This document shows, one piece after another, positions 1 to 64,000 of a stretch of 64,000 bases of DNA. Origin of the DNA: Daphnia pulex (Eukaryota > Arthropoda > Branchiopoda > Diplostraca > Daphniidae); the NCBI RefSeq assembly GCF_021134715.1, contig NC_060023.1:7750001-7814000 (forward strand), written 5' to 3'. The position numbers were made by a program, and so were the translations under genes. Within the stretch, counting starts at the first letter, position 1; the number at the start of each line of letters is the position of its first letter. The notes below the pieces were generated by a model that was given only the letters and a program-made list of their open reading frames with translations, did no database searches and was not told the DNA's origin.

Positions 1-14
1 ATTACAGATAATTA

Positions 15-823
15 TTGGAACTCACCGTTGTATATTTAGGAGGTTCTACTAAAAGAAAATTCTTCCTTCGGAAACCGGGCGCTCATCACCGTGCAAGATT
101 CATGCATAATGAAATCTATTTCTTAAAAATGGAACTTATGGCGGAACGATTCAATTTGTCACAAGATGAACGCCGACAAGTTCACGCAATGGCAAGATAC
201 GTGGCCCTCTTCCACAGTAAAGCTTTTTTGACTTCGAGAATTGCAACGACTGCCCCGATAAATGACCTGAAATATTTGTCAGCAATATATCTATATCGGC
301 AAGAAGTAAATGAGGAACCAGGACAAGCAGCTATAAATTCTTGTCAACGACACCTATGGTATCTCACCCAAGAACTAGTGGTTTTGGCATTGTTCGACGA
401 AAAGCATTCTAGTCTGTTTCGTTCGGTTTTGGCAATGAAGCTGTTCAACACCAACCGACCCAAAACTTCTCCCCCGGAAAACCTATCTTTCCTGTTATTA
501 CAGAGAACGTTCCTTTCCTTCTTGATCTCATTGGTGAACGATCATGGCTTCTCTTTGACCTGCTGCAATTAAAGGGATCTCAACATTGGATGCAACTTCA
601 GCCAAAGTATTGGAATTTAATGGAAGATTACAGAAAAGCAAGAGACTTCGTATCTACCCTGGAGGTTGTAAATGACTCTGCGGAAAGGGGGATAAAGTTA
701 ATAACAAACTTCAATGACATGGTTCAAAAAGAAGAACAACTGCAATTTTTATTTCAAGTGGTGGAAGATCATCGACAGCGTATTTCGTTTGGCGGGAAGA
801 AGGCGACTTTGGATGCAGTTTAA
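15..823 (+). pseudogene. Broken gene of unknown family, C-terminal part
   Basis: An open frame at 15-572 continues after a frameshift near 430-480 in a second frame that runs to the stop at 823. The joined text reads through AFLTSRIATTAPINDLKYL, then LWYLTQELVVLALFDEK, then VVNDSAERGIKLITNF and ends QLQFLFQVVEDHRQRIS. I have the impression of a repetitive protein family common in aquatic invertebrates and probably linked to transposable elements, but I cannot name it. A stop at 9-11 lies upstream in the first frame, and the window edge hides the 5' part. The single frameshift suggests a dead copy. Family recognition is from memory only; function is unknown. Confidence 0.4.
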
Positions 824-1186
824 ATTTCACAGCAGATTTTCTCGTTAAGTACAATTGCCGAATTGTGCGACCCGAATTGTCGCACCTGTCTGAAATTTTT
901 ACAGTAAATGAACTTCAGTATTATCTCTAAGTTGGCTAAAGGCCGAAATTAAATATTAAAAAGTGATGTAGAAAAAAAAAATTAAAATATTTAAAAAAAG
1001 TCATTTTTCGCACTTTTTTTAGTTGCGCGACCCCTAGATTTTGAATTTAAAAAAAAATTTCTTGATTCTCATCTTATTTTACACCCCAAAACGTAAGGCC
1101 GACAACAAATTTGAAAAAGGGGCAAATGAAACACCCTTATTTAACCCCCAAAAAGGAAAACGATTCAATTTTAGAATACAACATAA
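824..1186. other. AT-rich intergenic stretch
   Basis: No convincing coding sequence. The stretch is A/T-run rich and separates the broken gene on the left from the 3' end of the first FEM1-like copy. Confidence 0.5.
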
Positions 1187-2657
1187 CTAGTGTTTGTGAT
1201 GCAAAACCATATACTTGAGTAACATAGGTAAAGATTCAAAGGGGAGCTTATGCCTTCGAATAGCTTGAGCAGCTAAACAAGATAACGGACGAACACCTGT
1301 CAAGAAGTTGCCGACCAACTGGCATAATTGGGCATTTGGATACATCAGAAGGAGTTCAGAAGAATAAAGACACTCCAATGCTAATTGGCCACGGAGATTG
1401 ACTTGATCTTCATGGAATCCTCCATCCAAGATGATTCGAACGAGTGCAATGAAGTATTCTGCCTAAGTAGAATAATAAGGTTGACTCCAAAAAGCAAGCC
1501 TCGAAAGTTCTTTGTTAGCCAGAAAAAGCCAGTCAGAAAAGAAAAAGCCAGAACAAAGCCAGAATATGAAGAGGGCTGCGATGGTGTGTATCGACAGCGT
1601 TGGGATTCGCTCCCGCTTCCAGCAACAACTTGATCAACTTGAACTGGCTAGTTTTTCCTTCGTAAGACGTGCATATTTCTAGCAAGAGGTTGGGCCTTTG
1701 ATTGATCCACCCATAGTTGACGAGATAGTCTCTTAGCTTACTCCTCAATTTGCAGCTCTCATTCTCCGATTTCATAAGTGACACCAGAAGTTCCAGAATA
1801 ATAAGAATCAGTTTGGAAATGTCTTTGAGCTTCACGACTTTGGATTTGATCTTCAAATCTTAATTGGTTTTAGATTGTCGATTTGGAGCATGGTCGCGAA
1901 CTTTAACCTGGTATGCGAAGGAGAACTCCAGGGATGTCATAAAGTGATTGAATGTCATTACCGTATCTCGTTCGGTTGAATCTAATTGATTCCGCTGTGG
2001 GTGTTGAAGTATGTTGACGAATTCGGTGAACGTTGAGTGTACGACATCTTTTGACTCCGAAGGTTTGCTGACTAGCTGATGCAAAAATTCTGTTTTCCCA
2101 AAAACCTCAAAGAAGTAGAGGGAAATGGCGAAAGCCCAGGGACGAGTGAACCCGCGATCTTTCCATCCTTGTAGAGCGAATTGGAACAAATTTTGGACGA
2201 TGTAGCTATCGGAAAAGTAGTTATACTTCCGCGAGATAGCTTTGGAAGGTGAAGAAAGCTTGCATTTGCCACCGCAATTGCTCCTCCGGAAACAATCGGA
2301 ACAAATCTTCAAATGTTTGAAATTCCCGTCCGTTGTTGAAGGCAATTTTTTCCCATTCAGAATGAGGCAACAGGTTTTTGGGATCGCGTTTCTTTCTCTC
2401 AACATTGTCGCCTGCTTCCAACAGTTCCAGTCGTGTTTTCGGAAGTCTTCATTGCCAATAAAAACACGCGCAACGCCATCCAGCTCCAATTCCCTCGATG
2501 CGTTTCTGTGTATCAATTTTTTTCTTTTCACTCAACGACATGTATATGAGATGCATTCTACTCCTTGTTCGATCAAATGCTTCAAATTCTGGTTTTCAAC
2601 TTCAAGTATGATAGCTTCCTCACATATATCTTCCTCAGCTTTTGTTTTAGCCGCCAT
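1187..2657 (-). pseudogene. FEM1-like pseudogene, copy 1
   Basis: Minus-strand copy of the FEM1-like gene found intact at 28.3-29.9 kb. The start (MAAKTKAEEDICEE) is at 2657 and the conserved tail (PLSCLAAQAIRRHKLPFESL) ends at the stop at 1187. Compared with the intact copy, about 60-90 codons are missing after the first 40 residues. The frame is then shifted and shifted back: the stretch matching the intact copy around ELFVLFPQRGERW lies in another frame (2221-2421), while the frame linking the two sides is open by chance. The ankyrin segment (LLEAGANPNAVD) at 1533-1856 is followed by a run of AAAGCCAG-like repeats that breaks the frame. It is clearly a decayed paralogue. Confidence 0.75.
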
Positions 2658-2741
2658 GATCTTCTGTGCTTTGGGTTGGGCAGACCCTCTGTAATCAGGA
2701 ATATATAATAGACCTGTAATAGACATCAATCATTAAATAGA

Positions 2742-3480
2742 CTAAGTTCACGAAATTTCCGTATTTACGATTCCAGTGGGCAATGTGAACGTCCCACGTA
2801 CGTCCCTCTCCAGCGTATCTTAAAGGGAATAGAAATTAATTCTGTGAAATTTCAAGTCAGATTCTCAGTGATTCTCAGTGGGTTTGTCTTACGGTTTCCT
2901 GTTGATTTTATGTTCGCTACCAAATTCAGCTTCTCCCCAATGAAAATGCATTTGGGCAAACTCGTAAGGACCTTCCTACGACCTAATAGGAAATCCTTAA
3001 TTCTAAGTCTTAAATATTTAGTCAACTGGACTGAAAGCGTTTGAAATTCGAATTACGAAAATTTTATTGATTGATTCGTTAAATGTTTAGTAAAATTAAA
3101 GCACAGGTAAACATACCAGTGTGTCCGTTGTTCTCCAAATTCTCGGGCAAAGATTTCCCGTAGTTGTGGAAAATGAAAGGAGGGAATTTGTCCGTTCTGC
3201 TTTTCCTGGTATCAATGTTGATGGGCGACTGATGTTCGCCGGCGATCAGCGAATTGTGCTCCTTCCATTTGTTAGGATCTTTGAAGAAAGACAAAACAAA
3301 AATTAGATTTATATTTTAAAGTGAATCTGGCAAAACTTACCATTTATCATAACAAAATTGGCCTTTTACAGCAGTGGCAGCTTCCCCTTTATAGGGGCTG
3401 CGGATTGGGCATATTATAGCGTTGACTGCCACCGAGTGCCACAAAAAAGTTGCAAAGACAACACCAACCAGTTTAACCAT
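2742..3480 (-). pseudogene. Alpha-carbonic anhydrase, truncated and frameshifted
   Basis: Four minus-strand exons can be placed. Exon 1 (3480-3341) encodes a signal peptide starting MVKLVGVVFATFLWHSVAVN. Exon 2 (3278-3117) has the family hallmark GEHQSPINI and ends NNGHT. Exon 3 (3030-2893) carries YEFAQMHFHWGEAEFGSEH, which holds the first two zinc-binding histidines of the HFHWG motif. Exon 4 (2818 to about 2742) has VHIAHWNRKYGNF with the third zinc histidine. The exon 1 to 2 join is one base out of phase and would read TGA. Exon 3 has a +1 shift just before GPYEF. Homology stops at 2742, so the last third of the enzyme is absent. Secreted CO2 hydratase by family; here most likely dead. 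Confidence 0.8.
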
Positions 3481-3844
3481 TTTTTTCCTTGTAAAAAAAT
3501 TAATTATATAAATCAGCTCAAATCAATTTGAAAAAGTATAGCTAATGCCAATTCAGACTTAATATATTATAGCCAAGCGTTGTCACTCCAACTTGAATGT
3601 CTGGTGGGCACTGAGGCAGAAACAAAATTTTCTAGAATAACATGTGGTTGTCAAATTGATAAACTAGATATCGATTAGAGCTATTAATAAATTATATTTA
3701 TCCTCAAGCAAAGGTTGATAAATGATGTTCACGGCCAATCCCGTAACAATACGACAAATTTCGAAACAATAAATGTAAACACCAAACAGAAAAACAATCC
3801 AATCTCAGAAAAACACACTTTACACAGCATCGAAACGTTTTGAC

Positions 3845-5105
3845 GAAAATAGTGCTGCAAAACCATATACTGAAGCTCCGTAGGTAAACATTCACAGGGG
3901 AGTTGGTGACTTCTAATTACTTCAGCTGCGATGCAAGATAACGGACGAACGCCCTCTAAGAAAGTGTCCATCAGCTTGCATAACTTTTCATTTGGGTATT
4001 TTTGAGGGAAATATTTGAGGAAATCCAATGCTAGATTGTCATCAAGATCGACTTGATCTGCATGAAACCGTCCGTCCAAAAATTGTTGTACAATCGAAGT
4101 GAACTTCTCCGCGCAAGCTGGGTAATTCGAGGATGTCCAAAAAACAAAAAAAAATCGTTCTTTACTTGCAAGCAGGTGAAGCGGGCTGCGCCGATGTTGA
4201 TCGACAGCGTTGGGATTCGATCCCGCTTCCAACAACAACTTTATCAGCTTGAAATCGTTCGGGAGTCCTATGTAAGCTTCGCAAGCTTTCAGCAGTAAGT
4301 TTGGTCTTTAATTGATCCACTCGTTCTCATAGTTAATAATATGGGTTTCAAACTGATACTTCAAGTTGCTGCTCTGATGATCTGATTTTGGAATTAACAC
4401 AAGCAGTTCGAGAAGAACCAAAATCAGTTTTGAAATTTCTTCTAACTTTACGGCTTTAGGTTTGATCTTCAAATGTGAATTCATGTTCATTTCTTTACTG
4501 GGAGCGTGATCGCGAACTTTTTCTTGGTAAACGAGAGAGAAAACCAGAGAAGTCATCAAATGGTCGAATGTCAATACTGTAGCCAGTTCGGTTCGATGTT
4601 GTGGGTCCCTCAGGGTGTTGAAGAATTCGGTGAACGTTGAGTGTACGACATCGTGAAAATTCGATGGCTTGAGGACTAGTCCTTCAAAAAATTCTGTTGT
4701 GCCGAAGAGCTCAAAAAGGATAAGAGATACGACAAATGAGCGGGGACGAGTCAACTCGCGTGTGTTCCATTCATAAAGAGCGAATCGGAACAAGTTATTG
4801 ACGAAAAAACAGTCCGGAAAAGAGTTGTGCTTGCAATGAATACGTCAATAAGCGAAAAACGCGTTAGTTCTCCATCTTTCTGCCTTTTGGGGACACAAAA
4901 TAAACAGTTCTTCAACACTTTGGAATTCGCGTAAGTTTCGAAAAACAAACGTTTCCCATTCAGCTTTTGGAAAGTTGGTCTTGGCAATTTGATGTTTTTC
5001 TCGCAAACTTGCGGCTTCATACCAACACACCCATGCATATTTTCTAAAATCCGGCTTTGCTTGGAAGACGAAAGCTGCACCGAAGAGCTCTAATACTTCA
5101 ATATA
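3845..5105 (-). pseudogene. FEM1-like pseudogene, copy 2 (C-terminal three quarters)
   Basis: Continuous minus-strand frame homologous to the intact FEM1-like protein from VLELFGAAFVFQAK near 5100 to PLSCIAAEVIRSHQLPCECL and MVLQH near 3850. Only two in-frame stops break it: a TGA at 4847-4845 and a TAA at 4310-4308, where the first copy has CAA (Gln). No frameshift is seen, so decay is recent. The ankyrin segment LLEAGSNPNAVDQHRRSPLH is well kept. Homology starts abruptly at about 5105, exactly where the N-terminal quarter should join. That quarter lies 0.7 kb away on the opposite strand (5769-6107), which indicates an inversion. Confidence 0.8.
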
Positions 5106-5768
5106 ACTTTCATTTCAAAAATAACTGTTATATGTGGATGGCAACTTGCAAGCCATCTCATTAAAAAAAGGTCATTGTAAAGGCTAAAAGGATAAGTAAT
5201 TTGTCGAGTTATTTGATTTAAAAAAACGTTTAACTGTTTTCTATTAAAAATCGCTCTTCTATCAATTTGGAATTCATAGTGAAGAGCTCGCAACAGCAAT
5301 GCTAAATCGAAGCGCGAGTGGAAGACGAACAAAAGAGGAACAGTGAACAAAGCCGAAGCAAATCTATGATTCTGCACCATTATTGCACTGTTCTGCCATT
5401 AATTGTAAAAATTATTATCTCTCTCAAATTATTTCTCAAACGAGACGAATATAATGCTGGTCTTCCTGATGCTACGGCCATGCCCTCTGATACGACAAAC
5501 TGACAAAGTCACAATACCGAAATACGGAAATAATGAACATTGCTGAATATTATTTGTTATAAAAGATTTTAAATCGGTTAAAATTGGAAAAAAATATTTT
5601 AAATTTTTAAGATTGGTCGGGCTTTGTTTTAATTTTTCATCAATTCAGCAGGTATTCCTTTTTGTAATTCTTAATTGTATGTGTTCTAACAATTTTACTT
5701 CTCTGAACAGTACAGACTGGGTACAGAGGGTCTCAACTACCCAAAGCACGAGAAGTAAGAAGAAGATC

Positions 5769-6107
5769 ATGGCTGATAAAACAAAAGCTGAGGAAGAAAT
5801 CCCACTTGAATGTGAGGAAAATATTAATCCCTGTAAAAAAAGGAAGATGAACCCTCTTCTGCTTGATGTTGGCTGTGCTAAGTTAAAGATCAAACCAAGA
5901 AAAAACGCGACAACTGGGAAATTCTTGCTGCGTCAGTTAAGAAGATTTGTAGGTTTCCCAGCCTCATTTACAGCAGCTCTTCTAGACCACATAATTAATG
6001 GTCTTGCCCTAAACTACCCACATAACCAGGTTATGATGAAGAAAATGAAGACAAATAACCCAGAATGTCTGATTATACCACCAAAAATGGATCCAGAGAA
6101 GTGCTAA
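5769..6107 (+). pseudogene. FEM1-like N-terminal fragment, inverted partner of copy 2
   Basis: Plus-strand open frame of 112 codons starting MADKTKAEEEIPLECEENIN and ending PPKMDPEKC followed by TAA. It aligns with the intact copy's N-terminus from MATKTKAEEDICEE to PPNIDREQ, including the shared 5' leader (AGAGGGTCT before the start). The homology ends just where copy 2 begins on the other strand. An alternative is an independent fragment that happens to stop at the same point; the exact complementarity of the two halves makes a single 1-kb inversion the simpler reading. Confidence 0.75.
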
Positions 6108-8240
6108 AAACAAAAGTGAAGTACAAGGCAACACTAGTCCCTCCCAGGGTTAGTAATCATTGATCACTAACATCACTGATCAACTAATTTGAAATGATAA
6201 CTTGCAAGGAAGAAGGCTGCCCTTTGCGATGAACTAGGTTTGATATCAGTTAAAGGTTCAGCTGGTTCAAAGAAAGAGATAAGAGTGCTGCTGTTTCCAT
6301 CACTTGTCAACCCGGCCGTATTTTTCTCAGAGGAAACCTAAGCTGTCTGTATCCTTTATAGTTTAGTTTATAGTTTAAGGTTTAGTATACCTGCTAAAAA
6401 TGCCAAGTCATTGGGGAAATGTCACTTTAAACAAGTTGTTTTAAAACAGAGGAGGATTCTAGAATAGAAAGACTAGATGTTTTCGGGAAAAGCCTCCCTC
6501 TTTCTAAAAGTGTTAGAAACCGTGGGCATAATTTTGTCAATTATGTCAGCGTTCAGCTCTTCCATATAATGAAATTACCCACCGTTCTTTCGTCCTTGAA
6601 TTTCTCAATGAACAAGAATCTCTATATTTTTCGCCAGTAGAATATCCCCAATATTACCGTAAAAAATGAGGAAGATGAAGGCGTAAGGTAACAAATAGAT
6701 CTATTTAATCACTAATGAATTGTATTGGTCTATAAACTGGTATCTTTGTTTTCCAAACAGGGTATGCGGTAATGAGGTGTCAAGTTTAGAAATAGGACTC
6801 GGACCATCAGAGGCAAGGATGTAAAGAGAAGTTAAATACAAAACAGAAGAATTTTATTTAAAAATGGTAAATTCGTTGTAAAAGAACGAGATTTAACCAA
6901 AGAAGAAAGAAAATTTATTTTTTTTACTTGCTTATAATTTCATTGAATATCTAGAATATTGAGAACACTTTCATGTGAAGCTTCATAAATTATTTAAATT
7001 TAAATTTATTTATCTTGAATTTAACATACAGAAAAAATAGATCGACTTTGATCGTATGTTTGGTCTATATGATTACTGTAGAACAACCCTCTTGGCTCGG
7101 TTTACCCCAAGGAAGTGGTAGACGACAACTGACTTATTGCCTTAATGGGCCCCATTTCTCCAAGTAAACCCTCTAGCGTTAAATAGGGAAACAGAAGTTA
7201 AATAGGGACAATTCACTGTGACATCTAGGAGTAATATATGAACACAGAATGGGAAATATAGCAGCTGCGGGAAATGCAAGTTTCAAAAATCGGTGATCTT
7301 ACAGCACACGTTTCGTTATGAAGGAATATGTATAAAAAAATTAGTGTAAATGCTCTAACACTGAAGTATATCATTTTTTCTACAAAAATTTGGGCATTAA
7401 CATGAATTTTCATATTCATTAACATGGATATGAAATAGGTTTGCAACCGATAAACAGGATACATAGATATATTTCTAGCATATTAAAGGTCTCATTATTT
7501 TGACTACAACCCTACTAGCATACGTACGTCAATAGGACGTTTCAAAGTCGTCCGCTTTGTTTGAGCTGGACATCCAAGCCAGACGTCATTTTTCATTGTT
7601 TTGTACGTCAAAATGTCCTCTTCAATGAACGTCCAAACTGGTAATCGATTTGGTGTCCGAAAATGAACGTCAAATGGATGTCAAACAAAGAAATAAAAGA
7701 ATTGGAGAAAAGAATTTCCCTCTACGAGTGCCGAACCTTATCCTTCACGCATACTAACCAAACGCTCTAATTATTATACCATTTGACCTGATAAACAATT
7801 ACAATTTTATGTATTAATTTTACAAATCCTACACACTATTAGAATAAAAATTTTTTACGACTCCATAGTTTTAATTTTGAAAATCCTTGGAAATCGCAGC
7901 AATCGGTTGGTGACAAATCATAATCAAAAGAATTGAGTAGCGAAGACAGTGATTTTGTACTAGACAATAACCTTTACCAAGAGCGACCAAAAATCAGAAA
8001 TTGAAGTTTCAAAACCCTTCGTTCCTTTCCTGCAATCGTCCGATAAGTAGGCTACGACCCGAGAAAAGAATCATGTCCCTATGTATAGCCTTTATAAGCT
8101 TTTATAAAATATATTTTTTTAAAATTACCAATTTGAATTATATAGTCGGCTGGACAAATATATCGACTACAAGGACGACGGCCACCCAGGAAGGTATCGA
8201 CGATGCCGAAAATCCTGAGAGAGTACGGAGTCAAAGCCTG
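6108..8240. other. Intergenic, AT-rich, no gene seen
   Basis: No supported coding sequence; the open frame at 7225-7464 has no recognisable features. Two things are visible: a dispersed repeat at about 6405-6517 that recurs at 35138-35250, and a cluster of ACGTC motifs at 7520-7690. Confidence 0.45.
6405..6517. repeat. Dispersed repeat, shared with 35138-35250
   Basis: About 113 bases starting near GTCATTGGGGAAATGTCACT and ending near CTTTCTAAAAGTGTT match a second copy at 35138-35250 with a few substitutions. No open frame or terminal repeats are obvious. Confidence 0.7.
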
Positions 8241-8935
8241 CGGAAGGTACGAGCCGGAAGAATGCCAATCAAAATATCACCCGTTTCTCCAGCGACAGCA
8301 ACTAAGCTACACCATCATAGTCGTAGAGCAATCTAGTTAGTTATTCACAAAAATTTTACACTGTTGCTTGTTGCTGATTTTGCATTTTCTCTATAACGAA
8401 CAGATGATGCATCGTTCAATCGAGGAATGCTGTTAAACATTGGCTTTACTGAGGCTCTATTACAGGATAAGTATCCATGTTTCATATTTCATGCGTTGAT
8501 TATCTACCGGAGGATGACAGACATCCTTACTCATGTTCAGGAGATGGGAAACCACGGCAAATTGCTTTTGCAATGGACTATTGGGATAATGACAGGTATA
8601 TTAAATTATTAAATACTTCGCATTATATTTGTATGATTAATAGCAGGTATACTGTTCTTCAATTTAATATAATTACAGGCCAGTCCCCAGATACATTTTC
8701 GGTGGTGTCAGCGCAATTTCGACCCTTGATTTTCAACAAATTAACGGCTATTCAAATTTATTCTTGGGCTAAGGTTGTGAGGACGATCAGTTTTATTAAC
8801 GTATCTTATTCAATAACTTGACAGTGACCAGAGCTTTCGACGACCATCAGCCATCGCTCGTCCATCGTGCACGGTACAAGACGCTTTCCCACAAAAAAGC
8901 CGAACCCAATCCTGACAGGAAGGAGGATCCGTTCA
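8240..8935 (+). pseudogene. Beta-1,4-galactosyltransferase pseudogene, copy 1
   Basis: Shattered remnants in several frames match the GT7 beta-1,4-galactosyltransferase fold in order. They are RYEPEECQSKYH, QRQQLSYTIIVVEQ, FNRGMLLNIGFTEAL, VDYLPEDDRHPYSC, FGGVSAISTLDFQQINGYSN, then a mutated WGWGGEDD region with stops, and FNNLTVTRAFDD. The metal-binding DVD equivalent reads VDYLPEDD. Compared with the second copy at about 39.0-39.85 kb it lacks some 75 bases that encode PFRDRSEHLPIFLRHL. Multiple stops and shifts make it non-functional. It sits upstream of the glycosyltransferase-like gene, and the same order recurs in the duplicate block near 40 kb. Confidence 0.8.
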
Positions 8936-9869
8936 GCGGATCGTGAGCGCTGTCAATTAAACCGCATTTTTTTGTTTTTGCGGTTTGGATTGGGGGAAAG
9001 GGTCGATTTTTTGGTGGGGGGTTGGTTGGGATAAAAAAATAATTAAAGGGTGAAGGTTATTATGGTGAGGTGAGGGATGTGAGGAATGTAGTAATTGATG
9101 GATGAACAAAAATTACAATAAAAAAATCAATAAGAATTCAATTATTATCAGTAAATGAAATCGCTGTAACTTTTTATACGTGCCATACCATACCCCCCCC
9201 CCTTGATCATGGCCCGTCATGCTTGGTCGAAACACGACTTGCAGCAAGCAGTCTTGCAGGTGGCAATAAACAGCAGACACTTTTGACATCATCGAACCGT
9301 TTGCACTGGATGGATATATGTATGCTTAGGTGGAAATTTGTGGTTTTATAGCTACACCATCATTACTCAAGTGGTTATAGCCGTAAGCTTCAATAAAACC
9401 TAGGTCTTATATCGAGCCTTATTGAGGTTTGCATTAGCGAATTCACGTTAGCTATAATCACCGGTTTCAGGTTATTCACATCAATCTCCCACGATATGGT
9501 CAAGTGAATCCCCAAAATTATGATTGAAACTTTTGAAAGAACTCCCATTCGAATTGTTGTTAGTTCGAGGTTAAAATAAAGAATCTAAACGGAATGCCAA
9601 TCAACTTGCGGTTACCAACGTGAATTGATTCGAGTGGTAGTCCCTGCTTAGAGCCGATTACCGTTTATTAATAATTATGGCAAGTATCGGTATAGGCTTT
9701 TATATTCTTTCTCATACTTTGGAAAAATTAACCACGCGTTCATAATACGCAAACCCTGACGCAAACGCAAGTCAAAATTTCGTCGTAAAAGAAAACGAAC
9801 AAGGAAGACGAAATAAACTATAACCTCGACAAAATGTTGTATCATGTATCATTATTCCGCCGGCCGTAA
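8936..9869. other. Intergenic stretch, no gene seen
   Basis: Homology to the second duplicate block stops near 8922. Beyond it are G-rich and AT-rich tracts and a C-run near 9190; no coding sequence is supported before the LINE. Confidence 0.4.
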
Positions 9870-12800
9870 AAAAACACGCATTTTTCGGCATTGATTGCAA
9901 CGCCAAAAGTCAGGCCTGGAACAGCGTTTGCTCTGACCACATCGGCGTTGACCTAGAGCTCTGCTTCCTAAATAACGCTCTCTCTGTTTCAAATGTGAAT
10001 CTTAAACTACTCTCACACAAGCCGTCTAACACTTCCTTTGTCGACGTCACTCTGGCTGGGGACTCCGTCTCCCTCAATTGTTTGCAATACCCGGCCTATC
10101 CGTCTCTTTCGGACCACCCTTTTATCTCTTTCCGTGTGCCCTTTGGTTGTCGTGTTGCCCCGCCTGCACGCACTGAGGTCCGACTTCAGTCTCCTCCCAA
10201 CTGCAACATGCCTCTTTTTCTCTCAAACCTTGAAGCCTCCCTTGGTACCATGGTCAGTCCCAGTACTATACAGACGTTTACTTCTCCTCATGATATCGAA
10301 GCATTCATTGCAAATTTGACTGACTCTATCAAGTCGGCTGCTCTGAAAAGTAAACTCCCATTTCATCCCTCCCGAGCCCCTGCTAGGATGCCCTGGTGGT
10401 CCGATAATATGTGGTCTCTGCGTAAAAAGCTGAGAGACGCCTACAAACGCAGTCGTGAGTCTCCCTCTCAAGGGAATAGAGACGCGTACAGTCACCTCAA
10501 AGCCGAATACCAAAGGACCCTCAGAGCAGGAAAAAAAGAAAGCTGGAAATCCTTCTGCTCCAATAACCTAAACGGAGATATTTTTGGAGAGTTAAAAAAG
10601 TTGACGTTATCCACCCCAGTAAACAATCATCCTTCAGAACTACTAATTGATGGAGTTTCCATTACCGACCCAAAGGACATCCTTTCTGCCTTCAGCTCGC
10701 ACTTCTTCCCGACTAACCCTCCAGATGACTCATTTCACAAATCCGCTCTGCTCTCCTCAACTACCTTCTGCGAAGCACCTCTCTTCTCTACGGAATACCT
10801 TGTCCTCTCTTCCGAAGTTAAGCAGGCCTTCGATAGTGTGCGTCTCTCTAAGTCCGCCGGCTCGGATGGAATCTCGTCCATCTGGCTAAGCCATTCCTTC
10901 GATTTAATCAAATCCCATTTAGCGGCCCTCTTCTCGGTTTGCTTTAACCTCGGCTACTTTCCTAATTGCTGGAAAACCGCCTCTATCGTCATCCTTAAAA
11001 AAAAACAATAAACCGAATTACCTTCACCCTAACTGTTTCAGACCAATCAGTATAATCAACAGCCTCTCTAAACTGTTTGAGAAAATCATTCTTGCTAAAC
11101 TCAAGGCTTTGGTTGCTACGCACTCTTGGTTCAGCCCCAGTCAGCATGGTTTCAGGGCAGGTCTATCCACAGAAACGGCCTTCCTCTCTCTTATTAAGTT
11201 AATCGAAGGCAACAAAAAAAAGAAGATGGTCACTTGTTGTGCTTTTTTAGACATTAAGTCAGCTTTTGACGCGACCTGGCACCCAGCCATTCTGAACAGC
11301 CTAATTTTAAAAGGCTGCCCCCAGTTCTTAGTAAAAATTCTGGGTGACTTCCTCAGCTCTCGCTCAAGCATTTTGAAAAACGTTTCGGCCTCGTTCACTG
11401 CCAACACTGAGCTCGGTTGTCCACAAGGCAGTGTCCTCTCGCCGTTTATTTGGAACATTCTTATAGAGGAACTGCTAAGCCTTAGTTTCCCTTTTCTCTT
11501 CTTTATTTTGGCGTATGAAGATGACATTGTTCTCTGTGCTATGGACAAAGACTTTGATACTGCTCTTGCCAACCTTCAAGCAATGTGCGATTCCGCTGTA
11601 GCATGGGGTCGTTCGGTCAAACTAACTTTCAACGGCTTAAAATACGTCTTCATGGTCTTCTCCTCGAAACGAACCCTGCCGTCTTTGCCCTTGAAGGTTG
11701 AAAACGTATGTGTTGCACGTTCCCACTCATGCCTGTACCTTGGTCTAACCATCGATGACAAACTCAGCTGGAACACCCACATATCTAACAAATGCGCTGC
11801 GGTAAAAAAACTTTTGTTCCTCATTCTAAAATGCTGTCGGCTGTCTTGGGGCCTCTCGCGCAATGCAATTTCTCTTCTATATAAAACAACCGCGTGATTC
11901 CCACTATACTATACAACTGCTCTGTTTGGGCTTCGGTCATCCGCAGGAAGCGTGTAATTGCAGCCCTGAAATCCGCCCAACGCCCTTTTGCGCTGACCAT
12001 TGGCCGACTGTTCAAATCCACGTCTACTGACGCGGCCCTCATTCTCGCCAACATCCTCCCTCTGCACCTCAAAATCATCGAAACGGTTCTAAAGAGATCC
12101 ATCTCTACCCTAGCTGCTCTTCTGCCACCCTCGTCGTTACAAGTTGCTGGCGGTATCTCTGCCAAAATTCTAGCGTCTGAAGCTCCAGCAGGCATACCCC
12201 TTGGTCTGCACAGGAAAAGAGTGTTGCGGTCAGAAATGCTTTCCCTTTGGAATGCAGCCTGGCAAAATGCAAATACGGGTGCCCAGACCCGCTTGTTCTT
12301 TCCCTCAGTGGAATCCGCCTCGATTTTGTCCTCTTCTAAGTTACCTTTCTTTCTCTGCAGCTTTCTCTCGGGCCACTGCGGTCTAAACAATTTTCTTTTT
12401 AAAATCAAAAGGTCCCCGTCACCACTCTGTCCCTGCCTGTCAGGGGAAGTGGAAGACGCAGCGCACATTTTATTTGTCTGTGTAAGTCACGTCACACACC
12501 GAGTACGCCTTATTGATTCTGTGGCTGAGCTAAAGCTTTCTTGGCCAGTCCCACTAGACGCCTTCTCCCAATCGAAAACTCTATGGTCTGCGTTTGTCAA
12601 ATTCCTATGTTCCATCAAAAGACTATAACCGCCATTACCTTTCCCATCTATTTATATTTTATTCTGTTCTCTTAGTTGCGTTTTTGGCCGCTTCTTTTGT
12701 TTCTAATTTCTGTCGTATTCGACCCTGATGTCACCCTCTGGCTCTAGTGGGCGCCTTAACAGGACCGTGGCCGTAAGAGTCGTCCGTTGCTTCGCGGTGC

Positions 12801-13341
12801 TGGTGACATCCAAATCTGCATCTCGTCGCTCCGGACCATCTGGGGGATCGACAGCGGCAGTCTTTTTACTCAGTCTTTCACATCAATTTATATTTTATTC
12901 TGTTCTCTTAGTTGCATTTTGGCCGCTCTTTTTGTTTCGCGTGAGTCCCTCGTGCCCTAATTTCTGGCGCTTTCAACCCTGCTATCATCCTCTGGCTCTA
13001 GCGTGCGCCTTAACCGGACCGTGGCCGTAAGAGTCGTCCGTTGCTTCGCGGTGCTGGTGACATCCAAATCAGCATCTCGTCGCTCCGGACCATCTGGGGG
13101 GTCGGCAGCGGCGTCTTTTGAGTCTTTTTAGTCTTTTTACTCAGTCTTTCAGCCGGAATGCTCTCCCCTGCCTAATAATATCGCGTGCCGCTCCGCTCCA
13201 CTTTTTCCAGAATTCCAGTTCTAATTTCGATCTTCTGCCTAATTTTTCTTCTCGGTTCCCTCTCTCTTCTCCCATCCTTCTCTCTTATCCTTATTTTATC
13301 TTACACGTACTTTATCGTGTGCAACGTGTAAATGTGAAATA
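9870..13341 (+). mobile_element. 5'-truncated non-LTR retrotransposon (LINE)
   Basis: The element opens inside an apurinic-type endonuclease domain (FFGIDCNAKSQAW) and reaches the conserved SDHPFISF motif near 10110. A reverse transcriptase follows: AGSDGISSIWL, FRPISIINSLSKLFEKI, QHGFRAGLSTETA, AFLDIKSAFD, GCPQGSVLSPFIWNI and the catalytic box as YEDD where YADD is usual. A C-terminal domain with LCPCLSGEVEDAAHILFVC is typical of R1/Jockey/I-type LINEs lacking RNase H. The frame is broken by an extra A in an A-run near 11000 and by an extra CG near 11891. A 3' tail with a duplicated segment follows to about 13341. No intact first ORF remains, so it is a dead insertion. Confidence 0.85.
12649..13152 (+). 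repeat. Two tandem units in the LINE 3' untranslated region
   Basis: Two imperfect copies of roughly 240-265 bases each (about 12649-12884 and 12885-13152) both begin with TTTATATTTTATTCTGTTCT and end with CTCAGTCTTTCA. They share the long block CCGTGGCCGTAAGAGTCGTC. Tandem 3' UTR units are known in some LINEs; here the second unit has an extra 15-25 bases. Confidence 0.8.
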
Positions 13342-13343
13342 AT

Positions 13344-14164
13344 AGGGGAGAGTGGGGCGATCTGGCGTTCGGGTCGGTAGGCTCAATTGATTTCTTGATG
13401 GGTTAGAATTGCAATAAAATATTCAAAAAATCAGGAGATGTTAGTAATGCGCATCTTAAAACCAAATTTCATGGTAGTACGACGAACGGTTGAGGAATGA
13501 AAAGTAAAATAAATTTTTCGTCTTTAAATTGGGTCGTCCTTCATTGACTTTCGAATCAAGTGTTGGCTTTCCCGATTACTTTAAAATTATAAAAAATATG
13601 GAAAATACTCTACGTTATCTCCTCTTTAAGCCTGTTTAGTTTGCTTTATATTTACAATAGTTTAAATAAGAGATATTAGATAATATACTAAGACCCCTTT
13701 GTTGGGGGCGCATCGGCCACACAGTGTCGGGGCTTTTTGGCTTACATAAAATTGCATATGATAGCAGTAAAATCAATTGTGTTTGACTTTTTCCGTGTTT
13801 TTAGTCAACTACCATACTTATTTAAGCTTTTTAATTGATATTCCGTTGGTGGGTTGCATTATTGGGTTATTTTTTTTAACTTTAAGTTCCTAATGTCAGT
13901 CAACGGTTTTTCCGTAAGAAATACAGGGGCCGAGACACCCCGGCGGTGTGAGCAAGTGACCCCGTATCTGGGGCAGGTTTGCTCCCTTTTTTTTTTAAAT
14001 CGGCAATAACCTAGTCTTAATTTATTTAGATCGGATTGAAAAAATCACCATTTAAAGCAGGAAGGATTCTCTTTCTTTTAAGATTTGGTGGATCTAAATA
14101 CAGTGGAAAATAAAGGAATGGGAGCTAAAAGAAAAAAAGTGAGCCAGTCGCCCCACTCTCCCCT
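13344..14164. mobile_element. Terminal-inverted-repeat element, non-autonomous
   Basis: Left end AGGGGAGAGTGGGGCGA and right end TCGCCCCACTCTCCCCT are inverted repeats of about 23 bases, counting the next TCTGG/CCAGT. The flanks share AAT (possibly TAAT), consistent with a target-site duplication. The 820-base interior is AT-rich with a few GC-rich patches such as GTGACCCCGTATCTGGGG, and has no coding sequence. Superfamily not assigned. Confidence 0.65.
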
Positions 14165-14699
14165 AATGTATGCCTATTACCAACTAAAAGACTGATATCC
14201 ATCATGAAAAATCACCATAATTGAAATACGTGGCTAAGTGTCCCATCTTTAAAAAAGGAACCATCTTTAAAAAAAATTTTGCAGAACGATCTCGCTACCT
14301 TAGAATTTTTAGAGGCAAGCGGGGCATTAAGTGGAAGAAAAATGTAACTTTTTTTTTTAATTATTGGAAGGTCCAACACATTCACGTTCTGTTCCCGCGA
14401 CATCTGTGAAATCAACTTAGGCTATTATTATATAAGGGCGTCGAGAACGTTCGTCGTAGGCTAACGGAGCGCAAACCAAGAAAAAATGTGTAAAACAAAA
14501 AATGTTTAACACATGCTACGAATTCGTTCTATTGGCCCATCCCAAGTAGGCTATAAAGTTGCGCTTCGTTACGCCGCGTTTGTCGCTAGTGTGAAAGTGT
14601 TTTTCATTTTTTTTTTACTATTCAGTCGACGGGAAACTGGTGGTTGGGCATCAAGCTGAAAACGTTTATTCCCGAAATAATATCAACTATAGGTATAAT
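14165..14699. other. Upstream region of the glycosyltransferase-like gene
   Basis: Contains a short tandem motif CCATCTTTAAAAAA (two copies near 14243-14275). From about 14438 the sequence is duplicated at 40168. The duplicated part likely includes the promoter and 5' leader of the downstream gene. Confidence 0.45.
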
Positions 14700-16053
14700 A
14701 TGTACGAAAGCAACATGAGTGTTTTGCGCCAACAGTTTAAAAATGGTTTTGCATTGCGTACATTTTTGATTTGTGTCATTTCGTTTGTGACTCTATTGGC
14801 CATTTCCGTTTTATACACACCTGCTCTTCAAGACCGTAATTTTCTAGTACGCCTATTAGGTCCATTTAAATCAACTTGTAGTTACGCTGCTGACCGAAGA
14901 GGTCCTAATCAAAAGATCATCAGCTATTCTCTTTATGGGAACTTTTCTGGGCATGATCATATCAGAAAATATGTACTTCCACTTAAAGAAACCCTCAATT
15001 CGATACCTTCAATATATCCAGGTAAATATAAATAATTTAAGTACTGTTCGGTATAATTCAGATTTAAATATTTTCACGAAAAAAAAATTAGGGTGGATTG
15101 TTAGGATTTATCACAATTTGAAAAAAGACGACAGCCAAAGTTGGGAATCGTTCAATAGCCATTTAGAAATAGGAAGTCACGTCGATATTTGCAATGCCAC
15201 AGAAGTTGTGGAAAATCGAAAATTGGGAACACATCTAGGTGCCGCGACCTGGCGTTGGGTAGGCTATATAAAAACTTTTAACTTTAACTGTATCATTTTT
15301 CTTAATATTAGTGCCTTCACGTATTATTTTACTCGTATAGTTACCTATGCTCGATGAAATGGTGGACACGGTAATGTCTAGAGACTCTGATAGTCGAATC
15401 ATACCTCGTGAAGAGGATGCCGTTCGTGAATGGTTGGCCAGTGACCGGATTTACCATATTATGAGAGACCACCCAAATCACTGTACTAGTTTTATTCTAG
15501 CAGGTATATTCACTTAGCATTTGCTGATGAAAGTTGGCCGATACGTATAATAACATGGTGTACAATTCATTCAAAAGAAAAATGTTATCAAACCAACACT
15601 CACGCTGACAATTTTCCTTTTTAGGTATGTGGGGAGTCAAACTCAGCCAAGATCGTCCACAAATCGCGGGTTTGTTCCAGAAGATTTTAAACATGGAACA
15701 TAAGGATTACTACGGTTACGATCAAACATTTTTGAAAGACTACTTTTGGCCTATTGCGCAAACCAACATGGTGAGAATTTTTATAGAACAACTTCCGTGT
15801 TACGTAGTAAATAAAGAATTAAACAAATGTGTATGGCAGATGTATAAACTGTGTCTCTTTGGGGGTGGATGATTTTTAGGTGTCTCATGACAGTTACTGC
15901 TGTGGAAATTTTCCGTTCAGTCGGCCGTACCCGACGCCAAGAACTAACGGCCATTTCATCGGCGAGCGAAATATCCCCTCTGAAGCCCTTAGGTTTCCAT
16001 GTCCGGTCAAATGTCGCCCAGTAAACGCTACATCCGAGTGGAATTATTGCTGA
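14700..16053 (+). CDS. Predicted Golgi type II membrane glycosyltransferase-like protein
   Basis: Five exons join in phase: 14700-15021, 15092-15258, 15341-15503, 15625-15770, 15880-16053, giving 323 residues. The N-terminus has a cytosolic stub and one membrane anchor (about residues 21-41, TFLICVISFVTLLAISVLY). The lumenal part contains WIVRIYHN, CNATEVVENRKLGTHLGAATWRW, the acidic motif SRDSDSRI, IMRDHPNH, GMWGVKL, HDSYCCG and a cysteine-rich end CPVKCRPVNATSEWNYC. This pattern fits an animal family of predicted nucleotide-sugar transferases; DSDSR could be the metal-binding DxD. The acceptor is unknown. Exon 1 and its upstream region are duplicated near 40.2-40.7 kb. Alternative: an inactive member, since no biochemical anchor is visible. 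Confidence 0.75.
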
Positions 16054-17605
16054 ATTTGTTTACCTATATGCTGTAGATCCGAAAATGACGGGCTTCTTCA
16101 AGAAGTAGGCTACAGACGGCATTTAGTAATTATTTAATATAAGATTTCTGGCTTGCTGTAAAGTATTTTGCCTTAAAATTTTCATTGTCACTCAGACAAG
16201 TGCATAATTTTCCTTCCCATTTCAGTGACGTTGTCACAGTTCCTGTTATTCCGTGTTATTCCTAATATACGTCGTTTTGTTATGTATTTATCCGTGGTTT
16301 GCACAATATTCTGATAAATTCTGCAATAGTTTATTGTTAATAACCTCTACGAAATTTATTGTTAAAGAAGATAATCTGCTATTGATATTGTCCATTATAA
16401 TTTTGCGACTTGTCCCTTGCTGGTGTATGCAATTTTTTTCAAACAAAATCTAAAATAGTTCATTCAAACCGATACAAACCGATACACCGCAGTTTAAAAC
16501 CGATATACGGCGGACGGCGCCATGATTTCCTGGCGTGACTCAGTTTGCTATTTTCCACTGGACGATAAAGAATACACAATGCGACAAAATAGACTCAAGT
16601 TTATCACAATCCATCCTCTTAATTGATGGCAGGCTTAAATTAGCTATATAACACTCGTCGCTTCATTGGCTCATTCCTTGTTCTTTTTTAGGCTATAGCC
16701 TACAGTCTATTTACTCTTGCTTAGACTCTTTTTTCTAGTTAATCGAGTAGCAAACCTGTAAATTGGGAAGGCGGATAGCGGATGAACAGCCCATTAGGTA
16801 ATAAGTGTATGATGAGAACTAATGAACAAGAGAACAAATGAACGCCGTCTGTTATGTATGGACGACGTCAACGACTATATGGGGCCACACACTGCTTAGA
16901 TAATAACGTGTAAATCATTGAGACAGAAAGTGATGCGGAGTGATGTCAATCATCAAATATGGTGATGAACATCAATAACCAAATGACCACAGTGGCTGAA
17001 GGTGGTAATAAATCCATCGCATCAGATAGAATATTTTACATATACGGTTACGTCATGGACCAGTTGGTTTTGCAGTTGTTTGTAAATATTAGACTCAATT
17101 AGTATAAGTGTAAATGACGTGCTGTAGGAAATATATTTTCCGAGATCAGTTTTTTTTTTTAAATTGTGGAACATTTTCTTCTTTTTCGATCAATTTGGTC
17201 GCCAGAGGGACGCCGATTTCTAACATCCCTCCTCTAAAGTTTTCCTAGGGCGTTCTGTTACGCTCCAAACCGGAGCGGGTTTTTCAACAGTGACTAAAAC
17301 GAAAGGGTCTAGTATCGAAAGTGCCTTGTGGTTTTGAGATCGCACTGAAGTTTAACTGTAAGTGAATAAGTTGCATCGAATGAAAGAAGACTACTGTGCT
17401 TTTCTGTGACTCTGTGGTGTCAGCTATATAGTTAAAAAAATAGGCTAGTTCATTTTTGCCATCAAAATGTTTATTATACGCATAAATGAATTTGAAAAGT
17501 TTGATGTTTTGTGTTGATAATTTGGAATTTCTTTTACGAAATTCACTGATAATGGCTTATAAATCCATTGATTTCCTAGGAGAAGTTAAGAGAAGAGAGA
17601 ACACA
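16054..17605. other. Intergenic, no gene seen
   Basis: AT-rich with no supported coding sequence. A likely splice acceptor (GATTTCCTAG at 17570-17579) just before the next start suggests that the FkbM gene has an upstream 5' untranslated exon somewhere in this stretch. Confidence 0.4.
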
Positions 17606-19136
17606 ATGGGACCAGGATTTCTTCGCGGAGTTCGCTTTCCCTTAATCCTTATTTTGGCGTTACTCGTCGTATTCCTGTTTTTTTTCTACAAATCCAATCC
17701 AGCAGCAGAGGTGAAAACGAATGTTAGTCAAATGGCGAATTCGATTCAAGTCAACAAACACCAAAAATTTTTTAGCGAAATGCATCTGAATTTGGCACAA
17801 GTAATTATAGCGGCTTATGGCCAATTTATATTTTTCCGCTTATGCCACGATAATAGTTCTAAATTTTTATGGTTGACTTTTCGAACACTAGCCATTGCCG
17901 TTGACAAAATACAACTTGATGGAGGACACTTATGGGGACAACTGGGCCAAGACGCCAGCAGATAAATATTTGGATTTGTCCTTTTGCACAATAGGTATAT
18001 AATATATGGCCTAACGGGGCATCCGTTATGTTAAACTTTGATACTATAAGAGTCCATTAGACTTAAAACGCACATCTGTTCATTTTGGATTTTAAATATA
18101 GAATACGCCAACGAAAAGAAACTGCAACAAGACCATCCGTGTTTGATCCAACTCATCCGAGACAAATACCTGCTCCAGCCAGCATCTAAAGAACTTCCTT
18201 ACGTGCTGAATCATCCCGAAACAATCGATCCTTCCAATGGCCAAGCCAATGACATTAGGGAAATTTTGAAAAATAAAGTATAAATATAGCAGCATTTGAT
18301 TTTTGTTATTATACTGTCTTTTGCCATATGTTGCCATTTGAATCTTGCAGACCAAGGGCTTTTTCGCTGAGAGTGGCGGATTCAACGGCGAATTCCTCTC
18401 CAACACCTTCTTCATGGAGCGCTATCTCGATTGGAATGGATTGCTCATAGAAGCCGATCAAAAATCTTTTAGTAAGCTGCTTTCTCGCAATCGAAAGGCT
18501 TTCAGTTTGCCCAACTGCATCAGCACCAAACCTTACCCGATCAAAGTATGTACAAAAAAAGCTTTTAACATTATATAGTCAAATAAATTTTAGACAAATT
18601 ATATACCTAAAGGTCTACAATTGAGTGCTCCTCTCTCTCTGTGTGGTTTATTCTATAGGTTCTATTCAACGGCCCTAACAATGCTGGGGGTTTAATCGTT
18701 GAAACATTAGAAGCAAATAATAATACGAGTAAAAGCAGAGATGAAGATAATAACGATAGCGTCTACACTGTTCAGTGTTTCCCGTTCTATTCAATCCTAC
18801 TGGCCGTTGGCAGAACTGACGTCGACTATTTTGGACTGGACGTCGAAGGATCCGAGTACAAAATCCTGGAAACCATTCCTTGGCATAAAGTCAACATCAA
18901 GGTTTATATAGACATATACAGCCTGCTAGATTAAGAGTTTCATTTCATCATGATTGGTCAATTGGCCTAAAAATATTTTACAGACGATGACGGTGGAGTG
19001 GAATCACATTCCAGAGGGGGAGCCTGCTTTAACTCGTCTGATGGAGAGCAACAATTATAAAAAGTTTCGCATGATTTCATTAAATTATAGCAGGGAAGTC
19101 ATTTACGTCCACGAATCGGTCGTTGTCCGCAAATGA
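17606..19136 (+). CDS. FkbM-type methyltransferase-domain membrane protein (Star-like)
   Basis: Six exons join in phase: 17606-17800, 17892-17994, 18102-18277, 18351-18545, 18659-18901, 18984-19136, for 354 residues. The start at 17606 has a good ACACAATGG context. Residues 11-28 form a signal anchor (LILILALLVVFLFFFY). The lumenal domain carries the FkbM landmarks FFAESGGFNGEFLSNT (SAM-binding loop), GLLIEADQKSFSKL, VDYFGLDVEGSEYKIL and TMTVEWNHIPEGE. Animal members include Drosophila Star, a secretory-pathway regulator of EGF ligands, and large arthropod-specific families of unknown substrate. Catalysis is not proven in these animal proteins. A poly(A) signal lies at 19195. The ninth-residue glycine-rich loop has Ser-Gly-Gly where many members have Gly-Ala. 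Confidence 0.85.
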
Positions 19137-20188
19137 AAGAAAGTATAAAATATACCTACACCTTCTTATACAGAATGACGCAATATGCTTGAGAAATAAA
19201 ATCCAGACAATATTTGGCAGGCTAAAACAAAAAAGTTTTTGGTGTTTTTTTTTCTCTAATAACAATTGAAGATATTATCCTTATAGTTATAGCGATTGTA
19301 AACTACGCATGGTAGACCAGCAGACTTGTATATTCTGCTATATGTACGAGACTGCAAGACCATCTGCTGTCGTTACAGTCGCTGCTGGCAAAGGTAGTAG
19401 CTAATATTACTGTCACCTTATAAGTGACTACGTGGAACGTGTTATGTGTATGTAGGCTACTCTACACCCTAGCAAATTGGTAAATGGATCTTGGATCTTG
19501 TATGATATACAGATAAAAATGTAAAAAGTAATCAACTGTATGCCAATATATGCCTGCAATAACGCTGCACATTTTGGTAGTAATATACTTTTTTGCTATT
19601 TCTTGATAAAAAATTTATTAGGCATGCTAATGCTCTTTAGTCTTTATGCATTATTACATACATTACCATGATTATGTATTTTTATCCATTCCGCAGATGT
19701 TGCAAACGCGTATGAATTTAAAACAAAGGGACTATAATTTCCGATAATTTCCGTCAAATTTAAAAATCCTTGTCGATTTTTTTTTGTAGTATTTTGACCG
19801 GATCTACAACCTGCATAGAGGTACTAGTCTATAGGCTATAATTTTAAGTTACCAGCAAAAGGTTACAGTATAATATAATGTAATACCCTGTAAATAACAT
19901 TTAACTTTATATAAATTATTTAAGGCTAGATTAATTAGAGTTGGTAAAATTGAATGAATGAATTATAGCCTACTATATTTCATGACGACGATTAATAACA
20001 ATAAGATTATCCAGAACTTTCGTATTGTTAAATACATCATTTAACGCTGCTCACCACGGCTCACCAGCAGCGGGACGATCGCGCTGTACACGGTAGTCCC
20101 TCTCCTTCACAAGTCAGTCGCAGTTTAAGCTCAGAGGATGCAGCATCATTGTCAAAAGACTGCCTGATGGTGACATTTTTGATCAGGC
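19137..20188. other. Intergenic, no gene seen
   Basis: AT-rich DNA between two co-directional genes. The poly(A) signal of the upstream gene is at 19195-19200. Nothing else is supported. Confidence 0.45.
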
Positions 20189-21542
20189 ATGTTTCGAAAG
20201 TTGCTGAAGAGTTGTCAGTCGCCCATGTTAAGGCGGCTAACCAGTAGCGTTGTTGGAGTACTCATCGTCTTTTATTATTTGATGTTACCTGAATATGATG
20301 ACGACCAACAATTAGTTATTAGCAATCTTCAACAGGTATAGCCATTAAAGTTATTCAATTGTTATCTTTTGTTCTATTTCTACTGCCATGTCTTAATGGT
20401 ATGCCCAAACTATTACATAAATAATATAGAAAGAAGCTTCAATCGAGAATTTATCGGAAATAACGTCAGCACAAGATCACCAGAAAATCATTCTGTTTTG
20501 GACGAAATTTTTCGAAACGAGCGACTTTGAGGTGGGAATAGGTAGCACTCCCTTCGCACGATGTTACGAAGTTTCAAATTGTGTGACGACTACCGACCGC
20601 AGGCTACTGAACGATAGTGATGCCGTCATCTTTCACGCTCGAGATCTCCATCCCAACGATTTGCCACCGCCTGGACAGAGGCGTCCTCATCAAAACTTTG
20701 TTTTCTTTCTTTTGGAATCTCCAATGCACACGGATTTGAAAATGTTACAAATGCCTTTATTCCAGAATTATTTTAACCGAACCATGACTTATCGTCTCGA
20801 TTCCGATGTTGTAAATACCTACGGTCGCATCCGGTGCATTGATTCATCTTCATCGTGTTCAAATTTCCCGCCAGGGAACACACTATCTGCTCAAAGTAAT
20901 TTTAATCCTGCAGTAATCGCCAGCAGCAACATTCAGCAAATGAATCTGACAGTAAAGAATCGAAAAGCCGCTTGGTTCGTTTCCAACTGTGAAACGAGCA
21001 GTCAGCGTGAATTGTTGGTCCGTAATTTATCGAATTTCATTCCGGTAGATGTTTATGGCTCGTGCAGAAATAACGGTAGTAATCACACGTGCGTAAATCG
21101 AGCCGATTGCAATGTGATGCTGGGCCGTTATTATCGTTTTTATCTCAGTTTCGAGAACTCGCTTTGCCCGGATTACGTCACGGAGAAACTCTATCGGACT
21201 TTGATGCACGACACGGTGCCAGTGGTTTACGGCGGAGCTAATTATTCTCTCTACCTTCCGGAAGGATCCTACGTCAACGCTAGAGATTTCGATAGCCCAG
21301 AGAATCTAGCCAATCATCTCAAGGAATTGATGATCAATGACGAGCTTTATCTGAGTTATTTCCGCTGGAAGCAACGATACACTGTTGAGCTCGGGCATTT
21401 AAATGGCTGGTGTTCTTTGTGTCGCTTACTGAACGACAGGAATTATGCAGAAAAGAAAAGTTATGCCGACATTGCTGCGTGGTGGTCTGGCCAATTGACT
21501 AACCAAACATGTTTTACGCCACCACCAACATCTCTTGTTTAG
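20189..21542 (+). CDS. Alpha-1,3-fucosyltransferase
   Basis: Two exons (20189-20335 and 20430-21542, phase 0) encode 419 residues of a type II Golgi enzyme that moves fucose from GDP-fucose to N-glycans or other glycans. A membrane anchor (VVGVLIVFYYLML) spans residues 21-33. The GT10 domain follows: ILFWTKFFET, RCYEVSNC, SDAVIFHARDL, the region FVFFLLESPMHTD, MTYRLDSDVVNTYGRI, AWFVSNCETSSQRE, and the diagnostic GDP-fucose motif YRFYLSFENSLCPDYVTEK with VPVVYGGANY and WKQRYTVE after it. All core motifs are intact, and length is normal for the family. N-glycosylation sequons are frequent. A poly(A) signal is at 21720. Whether it makes core alpha-1,3-fucose or a Lewis-type linkage cannot be told. 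Confidence 0.93.
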
Positions 21543-22597
21543 GAAAAAGTGCGTACAGTTTTTTTTTTCCCGCGGTTATAATGCTGAGAATGAGTACGTT
21601 ATAACAAACTCGTTGAACAGATCATCAATCATCTACTTTCGTACATAAGATTTACTATGCGTCTTTCTATTGAATGAAAAATATCTGATTTTACAATATT
21701 GATTAAATATGCTAATACAAATAAACAATTGGCGTGAAGTTGGCAGTTATGTTTTACTTCCTTGTTGGAAGTTTTGGCGAAATTTGTAAGTTACTATACT
21801 GAAGGAAGGAACGGTAAAATGGGATGGATGAGAATTGTACACTAACATTTCTCAGGGGGTTTTAGTACAGCATAATTCTTAACATAGGAAATAATTCTTG
21901 CTTTTGTCCACTTTTTCAAGACATAAAAGAATTAAAACGTAAATGTAAAACTTAATTGTGGTGAAAATGTATCAGTTTGGCGCGTCATTGTCGCGCTTGC
22001 TTCATAACGGATTTACCGCTAAGATTGGATAGTTATTTTAGGCCCTAAATAATAAATACACTTAAACGAGTATCCATTACCATTTCAATTGGGATTTCAA
22101 AAACGTCGAACCATAATGCATACCCAATGCTCCCGTTTGCCGCATATAGGCGGCCTTTGGAAACGGCTTGTGCAGGATATTTAACTGGCCATTTATTCCG
22201 TTATGATGAACGAACTTATATATAAGTGCTGTCGGACGATAGAAGTTTTTTTGGCTTACTGCATTCGTTAATATATGTATGTATATATATCAGTTGGCTT
22301 GCACGCGGGGGTTAAATAAATTTCTTTGCTTCCTTATTTGTTTGACTGTGGTGGTGACTGGCGTTGAGAAAGAACAACAACTTTGTCCAAGCTGTCGGCA
22401 CACTATTGCCGCGCAACATACTTTAAATGTCCAATGTAAAATTCATTTAGCATAATAGTCAGATATTTATAATATATAAGAAATATCAGTTTGCGAAAGA
22501 ATACCAAGGTTTGAGTGGAGGCATTCACGTTAACGCACGAACGATTTCATTGATTGAAAAAATAAAATCGGTTGAGGGTTAATGATTATTTGAAGGA
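21543..22597. other. Intergenic, no gene seen
   Basis: 3' flank of the fucosyltransferase gene, with a poly(A) signal at 21720-21725, and AT-rich DNA. No coding sequence is supported. Confidence 0.45.
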
Positions 22598-23095
22598 TTT
22601 CTCTTCGAAGACCGAAGCAGGAAAAATTTAGAGTTCGATATTATCGTTTGTTGATTAATTGCAGGGCTTATGTGATTGTTCTAAAGGTGTAGGCGCCGCC
22701 ACCGACTTTCAGACAACTTCCACCAACAACGCACCAACTATTTACTCATTCGGGGGCATAATAAAAGGTTAATGTTGCAAAGATGCTGATGCCTTGTGGC
22801 TATTGTTGACGAATGTGATGTTTGTCATCAATGTATTGTTTACCGTTGCCGTTCTCCATCTAGTTAAACTGTATGAGAACTGCGAAAATAATGGAAAATC
22901 ATTTAGGCTTGCAAAAGTCAAATGAATTTCTTCAACATCTGGTGGTCATTATCCTAACTTTTTTCTTTTAATTCAATTTTTGCGCAATTACTTGCATTAG
23001 TTAAGCTATAAGTTGTAAAAATTTAGAAACACAATTTTTTTCTACTATTGGAAAGTTGGAATATGAACATGAAATCACTAGTTTCAAGAAATTGC
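22598..23095 (+). repeat. Duplicated segment, copy A
   Basis: From TTTCTCTTCGAAGACCGAAG onward this segment matches 30648-31385. Shared stretches include GGTGTAGGCGC, CCACCGACTTTC, CTTCCACCAACAACGCA, TTTAGGCTTGCAAAAGTCAA and TTTTTGCGCAATTACTT. Copy B carries about 280 extra bases in the middle, including a tRNA-like head. No coding sequence is recognised. Confidence 0.7.
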
Positions 23096-23197
23096 TAGTT
23101 TTTCTCGAGATAGGTAATTTTTTCTACTAATACATGTTCCGCTTGTCAGCTGAATTTCCCTACACCTGAGGACTGAGTAGCAGTCCACTTACTCCCA

Positions 23198-23797
23198 ATA
23201 GAGCTTTTTCCATTTGGTTCGTGTAAGTAGAGGGAAAAGTCGTGCGGCTAGTCGACTAGTGCGCACCATGGCGGGGGATAGCCGAAACTTGCTGCAGACT
23301 TTGCTTGATCCGAACAATACCCACCGTAAGGCCATGTACTGTAACCTGTGAGGCTGTCAGCACTCAGCAGCAAAAGTGAAACCTGTTTTATTTCTTAAGT
23401 GTTTAAAATGACAAAAGCTTTTTGTTTGATATGTTCAACTTATGAAAAAAAGAGATCGCCGAAGTTTTTTCAAAGTGCCAGAATGCAACATTAACACTAA
23501 TTCAATTGAAAAAGAACTCATTTCACTTTGAAAAAACTTCGGCGATATCTTTTTTTTCATAAGTTGAACATATCAAACAAAAAGCTGTTACCATTTTAAA
23601 CACTTAAGACATAAAACAGGTTTCACTTTTGCTGCTGACAGCCTGACAGGTTACAGTACATGGCCTTACGGTGGGTATTGTTCGGATCAAGCAAAGTCTG
23701 CAGCAAGTTTCGGCTATCCCCCGCCATGGTGCGCACTAGTCGACTAGCCGCACGACTTTTCCCTCTACTTACACGAACCAAATGGAAAAAGCTCTAT
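23198..23797. repeat. 600-base near-perfect inverted repeat (hairpin)
   Basis: Left arm 23198-23477 and right arm 23524-23797 are reverse complements with only a few mismatches and one 7-base indel (an extra ACTCAGC in the left arm). They are separated by a 46-base loop. Outer ends read ATAGAGCTTTTTCC and its complement. No obvious target-site duplication or open frame. It could be a foldback or MITE-like element, or a locus that yields long double-stranded RNA if transcribed. Confidence 0.9.
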
Positions 23798-24170
23798 AGA
23801 TTTTGAAATGAGCGGGGCGTATCAAAATCTCTCAAGTACAAAGATAAAACTTGCTCTGGAGTTATTTGTATTAGAGACACAAATTCCGACAAAATAGCCA
23901 AGGTAGCATACGGCTCCTAAATGTAACGGTAGCCTGATGACTTGCAATATTTAAGATAATTAACAATAGGTTACACTTTGCTGCAATTTGAAAGGGTTTT
24001 TCTTTGAAAGTAGAGAGTGTGAATGGTAGCTAATATTAAATGCCTAAGCTCCAATTCTTAATTAAAAATGAAACCGCTTGAATTTTGAGACAAAAAACTA
24101 AAAAGGACGGATTTTCTCCTGTCCCACAACTTTGGCGTTAGCAGACGATGTCAAAACAGGAATGACAGTT
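23798..24170. other. Intergenic, no gene seen
   Basis: Short AT-rich interval between the hairpin and the GCGAAAC-rich repeat; nothing recognisable. Confidence 0.4.
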
Positions 24171-24171
24171 T

Positions 24172-24375
24172 GTAAAGGCTGTCCCTAAACTGCGAAAGCG
24201 AAACGCGAAACGCGAAACGCCTAAAATGCGGAAAGGCTGTGCGAAACGGACCAAAATTTTTGGACCGTTTCGCGGGACCAAATGCCGGAGGGCATACTAA
24301 AATGCGAAACCTCAAAATGCGAAACGAAAATGTTTTCTTTTCCCCACCAGAGTGCAAATTGACGGATGAGGCCCG
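24172..24375 (-). repeat. GCGAAAC-rich repeat, left copy
   Basis: Begins CTGTCCCTAAACTGCGAAAG and contains three consecutive GCGAAAC units followed by GCCTAAAATGCGGAAA and an internal short palindrome (CCAAAATTTTTGG). The reverse complement recurs at 26115-26275. Confidence 0.75.
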
Positions 24376-26114
24376 TTTAGGCCGCCATGTTTCATGACTC
24401 ATAGTATATGTAATGTGAATGTATGTATGGATATGAATGTGTGTACTGTGTACACTATATATTAACGAATATTACTTTTCGCTAGAGTTTTGAAAATAAA
24501 ATGTTTGTATTTCATGGGAAAACAGTCTTATCAAATTAAATTTATTTAGTCGACTCGATTACTCTTGTTTCTTCAAGAGCACGGGGGTCCCTCGGATGAG
24601 CTCTTATTGAATGAGAAATCTCCAATTAAGTCTTTGTGGAATAGAGGCGGAAGAAGCTTTCAGCACGTTTTAGCTGGGTGGCATTTTCAATAAATTTCAA
24701 TCGAATAGCTATATATGTTTAGACGCCGGGCTGCTATCGGCTGATAGTTTTTCCATTCGACTTTGTCAGCCGATTTTCCTCGGCGAACAACTGTTGAGAG
24801 AAATTCCGGCTAAGAGAAACAGATTGATCGAATGACATAGAGAACGTCGACGACGTAACAATGTGTTAATGTACCCCGCTGTGGGATTATTTTATTTAAG
24901 ACATTGAAAGGGGGGAGCAATAAAATTTTATTTCTTCAGCCGCTACACTATTTCGGTTTAAATTATGAAAAATTGAAGTCAAAAGTCAGCTATGCGTCTT
25001 GGTACGGGCTGATGAGTGATTCAACCGAGGTATGAAATAAATGATAATAAAAGAAGAAAAGATTAAAACAAATTCTATTATCGAGCAAATTAAGCTTAAC
25101 ATTTTTCCCCCGTTGACAAAGTCATCGACACGACGCACTTTCCATGCGCACATGCACACATATTGTATCCACCTAGCCATCACAGAAGAAGAAAAATCAA
25201 GAACCGAAACTTTCCTTAAACATAAAAATGATTCTTTGATACCTGAATTGTAGATTGAAAATACAAAGATTTGATTTGTGATGCCAATCTTCTAGCGCTT
25301 GTAGCAAAAGTAAAGCACAGATACGCCTGCTCCACACTATTACTTGGGCAGCATGAGCTATGGAACTATTACCACTCTCAGAATTCCACCAAGGTTTTCT
25401 ATGACAGGGATAACAAAATTATTGCTTTGAACAAGAAAAGCGATTAGAAAAGAAAACACTTGCATAATTTTTCCGTCACCTCAGAAACAGTAGATGTATT
25501 ACCTATGAGAACAGACAAGTATGAGAATAACATACAGACAGCATGATAATTTTAACTAAAAAATACCTCAGAGAATGTAGGTTACAATGTATCAGGTGAA
25601 ACATCATGTCACCTCACATTGGGAAGTTTTTTCTTTACTCTCATTTATTTCTTTGCAGCTTACTTCAGCAAAACGACAAAGCGAGTTTCATGAAGTGGAC
25701 ATCTCCCATGACTTTAATTATCTAAAAAAAATGCATCAATTAGTTGGGCAAAGAAAAATATTAGAAAAAACAAAGTATCTTAAACATCAGATGAGTTAAG
25801 TTTGGAATCAATAAATTGACTATGTCAAATTCAATCCATTCCCTCCATTAGATCATCAACAAAGATTGCAAAAACCCACGAAATTACATACCAAGTTTAA
25901 GAAGTATTGCGGTGAATGAATGGCAAATAACGTGAATCACAAATCAAAATCATGAATACAATAGGTAAATACACAAAACTGTAATATCCTTTTAATTTAA
26001 CGAATTATAAACAAAACAGAAACTAGGATAAACTAACTCGAAGGAAAGGTGTTTTTATCTTGACGAGTAGATTTTTGTGACGCAAGTATGTTAATGGCGT
26101 CGTCTGTTGACGTT
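24376..26114. other. 1.7 kb between inverted GCGAAAC repeats, no clear gene
   Basis: Mostly AT-rich. A possible exon of a lost gene at about 25660-25799 reads RQSEFHEVDISHDFNYLKKM after a good acceptor (TTATTTCTTTGCAG), but nothing joins to it. The stretch may be the interior of a transposable element whose ends are the flanking repeats. Confidence 0.35.
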
Positions 26115-26275
26115 CTGTTGACGTTTCGCACCCACCGATTTCGCATTTTAGTACGGACCCAAGGCCTAAAATGCGAAACAGGGTCCCAACTTTTGGGTCC
26201 GTTTCGCACAGCTTTTCCGCATTTTAGGCGTTTCGCGTTTCGCGTTTCGCTTTCGCAGTTTAGGGACAGTCGTTT
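26115..26275 (+). repeat. GCGAAAC-rich repeat, right copy (inverted)
   Basis: Ends GCTTTCGCAGTTTAGGGACAG, the exact inverse of the start of the copy at 24180. The two copies share the run of three TTTCGCG units and the ATGCGGAAA-type core but differ in the central palindrome. Confidence 0.75.
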
Positions 26276-26281
26276 GTAAAC

Positions 26282-27045
26282 ATGAATCGAACAATAACAT
26301 CTTGTTTTTTGGCTATTCTATTTCATGTTTTAAATAATACTCAATTGGCTCATGGAGAATTTACAGTAGAAGATTTCAACAGTGCGTACTCAGAATTTCA
26401 GGTGACTGGAGACGGTTTTCATCGGTAAGATGTTCAATAGTTATACCACAAAGCGTTAACAGAATTTTATACTTTATTTTTAGGGAAATGCGAATGTCCT
26501 TCTCGTTTTTTCCTGCCTCTCTTCTAGGCTGTAGTGTACTTATAAAATGGGGGATTCCTTCTGGAATCTATGTAGACCCATATCAACTTCAAGCTTCGGT
26601 AATGAACAAGACAGTTTGCTTCTCCAGCCATGTCAATATTGAGCAAATGGCACATCATGCAGAACCTTTAACATTACACAGCTTTGCCCAGCCTTCAATG
26701 TGGGAGCAGTTGCAGCTTCTCCCAATCAATCCAGTTTCATCTGCGTTATCATCTCCCTAGCAGCATAAATGATTATGCAGCAGCATCTCTATCCTCACCT
26801 TCTACCTTTTTCTCTTGTGACTGTGCTTCGATAGATTTGACAGCTGTGCATAAATGTGTGTGGCAGTCATTACCTGAACATGTTCAAATTCAACAAGTTT
26901 TAGTCCCAACCCAATTGGTTCTTTGTCTTATTCACCACTAGTGACAATTGTTACAATAGCAATTTCATTCATTGGAATTACTTCTGTTGCTTGGGCTTCA
27001 GCAGTAGAGTAAACATGAATGTTGCAATTGAATTTGTTTTATAAA
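26282..27045 (+). pseudogene. PIG-X (GPI mannosyltransferase subunit) with two frameshifts
   Basis: Exon 1 (26282-26424) gives a signal peptide and FTVEDFNSAYSEFQVTGDGF. Exon 2 from 26484 gives the PIG-X signature IPSGIYVDPYQLQ, then, in a second frame, FHLRYHLPSSINDYAAASLS and KCVWQSLP, and in a third frame SYSPLVTIVTIAISFIGI, a C-terminal membrane helix, ending at 27043-27045. PIG-X stabilises PIG-M in the ER, which adds the first mannose to GPI anchors. The first shift is a 4-base tandem duplication (AATCAATC near 26734) and the second a 5-base one (CCCAACCCAA near 26904). Removing them in thought restores one continuous reading. Either a dead copy or assembly errors in a live gene. Confidence 0.75.
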
Positions 27046-27382
27046 TAATGTACAGTACTCGGATCAATACAAAAAGATTTTGTGTATTGCGGCAGATGTA
27101 ACAGCAATTTATAAATATAATACATAACGTAATATATAGATAACGTTACACATTTATATAAATACCGCTTTCAACAATTTGTTTTTCATGTCAGTCTAGT
27201 GAGGAGAAATGTACGTTGCAAGAGTCTTTACATTTTGAAGACACAGAAGAAATTTCGGATGCAAGGTAAGAAAAGCGGAACAAGCAAGCCAAAAAAAAAA
27301 GAGTTCCGAGATAGTTTCACACGTAACACACAAACACACACGAGGCGATTTGAAAAGAGATATGGGTGACGATGACGCAACT
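27046..27382. other. Short intergenic stretch
   Basis: Convergent 3' flanks of the PIG-X-like gene and the NURF301-like fragment; an A-run sits near 27290. No gene seen. Confidence 0.4.
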
Positions 27383-27990
27383 TCAGTTGGACATGGACGA
27401 GCGCAACAATTTAAGTCGGGGCACAAAAAACGATTCGAGGGATGTGGCGCAACGGTAGAAGTTGGACCCTTTGGGATTGTAATAGCGACAGTTTTCAAAG
27501 ATCTTGGTAATGTCGCCGATAAACTCTACCAGTCGTTGGTAGCGTCTCTCTATAATCTTGGTCTCAACCATCTGCAAGTCCATGGGATCCTTGATGACAT
27601 GATAATAGTCGGGGACATCCTTGACATCGACTGGCTCACGGAACGGCCAGGAGCTCTTGTGGGTCTGCAACTGCCGTAGAAGCTTGCGTAGTTCCTCGTA
27701 ATCACGAATGCTTAGGGTCTTCGTGTTGGCGTAGTTGAAGGCTCCCTGCGGCTCACAGTTGGGGCACGTGTACTCGTCGATCGACTCGGATTCCGTTTGC
27801 AGAACTCCGACGCAGCGACCGACCGTGCAACCAGTCCCCACAGCGATCGCAGTCGATGTAGAACTGCGAGTCATCGTACGGCTGTCGGCAAAGGCAGAAC
27901 AGTTCACGAGGCGCCGCCGTTTTTCCCGTTTTACAACCATTACACACAAATTCCGTCATCGTTTGCGACATGGCCTCCGTGATGCCGATT
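27383..27990 (-). pseudogene. NURF301/BPTF C-terminal fragment (PHD finger plus bromodomain)
   Basis: Minus-strand sequence matches the extreme C-terminus of the large NURF chromatin-remodeller subunit. It has MSQTMTEFVCNGC, the PHD finger LFCLCRQPYDDSQFYIDC to DRCGDWLHG, then after a frameshift CVGVLQTESESIDEYTC. A complete bromodomain follows (WPFREPVDVKDVPDYY, IKDPMDLQMVE, CRYYNPKGSNFY) and a stop at 27383. The shift is a 4-base tandem duplication (GGTCGGTCGC) near 27826. No intron is seen. The parent protein exceeds 2,000 residues, so this is a detached fragment, probably a duplication. Its 5' side is fused to sequence derived from the 3' flank of the FEM1-like gene. Confidence 0.8.
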
Positions 27991-28004
27991 CGAACACAAG
28001 TCAC

Positions 28005-28300
28005 AGAAATACACACTTTATGCAACACTCGAGTAGCATCGAAACTTTTAAACGGCACTAGTGTTGTTTGTTCTTTCAATGAAGCGTCACAGGTAGACAT
28101 TCACAGTAGTGTTGATGTCTTCGAATTTAAAACGATGTAAACACCGAGGAAAACAATCCAATGTCAGAAATACACACTTTATGCAACACTCGAGGAGCAT
28201 CGAAACTTTTAAACGGCACTAGTGTTGTTTGTTCTTTCAATGAAGCGTCACAGGTAGACATTCACAGAAGTGTTCATGTCTTCGAATTTAAAACGATGGT
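28005..28300 (-). repeat. Tandem duplication of FEM1-like 3' flank
   Basis: Two nearly identical blocks (about 28005-28139 and 28166-28300, period 161) share CACTTTATGCAACACTCGAG and GAAGCGTCACAGGTAGACAT. A diverged version of the same sequence lies at about 3775-3890, in the tail of FEM1-like copy 2, so the unit comes from the gene's 3' region. Confidence 0.75.
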
Positions 28301-29923
28301 CTAGCAGTATTGAAACGAACTGTGTTGGAGAACCATAGACTGAAGCGTCACAGGTAAATCTTCACACGGGAGGTTATGCTTTCGGACGATTTTAGCTGCG
28401 ATGCAAGATAACGGAAGAACGCCCTGCAAGTAACTGTCCATCAGCTTGCGTAACTTGTCATTGGGGTATTGCTGAGGGAAGTACTTTATGCAATCCAAAG
28501 CAGCGTTTCCGCGAAGATCGGTTTGATCCTTGTGAAATTCTCCATCAAAAAATGTTTGGACGATAATGGTGAATCTTGCAGCATGCTTCTCATAATCAGA
28601 ACTCCAAAAAGGATGGAAGAATACTTCTCTACTTGCGAGTACGTGGAGGGGGCTGCGCCCATGTTGATCTACGGCGTTGGGGTCTCCACCGGTCTCCAGT
28701 AAGAGCATAATGAAGTCAAAGTCTTCTTCAAATCCTCTGTAGTCCTCGGATGCCCTCAGCAAGAGTGTTGATTGTTTTTTTTTCAAGGTGTTATTTTCAA
28801 AATTGATAGTGTAGCTTTCAAGATGGTTCTTCAATTTTTCCCTCTCAGCTTCCGATTTGGGCATCGATACCAGCAATTTAATAAGAATAAGAATCAGCTG
28901 TGAAATTTCTTCAAGCTTGTCGGCTTTTGATTTGATCGTATAATCTTTGATTTTGATTTGATCATTTCGAGCGTCTTTGTGAACTTTCACCTGGTATACG
29001 AAAGAGAAAACCAGGGCAGTCATTAAGTGGTCGATTGTCAATACTGTAGCCAGTTCGGTTTCAATCCGTTGTGGGTCCCAGCCCCACAGCCTCAGGGTGT
29101 TGAAGAATTCGGTGAACGATGAATGTACGACATCTTCCATGTTCGTTTCATTTTTGACCAGTTGATCCAAAAAGTCTGCCTTCCCAAAGAGCTCAAAAAG
29201 CTGGAGGGATATGGTGAAAGCGCGGTGACGAGGTACGTTGCGGTCCGCCCATCCTTGAAGAGCGAATTTGAACAAATTGTTGACGAAAAAACTGTCCGGG
29301 TGGCAGTTATACTTGTTGGAAATACGATGACAAGTACATAACGCGTGGATTTTCCATCTTTCTCCCCTTTGTGGGAACAAAACAAAAAGTTCTTCCATAT
29401 TTCGAAATTCACTTACATTTCCGAAAAGAAGCGTTTCCAATTCAGATTGAGGCAAGCTGATTTTCTTAATTCGATACTTGTCTCGCAACATGGTGGCTTC
29501 ATGCCAACAAATCCATCCAAATTTTCGAAAGTCGGTTTTAGCTTGAAAAACAAAGGCAGCACCGAAGAGCTCTAGTACGTCAATTAGCTGTTCTCGATCG
29601 ATGTTAGGTGGTAGGATCAAACATTTTGGGGTTTTTTTCTTTTTTTCCATAACGTGTACACGCGGGAACTTTCTAAGGATGACTTCCACAACGTGGTCTA
29701 GAATGGCGGCTGAAAATTCGACCGGAAATTTTACATATCTCTTCAGTTCACTCAACAAAAAGATGATGGTTGTTTTGACGTCAAATCCTTCCTCGACCAA
29801 GTACTTCAAGTTTGCCACATTCTTGTTTTCATCTTTAAGCAGAAGAGTAAAAGTCTTCCTTTTCTTAGGGAAATTACTATGTTCTTCACATATATCTTCC
29901 TCGGCTTTGGTTTTAGTCGCCAT
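28301..29923 (-). CDS. FEM1-like protein lacking the N-terminal ankyrin domain (intact copy)
   Basis: A single 540-codon exon from the ATG at 29923 (MATKTKAEEDICEE) to 28301. It aligns by eye with the C-terminal half of FEM1 proteins, the substrate receptors of CUL2 ubiquitin ligases. There is a helical middle (LIDVLELFGAAFVFQAK about residue 110-125, then ELFVLFPQRGERW and LFKFALQGWADR). Two ankyrin-type segments follow (LLETGGDPNAVDQHGRSPLH), and the FEM1 C-terminal box PLSCIAAKIVRKHNLPCEDL. The seven N-terminal ankyrin repeats that read C-degrons in FEM1 are absent and replaced by about 100 lysine-rich residues. A conserved acceptor ATTACAG then AGGGTCTGC lies upstream, so a 5' exon exists. 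Three decayed copies occur nearby. Function in ubiquitination is inference. Confidence 0.75.
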   Translation of the reverse strand: MATKTKAEEDICEEHSNFPKKRKTFTLLLKDENKNVANLKYLVEEGFDVKTTIIFLLSELKRYVKFPVEFSAAILDHVVEVILRKFPRVHVMEKKKKTPKCLILPPNIDREQLIDVLELFGAAFVFQAKTDFRKFGWICWHEATMLRDKYRIKKISLPQSELETLLFGNVSEFRNMEELFVLFPQRGERWKIHALCTCHRISNKYNCHPDSFFVNNLFKFALQGWADRNVPRHRAFTISLQLFELFGKADFLDQLVKNETNMEDVVHSSFTEFFNTLRLWGWDPQRIETELATVLTIDHLMTALVFSFVYQVKVHKDARNDQIKIKDYTIKSKADKLEEISQLILILIKLLVSMPKSEAEREKLKNHLESYTINFENNTLKKKQSTLLLRASEDYRGFEEDFDFIMLLLETGGDPNAVDQHGRSPLHVLASREVFFHPFWSSDYEKHAARFTIIVQTFFDGEFHKDQTDLRGNAALDCIKYFPQQYPNDKLRKLMDSYLQGVLPLSCIAAKIVRKHNLPCEDLPVTLQSMVLQHSSFQYC

Positions 29924-30029
29924 GATTCCATGTGCTTTGGGTTGAGCAGACCCTCTGTAATGAAGCGTGTTCTGAGAAATACAAATTTTAGTATGCATGT
30001 AATGAAGAGTTTCATGCAATGGATACCTT

Positions 30030-30647
30030 CTTTAATATTTGATGGAAAGATAAAACAAATCCCTGCTGGATGGAAGATCAATTGGAATCAGTCTTCAAAT
30101 ACCGTAGGAAAAGAACTTGATTCTCCTAAAACTTTTACAAAAACCTTATTGTTTAAACTGTTATTTTTATACAAAATTAGGAGAGAAAAAAGGTTTACCT
30201 TTTTGATGTTAGAAGAAACAAATATTCAGTAGGAACAAATCCCAGAGCTATGTGGAAGACAAATTGGAAGCAGTCTTCAAAATGGCGGGAAATGAACTTG
30301 ATTCTTCTACCAATTTTAGCAAAACCCAGGTTAGTAATTGTACTACATAATTAGAAAATAGAGGCTTACCGTGTTGAAGTAAGAAGAAAACAATTCTTAA
30401 GTGGAAAAAGTTAAAACTTTACGAAATTTCAACTAAGATTCTTGAGCTCTGATTGACGATGTCTGCCTGGCACAAGTACGAGAAACTTTCTAACGGTTGT
30501 TTTCTCCCTGTTACATACTAACACTCTAACAGGCCGAAGTCCCCCTGGTGGCTGAATTTGAATTTTAAATTTTAACCGTTGCCAAATTATTTATTATTTA
30601 GCAATTTAAACGTTTTTTCACTGTTTTTTTTTTCAGAGGTGCTCTCG
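30030..30647. other. Intergenic, upstream of the FEM1-like gene
   Basis: Contains short imperfect repeats: AATTGGAA(T/G)CAGTCTTCAAA occurs twice, near 30078 and 30263. Likely 5' flank of the minus-strand FEM1-like gene; no gene supported. Confidence 0.35.
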
Positions 30648-31385
30648 GGTTTCTCTTCGAAGACCGAAGCAGGAAAAATTTAAAGTTCGATATTATCGTT
30701 TGTTGATTAATTTTTTATTGTTTTAAAATTAAAAAAGGTGTAGGCGCAGCCACCGACTTTCAAACAACTTCCACCAACAACGCATGTCCATTAGCTTTAA
30801 GGGTTCTACTTTTATTACATAATCAAGTTTTAAGTGCTTTAAAGATTTACAGCTTTTTAAAATATCGACACGCCGCAATTTCTACAGCTGCCATCTCCTA
30901 AAAACAACTAAGTCACTAAACTAAATACATGACATTTGTCTTCTGTTTAATCAGAAAGAGAGGGATGGCTTAGTTGAATAAGCCGTCGTCTGTTGACTAT
31001 GTGCACCATGGTGCCAGTGTTCGACTCTCTAGGGAAGCATATCTACTTTCTCAACCGGTTCGTAGTTTTAAAGGTGATATTACAAAGATGGTGATGCCTA
31101 ACGAAGCTATTGTTGGCAAATGTGGTGTTTGTCTTAATTATCGGGGCCGTTCTCCACTATATAAACTATATGGAGGCGCTGCGAAAACAATGGAAATCAT
31201 TTAGGCTTGCAAAAGTCAAGTGAATTTCTTCAACATCTTGTGGTCATTTCCTAACTTTAATTCTTTTTATTCAATTTTTGCGCAATTACTTATGTAATTT
31301 TAAACTATAAGTTTTAAAAATTTATGAAAAAATTTTTTATTATTAAATCTACTTTGGAATGAACATGAAATCACTACTCGGAAAT
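30648..31385 (+). repeat. Duplicated segment, copy B
   Basis: Matches 22598-23095 at both ends but carries about 280 extra bases (about 30786-31068). That insert contains a tRNA-like sequence and reads like a SINE insertion or a deletion in copy A. Confidence 0.65.
30962..31036 (+). repeat. tRNA-like sequence, probable SINE head
   Basis: TGGCTTAGTTGA (30966) fits a tRNA A box and GTTCGACTC (31019) a B box. The D arm GCTT...AAGC can pair, and a long variable arm GTGCACCATGGTGC follows the anticodon region. The acceptor and T stems do not pair well, so it is not a working tRNA. It lies in the segment missing from the duplicate at 22.7 kb. Confidence 0.45.
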
Positions 31386-31949
31386 TGATTGTTTGCTCAT
31401 AAATTTTGTGGGCGGCTTTCGTTTGTCATTTGTTTTGATTTTATGTTGTGCTTTTTTATTGTGACATATATATGAGCTGTTTTATTATGAAGAACGGGTG
31501 TAACTACATTTACTAGTTCTAATTAATTCATTTTAATTAATTCATTTACTAGTAAATTAATTACTAGTTTTTTGTCGGCAAAAATGGTGTTGGAAAAACG
31601 ACGTTGTTAAATGTCCCGGATTAAAAACGGACTAAAGCAGTATCTCATTTCCGAAGCGGAAGAGGGGAAGCCATCATTTTTTTCTCTCTAACTGTTTATT
31701 GATTCGCTTAATATGGTTTTTTAACAATAACAATAGGCCTTTACACTGTAGATGATTGCCTTTGCCTCTGTATTAATTTCACGCAGTCAAAGATGTGTCA
31801 TTTGTTTATTTTTCTTTAAACGAATTTTCAACCATATTTAAGAATATATAATAGACATATAATAGACATCAATCAATTAATTAAACCATTAATAAAACCA
31901 AATAAAAGAGAAAAGAAAACTGACTTGTGTCAGACTGGTCACGGGTACA
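31386..31949. other. Intergenic, no gene seen
   Basis: AT-rich. A short motif TATAATAGACATCAATCA near 31845-31880 also occurs near 2705-2735, beside the carbonic anhydrase fragment. Confidence 0.4.
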
Positions 31950-32037
31950 TTACAACTTGTCGGCAAGGGAGACGTTAGGCGATGGATTGGCTTGGTTGCC
32001 TTTGATAACGTCGCGTAGTCGCTCCATTACTGGAAAT
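31950..32037 (-). pseudogene. Possible last exon of an alpha-carbonic anhydrase
   Basis: After a good acceptor (TTTTGTGTGTAG) the minus strand reads FPVMERLRDVIKGNQANP and SPNVSLADKL then TAA. The spacing and style resemble the C-terminal end of alpha-carbonic anhydrases, but the match is weak and no other exon joins it. It may instead be the end of an unrelated gene. Confidence 0.3.
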
Positions 32038-32523
32038 CTACACACAAAATAATTTGTTCTGTAACATAAAATCCAAAAGTCTGTTTCCATGAAATGACAA
32101 ATTAGCAGGAAGAAGCAAATAAAACAACCAAAGGCGAGTGAAACAACAAACGAGGACTATTAGTGCGTGCAATAAAATGTAAATCGGATGTGTTGGGTGC
32201 TCTCACATTCCGGCGGTTAAAACCTGTAAAATTTGGATTCTGACGGTTTTTGTGATGTTGAACAAATCAGCTCACCGCATGGCAGTCGGCAAACTCACTG
32301 GGGAAGAGCAGCAACAGCCAAGAAGAGGAGGCCGGCGAAGAGGATGTCGAGCAATCCTGCGACACGACGGTGGACGCTTGCGTCAGACTAATCAAACACT
32401 TTCGCTGCATCCAACGTCACGCCAGTCGCATAGACTCGTCTGAATTTTTGAATCATTAAATTTTCAACCGTAGGAAGAATGTGAATCAATTAAACAGTTG
32501 ATTGCGCTGCCCACCATCAGAGA

Positions 32524-35137
32524 TCAGACTAGGGCTACAAGATTAGGGGCGGCGGCAGCAGGTCCGCCGATCGGGATGGAACGCTTAATCGAGGCGTATT
32601 CCTGAGGCCGGCAGATTTTCTTCCAGACGTAATATTTAGATCTTTATGCACTGGCTGGCCGTTTTCGATGGTAACTGCGCGTAGGCTACATAAAATAAAT
32701 TAAATTGGAATTCCAAATGAACAAGACAATCGATCAACTTACATGTTGAGCAACTTGGGGGAAAATTTTGCCTTGCTGGAGCAAAGCGGCGTGAAAGACG
32801 GCCATCTCTTCCGCGTCCAGTTATTGAGGACGTTGTGACTGGCGTTGGCCGGTTGGGTCAACAAGTGTAAATTGGCGGCTTGGATGTCGCCATGAAAATG
32901 GGTCACGACGGCCAGCACCTCTTCCTCGGTCCGCTTGGGGCGTTGGGCTTGTCGCCAGAGAGCTGGGAAGCGGAACTTGTGGCGGACTCACCAATTTGTC
33001 CCTGACTAGATTCCAATAAGGTCTAGCCCCGTTTCGTTTTGGATTCAACATGAGGTTGTGGCGGGTGGTAGTGGCCGGCGAAAACGACGACGCTAATAGT
33101 TCATGGCGCTGACGAATTGGCCGCCGTTGCCATTGCCCAGTATCAAGACGTCGTCCATCTCGTCGCCTTGGCGCTTGTTACATTTCTTGCCGGCCATCGA
33201 TTTGCGCCGCTTGACGTCGCCCGCTTCGTTGTCGTTGGCCTTTTAGGCTCTCGACGGCCGACTTTTCTTGACTTTGACGGGCTTGAGCAAAACGGGAGAC
33301 GACTGCGGAAGCTGCTGCTGCTGATGATCCAACTGATCCGGTGGCTGGTCCTGTTCCACCAACTGCTGCCTAGCCCGTCCGTGGCGACGATGGTCAAATC
33401 GGCTGCATAGTCCCAACCGCCTTCTCGTCTCCATGTTGTACAAGACGCTGTTGGCGCAGTTGATCATGAAATTGTTCTGGTTGTGGCCCGATCCACTCGG
33501 GAAACTTGAAGTGGAATAGAATCCCACAGCGTCCTGCTGCTGCTGCTGCGGCTGGAAGCGCTGCAAGTGCGGAAGAGAGGAAACCGACGGACTAACCGGA
33601 GACAAAGTCGGGGTGTAAGGGGACGCGTCAACACCACATGGATTGGTATCCTCCTCCTCCGCCGGAACAAGTGTCGACGCTGTTGCTGTTGTGCGTGTAA
33701 TCCGGCTGGTTGGAGTTTTGCTGATGCTGGATTTAATGCTGCGGGGAGCAGACCGACGGCGGCGTCGAAGGCGACGGCTCGAAACCGAATCCGGCGCCCA
33801 CTAATCCGGCAACGACACTCGTCTCGTGCTGGTGGCGATACGACACGTAGCCGCCGTCGTGTTTGTGCTGGAATAAACCGTCGTGTTGGTGCTGGAATAA
33901 GCCGCCGTTCAGGCCCACCGGATCATATCCGTAAATGCCCACAGAGGCCACAACGACCGATTCATTGACGACGTGATCTCCAGCGCTGCTGGCCAGATAT
34001 TGCGACAAATCACAGTACTAGCACACGCCGTTCTGGCCATAATGTTGCTGTTGGTGGTGACTTCCGCCGCTGTTGTCCGTGTCCGACTGTAGGTCCAGCC
34101 GTCCAGGCTGCTGATGTCGGATAACAGCGCGGAAGCTGCGGCTGCCGAAACCCAAGATGAAACGGATCGATGAGTTAGGACGTCAATGGATTAGATTGAC
34201 AATGGATTCCTACAGTCTGGTGGAAAATGCGGAATCGTCCAGTAACGGGGACGTCACTCAGTGCAGAGGAGGACGACGATGACGTCAAGAAAAAGTTTTC
34301 AACGCGTGATGGTTGTTGCTGTGGTGGTGGTGCAAGTTATGCAATACGGAAGCAACTCCACCTTCGCTACTTGCCGGATCGCCATCAGGTAATGCATCCA
34401 TATCATCTTCCAAGGCTCTGTGAAGGCTGACTGGGCTGAGAGCCAATAGTGATCCTGTTTTTTAAAGATGAAAACTATTTAGTGAATTTTTCATCCATTA
34501 CTTCGTCAAAATTAACTTGTACCTTCGAAATAATCTTCCGGCTCTAATTTGGGAATGAGCGGCTGCTGAGCTTCCATCGAGTCTCTTTGATTCTCTTCTC
34601 AATCTCTTCTCATCAACATAACAACCGCTTCCGGTTGACTGACCGGTTGAACTGGGATCGGTTAGGCATGAGAATGTTGTTCTTGTTGTTGGACACTGCC
34701 AACAACAGAACTGGTGGATGGACAACGACGACGCCGACGTGGTTTCAGACACCGAAGAAAAAGTACCTGAAGAACCTGAAGAAGAAGAACCCATCAAAGT
34801 CGTGGAAGAATTGTTGGCCGCCATATTATTCCGCCGCTGGATGATGTTCTCTTCGATGAGGGCCCGCACCGAGACGGAAGCCGTCAAAAGCGGCGGCGTG
34901 TTGGGATCTCTTTTACTGTTGCCCGGCTTTTTGCTACTTCCACCTTCGCCGCTTCCTCCCCCTCCGCCACTCCCGCCGCCGGATCCGTTTCCCGACCCTC
35001 TGGATCCGCTGCATTCGGACTCTTTCTTGAGGAAACCGCCGTGCAGGCGCATGTGGCCAATAAGGGCCGCTGGCACACGTTGCATTCGACCAGCCGGCCG
35101 GAAACCCCTCCGTTGGCTCTAGTCCCGTCATTGGTCA
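32524..35137 (-). pseudogene. ELM2-SANT zinc-finger corepressor gene, broken
   Basis: Minus-strand remnants in several frames follow the order of ELM2-SANT proteins (MIDEAS/TRERF1/ZNF541 type), which bind histone deacetylases. There is a C2H2 finger VECNVCQR...LIGHMRLHGGFLKK near 35050-35110. Low-complexity Gly/Ser and Gln regions follow, then RTEEEVLAVVTHFHGDIQAA, LHLLTQPANASHNVLNNW, AEEMAVFHAALLQQGKIFPQ, and after a short intron LPSKTASQCIKI and YYVWKKICRPQEYASIK. The frame breaks at several points: inside the zinc finger, after NNW, and by four extra bases between KI and YYVWKK (ATCTAAATATTACG). Introns remain, so it arose by DNA duplication or decay in place, not by retrocopying. Confidence 0.6.
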
Positions 35138-35250
35138 AAGTCATTTGGGAAATGTCACTGTAAGCAAGTTGTTTTAAAACAGAGGAGGATTCTAGAAAAG
35201 AACTGCTAGATGTTATCGGGAATAGCCTCCCTCTTTCTAAAAGTGTTCGA
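35138..35250. repeat. Dispersed repeat, shared with 6405-6517
   Basis: Matches the 113-base segment at 6405-6517 (GTCATTTGGGAAATGTCACT to CTTTCTAAAAGTGTT). It begins exactly where recognisable ELM2-SANT pseudogene sequence ends. Confidence 0.7.
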
Positions 35251-35351
35251 AGCGATCGATGATTTATGTAAGTTGTCCTTGTTTGATGACGATTTATTTA
35301 CAAATACATTACAGTTCCTTGGAATTTTAACGAAAAATGATGCATCATATT

Positions 35352-38300
35352 TCAAATAGTGATATACTTGTCCAGATACATACGAGCAACATCGGAACCA
35401 GAATTGGAAAAATCAGCCGACCGATAGATGAGCGATAAATTAAAGGCGATTTCTCTGGATAAGTCGAATACATGAGCATTCTCTCCGCGTGTGACGCTTG
35501 GCTTGTGTTGCAGAGCTTTTTTACTAAAAAATAACACATTTTTTAGTTTAAAAAACGGCAAAATGTTATATAATACAAGTAAACAACGTTATATGTTAAA
35601 TAAATATGTAATACAAGTAAACTGTGCTTACTAAAAGTCCACAGCATGAGCTAAAAGGCCAAGCTGATGCATTCCCCGGCCGATGTTGTAGTAAACCTCT
35701 TGACAGTCCCCTCTTGATTTCAGATAAGCATCGAAGAAGGAACAAGCTTGAGTAACAAGCGAATGCTTCCCGCTAGAAAACTTTTGACATGTCAACTGAA
35801 CCAGGACAATTGCAGAAAGCAGCAAAAACAACGGATTGTCGGGATCAATTTTGCACGCCGACATATAAGCATCTATGCAAAATTAAGAACGATTAAATTT
35901 AATAAATCAAAATTTTGCTTTGCCATCTTACCTAAGGCGCGCTTGTATGTACCGCTGGCTAAACACGTGTGACCGTTCAAAACACTTAAGACAGACATGT
36001 TTGGGGTGTTTCCGAAGTAGCCGCACAAGAAAACGATTGTAGCGCACATCGTCCCCTCGCATGATAACCTGTTGAAACGAAAACGTCGAACCAATTATAA
36101 CGAACGATGGTAAAGATAAGGTAAGTATTTTCACCTGAATCATGAGGTTCAAAGCTCTTTTGTTATCCAGGTTGTTACGTAAGAGCAAACCACGGGCTAG
36201 GTTATAAGCATAATACGAGTCGCCTTTAGCTAAACACACTTGAAGGGTGATGAACTGAATTTCTCTGCAAATTTCTCTCTTGCTTCTGAAAAGCGGTGAC
36301 GTAAGAGCCGTAAAACAGATTCTCTCCAACTCCACCAGACGTTTCTCCTTGAACAGGTATTCACACGTTAGCCGGAGGAGTCGATATTCTTCTTCTAACT
36401 CGATCGACGATGCTCCAAAGTCCAATTCTTCCACGTCCGAATCTTCATCCGCCGACTCCCACCCTACTTTTTTGGCGCCGCACGCTTTGTTCACTTCGTC
36501 CTTGGATTGAATATTCGAGGCGTCACGCATCATCAGCAATTTGTAAGCCGCAACGAACTGATTCATTTTTCCTTCTTTCAAAAGCAAGAGGCACTTGTGA
36601 TGCAAAACGCTGGCTTCAATCCGAGTAGCTTCCGAGTCTTGCGTTACAGCTTCCAAAGCTTCTTCGTCGACCTGTTAACACGGAAACGATTAGACTGGAA
36701 AACGATATAAGTTGTCTTAAGGTAGTTACCTAATTTGGTGAACAATTCTGCTAGAGATATTTTAGCATCCTCCCTTGATGGCACTAGATGAATAACATGT
36801 CGGAATGCCACGATTGCTTCGTCTGACCGATTGAGAGCATTGAGACAGTTTGCATATTTCAGCCAAACTTCAGCTTGAGAAAAGGATTTACTTTTTGTTA
36901 GGATCTCTAGCAATGTCCTGTTATGAAAAAAGAAATATGACAATTTAAAGGTTGCAAAATAATTACTTTTGGATTTCTCTTACAAAGCTTGTTGATGGAA
37001 TTCTTTTTCTACTAGGGCCTCGGCAACGTCGAGGTGGATACCCCCAAAACTTTCGACGTCATGCTCCATAAAAGTTTCGATCAAAGGAAATGCAAATTCT
37101 TGTTTGTTAAAGTAAACCAAGGCAATGCAGAGCTTGCTGAGAATGCCTATTGGCAGTTCTTCCGTCAGTTCCATAGATTCCGTTTCTTCGAGATCAATTT
37201 CGTCGATTATGTTATTGTTAAACACCAACCCGCAATGTCTATTAAGAGTCTGTAAGTGCAATTAAATTGAATTCATTATTTCAGTGAATAGGTAACGGTT
37301 GAAAGAGTTCACCGAACTTTTATGACATCGAGATAATGTTTCGTCAAGATCTGGAGTTCCAATAAAAGGTTAAAATGATTCATTTTGAAATTATCTGCGC
37401 AGGTGACAAGAGCATTACTGAGCGCCCTACGCGCTGAATGCAAGTTGCCACTCTCAATGTAAATCCTGGCAATTTTTTCAGCAAGCTCGACCCATTCATT
37501 TTTCTTTTGTTCATTTTCCGGTTGGACACCTCGCAACATAGTCAGGCGAGCTTTCAACTGCTCTTTTTCAGCACCAATTGATTCCAACACCTGGCATCGA
37601 CTGAAACACACAGAATAAAACACATCAGAAATAGTATTTAAATTATATTCTTTGTACGTTACCGTTCATGAATTTGAAGATTTGTAGGGTCTGCTTGAAC
37701 AGCTTTGGCAAGGCATTTCTTTGCCTGTATCTCATCTCTTCGCTTCAAACACACCTGAAATAGAGCGAACAATTTTAGTATTGAAGTAGAAGATATCTGC
37801 ATTCCGACGAATTTGATTTTCATAAAAAAAAGCTGCTTTATAGATCTAAAATATTTTACCTGGGCTAATTGTAACCATTCATTGGCCTGTTGGGGAGATT
37901 GAGGAGATAAATATGCAGCTATTAAAGATAACTGGTATGACATTTCATCATCTCTCTGGTCCTTATAGCACATGCTTAGAAATTGAAAAGGTTCAGCATA
38001 ACTTGGGGCCTAAAAATATAAGTGAATGAAAAACAATTATATTAGCAAAACACCCACAATTTTATAATGAATTTACCTGTCTAATTATTTCCTTGCAGAG
38101 GTTGATGGCATCTTCATTCTCACCCCTTGCATATCTCAAGTTTGCTTCACCCATGAGACCTTCGTATTGGAAAAATTCAAATTTGCAGGCCATTATTGTA
38201 AACACATATTTAACAAAAAAAGAATATTTGGTTACCTTGTAAATGTGGTGGAAGTCTTTTTGTAACTGGTGTGCATTTTCTCTTTTTCACTGGGTTGGAA

Positions 38301-38704
38301 GATTCTTCAGGAAAATATTCTGGGTCATTTGAGTTTCTTTCCAGCACTTCTTCTTCATAATCTGTATCAGATGAGTCTTCCATGCCAGACTCGGAACCAT
38401 CTGAGTTTTCTACTCTTGTCATGAAGTATTCAAACGACACTATTCCTTCCAGATAACCATCAGTAATAGCTATTTGTTCCTCATCTGCCTTTGGAATAAC
38501 AGTATCATCAGTATTTGCTGGATGATCAGATACCATGTCTTCCTCTGAAATGTTTATGTAGAAGATTTCCCACAAGCCATTTTCTGCCGAATGTAAAGGT
38601 GTTCCTTCATTGATGATAGTAACTCTTGAACTATCACAAGAAGCCACAATAACTTGATCATCTGAAAGGAGCTGTGGTTGCACTTCTTCATCTCTGCTCT
38701 CCAT
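35352..38704 (-). CDS. GTF3C3: TFIIIC subunit 3 (TFIIIC102), TPR protein
   Basis: Eleven exons join on the minus strand: 38704-38236, 38159-38077, 38009-37860, 37754-37663, 37600-37318, 37249-36984, 36917-36730, 36661-36135, 36068-35932, 35872-35632, 35523-35352; about 868 residues. TFIIIC recruits TFIIIB and RNA polymerase III to tRNA genes, and this subunit is a TPR scaffold. Visible features are an acidic N-terminus, LPPHLQGLMGEANLRYARGE opening the TPR array, repeats such as EVWLKYANCLNALNRSDEAI, and the conserved end AFNLSLIYRSADFSNSG. Exon 9 has one extra base in a CCCCAAA run near 36000-36006: VRLLRKHP continues as NMSVLSVLNGH only after a shift. The donor of exon 5 (AAA then GTTCGG) is weak. 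Alternative start at 38755. Confidence 0.9.
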
Positions 38705-39029
38705 CGTGAAATAATATAAAAATTCGATTCGAGTGAAAGTCAACAGCAAGAACAATTTTTCTTCAATTGTTAGATTGAAAAGAACGGTTTAGTTTAAAAC
38801 GCTACTTCAGGGGCATCAGGGCCGGTCGAAGCTAACGTTGCATGTGTTCACACGAAACGCGCGAAACGAAACAGACGACGATCACGTGACGACTGACGAT
38901 TGTGTATCATTTGTAATTTGTATCAAGCATGGTCGGATTGAATCCACTCCGCATGCTGCCCAATAGGCTCAGGGGTCCCAGCAGGGGCAGCATGAGGACG
39001 TTGCGGAGTGCATTCATTTCGACCAATCG
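38705..39029. other. Upstream of GTF3C3
   Basis: Contains a CACGTG E-box near 38884. No gene is supported; it leads into the second galactosyltransferase remnant. Confidence 0.35.
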
Positions 39030-39850
39030 AAAGCATTTTTTGCGAATGCCAATCAAAATAGAAAGTTGCTGTTGTTGTATTCCATTCCGTGACAGATCAG
39101 AACATTTGCCTATATTTCTTCGCCACTTGCAACCGTTTCTCCAGGACAGCAACTAAAAGCTACACCATCATAGTCGTAGAGCAATCTAGTTAGGTTATCC
39201 ACAAAAATTTTACACTATTCACGATTCTGTTGCTTGTTGCTGATTTTGCATTTCCTCTATAACGAACAGATGGTTCATCGTTCAATCGAGGAATGCTGTT
39301 AAACATTGGCTTTACTGAGGCTCTATTATTACAGGATAAGTATCCATGTTTCATATTTCATTACGTTGATTAACGATTGATTATCTACCGGAGGATGACA
39401 GACATCTTTATGTTCTTAACTCATGTTCAGAAGATGGGAAACCACGGCAAATGGCTTTTTCAATCGACTATTGGTATAATTACAGATATATTAAATACTC
39501 CGCATTATATTTGTATAATTAATAGCATGTACCGGTATACTGTTCTTCAATTTAACATAATTACAGGCCAGTTCCCAGATACTTTTTCGGTAGAGTCAGC
39601 GCAATTTCGATCCATGATTTTCAACAAATCAACGTCTATTCAAATTTGTTCTGGGTCTTGGGTGGTGAGGACGATCAGTTGTATGAACGTATCTTATTTA
39701 ATAACTTGACAGTGACCAGAATTTTCGACGACCAGCCATCGCTCGTCCATCGTGCACGATACAAGACGCTTTCCCACAAAAAAGCCGAACCCAATCCAGA
39801 TAGGAAGAAGATATACAGCAGGAAGGATCACTTCGTTTCGAAACTGATGG
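39030..39850 (+). pseudogene. Beta-1,4-galactosyltransferase pseudogene, copy 2
   Basis: Same fragment as at 8240-8935 and better preserved. It has CIPFRDRSEHLPIFLRHL, YTIIVVEQ, LNIGFTEALL, LPEDDRHLYV-like remains, then FFGRVSAISIHDFQQINVY, NLFWVLGGEDDQLYERIL and FNNLTVTRIFDDQPSLVHRA. Small indels and stops break the frame, and the metal-binding and sugar-nucleotide regions are altered (WVLGGEDD for WGWGGEDD). It is non-functional. It lies in a block that also repeats exon 1 of the glycosyltransferase-like gene. Confidence 0.8.
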
Positions 39851-40167
39851 GCTTTCCAATCTTCAATACCGGAGACCCGATTTGCAATTCAAAACCCTTT
39901 ATACTCACATTCTTGTGGATATCCAGGAAAATATACAGCTAATATAAATTACTATGTAATATAATTATAGGTAACAGTATCTCGTCTCCCTAGAATTTTA
40001 TCGAATTTCATCCGAATTTTATCTATGGACAAGGGGAGGCATTAAGTTGAGAGTGAAAGGGTGAAGAGGCACTTCACCTATTGTCGGGAGGGGAGTCTTA
40101 TATTGTCCAATCAGTTCTTTCCTCTCCTGTACTATAAGTGACTATAAGTAATGTGTTAAAGCAACTT
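39851..40167. other. Spacer inside the duplicate block
   Basis: About 320 bases not shared with the other block. In the left block the corresponding place is occupied by more than 5 kb, including the LINE and the terminal-inverted-repeat element. Confidence 0.45.
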
Positions 40168-40740
40168 CGAGAACGCGCGGCGTAACGGAGCGCAACGTGT
40201 AAAATTTACGTGCTTTATAAAGATTTCGCCCTTTATGGGACCATGCCACAATTCCTTTGTACTTTGCACTTTAAAACCGCCGTGCTGTCGCTAGTGTAAA
40301 AGAATCTTTTAGTAATCAGTCAACGTGAAACTCATGTTCTGGCATATAGCCGAAAACGTTCCGCTCCGGAATGTATAACATTAACTTTATGCGAAGGCAT
40401 AACATGCTAACATGAGCATTTTTCCTTGCATTTTGCACAGCCAGTTTAAAAATGGTTTTGTTTTACGTAAACTGTCAATTATAATGTTATTTCGTTTGTG
40501 ACTGTGATGGTTATTTTTGCGTATTTTTGTTTTTTACACGCCCATTCCTCAAGAACGTCACTTTCTAATACGCCTACTAGGTCCATTTAAATCAACTTGT
40601 AGTTACTCCTCTGCTGATAGAAGAGGTCCTAATCAAAAGATCATCAGCTATTCTGTTTATGGCAACTTTTCAGGGCATGATCACATAAAAAAAATATATT
40701 CTTCCATTTAAAGACCCCCTTAAATTGATACCCTCGATAT
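40168..40740 (+). pseudogene. Duplicate of exon 1 and promoter of the glycosyltransferase-like gene
   Basis: Matches 14438-15021. The leader CGAGAACG...TAACGGAGCGCAA is kept, then RLLGPFKSTCSYS, ADRRGPNQKIISYSVYGNF and SGHDHIKK in a partly open frame, with shifts around the membrane anchor and after HIKK. Only exon 1 is present; the sequence after the hairpin element (41012 on) matches the start of the parental intron briefly and then diverges. Dead fragment. Confidence 0.75.
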
Positions 40741-41007
40741 GGGGCTCTTCGGGATCTGTTTTATTTAGCCGATTTATCTGGCAACGCAGCATGGCGCCAG
40801 TCTTTTTTGAGGGAAGAACGGGGAGAAGAGGGAGAATGGGACGAGTGGGAGGGAGGAGGGCGTACGAAAAAAAAGGGGACCCACGTTTCCTCTTCTCCCC
40901 CATTCGTCCCATTCTCCCTCTTCTCCCCGTTCTTCCCTCAAAAAAGACTGGCGCCATGCTGCGTTGCCAGATAAATCGGCTAAATAAAACAGATCCCGAA
41001 GAGCCCC
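40741..41007. mobile_element. 267-base hairpin MITE with 104-base perfect arms
   Basis: Starts GGGGCTCTTCGGGATCTG and ends with its exact complement. The arms are identical for 104 bases, with a 59-base centre. Flanked on both sides by ATAT (TA or ATAT duplication). The parental sequence at 15007-15024 lacks the element, so this is a filled site with its empty counterpart in the same window. No coding capacity; the open frames across it are artefacts of the palindrome. Confidence 0.9.
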
Positions 41008-41011
41008 ATAT

Positions 41012-42014
41012 CCAGGGAAATATACATAATTTTTGCTATTTGGTAAAAAAATATGTTCACGTTGCGGGTGTGTTTCAGAAAATTGTTGCTATGGATCATA
41101 ACCTAGCTGTGTTTAGCCCTACAGACTTAAATAATCAATGCCTATGCTATGATCCCTACAAAGTAATTCACTTTGCGTATCGAAAAATTATGTTTCTTGA
41201 AAAAAAATTTTGTATTAATTTTTGTTTTCCTAAATTTTAAAAGTTTCTGCAACCTTTGGCATAGTTATCAACCATTATCAAGATATCAACAATCTGGAGC
41301 CTCTGATTTTTTCCTAAATTTACAAGATTTATTATGATTATTGAAATTTAATAACGATTAAAATAGTGAGACAATAAAACGACTTACCTAAAACATCATG
41401 ACTTTCATCACAAAAATTATGTAAGATGTTTTTTTCATTCAAAACTTATTCGAGAACCCTTTCGATAAGTTTTTCAAACCGCAATCAAGTAGAATCCATC
41501 TCCATCTCTTGATGGATAAAAGAAACATAAAATAGATTTCGGATTTCTTCACAATTTCTTTCTAAACACCGTCAGATGAAAACCCCCAAAAATTGAGATT
41601 TTTAGATAAATAATTTACAGAAGCATTTTTGTTCATTTTAATTAACAAATTATTGTTTTTTTCGTATTTACCCTTTAGTGTAACTTTCTCCCGTTCGAAG
41701 CGCTGTAGGTAAAATACGGATTTACAGAAGGAGAACTGAAGAAGGCCAGAAGCTGTGTTCGTGGGGTAGCTAATTGTAATTAAACACAAATTCATGGAAA
41801 AGCTTTAAAAATATTGGCGAACCAGGCCGTCCTTGGGTTTGATTGACGTCCATTTACAACCATTCCATCTTCGAAATAGTGATTCTCTTAATGTCGACGT
41901 CGGTGGCTTGAATCGGTAAGCACTAAGCAATTGCCAGGACTGCATTTTCATGTGTGGTATCCATTAACTCTCTATTGACTCAGTATTTTGTTTTTTTCTT
42001 TTTTCTAGTTCATC
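41012..42014. other. Intergenic, with ariadne-2 5' untranslated exon
   Basis: Mostly AT-rich with no gene. A likely leader exon of ariadne-2 ends at 41915 (GAATCG then GTAAGC), and its acceptor TTTTCTAG at 42001-42008 precedes the start codon by six bases. Confidence 0.5.
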
Positions 42015-43843
42015 ATGTCAAATAATGATAATGATTCTGATGTGGAATATTCTGAAACAGAAGAATGTGGTTATGATGATTACTACAATCCTTGTGATGA
42101 TGCCGACAGTGAATCGATGAACCAAAAGAAGTGTGATCCTGAACATTTTGAATTTGAATGTCTAACGGTTGATCAGGTCAGTGTAACAAATTTATACATG
42201 CAATGAAATTGGAGAAATCAACTGTTTGTTTTTTTAAATTATAGGTGGATAGGTTATTGAATGAACTGGTTGAAACTTTAAGCAGTCGGCTGAGGTTGAC
42301 ACCGTCTCTTTCAAAACTGCTTCTACATGCTCATAACTGGGCTTTAGACTCAGTCATTAAAATGTATCTGGAAGATTCTTCTCAACTTCTAGTTCAATCT
42401 AAACTTAAACCAGATAAAACTCCTGTGGTGAAAACCTTATCCAAAACTCTAGTTTGTCCCATTTGCATTATTATGCTACCCAAAGATGTCTTTTGTGGAA
42501 TTGGTTGCAGCCACCTCTTTTGCAAGGGATGTTGGAATGCTTATCTTGAAACTCAGGTCATGCATGGTGTGTCTACAGGTATAAATTTGTTAATCAATGT
42601 TATATTGAACAATTCTAACCTTTTTGTTCCTGTGTGAATAGCAACTGAATGCATGGGATGTTCTGTTATGGCAACAGAAGACTTTGTCTTGCCTTTATTA
42701 GCCACGCCTCAACTAAAGGAACGTTATGTTCGCCATGCCTTCTCCGACTATGTCAGATCCCATCCTGAACTGAGATTCTGTCCGGGTCCGAATTGTAACA
42801 TAATTATACGGGCCAAAGAAAACAAAGGCAAGCGGATAGTTTGCAGCTCATGCAAGACGACATTCTGGTAATTTTATTTTAGAAACTTTCTCCATTTCGT
42901 TATATGAAAGAGCTTCTTATATTTTAGTTTTCGATGTGGAAGCGAATATCACGCTCCCACCGATTGTGAAACGATTCGACATTGGCTGACCAAATGTGCA
43001 GATGATAGCGAAACTGCCAACTACATCTCTGCTCATACTAAGGTAAGGATAACTCAAATTTTCATTTAAACGAAAATAATGCTCTTAACGGTCCATCTGC
43101 TTGTTACTAGGTGTGTCCCAAGTGCCAAATTTGTATAGAAAAGAATGGAGGATGTAACCACATGCAATGTTATGGCTGTAAACATGACTTTTGCTGGATG
43201 TGTCTGGGTGATTGGAAGACTCACGGATCAGAATATTACCGTTGTTCACGCTATGAGGAAAATCCCAACGTAGCCAATGAGTCTTCTCACGCTCGGGCCA
43301 AAGAAGCCTTGAAAAAATATCTCCATTACTTTGAAAGAGTAAGTTACTAGAAATTGGCCGATCAAAACTTTGTACTTTTATTGCTATTTTCGAATATTTT
43401 TTAGTGGGAGAATCATGCAAAGAGTTTACGATTGGAGGAGCAAACATTGCAACGGATCCGTGAGCGTATTCAGTGTAAAGTCATGACCGGCACAGATGGT
43501 ACTTGGATTGATTGGCAGTGTTTATTGGATGCTGCCGCCTTGTTGGCACGCTGTAGGTATACTCTTCAGTATACTTACCCTTACGCTTACTACATGGATG
43601 CAGGTCCTCGAAAGGAATTGGTGAGTGATTCGGAAAACGTTAATGCCTTTTTACCAATATTAACGTTCCCACGTCTGTTTATGTTAGTTCGAGTACCAAC
43701 AGGCTCAGTTGGAAGCCGAAATAGAAAATCTATCGTGGAAAGTGGAACGGGCCGAAACGACCGATAGAGGCGATCTGGGCATTCAAATGGACGTTTGCGA
43801 GAAACGGCGCACCACGCTATTGCAAGATTTCCTAGAGTCGTGA
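42015..43843 (+). CDS. ari-2: Ariadne-2 RBR E3 ubiquitin ligase
   Basis: Seven exons join in phase: 42015-42176, 42245-42578, 42642-42867, 42928-43042, 43111-43338, 43405-43620, 43688-43843; 478 residues. An acidic N-terminus is followed by a UBA-like helical segment and RING1 from Cys125 ([16 protein letters not shown]). The IBR domain ([24 protein letters not shown]) and RING2 ([20 protein letters not shown]) come next. Cys294 in NGGCNH is the expected catalytic cysteine that receives ubiquitin from the E2. The C-terminal Ariadne helices ([15 protein letters not shown]) auto-inhibit the ligase until a neddylated cullin, CUL5 for this type, binds. [13 protein letters not shown] is specific to ARIH2 proteins. 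A poly(A) signal is at 44096. No anomaly seen. Confidence 0.95.
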
Positions 43844-44473
43844 AATATTTGCTGGTTAGCAAATGGATTGAATAGGATTTGAAAATTTTTACCAACGCGC
43901 CTGTAACTACGGTCGATAGGTTTTTGGCTTTTACCTGTCGCTTTAGATAGGAATCGAAATTGCGATTGTCTATTGTCATTTGATATTTTTCGTCCTATAC
44001 GTTTATCAGTTGTCCTCAACGTTTTTTGTTTTTCGTTTTTTTTTACTGCGAAATTTTCTTTTTAGTTTTGTTTCGTATTCCCATAGTAACAAATGAATAA
44101 ATTGCATCACTGAAACGTTTACTATTTCCCTTTTTCTTATATTGTCTGAGCAATTTTTTATTAAATAAGGTGCTGGATACTCCGTTACCCTTGTTTATTA
44201 AAAAAAATTATTCAGCCCCATAAATTTTGAAATTTTTTTTTTTATCTTCCATAATTTAAGTGCCTAAGGGGTTTCTTTTCAAAAACACTTCTGTAACGAG
44301 TTGTAAAACGTTGGCGCCAGGTGTCTGGCCAGTTGTCATTTAGTGCGTGGTCTGAAAAACGACAACAAAAATGGACTAAATGTAAAACTTTGTTTAATAT
44401 AATTGGTTTCTTGAAATAGAGAAAAAACAGTGTGTGAAACAATATAACATACTTGTTATTGTATTGTAATAAA
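43844..44473. other. Intergenic between ariadne-2 and BRPF
   Basis: Holds the ariadne-2 3' region with a poly(A) signal (AATAAA, 44096-44101) and the BRPF leader. No other gene. Confidence 0.5.
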
Positions 44474-48741
<4,268 letters not shown>

Positions 48742-49386
48742 ACGTTTATTTTCTTATTTTTAACCTTCATAAAATTCTTTGTTTGATAACCCATCTCGCT
48801 TTGCTCCATTTCATGCGAGTATTTCAAACACGTGTGTTCTCATTGATGCAAACTCATTTTTTTAAATAAAAAAAACGAAAGATTGAAATGAAATCGAATA
48901 ATCAAATCTCCCTATTTTAAATTTTAAAAATATAAAATTGACACTATTAGAAAGTCCCAGTGGAATATGGTAATTTTTCTTGATTCGAACGGGTTATTGT
49001 TTCAGAACTTGCCCGGACTTGCTGTATTTTCGGTTTTCCCAAGCAGTTTGAACCGGTTTTGATCAACCAAGTCGACATGCAAGCATATAGCAACAGATAT
49101 CAAACCACCAACAAAAAAATGTCGATGTTTTTTAGTAGGACGTCGTAGTCGTTATTATCTTTCAACCGAATTCAGCTGCGCATATTATAACAAAGCGACG
49201 ACGGTTAAAATGACTTATGAGGATTAGACTTTATATTATTTTGTTTGCTTTCGGTCTGCTTTTTTCTGTTGAACGATAACATTCCGATGCGAATGACTCC
49301 GCCCATTTCCGCCGAAACTGGTTTGTGATTGGCCGACGTCATCCTGCCTGCGCATGTGCGTAGATTTTCTAGAAACCTGCGTTCTA

Positions 49387-49441
49387 TGACGTCAGCGAGT
49401 TCTCGTTTGACGTCACGAAACCCGGACGGGAAAATATAAAA
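49387..49441 (+). promoter_or_regulatory. Candidate distal promoter: two CREs and a TATA box
   Basis: Perfect TGACGTCA palindromes at 49387-49394 and 49408-49415 sit 20 bases upstream of TATAAAA at 49435-49441. A CRE half-site (GACGTCAT) lies at 49335. The arrangement fits a CREB/ATF-driven promoter firing rightward near 49465, possibly an alternative leader of the C/EBP gene. Confidence 0.45.
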
Positions 49442-49995
49442 AAGAAACCACAAATCGGTCAACTCTTGTTTTTTTTTTGTGTGTTTGTTCTCAACACGTG
49501 AATCACCCTTTTCCACAGAAAACAAATTAAAAAACAACCACGACATAGGTTATTTTTCCAAGATAGACTTGATGCCTTCATGCACATGTGCGCACGATTC
49601 TACTTGAGACGGATCCTTGACAAAATTTCGATAATATTTCGTTAATTAAAAAGGAAACGAGGAGACGAAATCAGGGTCGTCGGTTGATATGCACGCGTTA
49701 TCGGCAAGCATTAGTCACGTTGACGTCCAGAATCGGGGCTTATCGCTTGCACACGAAGTGGATGACATTACATTGACATCACTACTTTTTGTGCGTGTGT
49801 ATTTATTCAAATGACCTCCACGGCCAGCAGAGAAAATTTCACTTTGCCCCTCGTTGATTTGCATTTTTGCTGACGAGTCAGTGTTTTTTCCAGCATTCCG
49901 CCTCAAACTAGTTCCAACTGGGAGTAGTAGAAGTATGGTTGACTTTGGTTTTCCCCAGCTTTTTTATTTTCTTATTAGGGATTTCCCCGGAGCAG

Positions 49996-50110
49996 TGACG
50001 TCACTATACGCCGTACCAACCGCCGCCATGCCGAGTCATTCGACGATTGCACCACGTCCGGAGGGGCGGAGCCAAATTGCGTTTCCAGTCCCCGGGCCCT
50101 CGGTATAATA
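49996..50110 (+). promoter_or_regulatory. C/EBP proximal promoter: CRE, GC box and TATA
   Basis: A perfect TGACGTCA at 49996-50003, a GC box (GGGGCGGAGC near 50063) followed by AAATTGCGTTTCC, which resembles half of a C/EBP site, and TATAATA at 50104-50110. The start codon is 190 bases downstream of the TATA box. Autoregulation through the half-site is inference. Confidence 0.5.
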
Positions 50111-50299
50111 GCGCAGTGCGTTTCATGATTTCATCATTCTTTCTAGCGACTCCGCCAAGAGCAGACACGTACACACAAGTCGAGGTGATCAGTGCAAATC
50201 CAAAGATCATTCTCGAACGCACAAGTTGTTGTTACACAGTGAAAGTTTAGCCCCCGTCTGTATACCAATTCACCCAACAAACCAAAAGCCGTTCGCGGT

Positions 50300-51097
50300 A
50301 TGTCTTTTTTTGATTCCGAATTCTTCGACATCACCACCAGCGGGAAACTTGAGGGTCACCTATTGGACTACGATCATCCGCCAATGAGTGGCGAAATCAT
50401 CCCATTTGCCGATCATTACGATTATTATCCAGAAACTCTGGAGGTTGCGGAAACTTCTATGGATCTCGAGGTATTGTCGCATAGAATCACCAACAATTAT
50501 TTCACGAACGCCATACTTATCGTGTCATTTGTTTTATTTTCCGTGTTGAAGCAGGCAATGATAGACTCAAACATCGGAAGCGTCGCCGATTACTTATCGC
50601 ATTCCGGCTCTTATCAGCCGCAGCCGATGGTGAAACGCGAGATAGCTCATTTGCAAGAGGATGAAGACAGCCGTTGTCTACCTAGCACTTTGACCGACGC
50701 CAGTGACTACACGTCGGCAATGATGCCCAGCCCTTACGGCACTGCCGTTTCCAGCCCTGCCGGACGTTCGACCACGAGCAGCTCGGCCTCGACAAGTCGT
50801 CGGTTCAAATCGGGCGGCAAGAACGTCAGCAAAGATAGCGACGAATACAAACGACGAAGGACTCTCAACAACATCGCCGTGAAGAAATCCCGCGAGAAGG
50901 CCAAAGCCGAGTCACGCATAGTGGCTCAACGTGTCACGGTCCTGTCGGCCGATAAGGAGAGACTTGAGAGACGTGTAGAGCAGCTGTCAAAAGAGATCCA
51001 GTTTCTGCACGGGCTCTTCTCCAAATTCAACGACATTCCCGATCCAATTAAAGTGCAAGTCACCAGCGCCTTTGCCCGTCTCCAGAGCCACAGATAA
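50300..51097 (+). CDS. C/EBP family bZIP transcription factor
   Basis: Two exons, 50300-50470 and 50555-51097, give 237 residues. The basic region at about 154-174 (EYKRRRTLNNIAVKKSREKA) has the C/EBP signature NNIAVxKSR, followed by a leucine zipper about 178-210. The N-terminus is acidic and aromatic (FFDSEFFDITT), like the C/EBP activation box. C/EBP dimers bind RTTGCGYAAY sites. The 84-base intron is a multiple of three and contains no stop, so retention would add 28 mostly hydrophobic residues between residues 57 and 58. The splice signals (GAG/GTATTG, TTGAAGCAG/GC) and the family pattern favour splicing. Drosophila slow border cells is the closest named relative I can suggest. Confidence 0.88.
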   Translation: MSFFDSEFFDITTSGKLEGHLLDYDHPPMSGEIIPFADHYDYYPETLEVAETSMDLEVLSHRITNNYFTNAILIVSFVLFSVLKQAMIDSNIGSVADYLSHSGSYQPQPMVKREIAHLQEDEDSRCLPSTLTDASDYTSAMMPSPYGTAVSSPAGRSTTSSSASTSRRFKSGGKNVSKDSDEYKRRRTLNNIAVKKSREKAKAESRIVAQRVTVLSADKERLERRVEQLSKEIQFLHGLFSKFNDIPDPIKVQVTSAFARLQSHR

Positions 51098-52154
51098 CCC
51101 CCCACAGCCCACGCACTCCTTTTGTATTCCCTCAAATCGCAATCAAACAAAACACTTAACTATTATAATAATTTAAAACAAAGAAAAAGATTCACCAATG
51201 TGTGCCACGAAACCTTTATATTTCCATCGTTGTATATAGTATCTTATACAAAGTTGTCTTAATATTGTTAATGTAATACTTTTCTTGTGGATTGTGTTCA
51301 ACATTTGACAAATTTTTTACATGATTGAATCATCTCAGATAGAAGTTACATTCAACTATGCTCTTGACCGATTTATTTTCAAATAAAAACGACAAAACAA
51401 CCCACGTGCGATCTACGGATTCAGCGAAATGTTTTGTACATCATAGAATTCATGCATCCTTTGTACTTCCCAAGATGCAAAAGAGTAACAATAAAACAAA
51501 CATGTATTTCAATTGTTTTTTCCAAGTTCGATTGTGTGTGGGGGAGGGGGGAGCAGAGTAAATATGAAACACTTAATAGATGGGGAAGTATTTTGTTGTT
51601 TTTCAAACCAGGCAGGTGGGAAAAAACTGTAATAAAAATAAATCAGGCTGTTCTAACATATCGTATTTAAAGAGTTAGCAAAAAAAAAATATTTTTTTGA
51701 GCCGCCTGTGATACAGAAGTTAGGGGCAAAACGGTAGGACAAAACCCAAAATAACAGCCACCCAAAAATCAATTTACAATCTACCATGACAAATACAAAC
51801 TATTCCGTCTTTTTTTAAATTATTTCTTTCGTTTTTTTTTTCTTAGCCTTTTTTCCACTATGACTCTGGATTACATCTCTCACTCTTAAAAACTAAACTA
51901 AAAATCTAGGTCATAAACCTTCACTGAATTCACTATTAGATAAAATTGCGAACTGAAAAAAAATATCTCCATCTGTCTATATAATAATAGGGTTATGCTA
52001 CATCTGCTACATAATGACTACATCGATTATGAACATAGGCCGCATGAAACTTGAAATTCCTCGCAATTTATCGAGGAATGAAAGTTGTTGAAAATTTGTG
52101 GGATCGACAGAGGGGAGAAAAAATTGTAGATTTGACGGTGGTGAATGGGGAAGA
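51098..52154. other. Convergent 3' flanks of C/EBP and Mondo
   Basis: AT-rich untranslated and intergenic DNA; several AATAAA-like motifs (for example 51379). No additional gene supported. Confidence 0.5.
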
Positions 52155-55100
52155 TTATGTCGTTGACGGAAGGTTGTTGGGCGTTGTAGTTCTATCCGGA
52201 TTGCAGGCAGCTTGGGTGGCTTCCGCCGGTAATCTAGACGGATTTGCTATAATGTCGGTTGTTTTACTCAAGTTCCGGAGCGAATTGAATACCACTAGAA
52301 ACAAAACATAAATAATTATGACGAAATGGTAAAACAAAACAAAAATGTTTACCAGGACGAAGAGCTATCAGAGAACAATACTGGTCAACCCAATTTAAAA
52401 CACTTTGCCAGAGATCTTCGTACGTAGCAGCGGAAAGGGCCGTACTATAGGACTCGAGGAGTGGTTGGATCAATATCGAAAACTGGAAAATATACAAGAT
52501 AGTTCAAACATCGTAATTCGATTTTTTAAATTGAATTATTTAGCTTTTTAGTCAATAAAAAAAAAATAATTACAATCCAGAATTTCCAGTTCTGCAGAGT
52601 TCGAACTCGGACCCATTCGTCAAACATTTCTCGCATCCGATTATTACGCTGGCGTGAAACGGGAGCACCATTAGCAGGTAGGAGTGCTTGGCAGCCGCTA
52701 GTCAAACCAAATCATAACGGGTTAATAAAAACTGCATGTACTCACAATTTCCTAAATCAAACCTGATGGCCGCATTAAGCGTTTCGATATTTTGTTTCAA
52801 CTGATCCATTTCTTCTTGCTGCTGCTGTCTCTCCTGGCGCAGCTGCCGGATGTATTCCGCACCTGATGGAGGTCGAATATGATATCTCCTGTATATACTG
52901 TATATATTGATATTATGATATACCGCGATGGAGCATGGCGGCTTTGCTAACGTCACTAGCTTTGCCATGGCTAGACGCAGCTGGACCACTGCCAGATCCA
53001 CCCGTTGATCCACCGCCTGGTAATAGCGACTGCAAAGTATCGAAACCGTTTTTGATATTGCAGCGACGCTTCTGTTCGGCGTTGATGTGGCACACTCGTC
53101 GGTGCTCCTATTGACAGATAGCTACAGTTAGTCAACCAATGTGTTGAAATATTTACAATTTGCATACCCTGTACTGAGTGCGTTCGCCATCGCTACTTCT
53201 GCTGCGTGAAGCAGTTTGGTTTGCTGCTGGCTCTTCCACCATGGTCACATTCGAGGACGGCTCCTGCTTGTAGGCACGACCATCATTGGAATACTCAAGG
53301 TTTATAGTTGTGGGCAACAAGGTTAACGGTTTTTCCAATTTAGTTGTCGTTGAGTCAGTGTTCTGAAGTGGGAAAATGATGGGAATCCTGCAAAACAAAA
53401 CTAATTGTAGGGAATGGACGATGAATGAGATCAATTACTGAGCGTACCGCGAAGCTGACGGGTCGGCAGTTAAAACTAAAGTGGTTGATGGTGCTCCTAT
53501 TTGATTAGAGTTCGTCAACAGCTGAGCCAGCAAAGTGCTGTTATCGGGAAGAATGGTGCGAGGTATAACAGTAGCCGGGGTCGAAACTGCTGACGTAGGC
53601 ACAGGCATGATAGGTTGCAAGTCAGAACTGGAGCGCAGACGTCCAAGACCGCGACTGCTACGTGATAAATTGCCCTCTTGAGTGCCTGCTGAGTTGCTCA
53701 ATAAGCGAGCTGGGCTACTACTGCTGCATGAATTTCCACTGGCTTTGCTACGTTGAACTCGACTCGATCCGATCGCCGGCTGGCTGGCACTAAGCGCAGT
53801 AGTGGTCACATGTGCCGAGATGGCTGTAGGGCCGTTTCCAGCAGTGTTGGCTCCCGACCCACTTCTTGATCGACTGCGTTGTTTTCCTTGCTGATAAATA
53901 TCAAATAAGACATCTCAACAGTGAACTGGGATAAGAATCAGAAATAGATATCGATCCCTACAAACTGTGCTGTTGGTACGACGAATCCATGCTCGCTACC
54001 TCCGCTATTCTGTCGCTGGAAAGTCCCAGCATGAGAATTCGTACTATCGAATCCTCCAGAGGCGATGAATCCGTCCGGCGAATGAACTTGATGGGACTGC
54101 AGCTGGTGAGACGTTCCTGATGAAACATTAACGTTGGACTCGAATCCCGAATTCTACCCAAGAAAATTTAATTTAGTTTTAGTCGAACAAGTTGCAAAAC
54201 GAGTCAACCTGTGACGACGACGGTGACACGGCAAGTTTTGTGGGGTGGCCGAAAACGGGTTCGTTGGGGTGCGGCTGCTGTTGAAGTTGTTCCTGTGATT
54301 GCAGATGATACTGCTGCTGCTGCTGCTGTGGCCGCGAATGTTGCTGACTTGTCAAAGATCGATGAGCGTTGGCGAACTGTGGATTTGATAAATAAGACGG
54401 ATTGGACTGATCCATCGGCATATAATTGAGCAAAGTCTGCGGCGAGGATGATGTGACGACTATCGTTGCGGCACTGACTGGAGTGGTAGAAGTTGAGGCA
54501 CAATAAGGCGAATGGTCATGCGATTGGAAATCGTTGCGGCGTTGAGTAAGTTGATCAGATGCTCGTCCAGCTATACTGTCCTCCACAGCGACAATCTCTT
54601 CTTCAACTGGCGGCAAACGTCCAGAAAGCAATTCTACATGGTTGAAAGACAGTTTAAAATTTTGTTGATGAAATATTAATATCGTGACAGGTGGGGGAAA
54701 AAATACTAACCGTGTAACGGTTCCAAAGTATCCATGAAATCGTCTAAATTGGGTTGCAACTGGATAAGTCCAGGTTGAATAAAATCAGCCAGACCAGCTC
54801 CTTTCGCTGAAAAAGAAAAAAAGTGAATACAAATTTATTCTACACCATACAATATTTTAAAAATTTCAGATTACATACCGATTTCTCTGGGATTGGGGAA
54901 GGGAAAAGGCTGATTAGATGATAAGCTTGAAAAGAGCGTATCAGAAAAGTCCATGAAGAGGTCATCATCCAATGCGAGGGAACCCGTCCCTGAGTTAAAA
55001 CTGCCGTTGCTCCGCGGAGCAAACCAATCTAAGTGATCGAATTCCCCGCACATGGTCTGGTGGGATAAAATTGGATTAAAGCTTTCTCACCAACTATCCA

Positions 55101-56254
55101 TGAATAAATTGTATAAGACTCACGATATCGTTGAGATCTTTGGATGCACGACCCATCATTTGATTTTTGAAAAAGATTCGCCACTTTTTGTATTCAGCGG
55201 TGACGGTCGCTAATCGACGCTTCCAATATTTACCCTCAAGTACGACGGCCTATATAGGAATAACCAATTATTTATTAAACAGTGAAATTTTAAATGTGAA
55301 AGGAAATATTACCTCAGGTTTGTTGTGTTGGTCCACTTCTAGAGGGGAAGCAAACTGACACACAGCTGTGTTTCTTCTTTCAATAACTGTTGAAAAGGAA
55401 AGTTTTTATTTAATAATAATTTCAAATGCCAAGTATAGAAAGTCGTACACTGCATGTGCCAGCAACGCCAAATCAAGTTGTTGAGACGAATTTTATCTTT
55501 CCACTGTAGGCGTAATCCCTTAAAGTTTTTCCAGCGTGGGGACGTCAGCTTTGAACTGTAAGTGTGTTTTACTGATTAATATAAACTCATGTTACATAAC
55601 TCCTTGAAAATGACCAAACCTATAAGCCAGGGTCATGCATTGAAACAGCTTAGTGAGACTTTGGTCTATGGTAACTGCAGGAACCATCAAATCCTCTGCT
55701 GTCTGGATTGGAAGATCCTCACAAGAGAATGTTGATCCTATATTCTTCTGAATCCAATTTCCAGTATCTGCTGTGAAACCTAAAAATATACAACAAATTT
55801 ATTCATTTGGAAAATAACTACAAAAAATGTATTGATTTTTTTAAATATATTTTTTTTAACCAAAATGTTGTGAATTTTTACCTGATGAAATGGAGTCAGG
55901 TTTTTTGGGCCAGATTGTGCTTGCCACTGAACATGATCCTTGATTGCTGCAAGATCCGGCAAGGTCACCAGCTGCATTAATCGTGGCTACTGCACCTGAT
56001 CCAACTAGAACAGCAGAATCTTCAGCATCTTCAGGCACAGGGATGGCTAACTCATCGTCATCATCATCCCTTCCTTCAGCTTCAAAATCTGAGACCATGA
56101 AGTGTCCCGAATGGATGATCTCTTTAGATTTTTTCCTGAGTTGTTGTGGTTGGCCATCCTGGCACATTTGTTGCTGCTGTCCGGCATGTAACGGGGATGC
56201 TTGTCTTGATTGATTCTGAGAGCTCTGCGATGTTGGAGAGTTACCGCCTGTCAT
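52155..56254 (-). CDS. Mondo: Mondo/MLXIP-type glucose-responsive bHLH-ZIP factor
   Basis: Sixteen minus-strand exons join in phase: 56254-55882, 55779-55620, 55555-55449, 55386-55313, 55249-55124, 55056-54879, 54806-54711, 54633-54209, 54153-53962, 53890-53448, 53387-53168, 53107-52924, 52862-52763, 52697-52574, 52482-52353, 52294-52155; 1,023 residues. Mondo pairs with Mlx to activate carbohydrate-response elements. The Mondo conserved regions are clear: IIHSGHFMVSDFE (residues 46-58), IDQSLTKLFQCMTLAY, PRWKNFKGLRLQWKDKIRLN. Then come FDHLDWFAP, a Gln-rich middle, and the bHLH region from residue 799 (RRVCHINAEQKRRCNIKNGF, interrupted by a Gly/Ser loop). The zipper follows, and the dimerisation/cytoplasmic-localisation domain (RTLQNWKFWIFSILIQPLLE) near the end. 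No defect seen. Confidence 0.94.
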
Positions 56255-57404
56255 TTTCCCGATTTTGTTCGTCACTACAGGAACTGAGGAGACCTTTAGA
56301 GATGATCACAACAACAATAATTTTCTTTCTCCAAGTCAAAGTCCACTTTTGTTGACACAAAGGTCTACCAATAAAGGCATGCTAAATATTTTCCAGATCC
56401 ATCGAACTGGACTGGAGGCCATTAGTCTCTGATCAGCGAAGTTATGATAAAGCACTGAAAAGTTCGTCGTTAACTTTTGTTAACTGCTGAAAAGCAATGC
56501 ACTTCGCGCGCCATCTTGTATCGGTAACATTTTCTTTCAAGGAATGGGCGCAAGGAAACAAAAACCCTACGCTACAGGACTTATCCACAAGGAAAGGAAC
56601 ATTCACCGACAAGAATAGATAAATAGAATGCACCAATGGAGTTGCTTACAGATCCCTACTAGATTGCTGATAAAAAGCACGCCTTGTTGAATATTAGTTA
56701 TAAACAATTGCACCACCCCAAACCACAAAAAAACGAAGTATATCGAAGATTGGATTTTAAACATTGGAATGATAAAAATATCAATCTGTAAAAACCAACT
56801 GATTGAATTGAAAAGCGTTACTCAATTGAATAAGGCTGAAAGGCACTCAACTTTCAGATTGCCTTAAGTATGAAGTGCATACAACATCTCAAACACGTTT
56901 TTTCTTTACTAAAAAATCATTAAAAAAACCTTCAGTAAATTTCTCGATCTCAAGGGCGATGAATTCAACAAAGGTTATTCAGGACGTTATTAGGCTTGGT
57001 TTGAGATTGCATGATCAAATATTCTTGACAGCAGCTTCAAAATCAGCATTGAAATCACTTCACTGCCGATAAGAAAAAAAAAAGCGTTAAAATTACAGCC
57101 GTAGCTGCTACATACCTACGGATCTCTGAAAGGTTCAATAATTCATCCTAAAAATGAGACACCAATTTTTTTTCCAATAGTGGTAATAAGGTTATAAAAT
57201 ATTTCGAATGCTCTACAGATGTCACAGTTTTACTATTTCTAAGTTAACACACGTACAGTCGAATCTTTCACTGACAATAATTTGCTTATTTTTTCTTGGT
57301 AAAAAATAATGATTAATTAATACGTGCGATTAATGTTGATGCTGGCTAAATGTCAACCAAATACAAACGAAAAAGTCCTTCAGATCTAAAAAAATATATA
57401 TAAC
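56255..57404. other. Intergenic: Mondo upstream and ribophorin 3' flank
   Basis: No gene supported; small open frames at 56442-56636 and 56875-57072 have no recognisable features. The region likely contains the Mondo promoter. Confidence 0.45.
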
Positions 57405-60081
57405 TTATAGCGTGTTGATTAAATGATTCAATTTTTCGACGAGTTCATCTCTTTTTTTAATCAGGATGGCTTCTGCGTCAACGAATTGCGGTTTGTTTAT
57501 TTTCCCGCCGACCAGTCGCTCTACTAGCTGAGCATGGGTGCTTTGAAAGTCTCTGTAAGCCCTGAAAAATAAAACCCATGATTTTGCGTTTCTTTTTTTA
57601 AAACTGGGTCGTAGCAATTAATTACTTGTCCTGTTTTTGAATTTCAGTCACGCGATCGTTTAGCTGAGGATGTTCTGATTTCAGATTAGTCGGCAAATCC
57701 AAGGTTTGAGCACGTAGATCACTTGTGATATTTTTTGCTGATGCCTAAATTTAAAAAAAAATTATTTAATTTCTGACTTTGACAAATCCCTTACACGCAC
57801 TCACTTGAAAGGCGTTGATGTCGCGGGAACTTTTAAGTTTGACAACGTGCGTTTCAAATGCCTGAAACAATGTCGACCTTTTGAGGTAATGATTACGAAT
57901 ATTTTCAGCAATACCTGCTGCTCGCTGTCGGTTGTCACAAGCTTCATCCTGTCAATTAAACCATTAAGTTCGATACTTATATTGCTTTTTACGGATTTCC
58001 AGAATTAACACGCAAAAATGTCTTCCAAAATCATGCAGAACGAACGGATTCATGCACAAATCTGAGAATATAGTATACATACACGAGACGTAAAACGGCA
58101 GAAGAAATTAACAAAAAATGTAATATCGAACTACAAAAGCAAAAAAAGTTTGTGTACACTCGCTTCAAGTGCGTTTATATCAGACCAAAACTATCCATCT
58201 ACACAACATGTCGTGCATATCAATCACATGGATAAATCTGTTGACAAGACAAAGGAGCGAGCAAGGTGAGGGGTGAAGAATGAATTAGGATGGACGTTGC
58301 GGTTCCCATGCTTTTTTCCTTTCAAACCTTGGTGATGGAAAAGTCCAACCGTGCGTAGATGATGAAAGTGAGGAACAGGAGGAAAAAGGCAAAAACGCAT
58401 AACAAGGGCTCTTGAAGCATGACGATCCTCGAAAATGTATAACGCAACTGCAAATAAGAGACCAAAAGTATTAGCACATGGAGTATTTCAATGCAAAGTG
58501 GGAAAACCTATGATACCTTGAAAGGTTGGATGTGGTTCTCCACAAGGTTCTTGGCAGCAATTTCCACGACCGGGCGGCCCTTGACATCGAGGTAAGTAAA
58601 ATGCAATGTGTCTGGTAATCGAGTGACTGCATAAGGAGTTTCAATTTCAATGTTGGATGCTCCTTCAGGGAGAATAATGCGAACAAGTGCATCATCGATA
58701 ACCATGTGATCGAAAATGTGTGAAATAAGGTCCATTTGCAAAACGAATTCATCGCCTACAAGAAAAGCAAATAAACAATAAATTTTTATAGTTATTACTT
58801 TAAGTTATTGCTTTCAATATTAAATTACCAGAGTTGAATAAGTTGGAGAAACTGGGAAGATTGTATCCAACTACATAGTGGGTCTTCCATCCTCCAAACA
58901 ATGGGAAGCGAGGGCGGAGTTCCAATGAGACATCACCGTCGTCTTCTTGTCTCAAGTTGGAGGTAGAAATGTTGCCGATTTCGTCGCGATAATACACGTC
59001 TGCGGCCAACTCAGGCAATACAGTCTAAAAGACGTCTTGTGTTACTTTGCTTGTTAACTAAAATGAAGGAATAGACAATCTTACTTTGAATGACTTAATG
59101 CTGGAAACTCCACTATGTTCTCTTTGGTATTCAAATCGGGAAAAAGAGCCTTTGAGCTTCGCTCCACCATGGTAAACATCCAAAGTCTCCTCAACAGCAA
59201 TGTTACCCCAATGAGAGACTTCAATGTGTCTAAGGAGGTTGGCAACACTCAAAAATGGAGCATTGTTCTCAAAATGAATAACAATGTCCTCCTAAATAAA
59301 CAAAACTATTATTAGAAATGTTAAAAGTTTGTACTATAAATTAAACTTGCTTCAGTCAAAGGAGCAATATTTTCATATGGTCCATATGTAATGGTTGAAT
59401 CACTTTGTGAAGAGGGCTTAACTTTGGTGTAACTTTCAACAGATGATGAACTCAGCAAAACTTTTGTAGTTTGTGATGCTATTTTGTATGGACTGAAGAT
59501 GTAGGCACTACCCCTGTACTGAACTAATTGCTTTTCTTTTTGTGTAATTTCTGCTGGATGAGGTACAAGATTGTGAGTGAACACTGTGCCAACAAGAACC
59601 TGAAGAAGACACATCATATAAATTATTTTAGAAAAAAGGCATTTTGAAATTTCTATAGCATACTTTGACAGTTTGGCCTGGTTCTAGTGAACTGCTCAAT
59701 GTGACTTTGTATGTCATAACTCCTTTAACGGTAGATGATACTGCTTTCAACACACCAGAAGAATCTTTTCCATCAGCGAGCTGAAATAAATGGCTTAATA
59801 AATATTCTGTGATAATGTTGAAAGTCTCTAGTACTCTCTACCTGGGCTTTAAAGTAAGAAAGCTTTTGCTGAGCTCTGGATTCGATGTGGAAGTTAAAGC
59901 TGTTGACAGATGATTTGCCGGTGTTAGATAAAGTTAGTCGGTGGGTGATCTTGACAAGTTGACTTGTAACATCGATGGTTCGTTCGGCACTTTTTATGAG
60001 CACATCTTCACTGGTCGCATTGCAAAAGCTCGTGAGCGTTAGAAATAGACAAACCAAATATATTTTAAGTCTAAGTCCCAT
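57405..60081 (-). CDS. RPN1: Ribophorin I, oligosaccharyltransferase subunit
   Basis: Ten minus-strand exons join in phase: 60081-59842, 59780-59664, 59599-59351, 59291-59085, 59024-58829, 58755-58517, 58447-58328, 57948-57805, 57744-57626, 57561-57405; 595 residues, close to the 607 of the human protein. Ribophorin I delivers substrates to the OST complex in the ER. It has a signal peptide (1-22), lumenal domain with [31 protein letters not shown] and [13 protein letters not shown], and membrane helix [17 protein letters not shown] (about 431-447). The cytosolic coiled-coil tail ([18 protein letters not shown], ending [17 protein letters not shown]) follows. Exon 3 ends in a GC donor (GAA/GCAAGT). 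Reading past the exon 7 donor (AAG/GTTTGA) hits a false stop at once; splicing to 57948 restores the conserved tail. Confidence 0.95.
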
Positions 60082-60717
60082 AATGACCGGATAGTTTTTA
60101 ATTCCAAAAAATTGCCGAAATGAATGACACCGGCTCGGCTGACGTGGGCAAAGACTTTACTTGTTAGACGACAGCTTGCTAAATCTCATTGGATGAGACA
60201 ATTCAGCTCCTGTTGCCAGTTCTCAAAATATTCCTTGAGGTCGCGTTATCGTGTTTTGTGTTTTCTTTCACAGTTTCCACTTTTTCGATGTTTCTTCGTA
60301 GATTGTATTTAAATGTAAACTAAAAAATTATCTACCGTGAATAATAAGCTCAATTAGTGGTATATAATAGCAGTTGGCTTTGCTAATTTTCCATTTTTAT
60401 TTTTACAAAATTTTTATAAATTCAAACTTTCAATTAAGACTAATTTTAATCCAATTAATCCTTCTACATAAATTCGAGTTTCTATTTATAATAATAACAT
60501 GAATTTGAAACATACAAATTTTAAATATGCAAATTATGAAGGTCAAGTGGCTTTAAATGGCATCAGTGTGTGTCAATTTAGTTCTGCAGAATATCTTTCA
60601 CTTTGTTTGTATCGTAGATCCATTTATTTCTTTATTATTAGTAATTTTTGATTTTGTTTCATTTTTCTTTGAAGTGTTAGATTTTAAATGGAAGAGTGTT
60701 TATAGGGTTTGTAGAAA
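60082..60717. other. Divergent intergenic region, ribophorin I and carboxypeptidase D
   Basis: The two genes are transcribed away from each other, so both promoters should lie here. No clear TATA or initiator pair stood out; the sequence becomes AT-rich toward the carboxypeptidase start. Confidence 0.5.
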
Positions 60718-63700
60718 ATGGTTCTCTTTTATTTAAAGCACTGTGTTTGGTTTCTTTGGTTCTTGTCATCATTCACGTCATCATTTAGCCTTGATTCTTA
60801 TAACTCGTCCAATCCGACCCTATGGAATGGCGTCGAAATAAACAAATATCATTCCCATGAAGATATGACATCTGTTTTTGAGGCCTTAGAAAGAGATTTT
60901 CCTTTTATTGCCAAAAAGGGAACCATAGGAAAATCTGCCCAAGGAAGAGAATTGATCTTCCTACGAGTAACTGTAAATGTCACTGCCCCAAGGCCTCTTG
61001 GCAAACCAATGTTCAAATATGTTGGAAATATGCATGGAAATGAAGCTGTGGGAAGAGAATTACTAATAGCTCTAGCAGAGCATCTTGTACATAATTATGA
61101 AAAGGATAGTGAAATAACCAAACTTGTGCAATCCACCGATATATACATTCTACCTAGCCTTAACCCAGATGGGTTTGCCAAAGCAAAGGTGTGTAGTATT
61201 ATCTATATTTCTTTAAGATTTGAGTAAAAACTTAAACTTTTTATTCAGGAGGGAGATTGTTTTGGAGCAAATTCTGCCTCAGGAAGAGAGAATGCCAATA
61301 ATATAGACTTGAACCGAAATTTTCCCGACCGTCTTGAAATCAAAGGCTCTCCCAAAACTGTCGAAGAAGAGTTGTTTATCAAAGGCAGAGAGCCTGAAAC
61401 GCTAGCTATTATGCTGTGGATTGTCAATAATCCTTTCGTACTGTCAGCTAATCTTCATGGTGGCTCAGTCGTTGCCAGTTATCCCTTTGACGATACTACC
61501 ATACACCGCGAATGCTGTGTTGAAGGAAAGGCTCCAGACGACACCTTTTTCAAGCACTTAGCAAGAGTTTATGCATCAAATCATCCCTACATGCACAAGG
61601 GCAATTTGTGCGAAGGCGACAATTTCAAAGAAGGGATTACAAACGGAGCCTATTGGTATGACGTCCCAGGTTTGTCTCACACAATTTTATTTTTTAATGG
61701 AGTCCAAGTTATCATATTATCATGTACAAATTGTTTTAGGTGGAATGCAAGATTTCAACTATGTGTTTTCCAATTGTTTTGAAATCACTGTTGAACTGTC
61801 GTGTTGCAAATATCCAAATGCTTCTACCCTACAAACGGAATGGCTTGCAAATCGTCAAAGTCTAATTAGTTACATGCAGTCAGTTCATCTGGGAGTCAAA
61901 GGCTTTGTAACCGATCAACAATCAAACGAAGCTGTTCCTAGAGCCCGGATTACTGTTATTGGCATCGAGTATGACGTGAAAACAACGCATGATGGTGAAT
62001 ACTGGCGGCTTCTTCTGCCTGGGACTTATTCGTTGCAAGTGTCGGCATTTGGATATCAAGATGTTGAAATTCATAATGTCACTGTCGCGGAAGAAGGACC
62101 GACTTTGCTGAACATACAGATGAAGCGCTCCATCCCGGATAATCCTGAAACATACAACAAAATCTACATGGAATTTGGACATCACAACTATACAGAAATG
62201 GAAGAGATATTGAAGAAAATTTCCGAGTCTTTTCCGACAATTACTCGGCTTTATTCAATTGGTCGAAGTATTCAAGGGCGCGAACTCTATGTAGGTTGCG
62301 TCATTCGACTTATGAATCAAGTTTTAATGTTCATTTCAATCGTTTTTCTTTACAGGTCTTGGAAATTTCGGATAATCCGGGACAGCACGAACCTGGCGAG
62401 CCCGAGTTCAAATACATCGCCAACATGTAAAATTCTTAATCGAACGTTATCAGGGACTTAAAAATTAAATTATTTTCATTCTAGGCATGGCAATGAAGTT
62501 GTAGGACGCGAACTTCTTTTAAATTTCGCCATATTATTAACCAACGGTTATGGCCGAGATAATCGACTCACGAAATTAGTAGATTCGACACGCATTCATC
62601 TAATGCCCTCCATGAATCCAGATGGTTACGAAATAGCACTCGAAGGGGATGAAAACGGCGGTTATGGAAGGGGCAACGCCAAGGATGTCGACCTGAATCG
62701 TGATTTTCCTGACCAGTACTTCCCGAAAAAAGATTATGAAAATTTTCAACCTGAAACGCTAGCGGTGATGAACTGGTCTCGGTCTATTCCCTTCGTCTTG
62801 TCAGCCAATCTACATGGTGGCTCACTGGTGGCCAACTATCCTTTTGATGACAATCTTCATGGCAAGAGCAAAGTTGACAGCCCCTCACCTGATGATGCTC
62901 TCTTCCGGAAACTTGCCAAAACTTACAGTTATGCGCATCCGACAATGCACCTGGGAAAGCCTTGCCACCAGAGTTTAGCCGGACGTTTATTAGGTGTTCT
63001 GGATGAATCTTTTAAGGACGGCATCACAAACGGCGCCTTCTGGTACAGTGTTTCCGGTGGTATGCAAGATTGGAACTACATTCATACCAATGACATGGAA
63101 ATAACGGTGGAAGTGAGTTGCTTCAAATATCCAAAAGCAAAGGATATGATGGGCTATTGGGATCTGAATCGCCAATCATTGTTGGAATACTTGGAACAAG
63201 TCCATCACGGTTTTAAGGGTTTCGTGCTGGATACCAACGGATTTCCCATCTTTAACGCTTCCATAGCTGTGGCTGGTTTTGAAGGAAAGTCTGTACGAAG
63301 TTACACCAGCGGGGACTATTGGAGACTTTTATTACCCGGAGAGTATCATGTTACTGCAAGTGCTTCAGAGTAATGACCAATTTTTAAACCGCAATGCCAT
63401 AGAGTGGTTAATAATGTCTCATTTCTCATTAGGTTCCAGTCGCTGAGCAAAACCGTTAACGTGCCTTCTGATGGAACTGCTGTTGTCAATTTTACTTTGG
63501 CTCGAGTGAATGTTGGTGAGATGATTCGCCTTTCAATACCATCTACCCCGGAAAAAATCCCTACTTCGGACCCTGTGGTTCCTCCTCCACAAGTTGCCAA
63601 CTCATTATCTGGACAACTGGAGAAACTACTGAAGGAGAAAGTAAAAAAAGCGCCTAATCTGCTATGTCTGTACAGGTAAATATTCGTTATTTTGCAAAAA

Positions 63701-64000
63701 TTACATAATACTTATGGGAATTTTGATTTAGCATGAACTCGTTGAAAGAACAACCGGAGCATCCAGTATGGGTATTGGAGATAGGAGAAGGAGCAGCTGC
63801 GAATTGTGCCGCAAGAAAGCAATCTGTCCAATTGGGGACTGTTTCTAAACTTCACCAGCCGAAAGTGTTAGTGTTCAACGGAGTTGATCGAGCCGCTGCT
63901 GCATCCGGTCGTAGCTTTTTGCTCAACTTGGTGAACATTTTGACTTCATCGGAGCCCGATGCTCTTAGCGTAGTCAAGAGTGTATCGATGCACTTGATCT
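60718..64000 (+). CDS. CPD: Carboxypeptidase D (silver-like), partial at window end
   Basis: Seven exons so far: 60718-61188, 61249-61669, 61740-62290, 62356-62426, 62485-63369, 63433-63675, 63732 onward, about 970 codons. It is a Golgi membrane metallocarboxypeptidase that trims C-terminal Lys/Arg from processed peptides. A signal peptide (about 1-24) is followed by M14 domain 1 with zinc ligands His106 and Glu109 (NMHGNE) and His227 (NLHGG), and catalytic Glu316 (ITVELSC). Domain 2 repeats all of these ([36 protein letters not shown]), so both are predicted active. Each has a transthyretin-like domain ([24 protein letters not shown]). Domain 3 begins near 63740 ([10 protein letters not shown]), is cut by the window, and is inactive in known family members. 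Domain 2 has a roughly 12-residue extra loop ([11 protein letters not shown]). Confidence 0.95.

Follow-up and report, generated by a model that had tools for sequence, protein, structure and literature searches.

The window analysed here is a stretch of 64,000 bp of the Daphnia pulex genome (C7:7750001-7814000 in the one assembly used, which has 133,188,837 bases in 13 contigs) and contains members of a family of FEM1-like genes. The intact paralogue, copy 3 (P0001; 28301-29923, minus strand), was used as reference; its open reading frame occupies 28301-30019 on the minus strand, with the ATG of Met residue 33 at 29923. In a tblastn search with P0001, copy 2 was found as two matches on opposite strands, one on the minus strand (5111-3852, residues 143-566, 57.5% identity) and one on the plus strand (5766-6101, residues 32-144, 46.6% identity), and the description of this locus in an earlier, sequence-only reading as a FEM1-like gene in two opposite-strand halves was thereby borne out. 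The C-terminal half (C-half; 3852-5102, minus strand, P0001 residues 146-566) is a single tblastn match in one frame. It contains no frameshift, and the two nonsense codons seen previously, which align to P0001 residues 231 and 414, are the only interruptions of its frame. The half reads ...ESYIEVLELFGAA and starts abruptly, as had been stated, but not exactly where the boundary had been placed (about 5105): codon by codon, the homology begins 3 bp further inside, with the ATT for Ile146 at 5102-5100. The N-terminal half (N-half; 5769-6101 from its ATG, plus strand, P0001 residues 33-144) contains no stop, and its translation ends with PPKMDPEKC, as reported, the frame continuing past 6101 to a TAA at 6105-6107, which lies within the flanking sequence E-right described below.

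Because the C-half has two stops and has lost its front, leaving it with neither a start nor a promoter, it is, as judged by its sequence, a pseudogene. The frame of the N-half is open over 112 codons, a length that, by our estimate, chance could give at the stop density of the C-half; since such openness is expectable by chance, the N-half is not called a gene. Copy 1 (1196-2693), a family member on the same minus strand as the C-half, is degenerate: it carries two stops and lacks much of its N-domain. The idea that copy 1 is a processed pseudogene, based on a resemblance between 2699-2742 and 31842-31886 and judged by eye only, was dropped because copy 1 has kept an acceptor-like sequence at this point and because in copy 3 dispersed repeats separate the two stretches. 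Private changes by codon position were 50:35:58 in the C-half, 27:24:57 in P0001 and 72:54:66 in copy 1 (contrast of the C-half with P0001, p = 0.057; with copy 1, p = 0.25). This pattern gives a hint of relaxed constraint in the C-half, without a clear difference from P0001 or copy 1. The proposal that the break is recent was not confirmed, its support being limited to the presence of two stops and the lack of a frameshift.

At E ≤ 0.001 the genome contains at least 79 matches to P0001 (76 of 188 candidates scored). Among the extracted copies of nearly full length, L002-L005 and L012 have a sole stop, which is located 5' of the start codon. FEM1 proteins are CUL2 substrate receptors, which combine CUL2/elongin binding with degron recognition, and they carry an N-terminal ankyrin-repeat array. 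Positions 97-533 of a seven-member family profile aligned in one stretch with residues 225-616 of the 617 residues of FEM1C (8pql_H; E 8.1e-28), so that colinearity extends over the C-terminal region through the end of FEM1. With FEM1B (8wqa_D) the best profile stretch was 346-533. Several designed or other ankyrins ranked above FEM1C in the profile comparison, each with one short repeat as its best stretch. Since the profile aligns with FEM1C in one stretch, the C-terminal two thirds can fairly be called 'FEM1-like'; the name denotes a relative, FEM1 identity itself being a candidate assignment. The family thus resembles FEM1 proteins in the colinear C-terminal region and differs from them in the N half: no N-terminal ankyrin-repeat array was found in P0001, which gave no Pfam ankyrin match above the cut-off and, in its N half, none at E ≤ 10. 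A single weak ankyrin repeat was seen in a distant member, L017, at 75-99. Residues 33-57 of P0001 seem, by eye in the alignments, to be better conserved among copies than residues 58-143, which could reflect constraint, conversion or diversifying selection. Immediately downstream of P0001 there is a 134-bp tandem duplication (28004-28137 and 28165-28298, 97.8%), and upstream of it a tandem repeat of about 180 bp (30054-30409, 72% between units) that other family copies share. Among the titles listed in searches of the Daphnia literature none concerned this FEM1-like family, an absence that we claim for these searches only.

The ends of the two halves of copy 2 were compared at the DNA level with eight paralogues, recording the last paralogue base matched by the N-half and the first matched by the C-half. 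In four of the eight, which closely resemble each other, the halves meet with 3 bp missing (L002 and L004, both 405/409; L006, 435/439; L013, 432/436). The gap was 7 bp in L010 (377/385) and 24 bp in L018 (477/502), and no fit was obtained with L012 (232/330), whose N region is short. Overlap of the halves, which would have spoken for two separate insertions, is in general absent, the exception being 10 bp in the alignment with P0001 (436/427). If two fragments of a gene of about 1.7 kb were cut independently, we estimate that their ends would fall within 10 bp of each other about 1% of the time.

Both halves are nearest to P0001 by identity among the near-full-length copies: for the N-half, identity is 52% with P0001 and at most 41% with six others (100 shared columns); for the C-half, the values are 57.9% and, again with six others, at most 52.3% (363 columns). 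The expectation that no other paralogue would be closer holds to this extent, but with exceptions. Two of these are partial copies. L020 equals P0001 in its closeness to the C-half (57.7% vs 57.0%, 298 columns); L014 has 12 N-half matches in only 20 columns, and for the C-half it reaches 57.6% vs 60.1% for P0001 (271 columns). Neither half was firmly joined to P0001 in maximum-likelihood trees, the N tree placing the N-half, P0001 and the long-branched L026 on one fork with support 52/49. A further exception concerns the leader DNA preceding the N-half, which is nearest to L060 (82% vs 66-77% for other copies). L060 was rejected as a sister copy retaining the unflipped order, its coding part being only 26-34% identical to the N-half. 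L020 also starts at residue 143; it was rejected as a sign of a recurrent break at this point because its own short N region continues in frame. The halves are complementary and most likely parts of one gene.

The N-half lies in a segment of about 626 bp, S (5479-6104, plus strand), which interrupts a repeated sequence, E. The left part of this sequence (E-left, 5434-5478) and its right part (E-right, 6105-6203, an extent given by the alignment with L051) are both on the plus strand. In the repeats L050 and L051 the homologue of 5434-5478 leads straight into the homologue of 6105 onwards on the same strand. When the right flank alone was aligned with the stretch following E-left, it scored 60 in L051 and 46 in L050, the top scores among 1000 dinucleotide shuffles being 48 and 43, respectively. 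Searched genome-wide, a query in which the flanks were joined (5422-5478 plus 6105-6159, joint at query 56-57) hit four places. Two of the hits span the joint, namely C7:8178257-8178330 with 88% identity (query 13-86, E 6.6e-19) and C7:9575277-9575376 with 81% (query 13-112, E 8e-18); the remaining two are the window's own halves. A search with L051 itself gave five further places outside the window. Two of them, C7:8178202 and C7:10433271 (the second with 69% identity and E 1.3e-8), crossed the joint, and three stopped at or before it. The dinucleotide GC is present at both edges of S (5477-5478 and 6103-6104), both window pieces sharing query 56-57. The contiguity of the flanks at C7:8178257 and C7:9575277 shows that S interrupts older DNA, and it calls for one more breakpoint, the third, which falls at 5478/5479 and thus within the inversion proposed earlier.

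Within S, a piece of the family 5' flank (F2, 5484-5605, plus strand) is followed by the family leader (5619-5768, plus strand) and the N-half; the tandem repeats of about 180 bp found upstream of other copies were not found beside this leader. The homologue of F2 in L062, at 4714-4818, belongs to the upstream flank of the family: L062:4776-4841 has 16 further matching places, of which 14 are situated about 0.5-0.7 kb upstream of listed family copies, among these 14 window 30540-30596, upstream of P0001. Against five family flanks, L062:4700-5000 gave alignment scores of 83-113. Matched directly to the five flanks, window 5480-5618 gave weak scores of 42, 52, 46, 46 and 32 (highest shuffle scores 43, 46, 43, 41 and 41), all 100 shuffles being exceeded in only three of the five. 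Between the C-half and E-left lies a truncated dispersed repeat, F1 (5177-5413, minus strand), longer copies of which are present in L062 and L063. In L062 the reversed F1 (4434-4703) is followed after 10 bp by the homologue of 5484-5605, so that the relative orientation of F1 and the 5' flank there is opposite to that in the window. L062 is the sole witness of this order. An independent insertion of F1 is conceivable, since the identity of the window F1 is nearly the same with L062 (77%) as with L063 (76%).

The C-half and F1 are separated by 74 bp of filler (5103-5176), which the history favoured below does not account for. A genome search with 5100-5190 found only this sequence itself, and the filler showed no significant likeness to the N-domain (128 of 300 and 149 of 500 shuffles scored as high). 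One of its frames looked faintly ankyrin-like by eye, and it was considered whether the filler might be leftover native N-domain, which would mean overlap and hence two separate genes; the shuffles gave this no support. Self-comparison of 3500-6600 found no second copy of S, either inverted or direct, and therefore S moved or its original was lost. Six inverted pairs are present within 5050-6350, with 74-92% complementarity. As these pairs are only 12-19 nt long, it is unlikely that long inverted repeats at the breakpoints drove the event by recombination.

The locus has three present junctions, and each of the neighbourhoods that they break is unbroken in at least one relative: E in L050 and L051, F1 beside the 5' flank in L062 alone, and N beside C in the paralogues. 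New junctions combined with old neighbourhoods that are intact elsewhere are what a three-breakpoint inverted transposition, or a pair of nested inversions, is expected to leave. The three neighbourhoods yield one ancestral order on the minus strand, namely E - F1 - flank - leader - N - C. We consider an inverted transposition of S from copy 2 itself the probable, and best, explanation of the locus. The ancestor of copy 2 would have been a FEM1-like gene, colinear and on the minus strand; read in that direction, its surroundings and parts would have followed one another as E-right' - E-left' - F1 - 5' flank - leader - N-half - C-half. S, comprising 5' flank, leader and N-half, would have departed from between F1 and the C-half and been reinserted in inverted orientation between E-right and E-left, about 400 bp upstream, the 74-bp filler staying as a scar between F1 and the C-half. 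Two nested inversions could have had the same outcome, first of 5103-6104, which is essentially the event of the sequence-only reading, and then of 5103-5478 back again. The GC at the insertion edges and the 74-bp filler suggest faulty end-joining or template switching as the cause. We infer that S derives from copy 2 itself, in one step or two; the complementary ends and the identity ranks agree on this, while the trees give no firm grouping and the leader is nearest L060.

A single inversion of 5105-6104, as originally proposed, accounts for the opposite strands and rejoins the adjoining N and C ends, and that part of the proposal stands. Undoing a two-breakpoint inversion does not, however, restore all the broken neighbourhoods: the contiguity of E-left and E-right seen at C7:8178257 and C7:9575277 is left over and needs the additional breakpoint at 5478/5479, and the adjacency of F1 and 5' flank that L062 shows is not recovered. 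We regard the single inversion as very improbable; the case illustrates that a seemingly simple inversion can conceal a third breakpoint. Equally improbable is a history in which the front half was first duplicated in inverted orientation and the original one was then lost. It would have parallels on the same chromosome, where L060 and L061 bear inverted repeats inside family copies, but no inverted repeat was detected in the self-comparison of 3500-6600 (E ≤ 0.01), and the deletion that followed would need to coincide with the ends of the duplicated segment on both sides.

Alternatively, a 3'-truncated copy of another FEM1-like paralogue could have inserted independently into E, the N-half of copy 2 having been lost separately. 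S is indeed an insertion into E, and its start is close to where the conserved family flank begins on its 5' side; the affinity of its leader to L060, the lack of a firm grouping of the halves in the trees and the occurrence of close-set opposite-strand family fragments at other C7 loci would also fit. Such an origin requires, however, that the end points coincide to about 3 bp and, as a second coincidence, that F1 came to lie beside E and S although L062 has F1 beside the same flank; nor does it agree with P0001 being nearest by identity for both halves among the near-full-length copies. We think it unlikely, while giving it some weight. It is because of the leader, the near-equal F1 identities and the dependence on L062 for the order of F1 and flank that inverted transposition is rated as probable and independent insertion retains this weight.

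Large inverted repeats inside FEM1-like copies are present in L060 (C7:8866500-8876400; arms 4594-5380 and 5506-6278, 788 bp, 96%) and L061 (C7:10742000-10751900; arms 5107-5807 and 6322-7022, 701 bp, 99.3%), which indicates that inverted rearrangement is recurrent in the family. These copies, at 8.87 and 10.75 Mb of C7, are like copy 2 in family, chromosome and the possession of inverted intragenic segments; they differ in that their segment is duplicated, whereas copy 2 has a single flipped segment. It is doubtful, though imaginable, that replication-based fold-back rearrangement has a hotspot in the FEM1-like cluster on C7, where one mechanism would repeatedly give rise to palindromes, as in L060 and L061, and to flipped segments, as in copy 2, and would now and then release new short genes. 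If this were true, the 112-codon N-half frame with its partial 5' flank and leader would be an example of a released short gene.

Several other features of the family and the window were observed in passing. In L060, 6286-6412, after the palindrome, matches the 3' end of the family unit, and in L061 direct repeats (4595-4678 and 7618-7701, 77%) adjoin both ends of the family unit. Three family copies of equal match score at C7:10444637, 10452539 and 10460441, spaced exactly 7902 bp apart, form a young tandem array. L010 (C7:8400034) and L011 (C7:8389574), 10,460 bp apart, are identical over 4530 bp, for which a very recent duplication, conversion and an assembly duplicate are alternative explanations. 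On C12, FEM1-like C-terminal pieces (query 367-568 each) lie on opposite strands about 340 bp apart (975800-976453, minus; 976793-977446, plus). Window 40731-41017 (88%) and 23198-23797 (90%) each match their own reverse complement and are thus palindromic repeats.

Inverted transposition and nested inversions are classes of local genome rearrangement. Copy 2 would be one more pseudogene in a fast-turning FEM1-like cluster, and the event a neat yet ordinary bit of wreckage in a gene cluster, a little more involved than the simple flip proposed at first. Dispersed paralogues and repeats serve as witnesses of each broken neighbourhood and allow a finer reading than the affected sequence alone permits. 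With the class of inverted transpositions copy 2 shares a flipped move over a short distance, three breakpoints and a gene split into opposite-strand parts. The event itself is no different from others of the class; what is particular is its reconstruction from paralogous empty sites.
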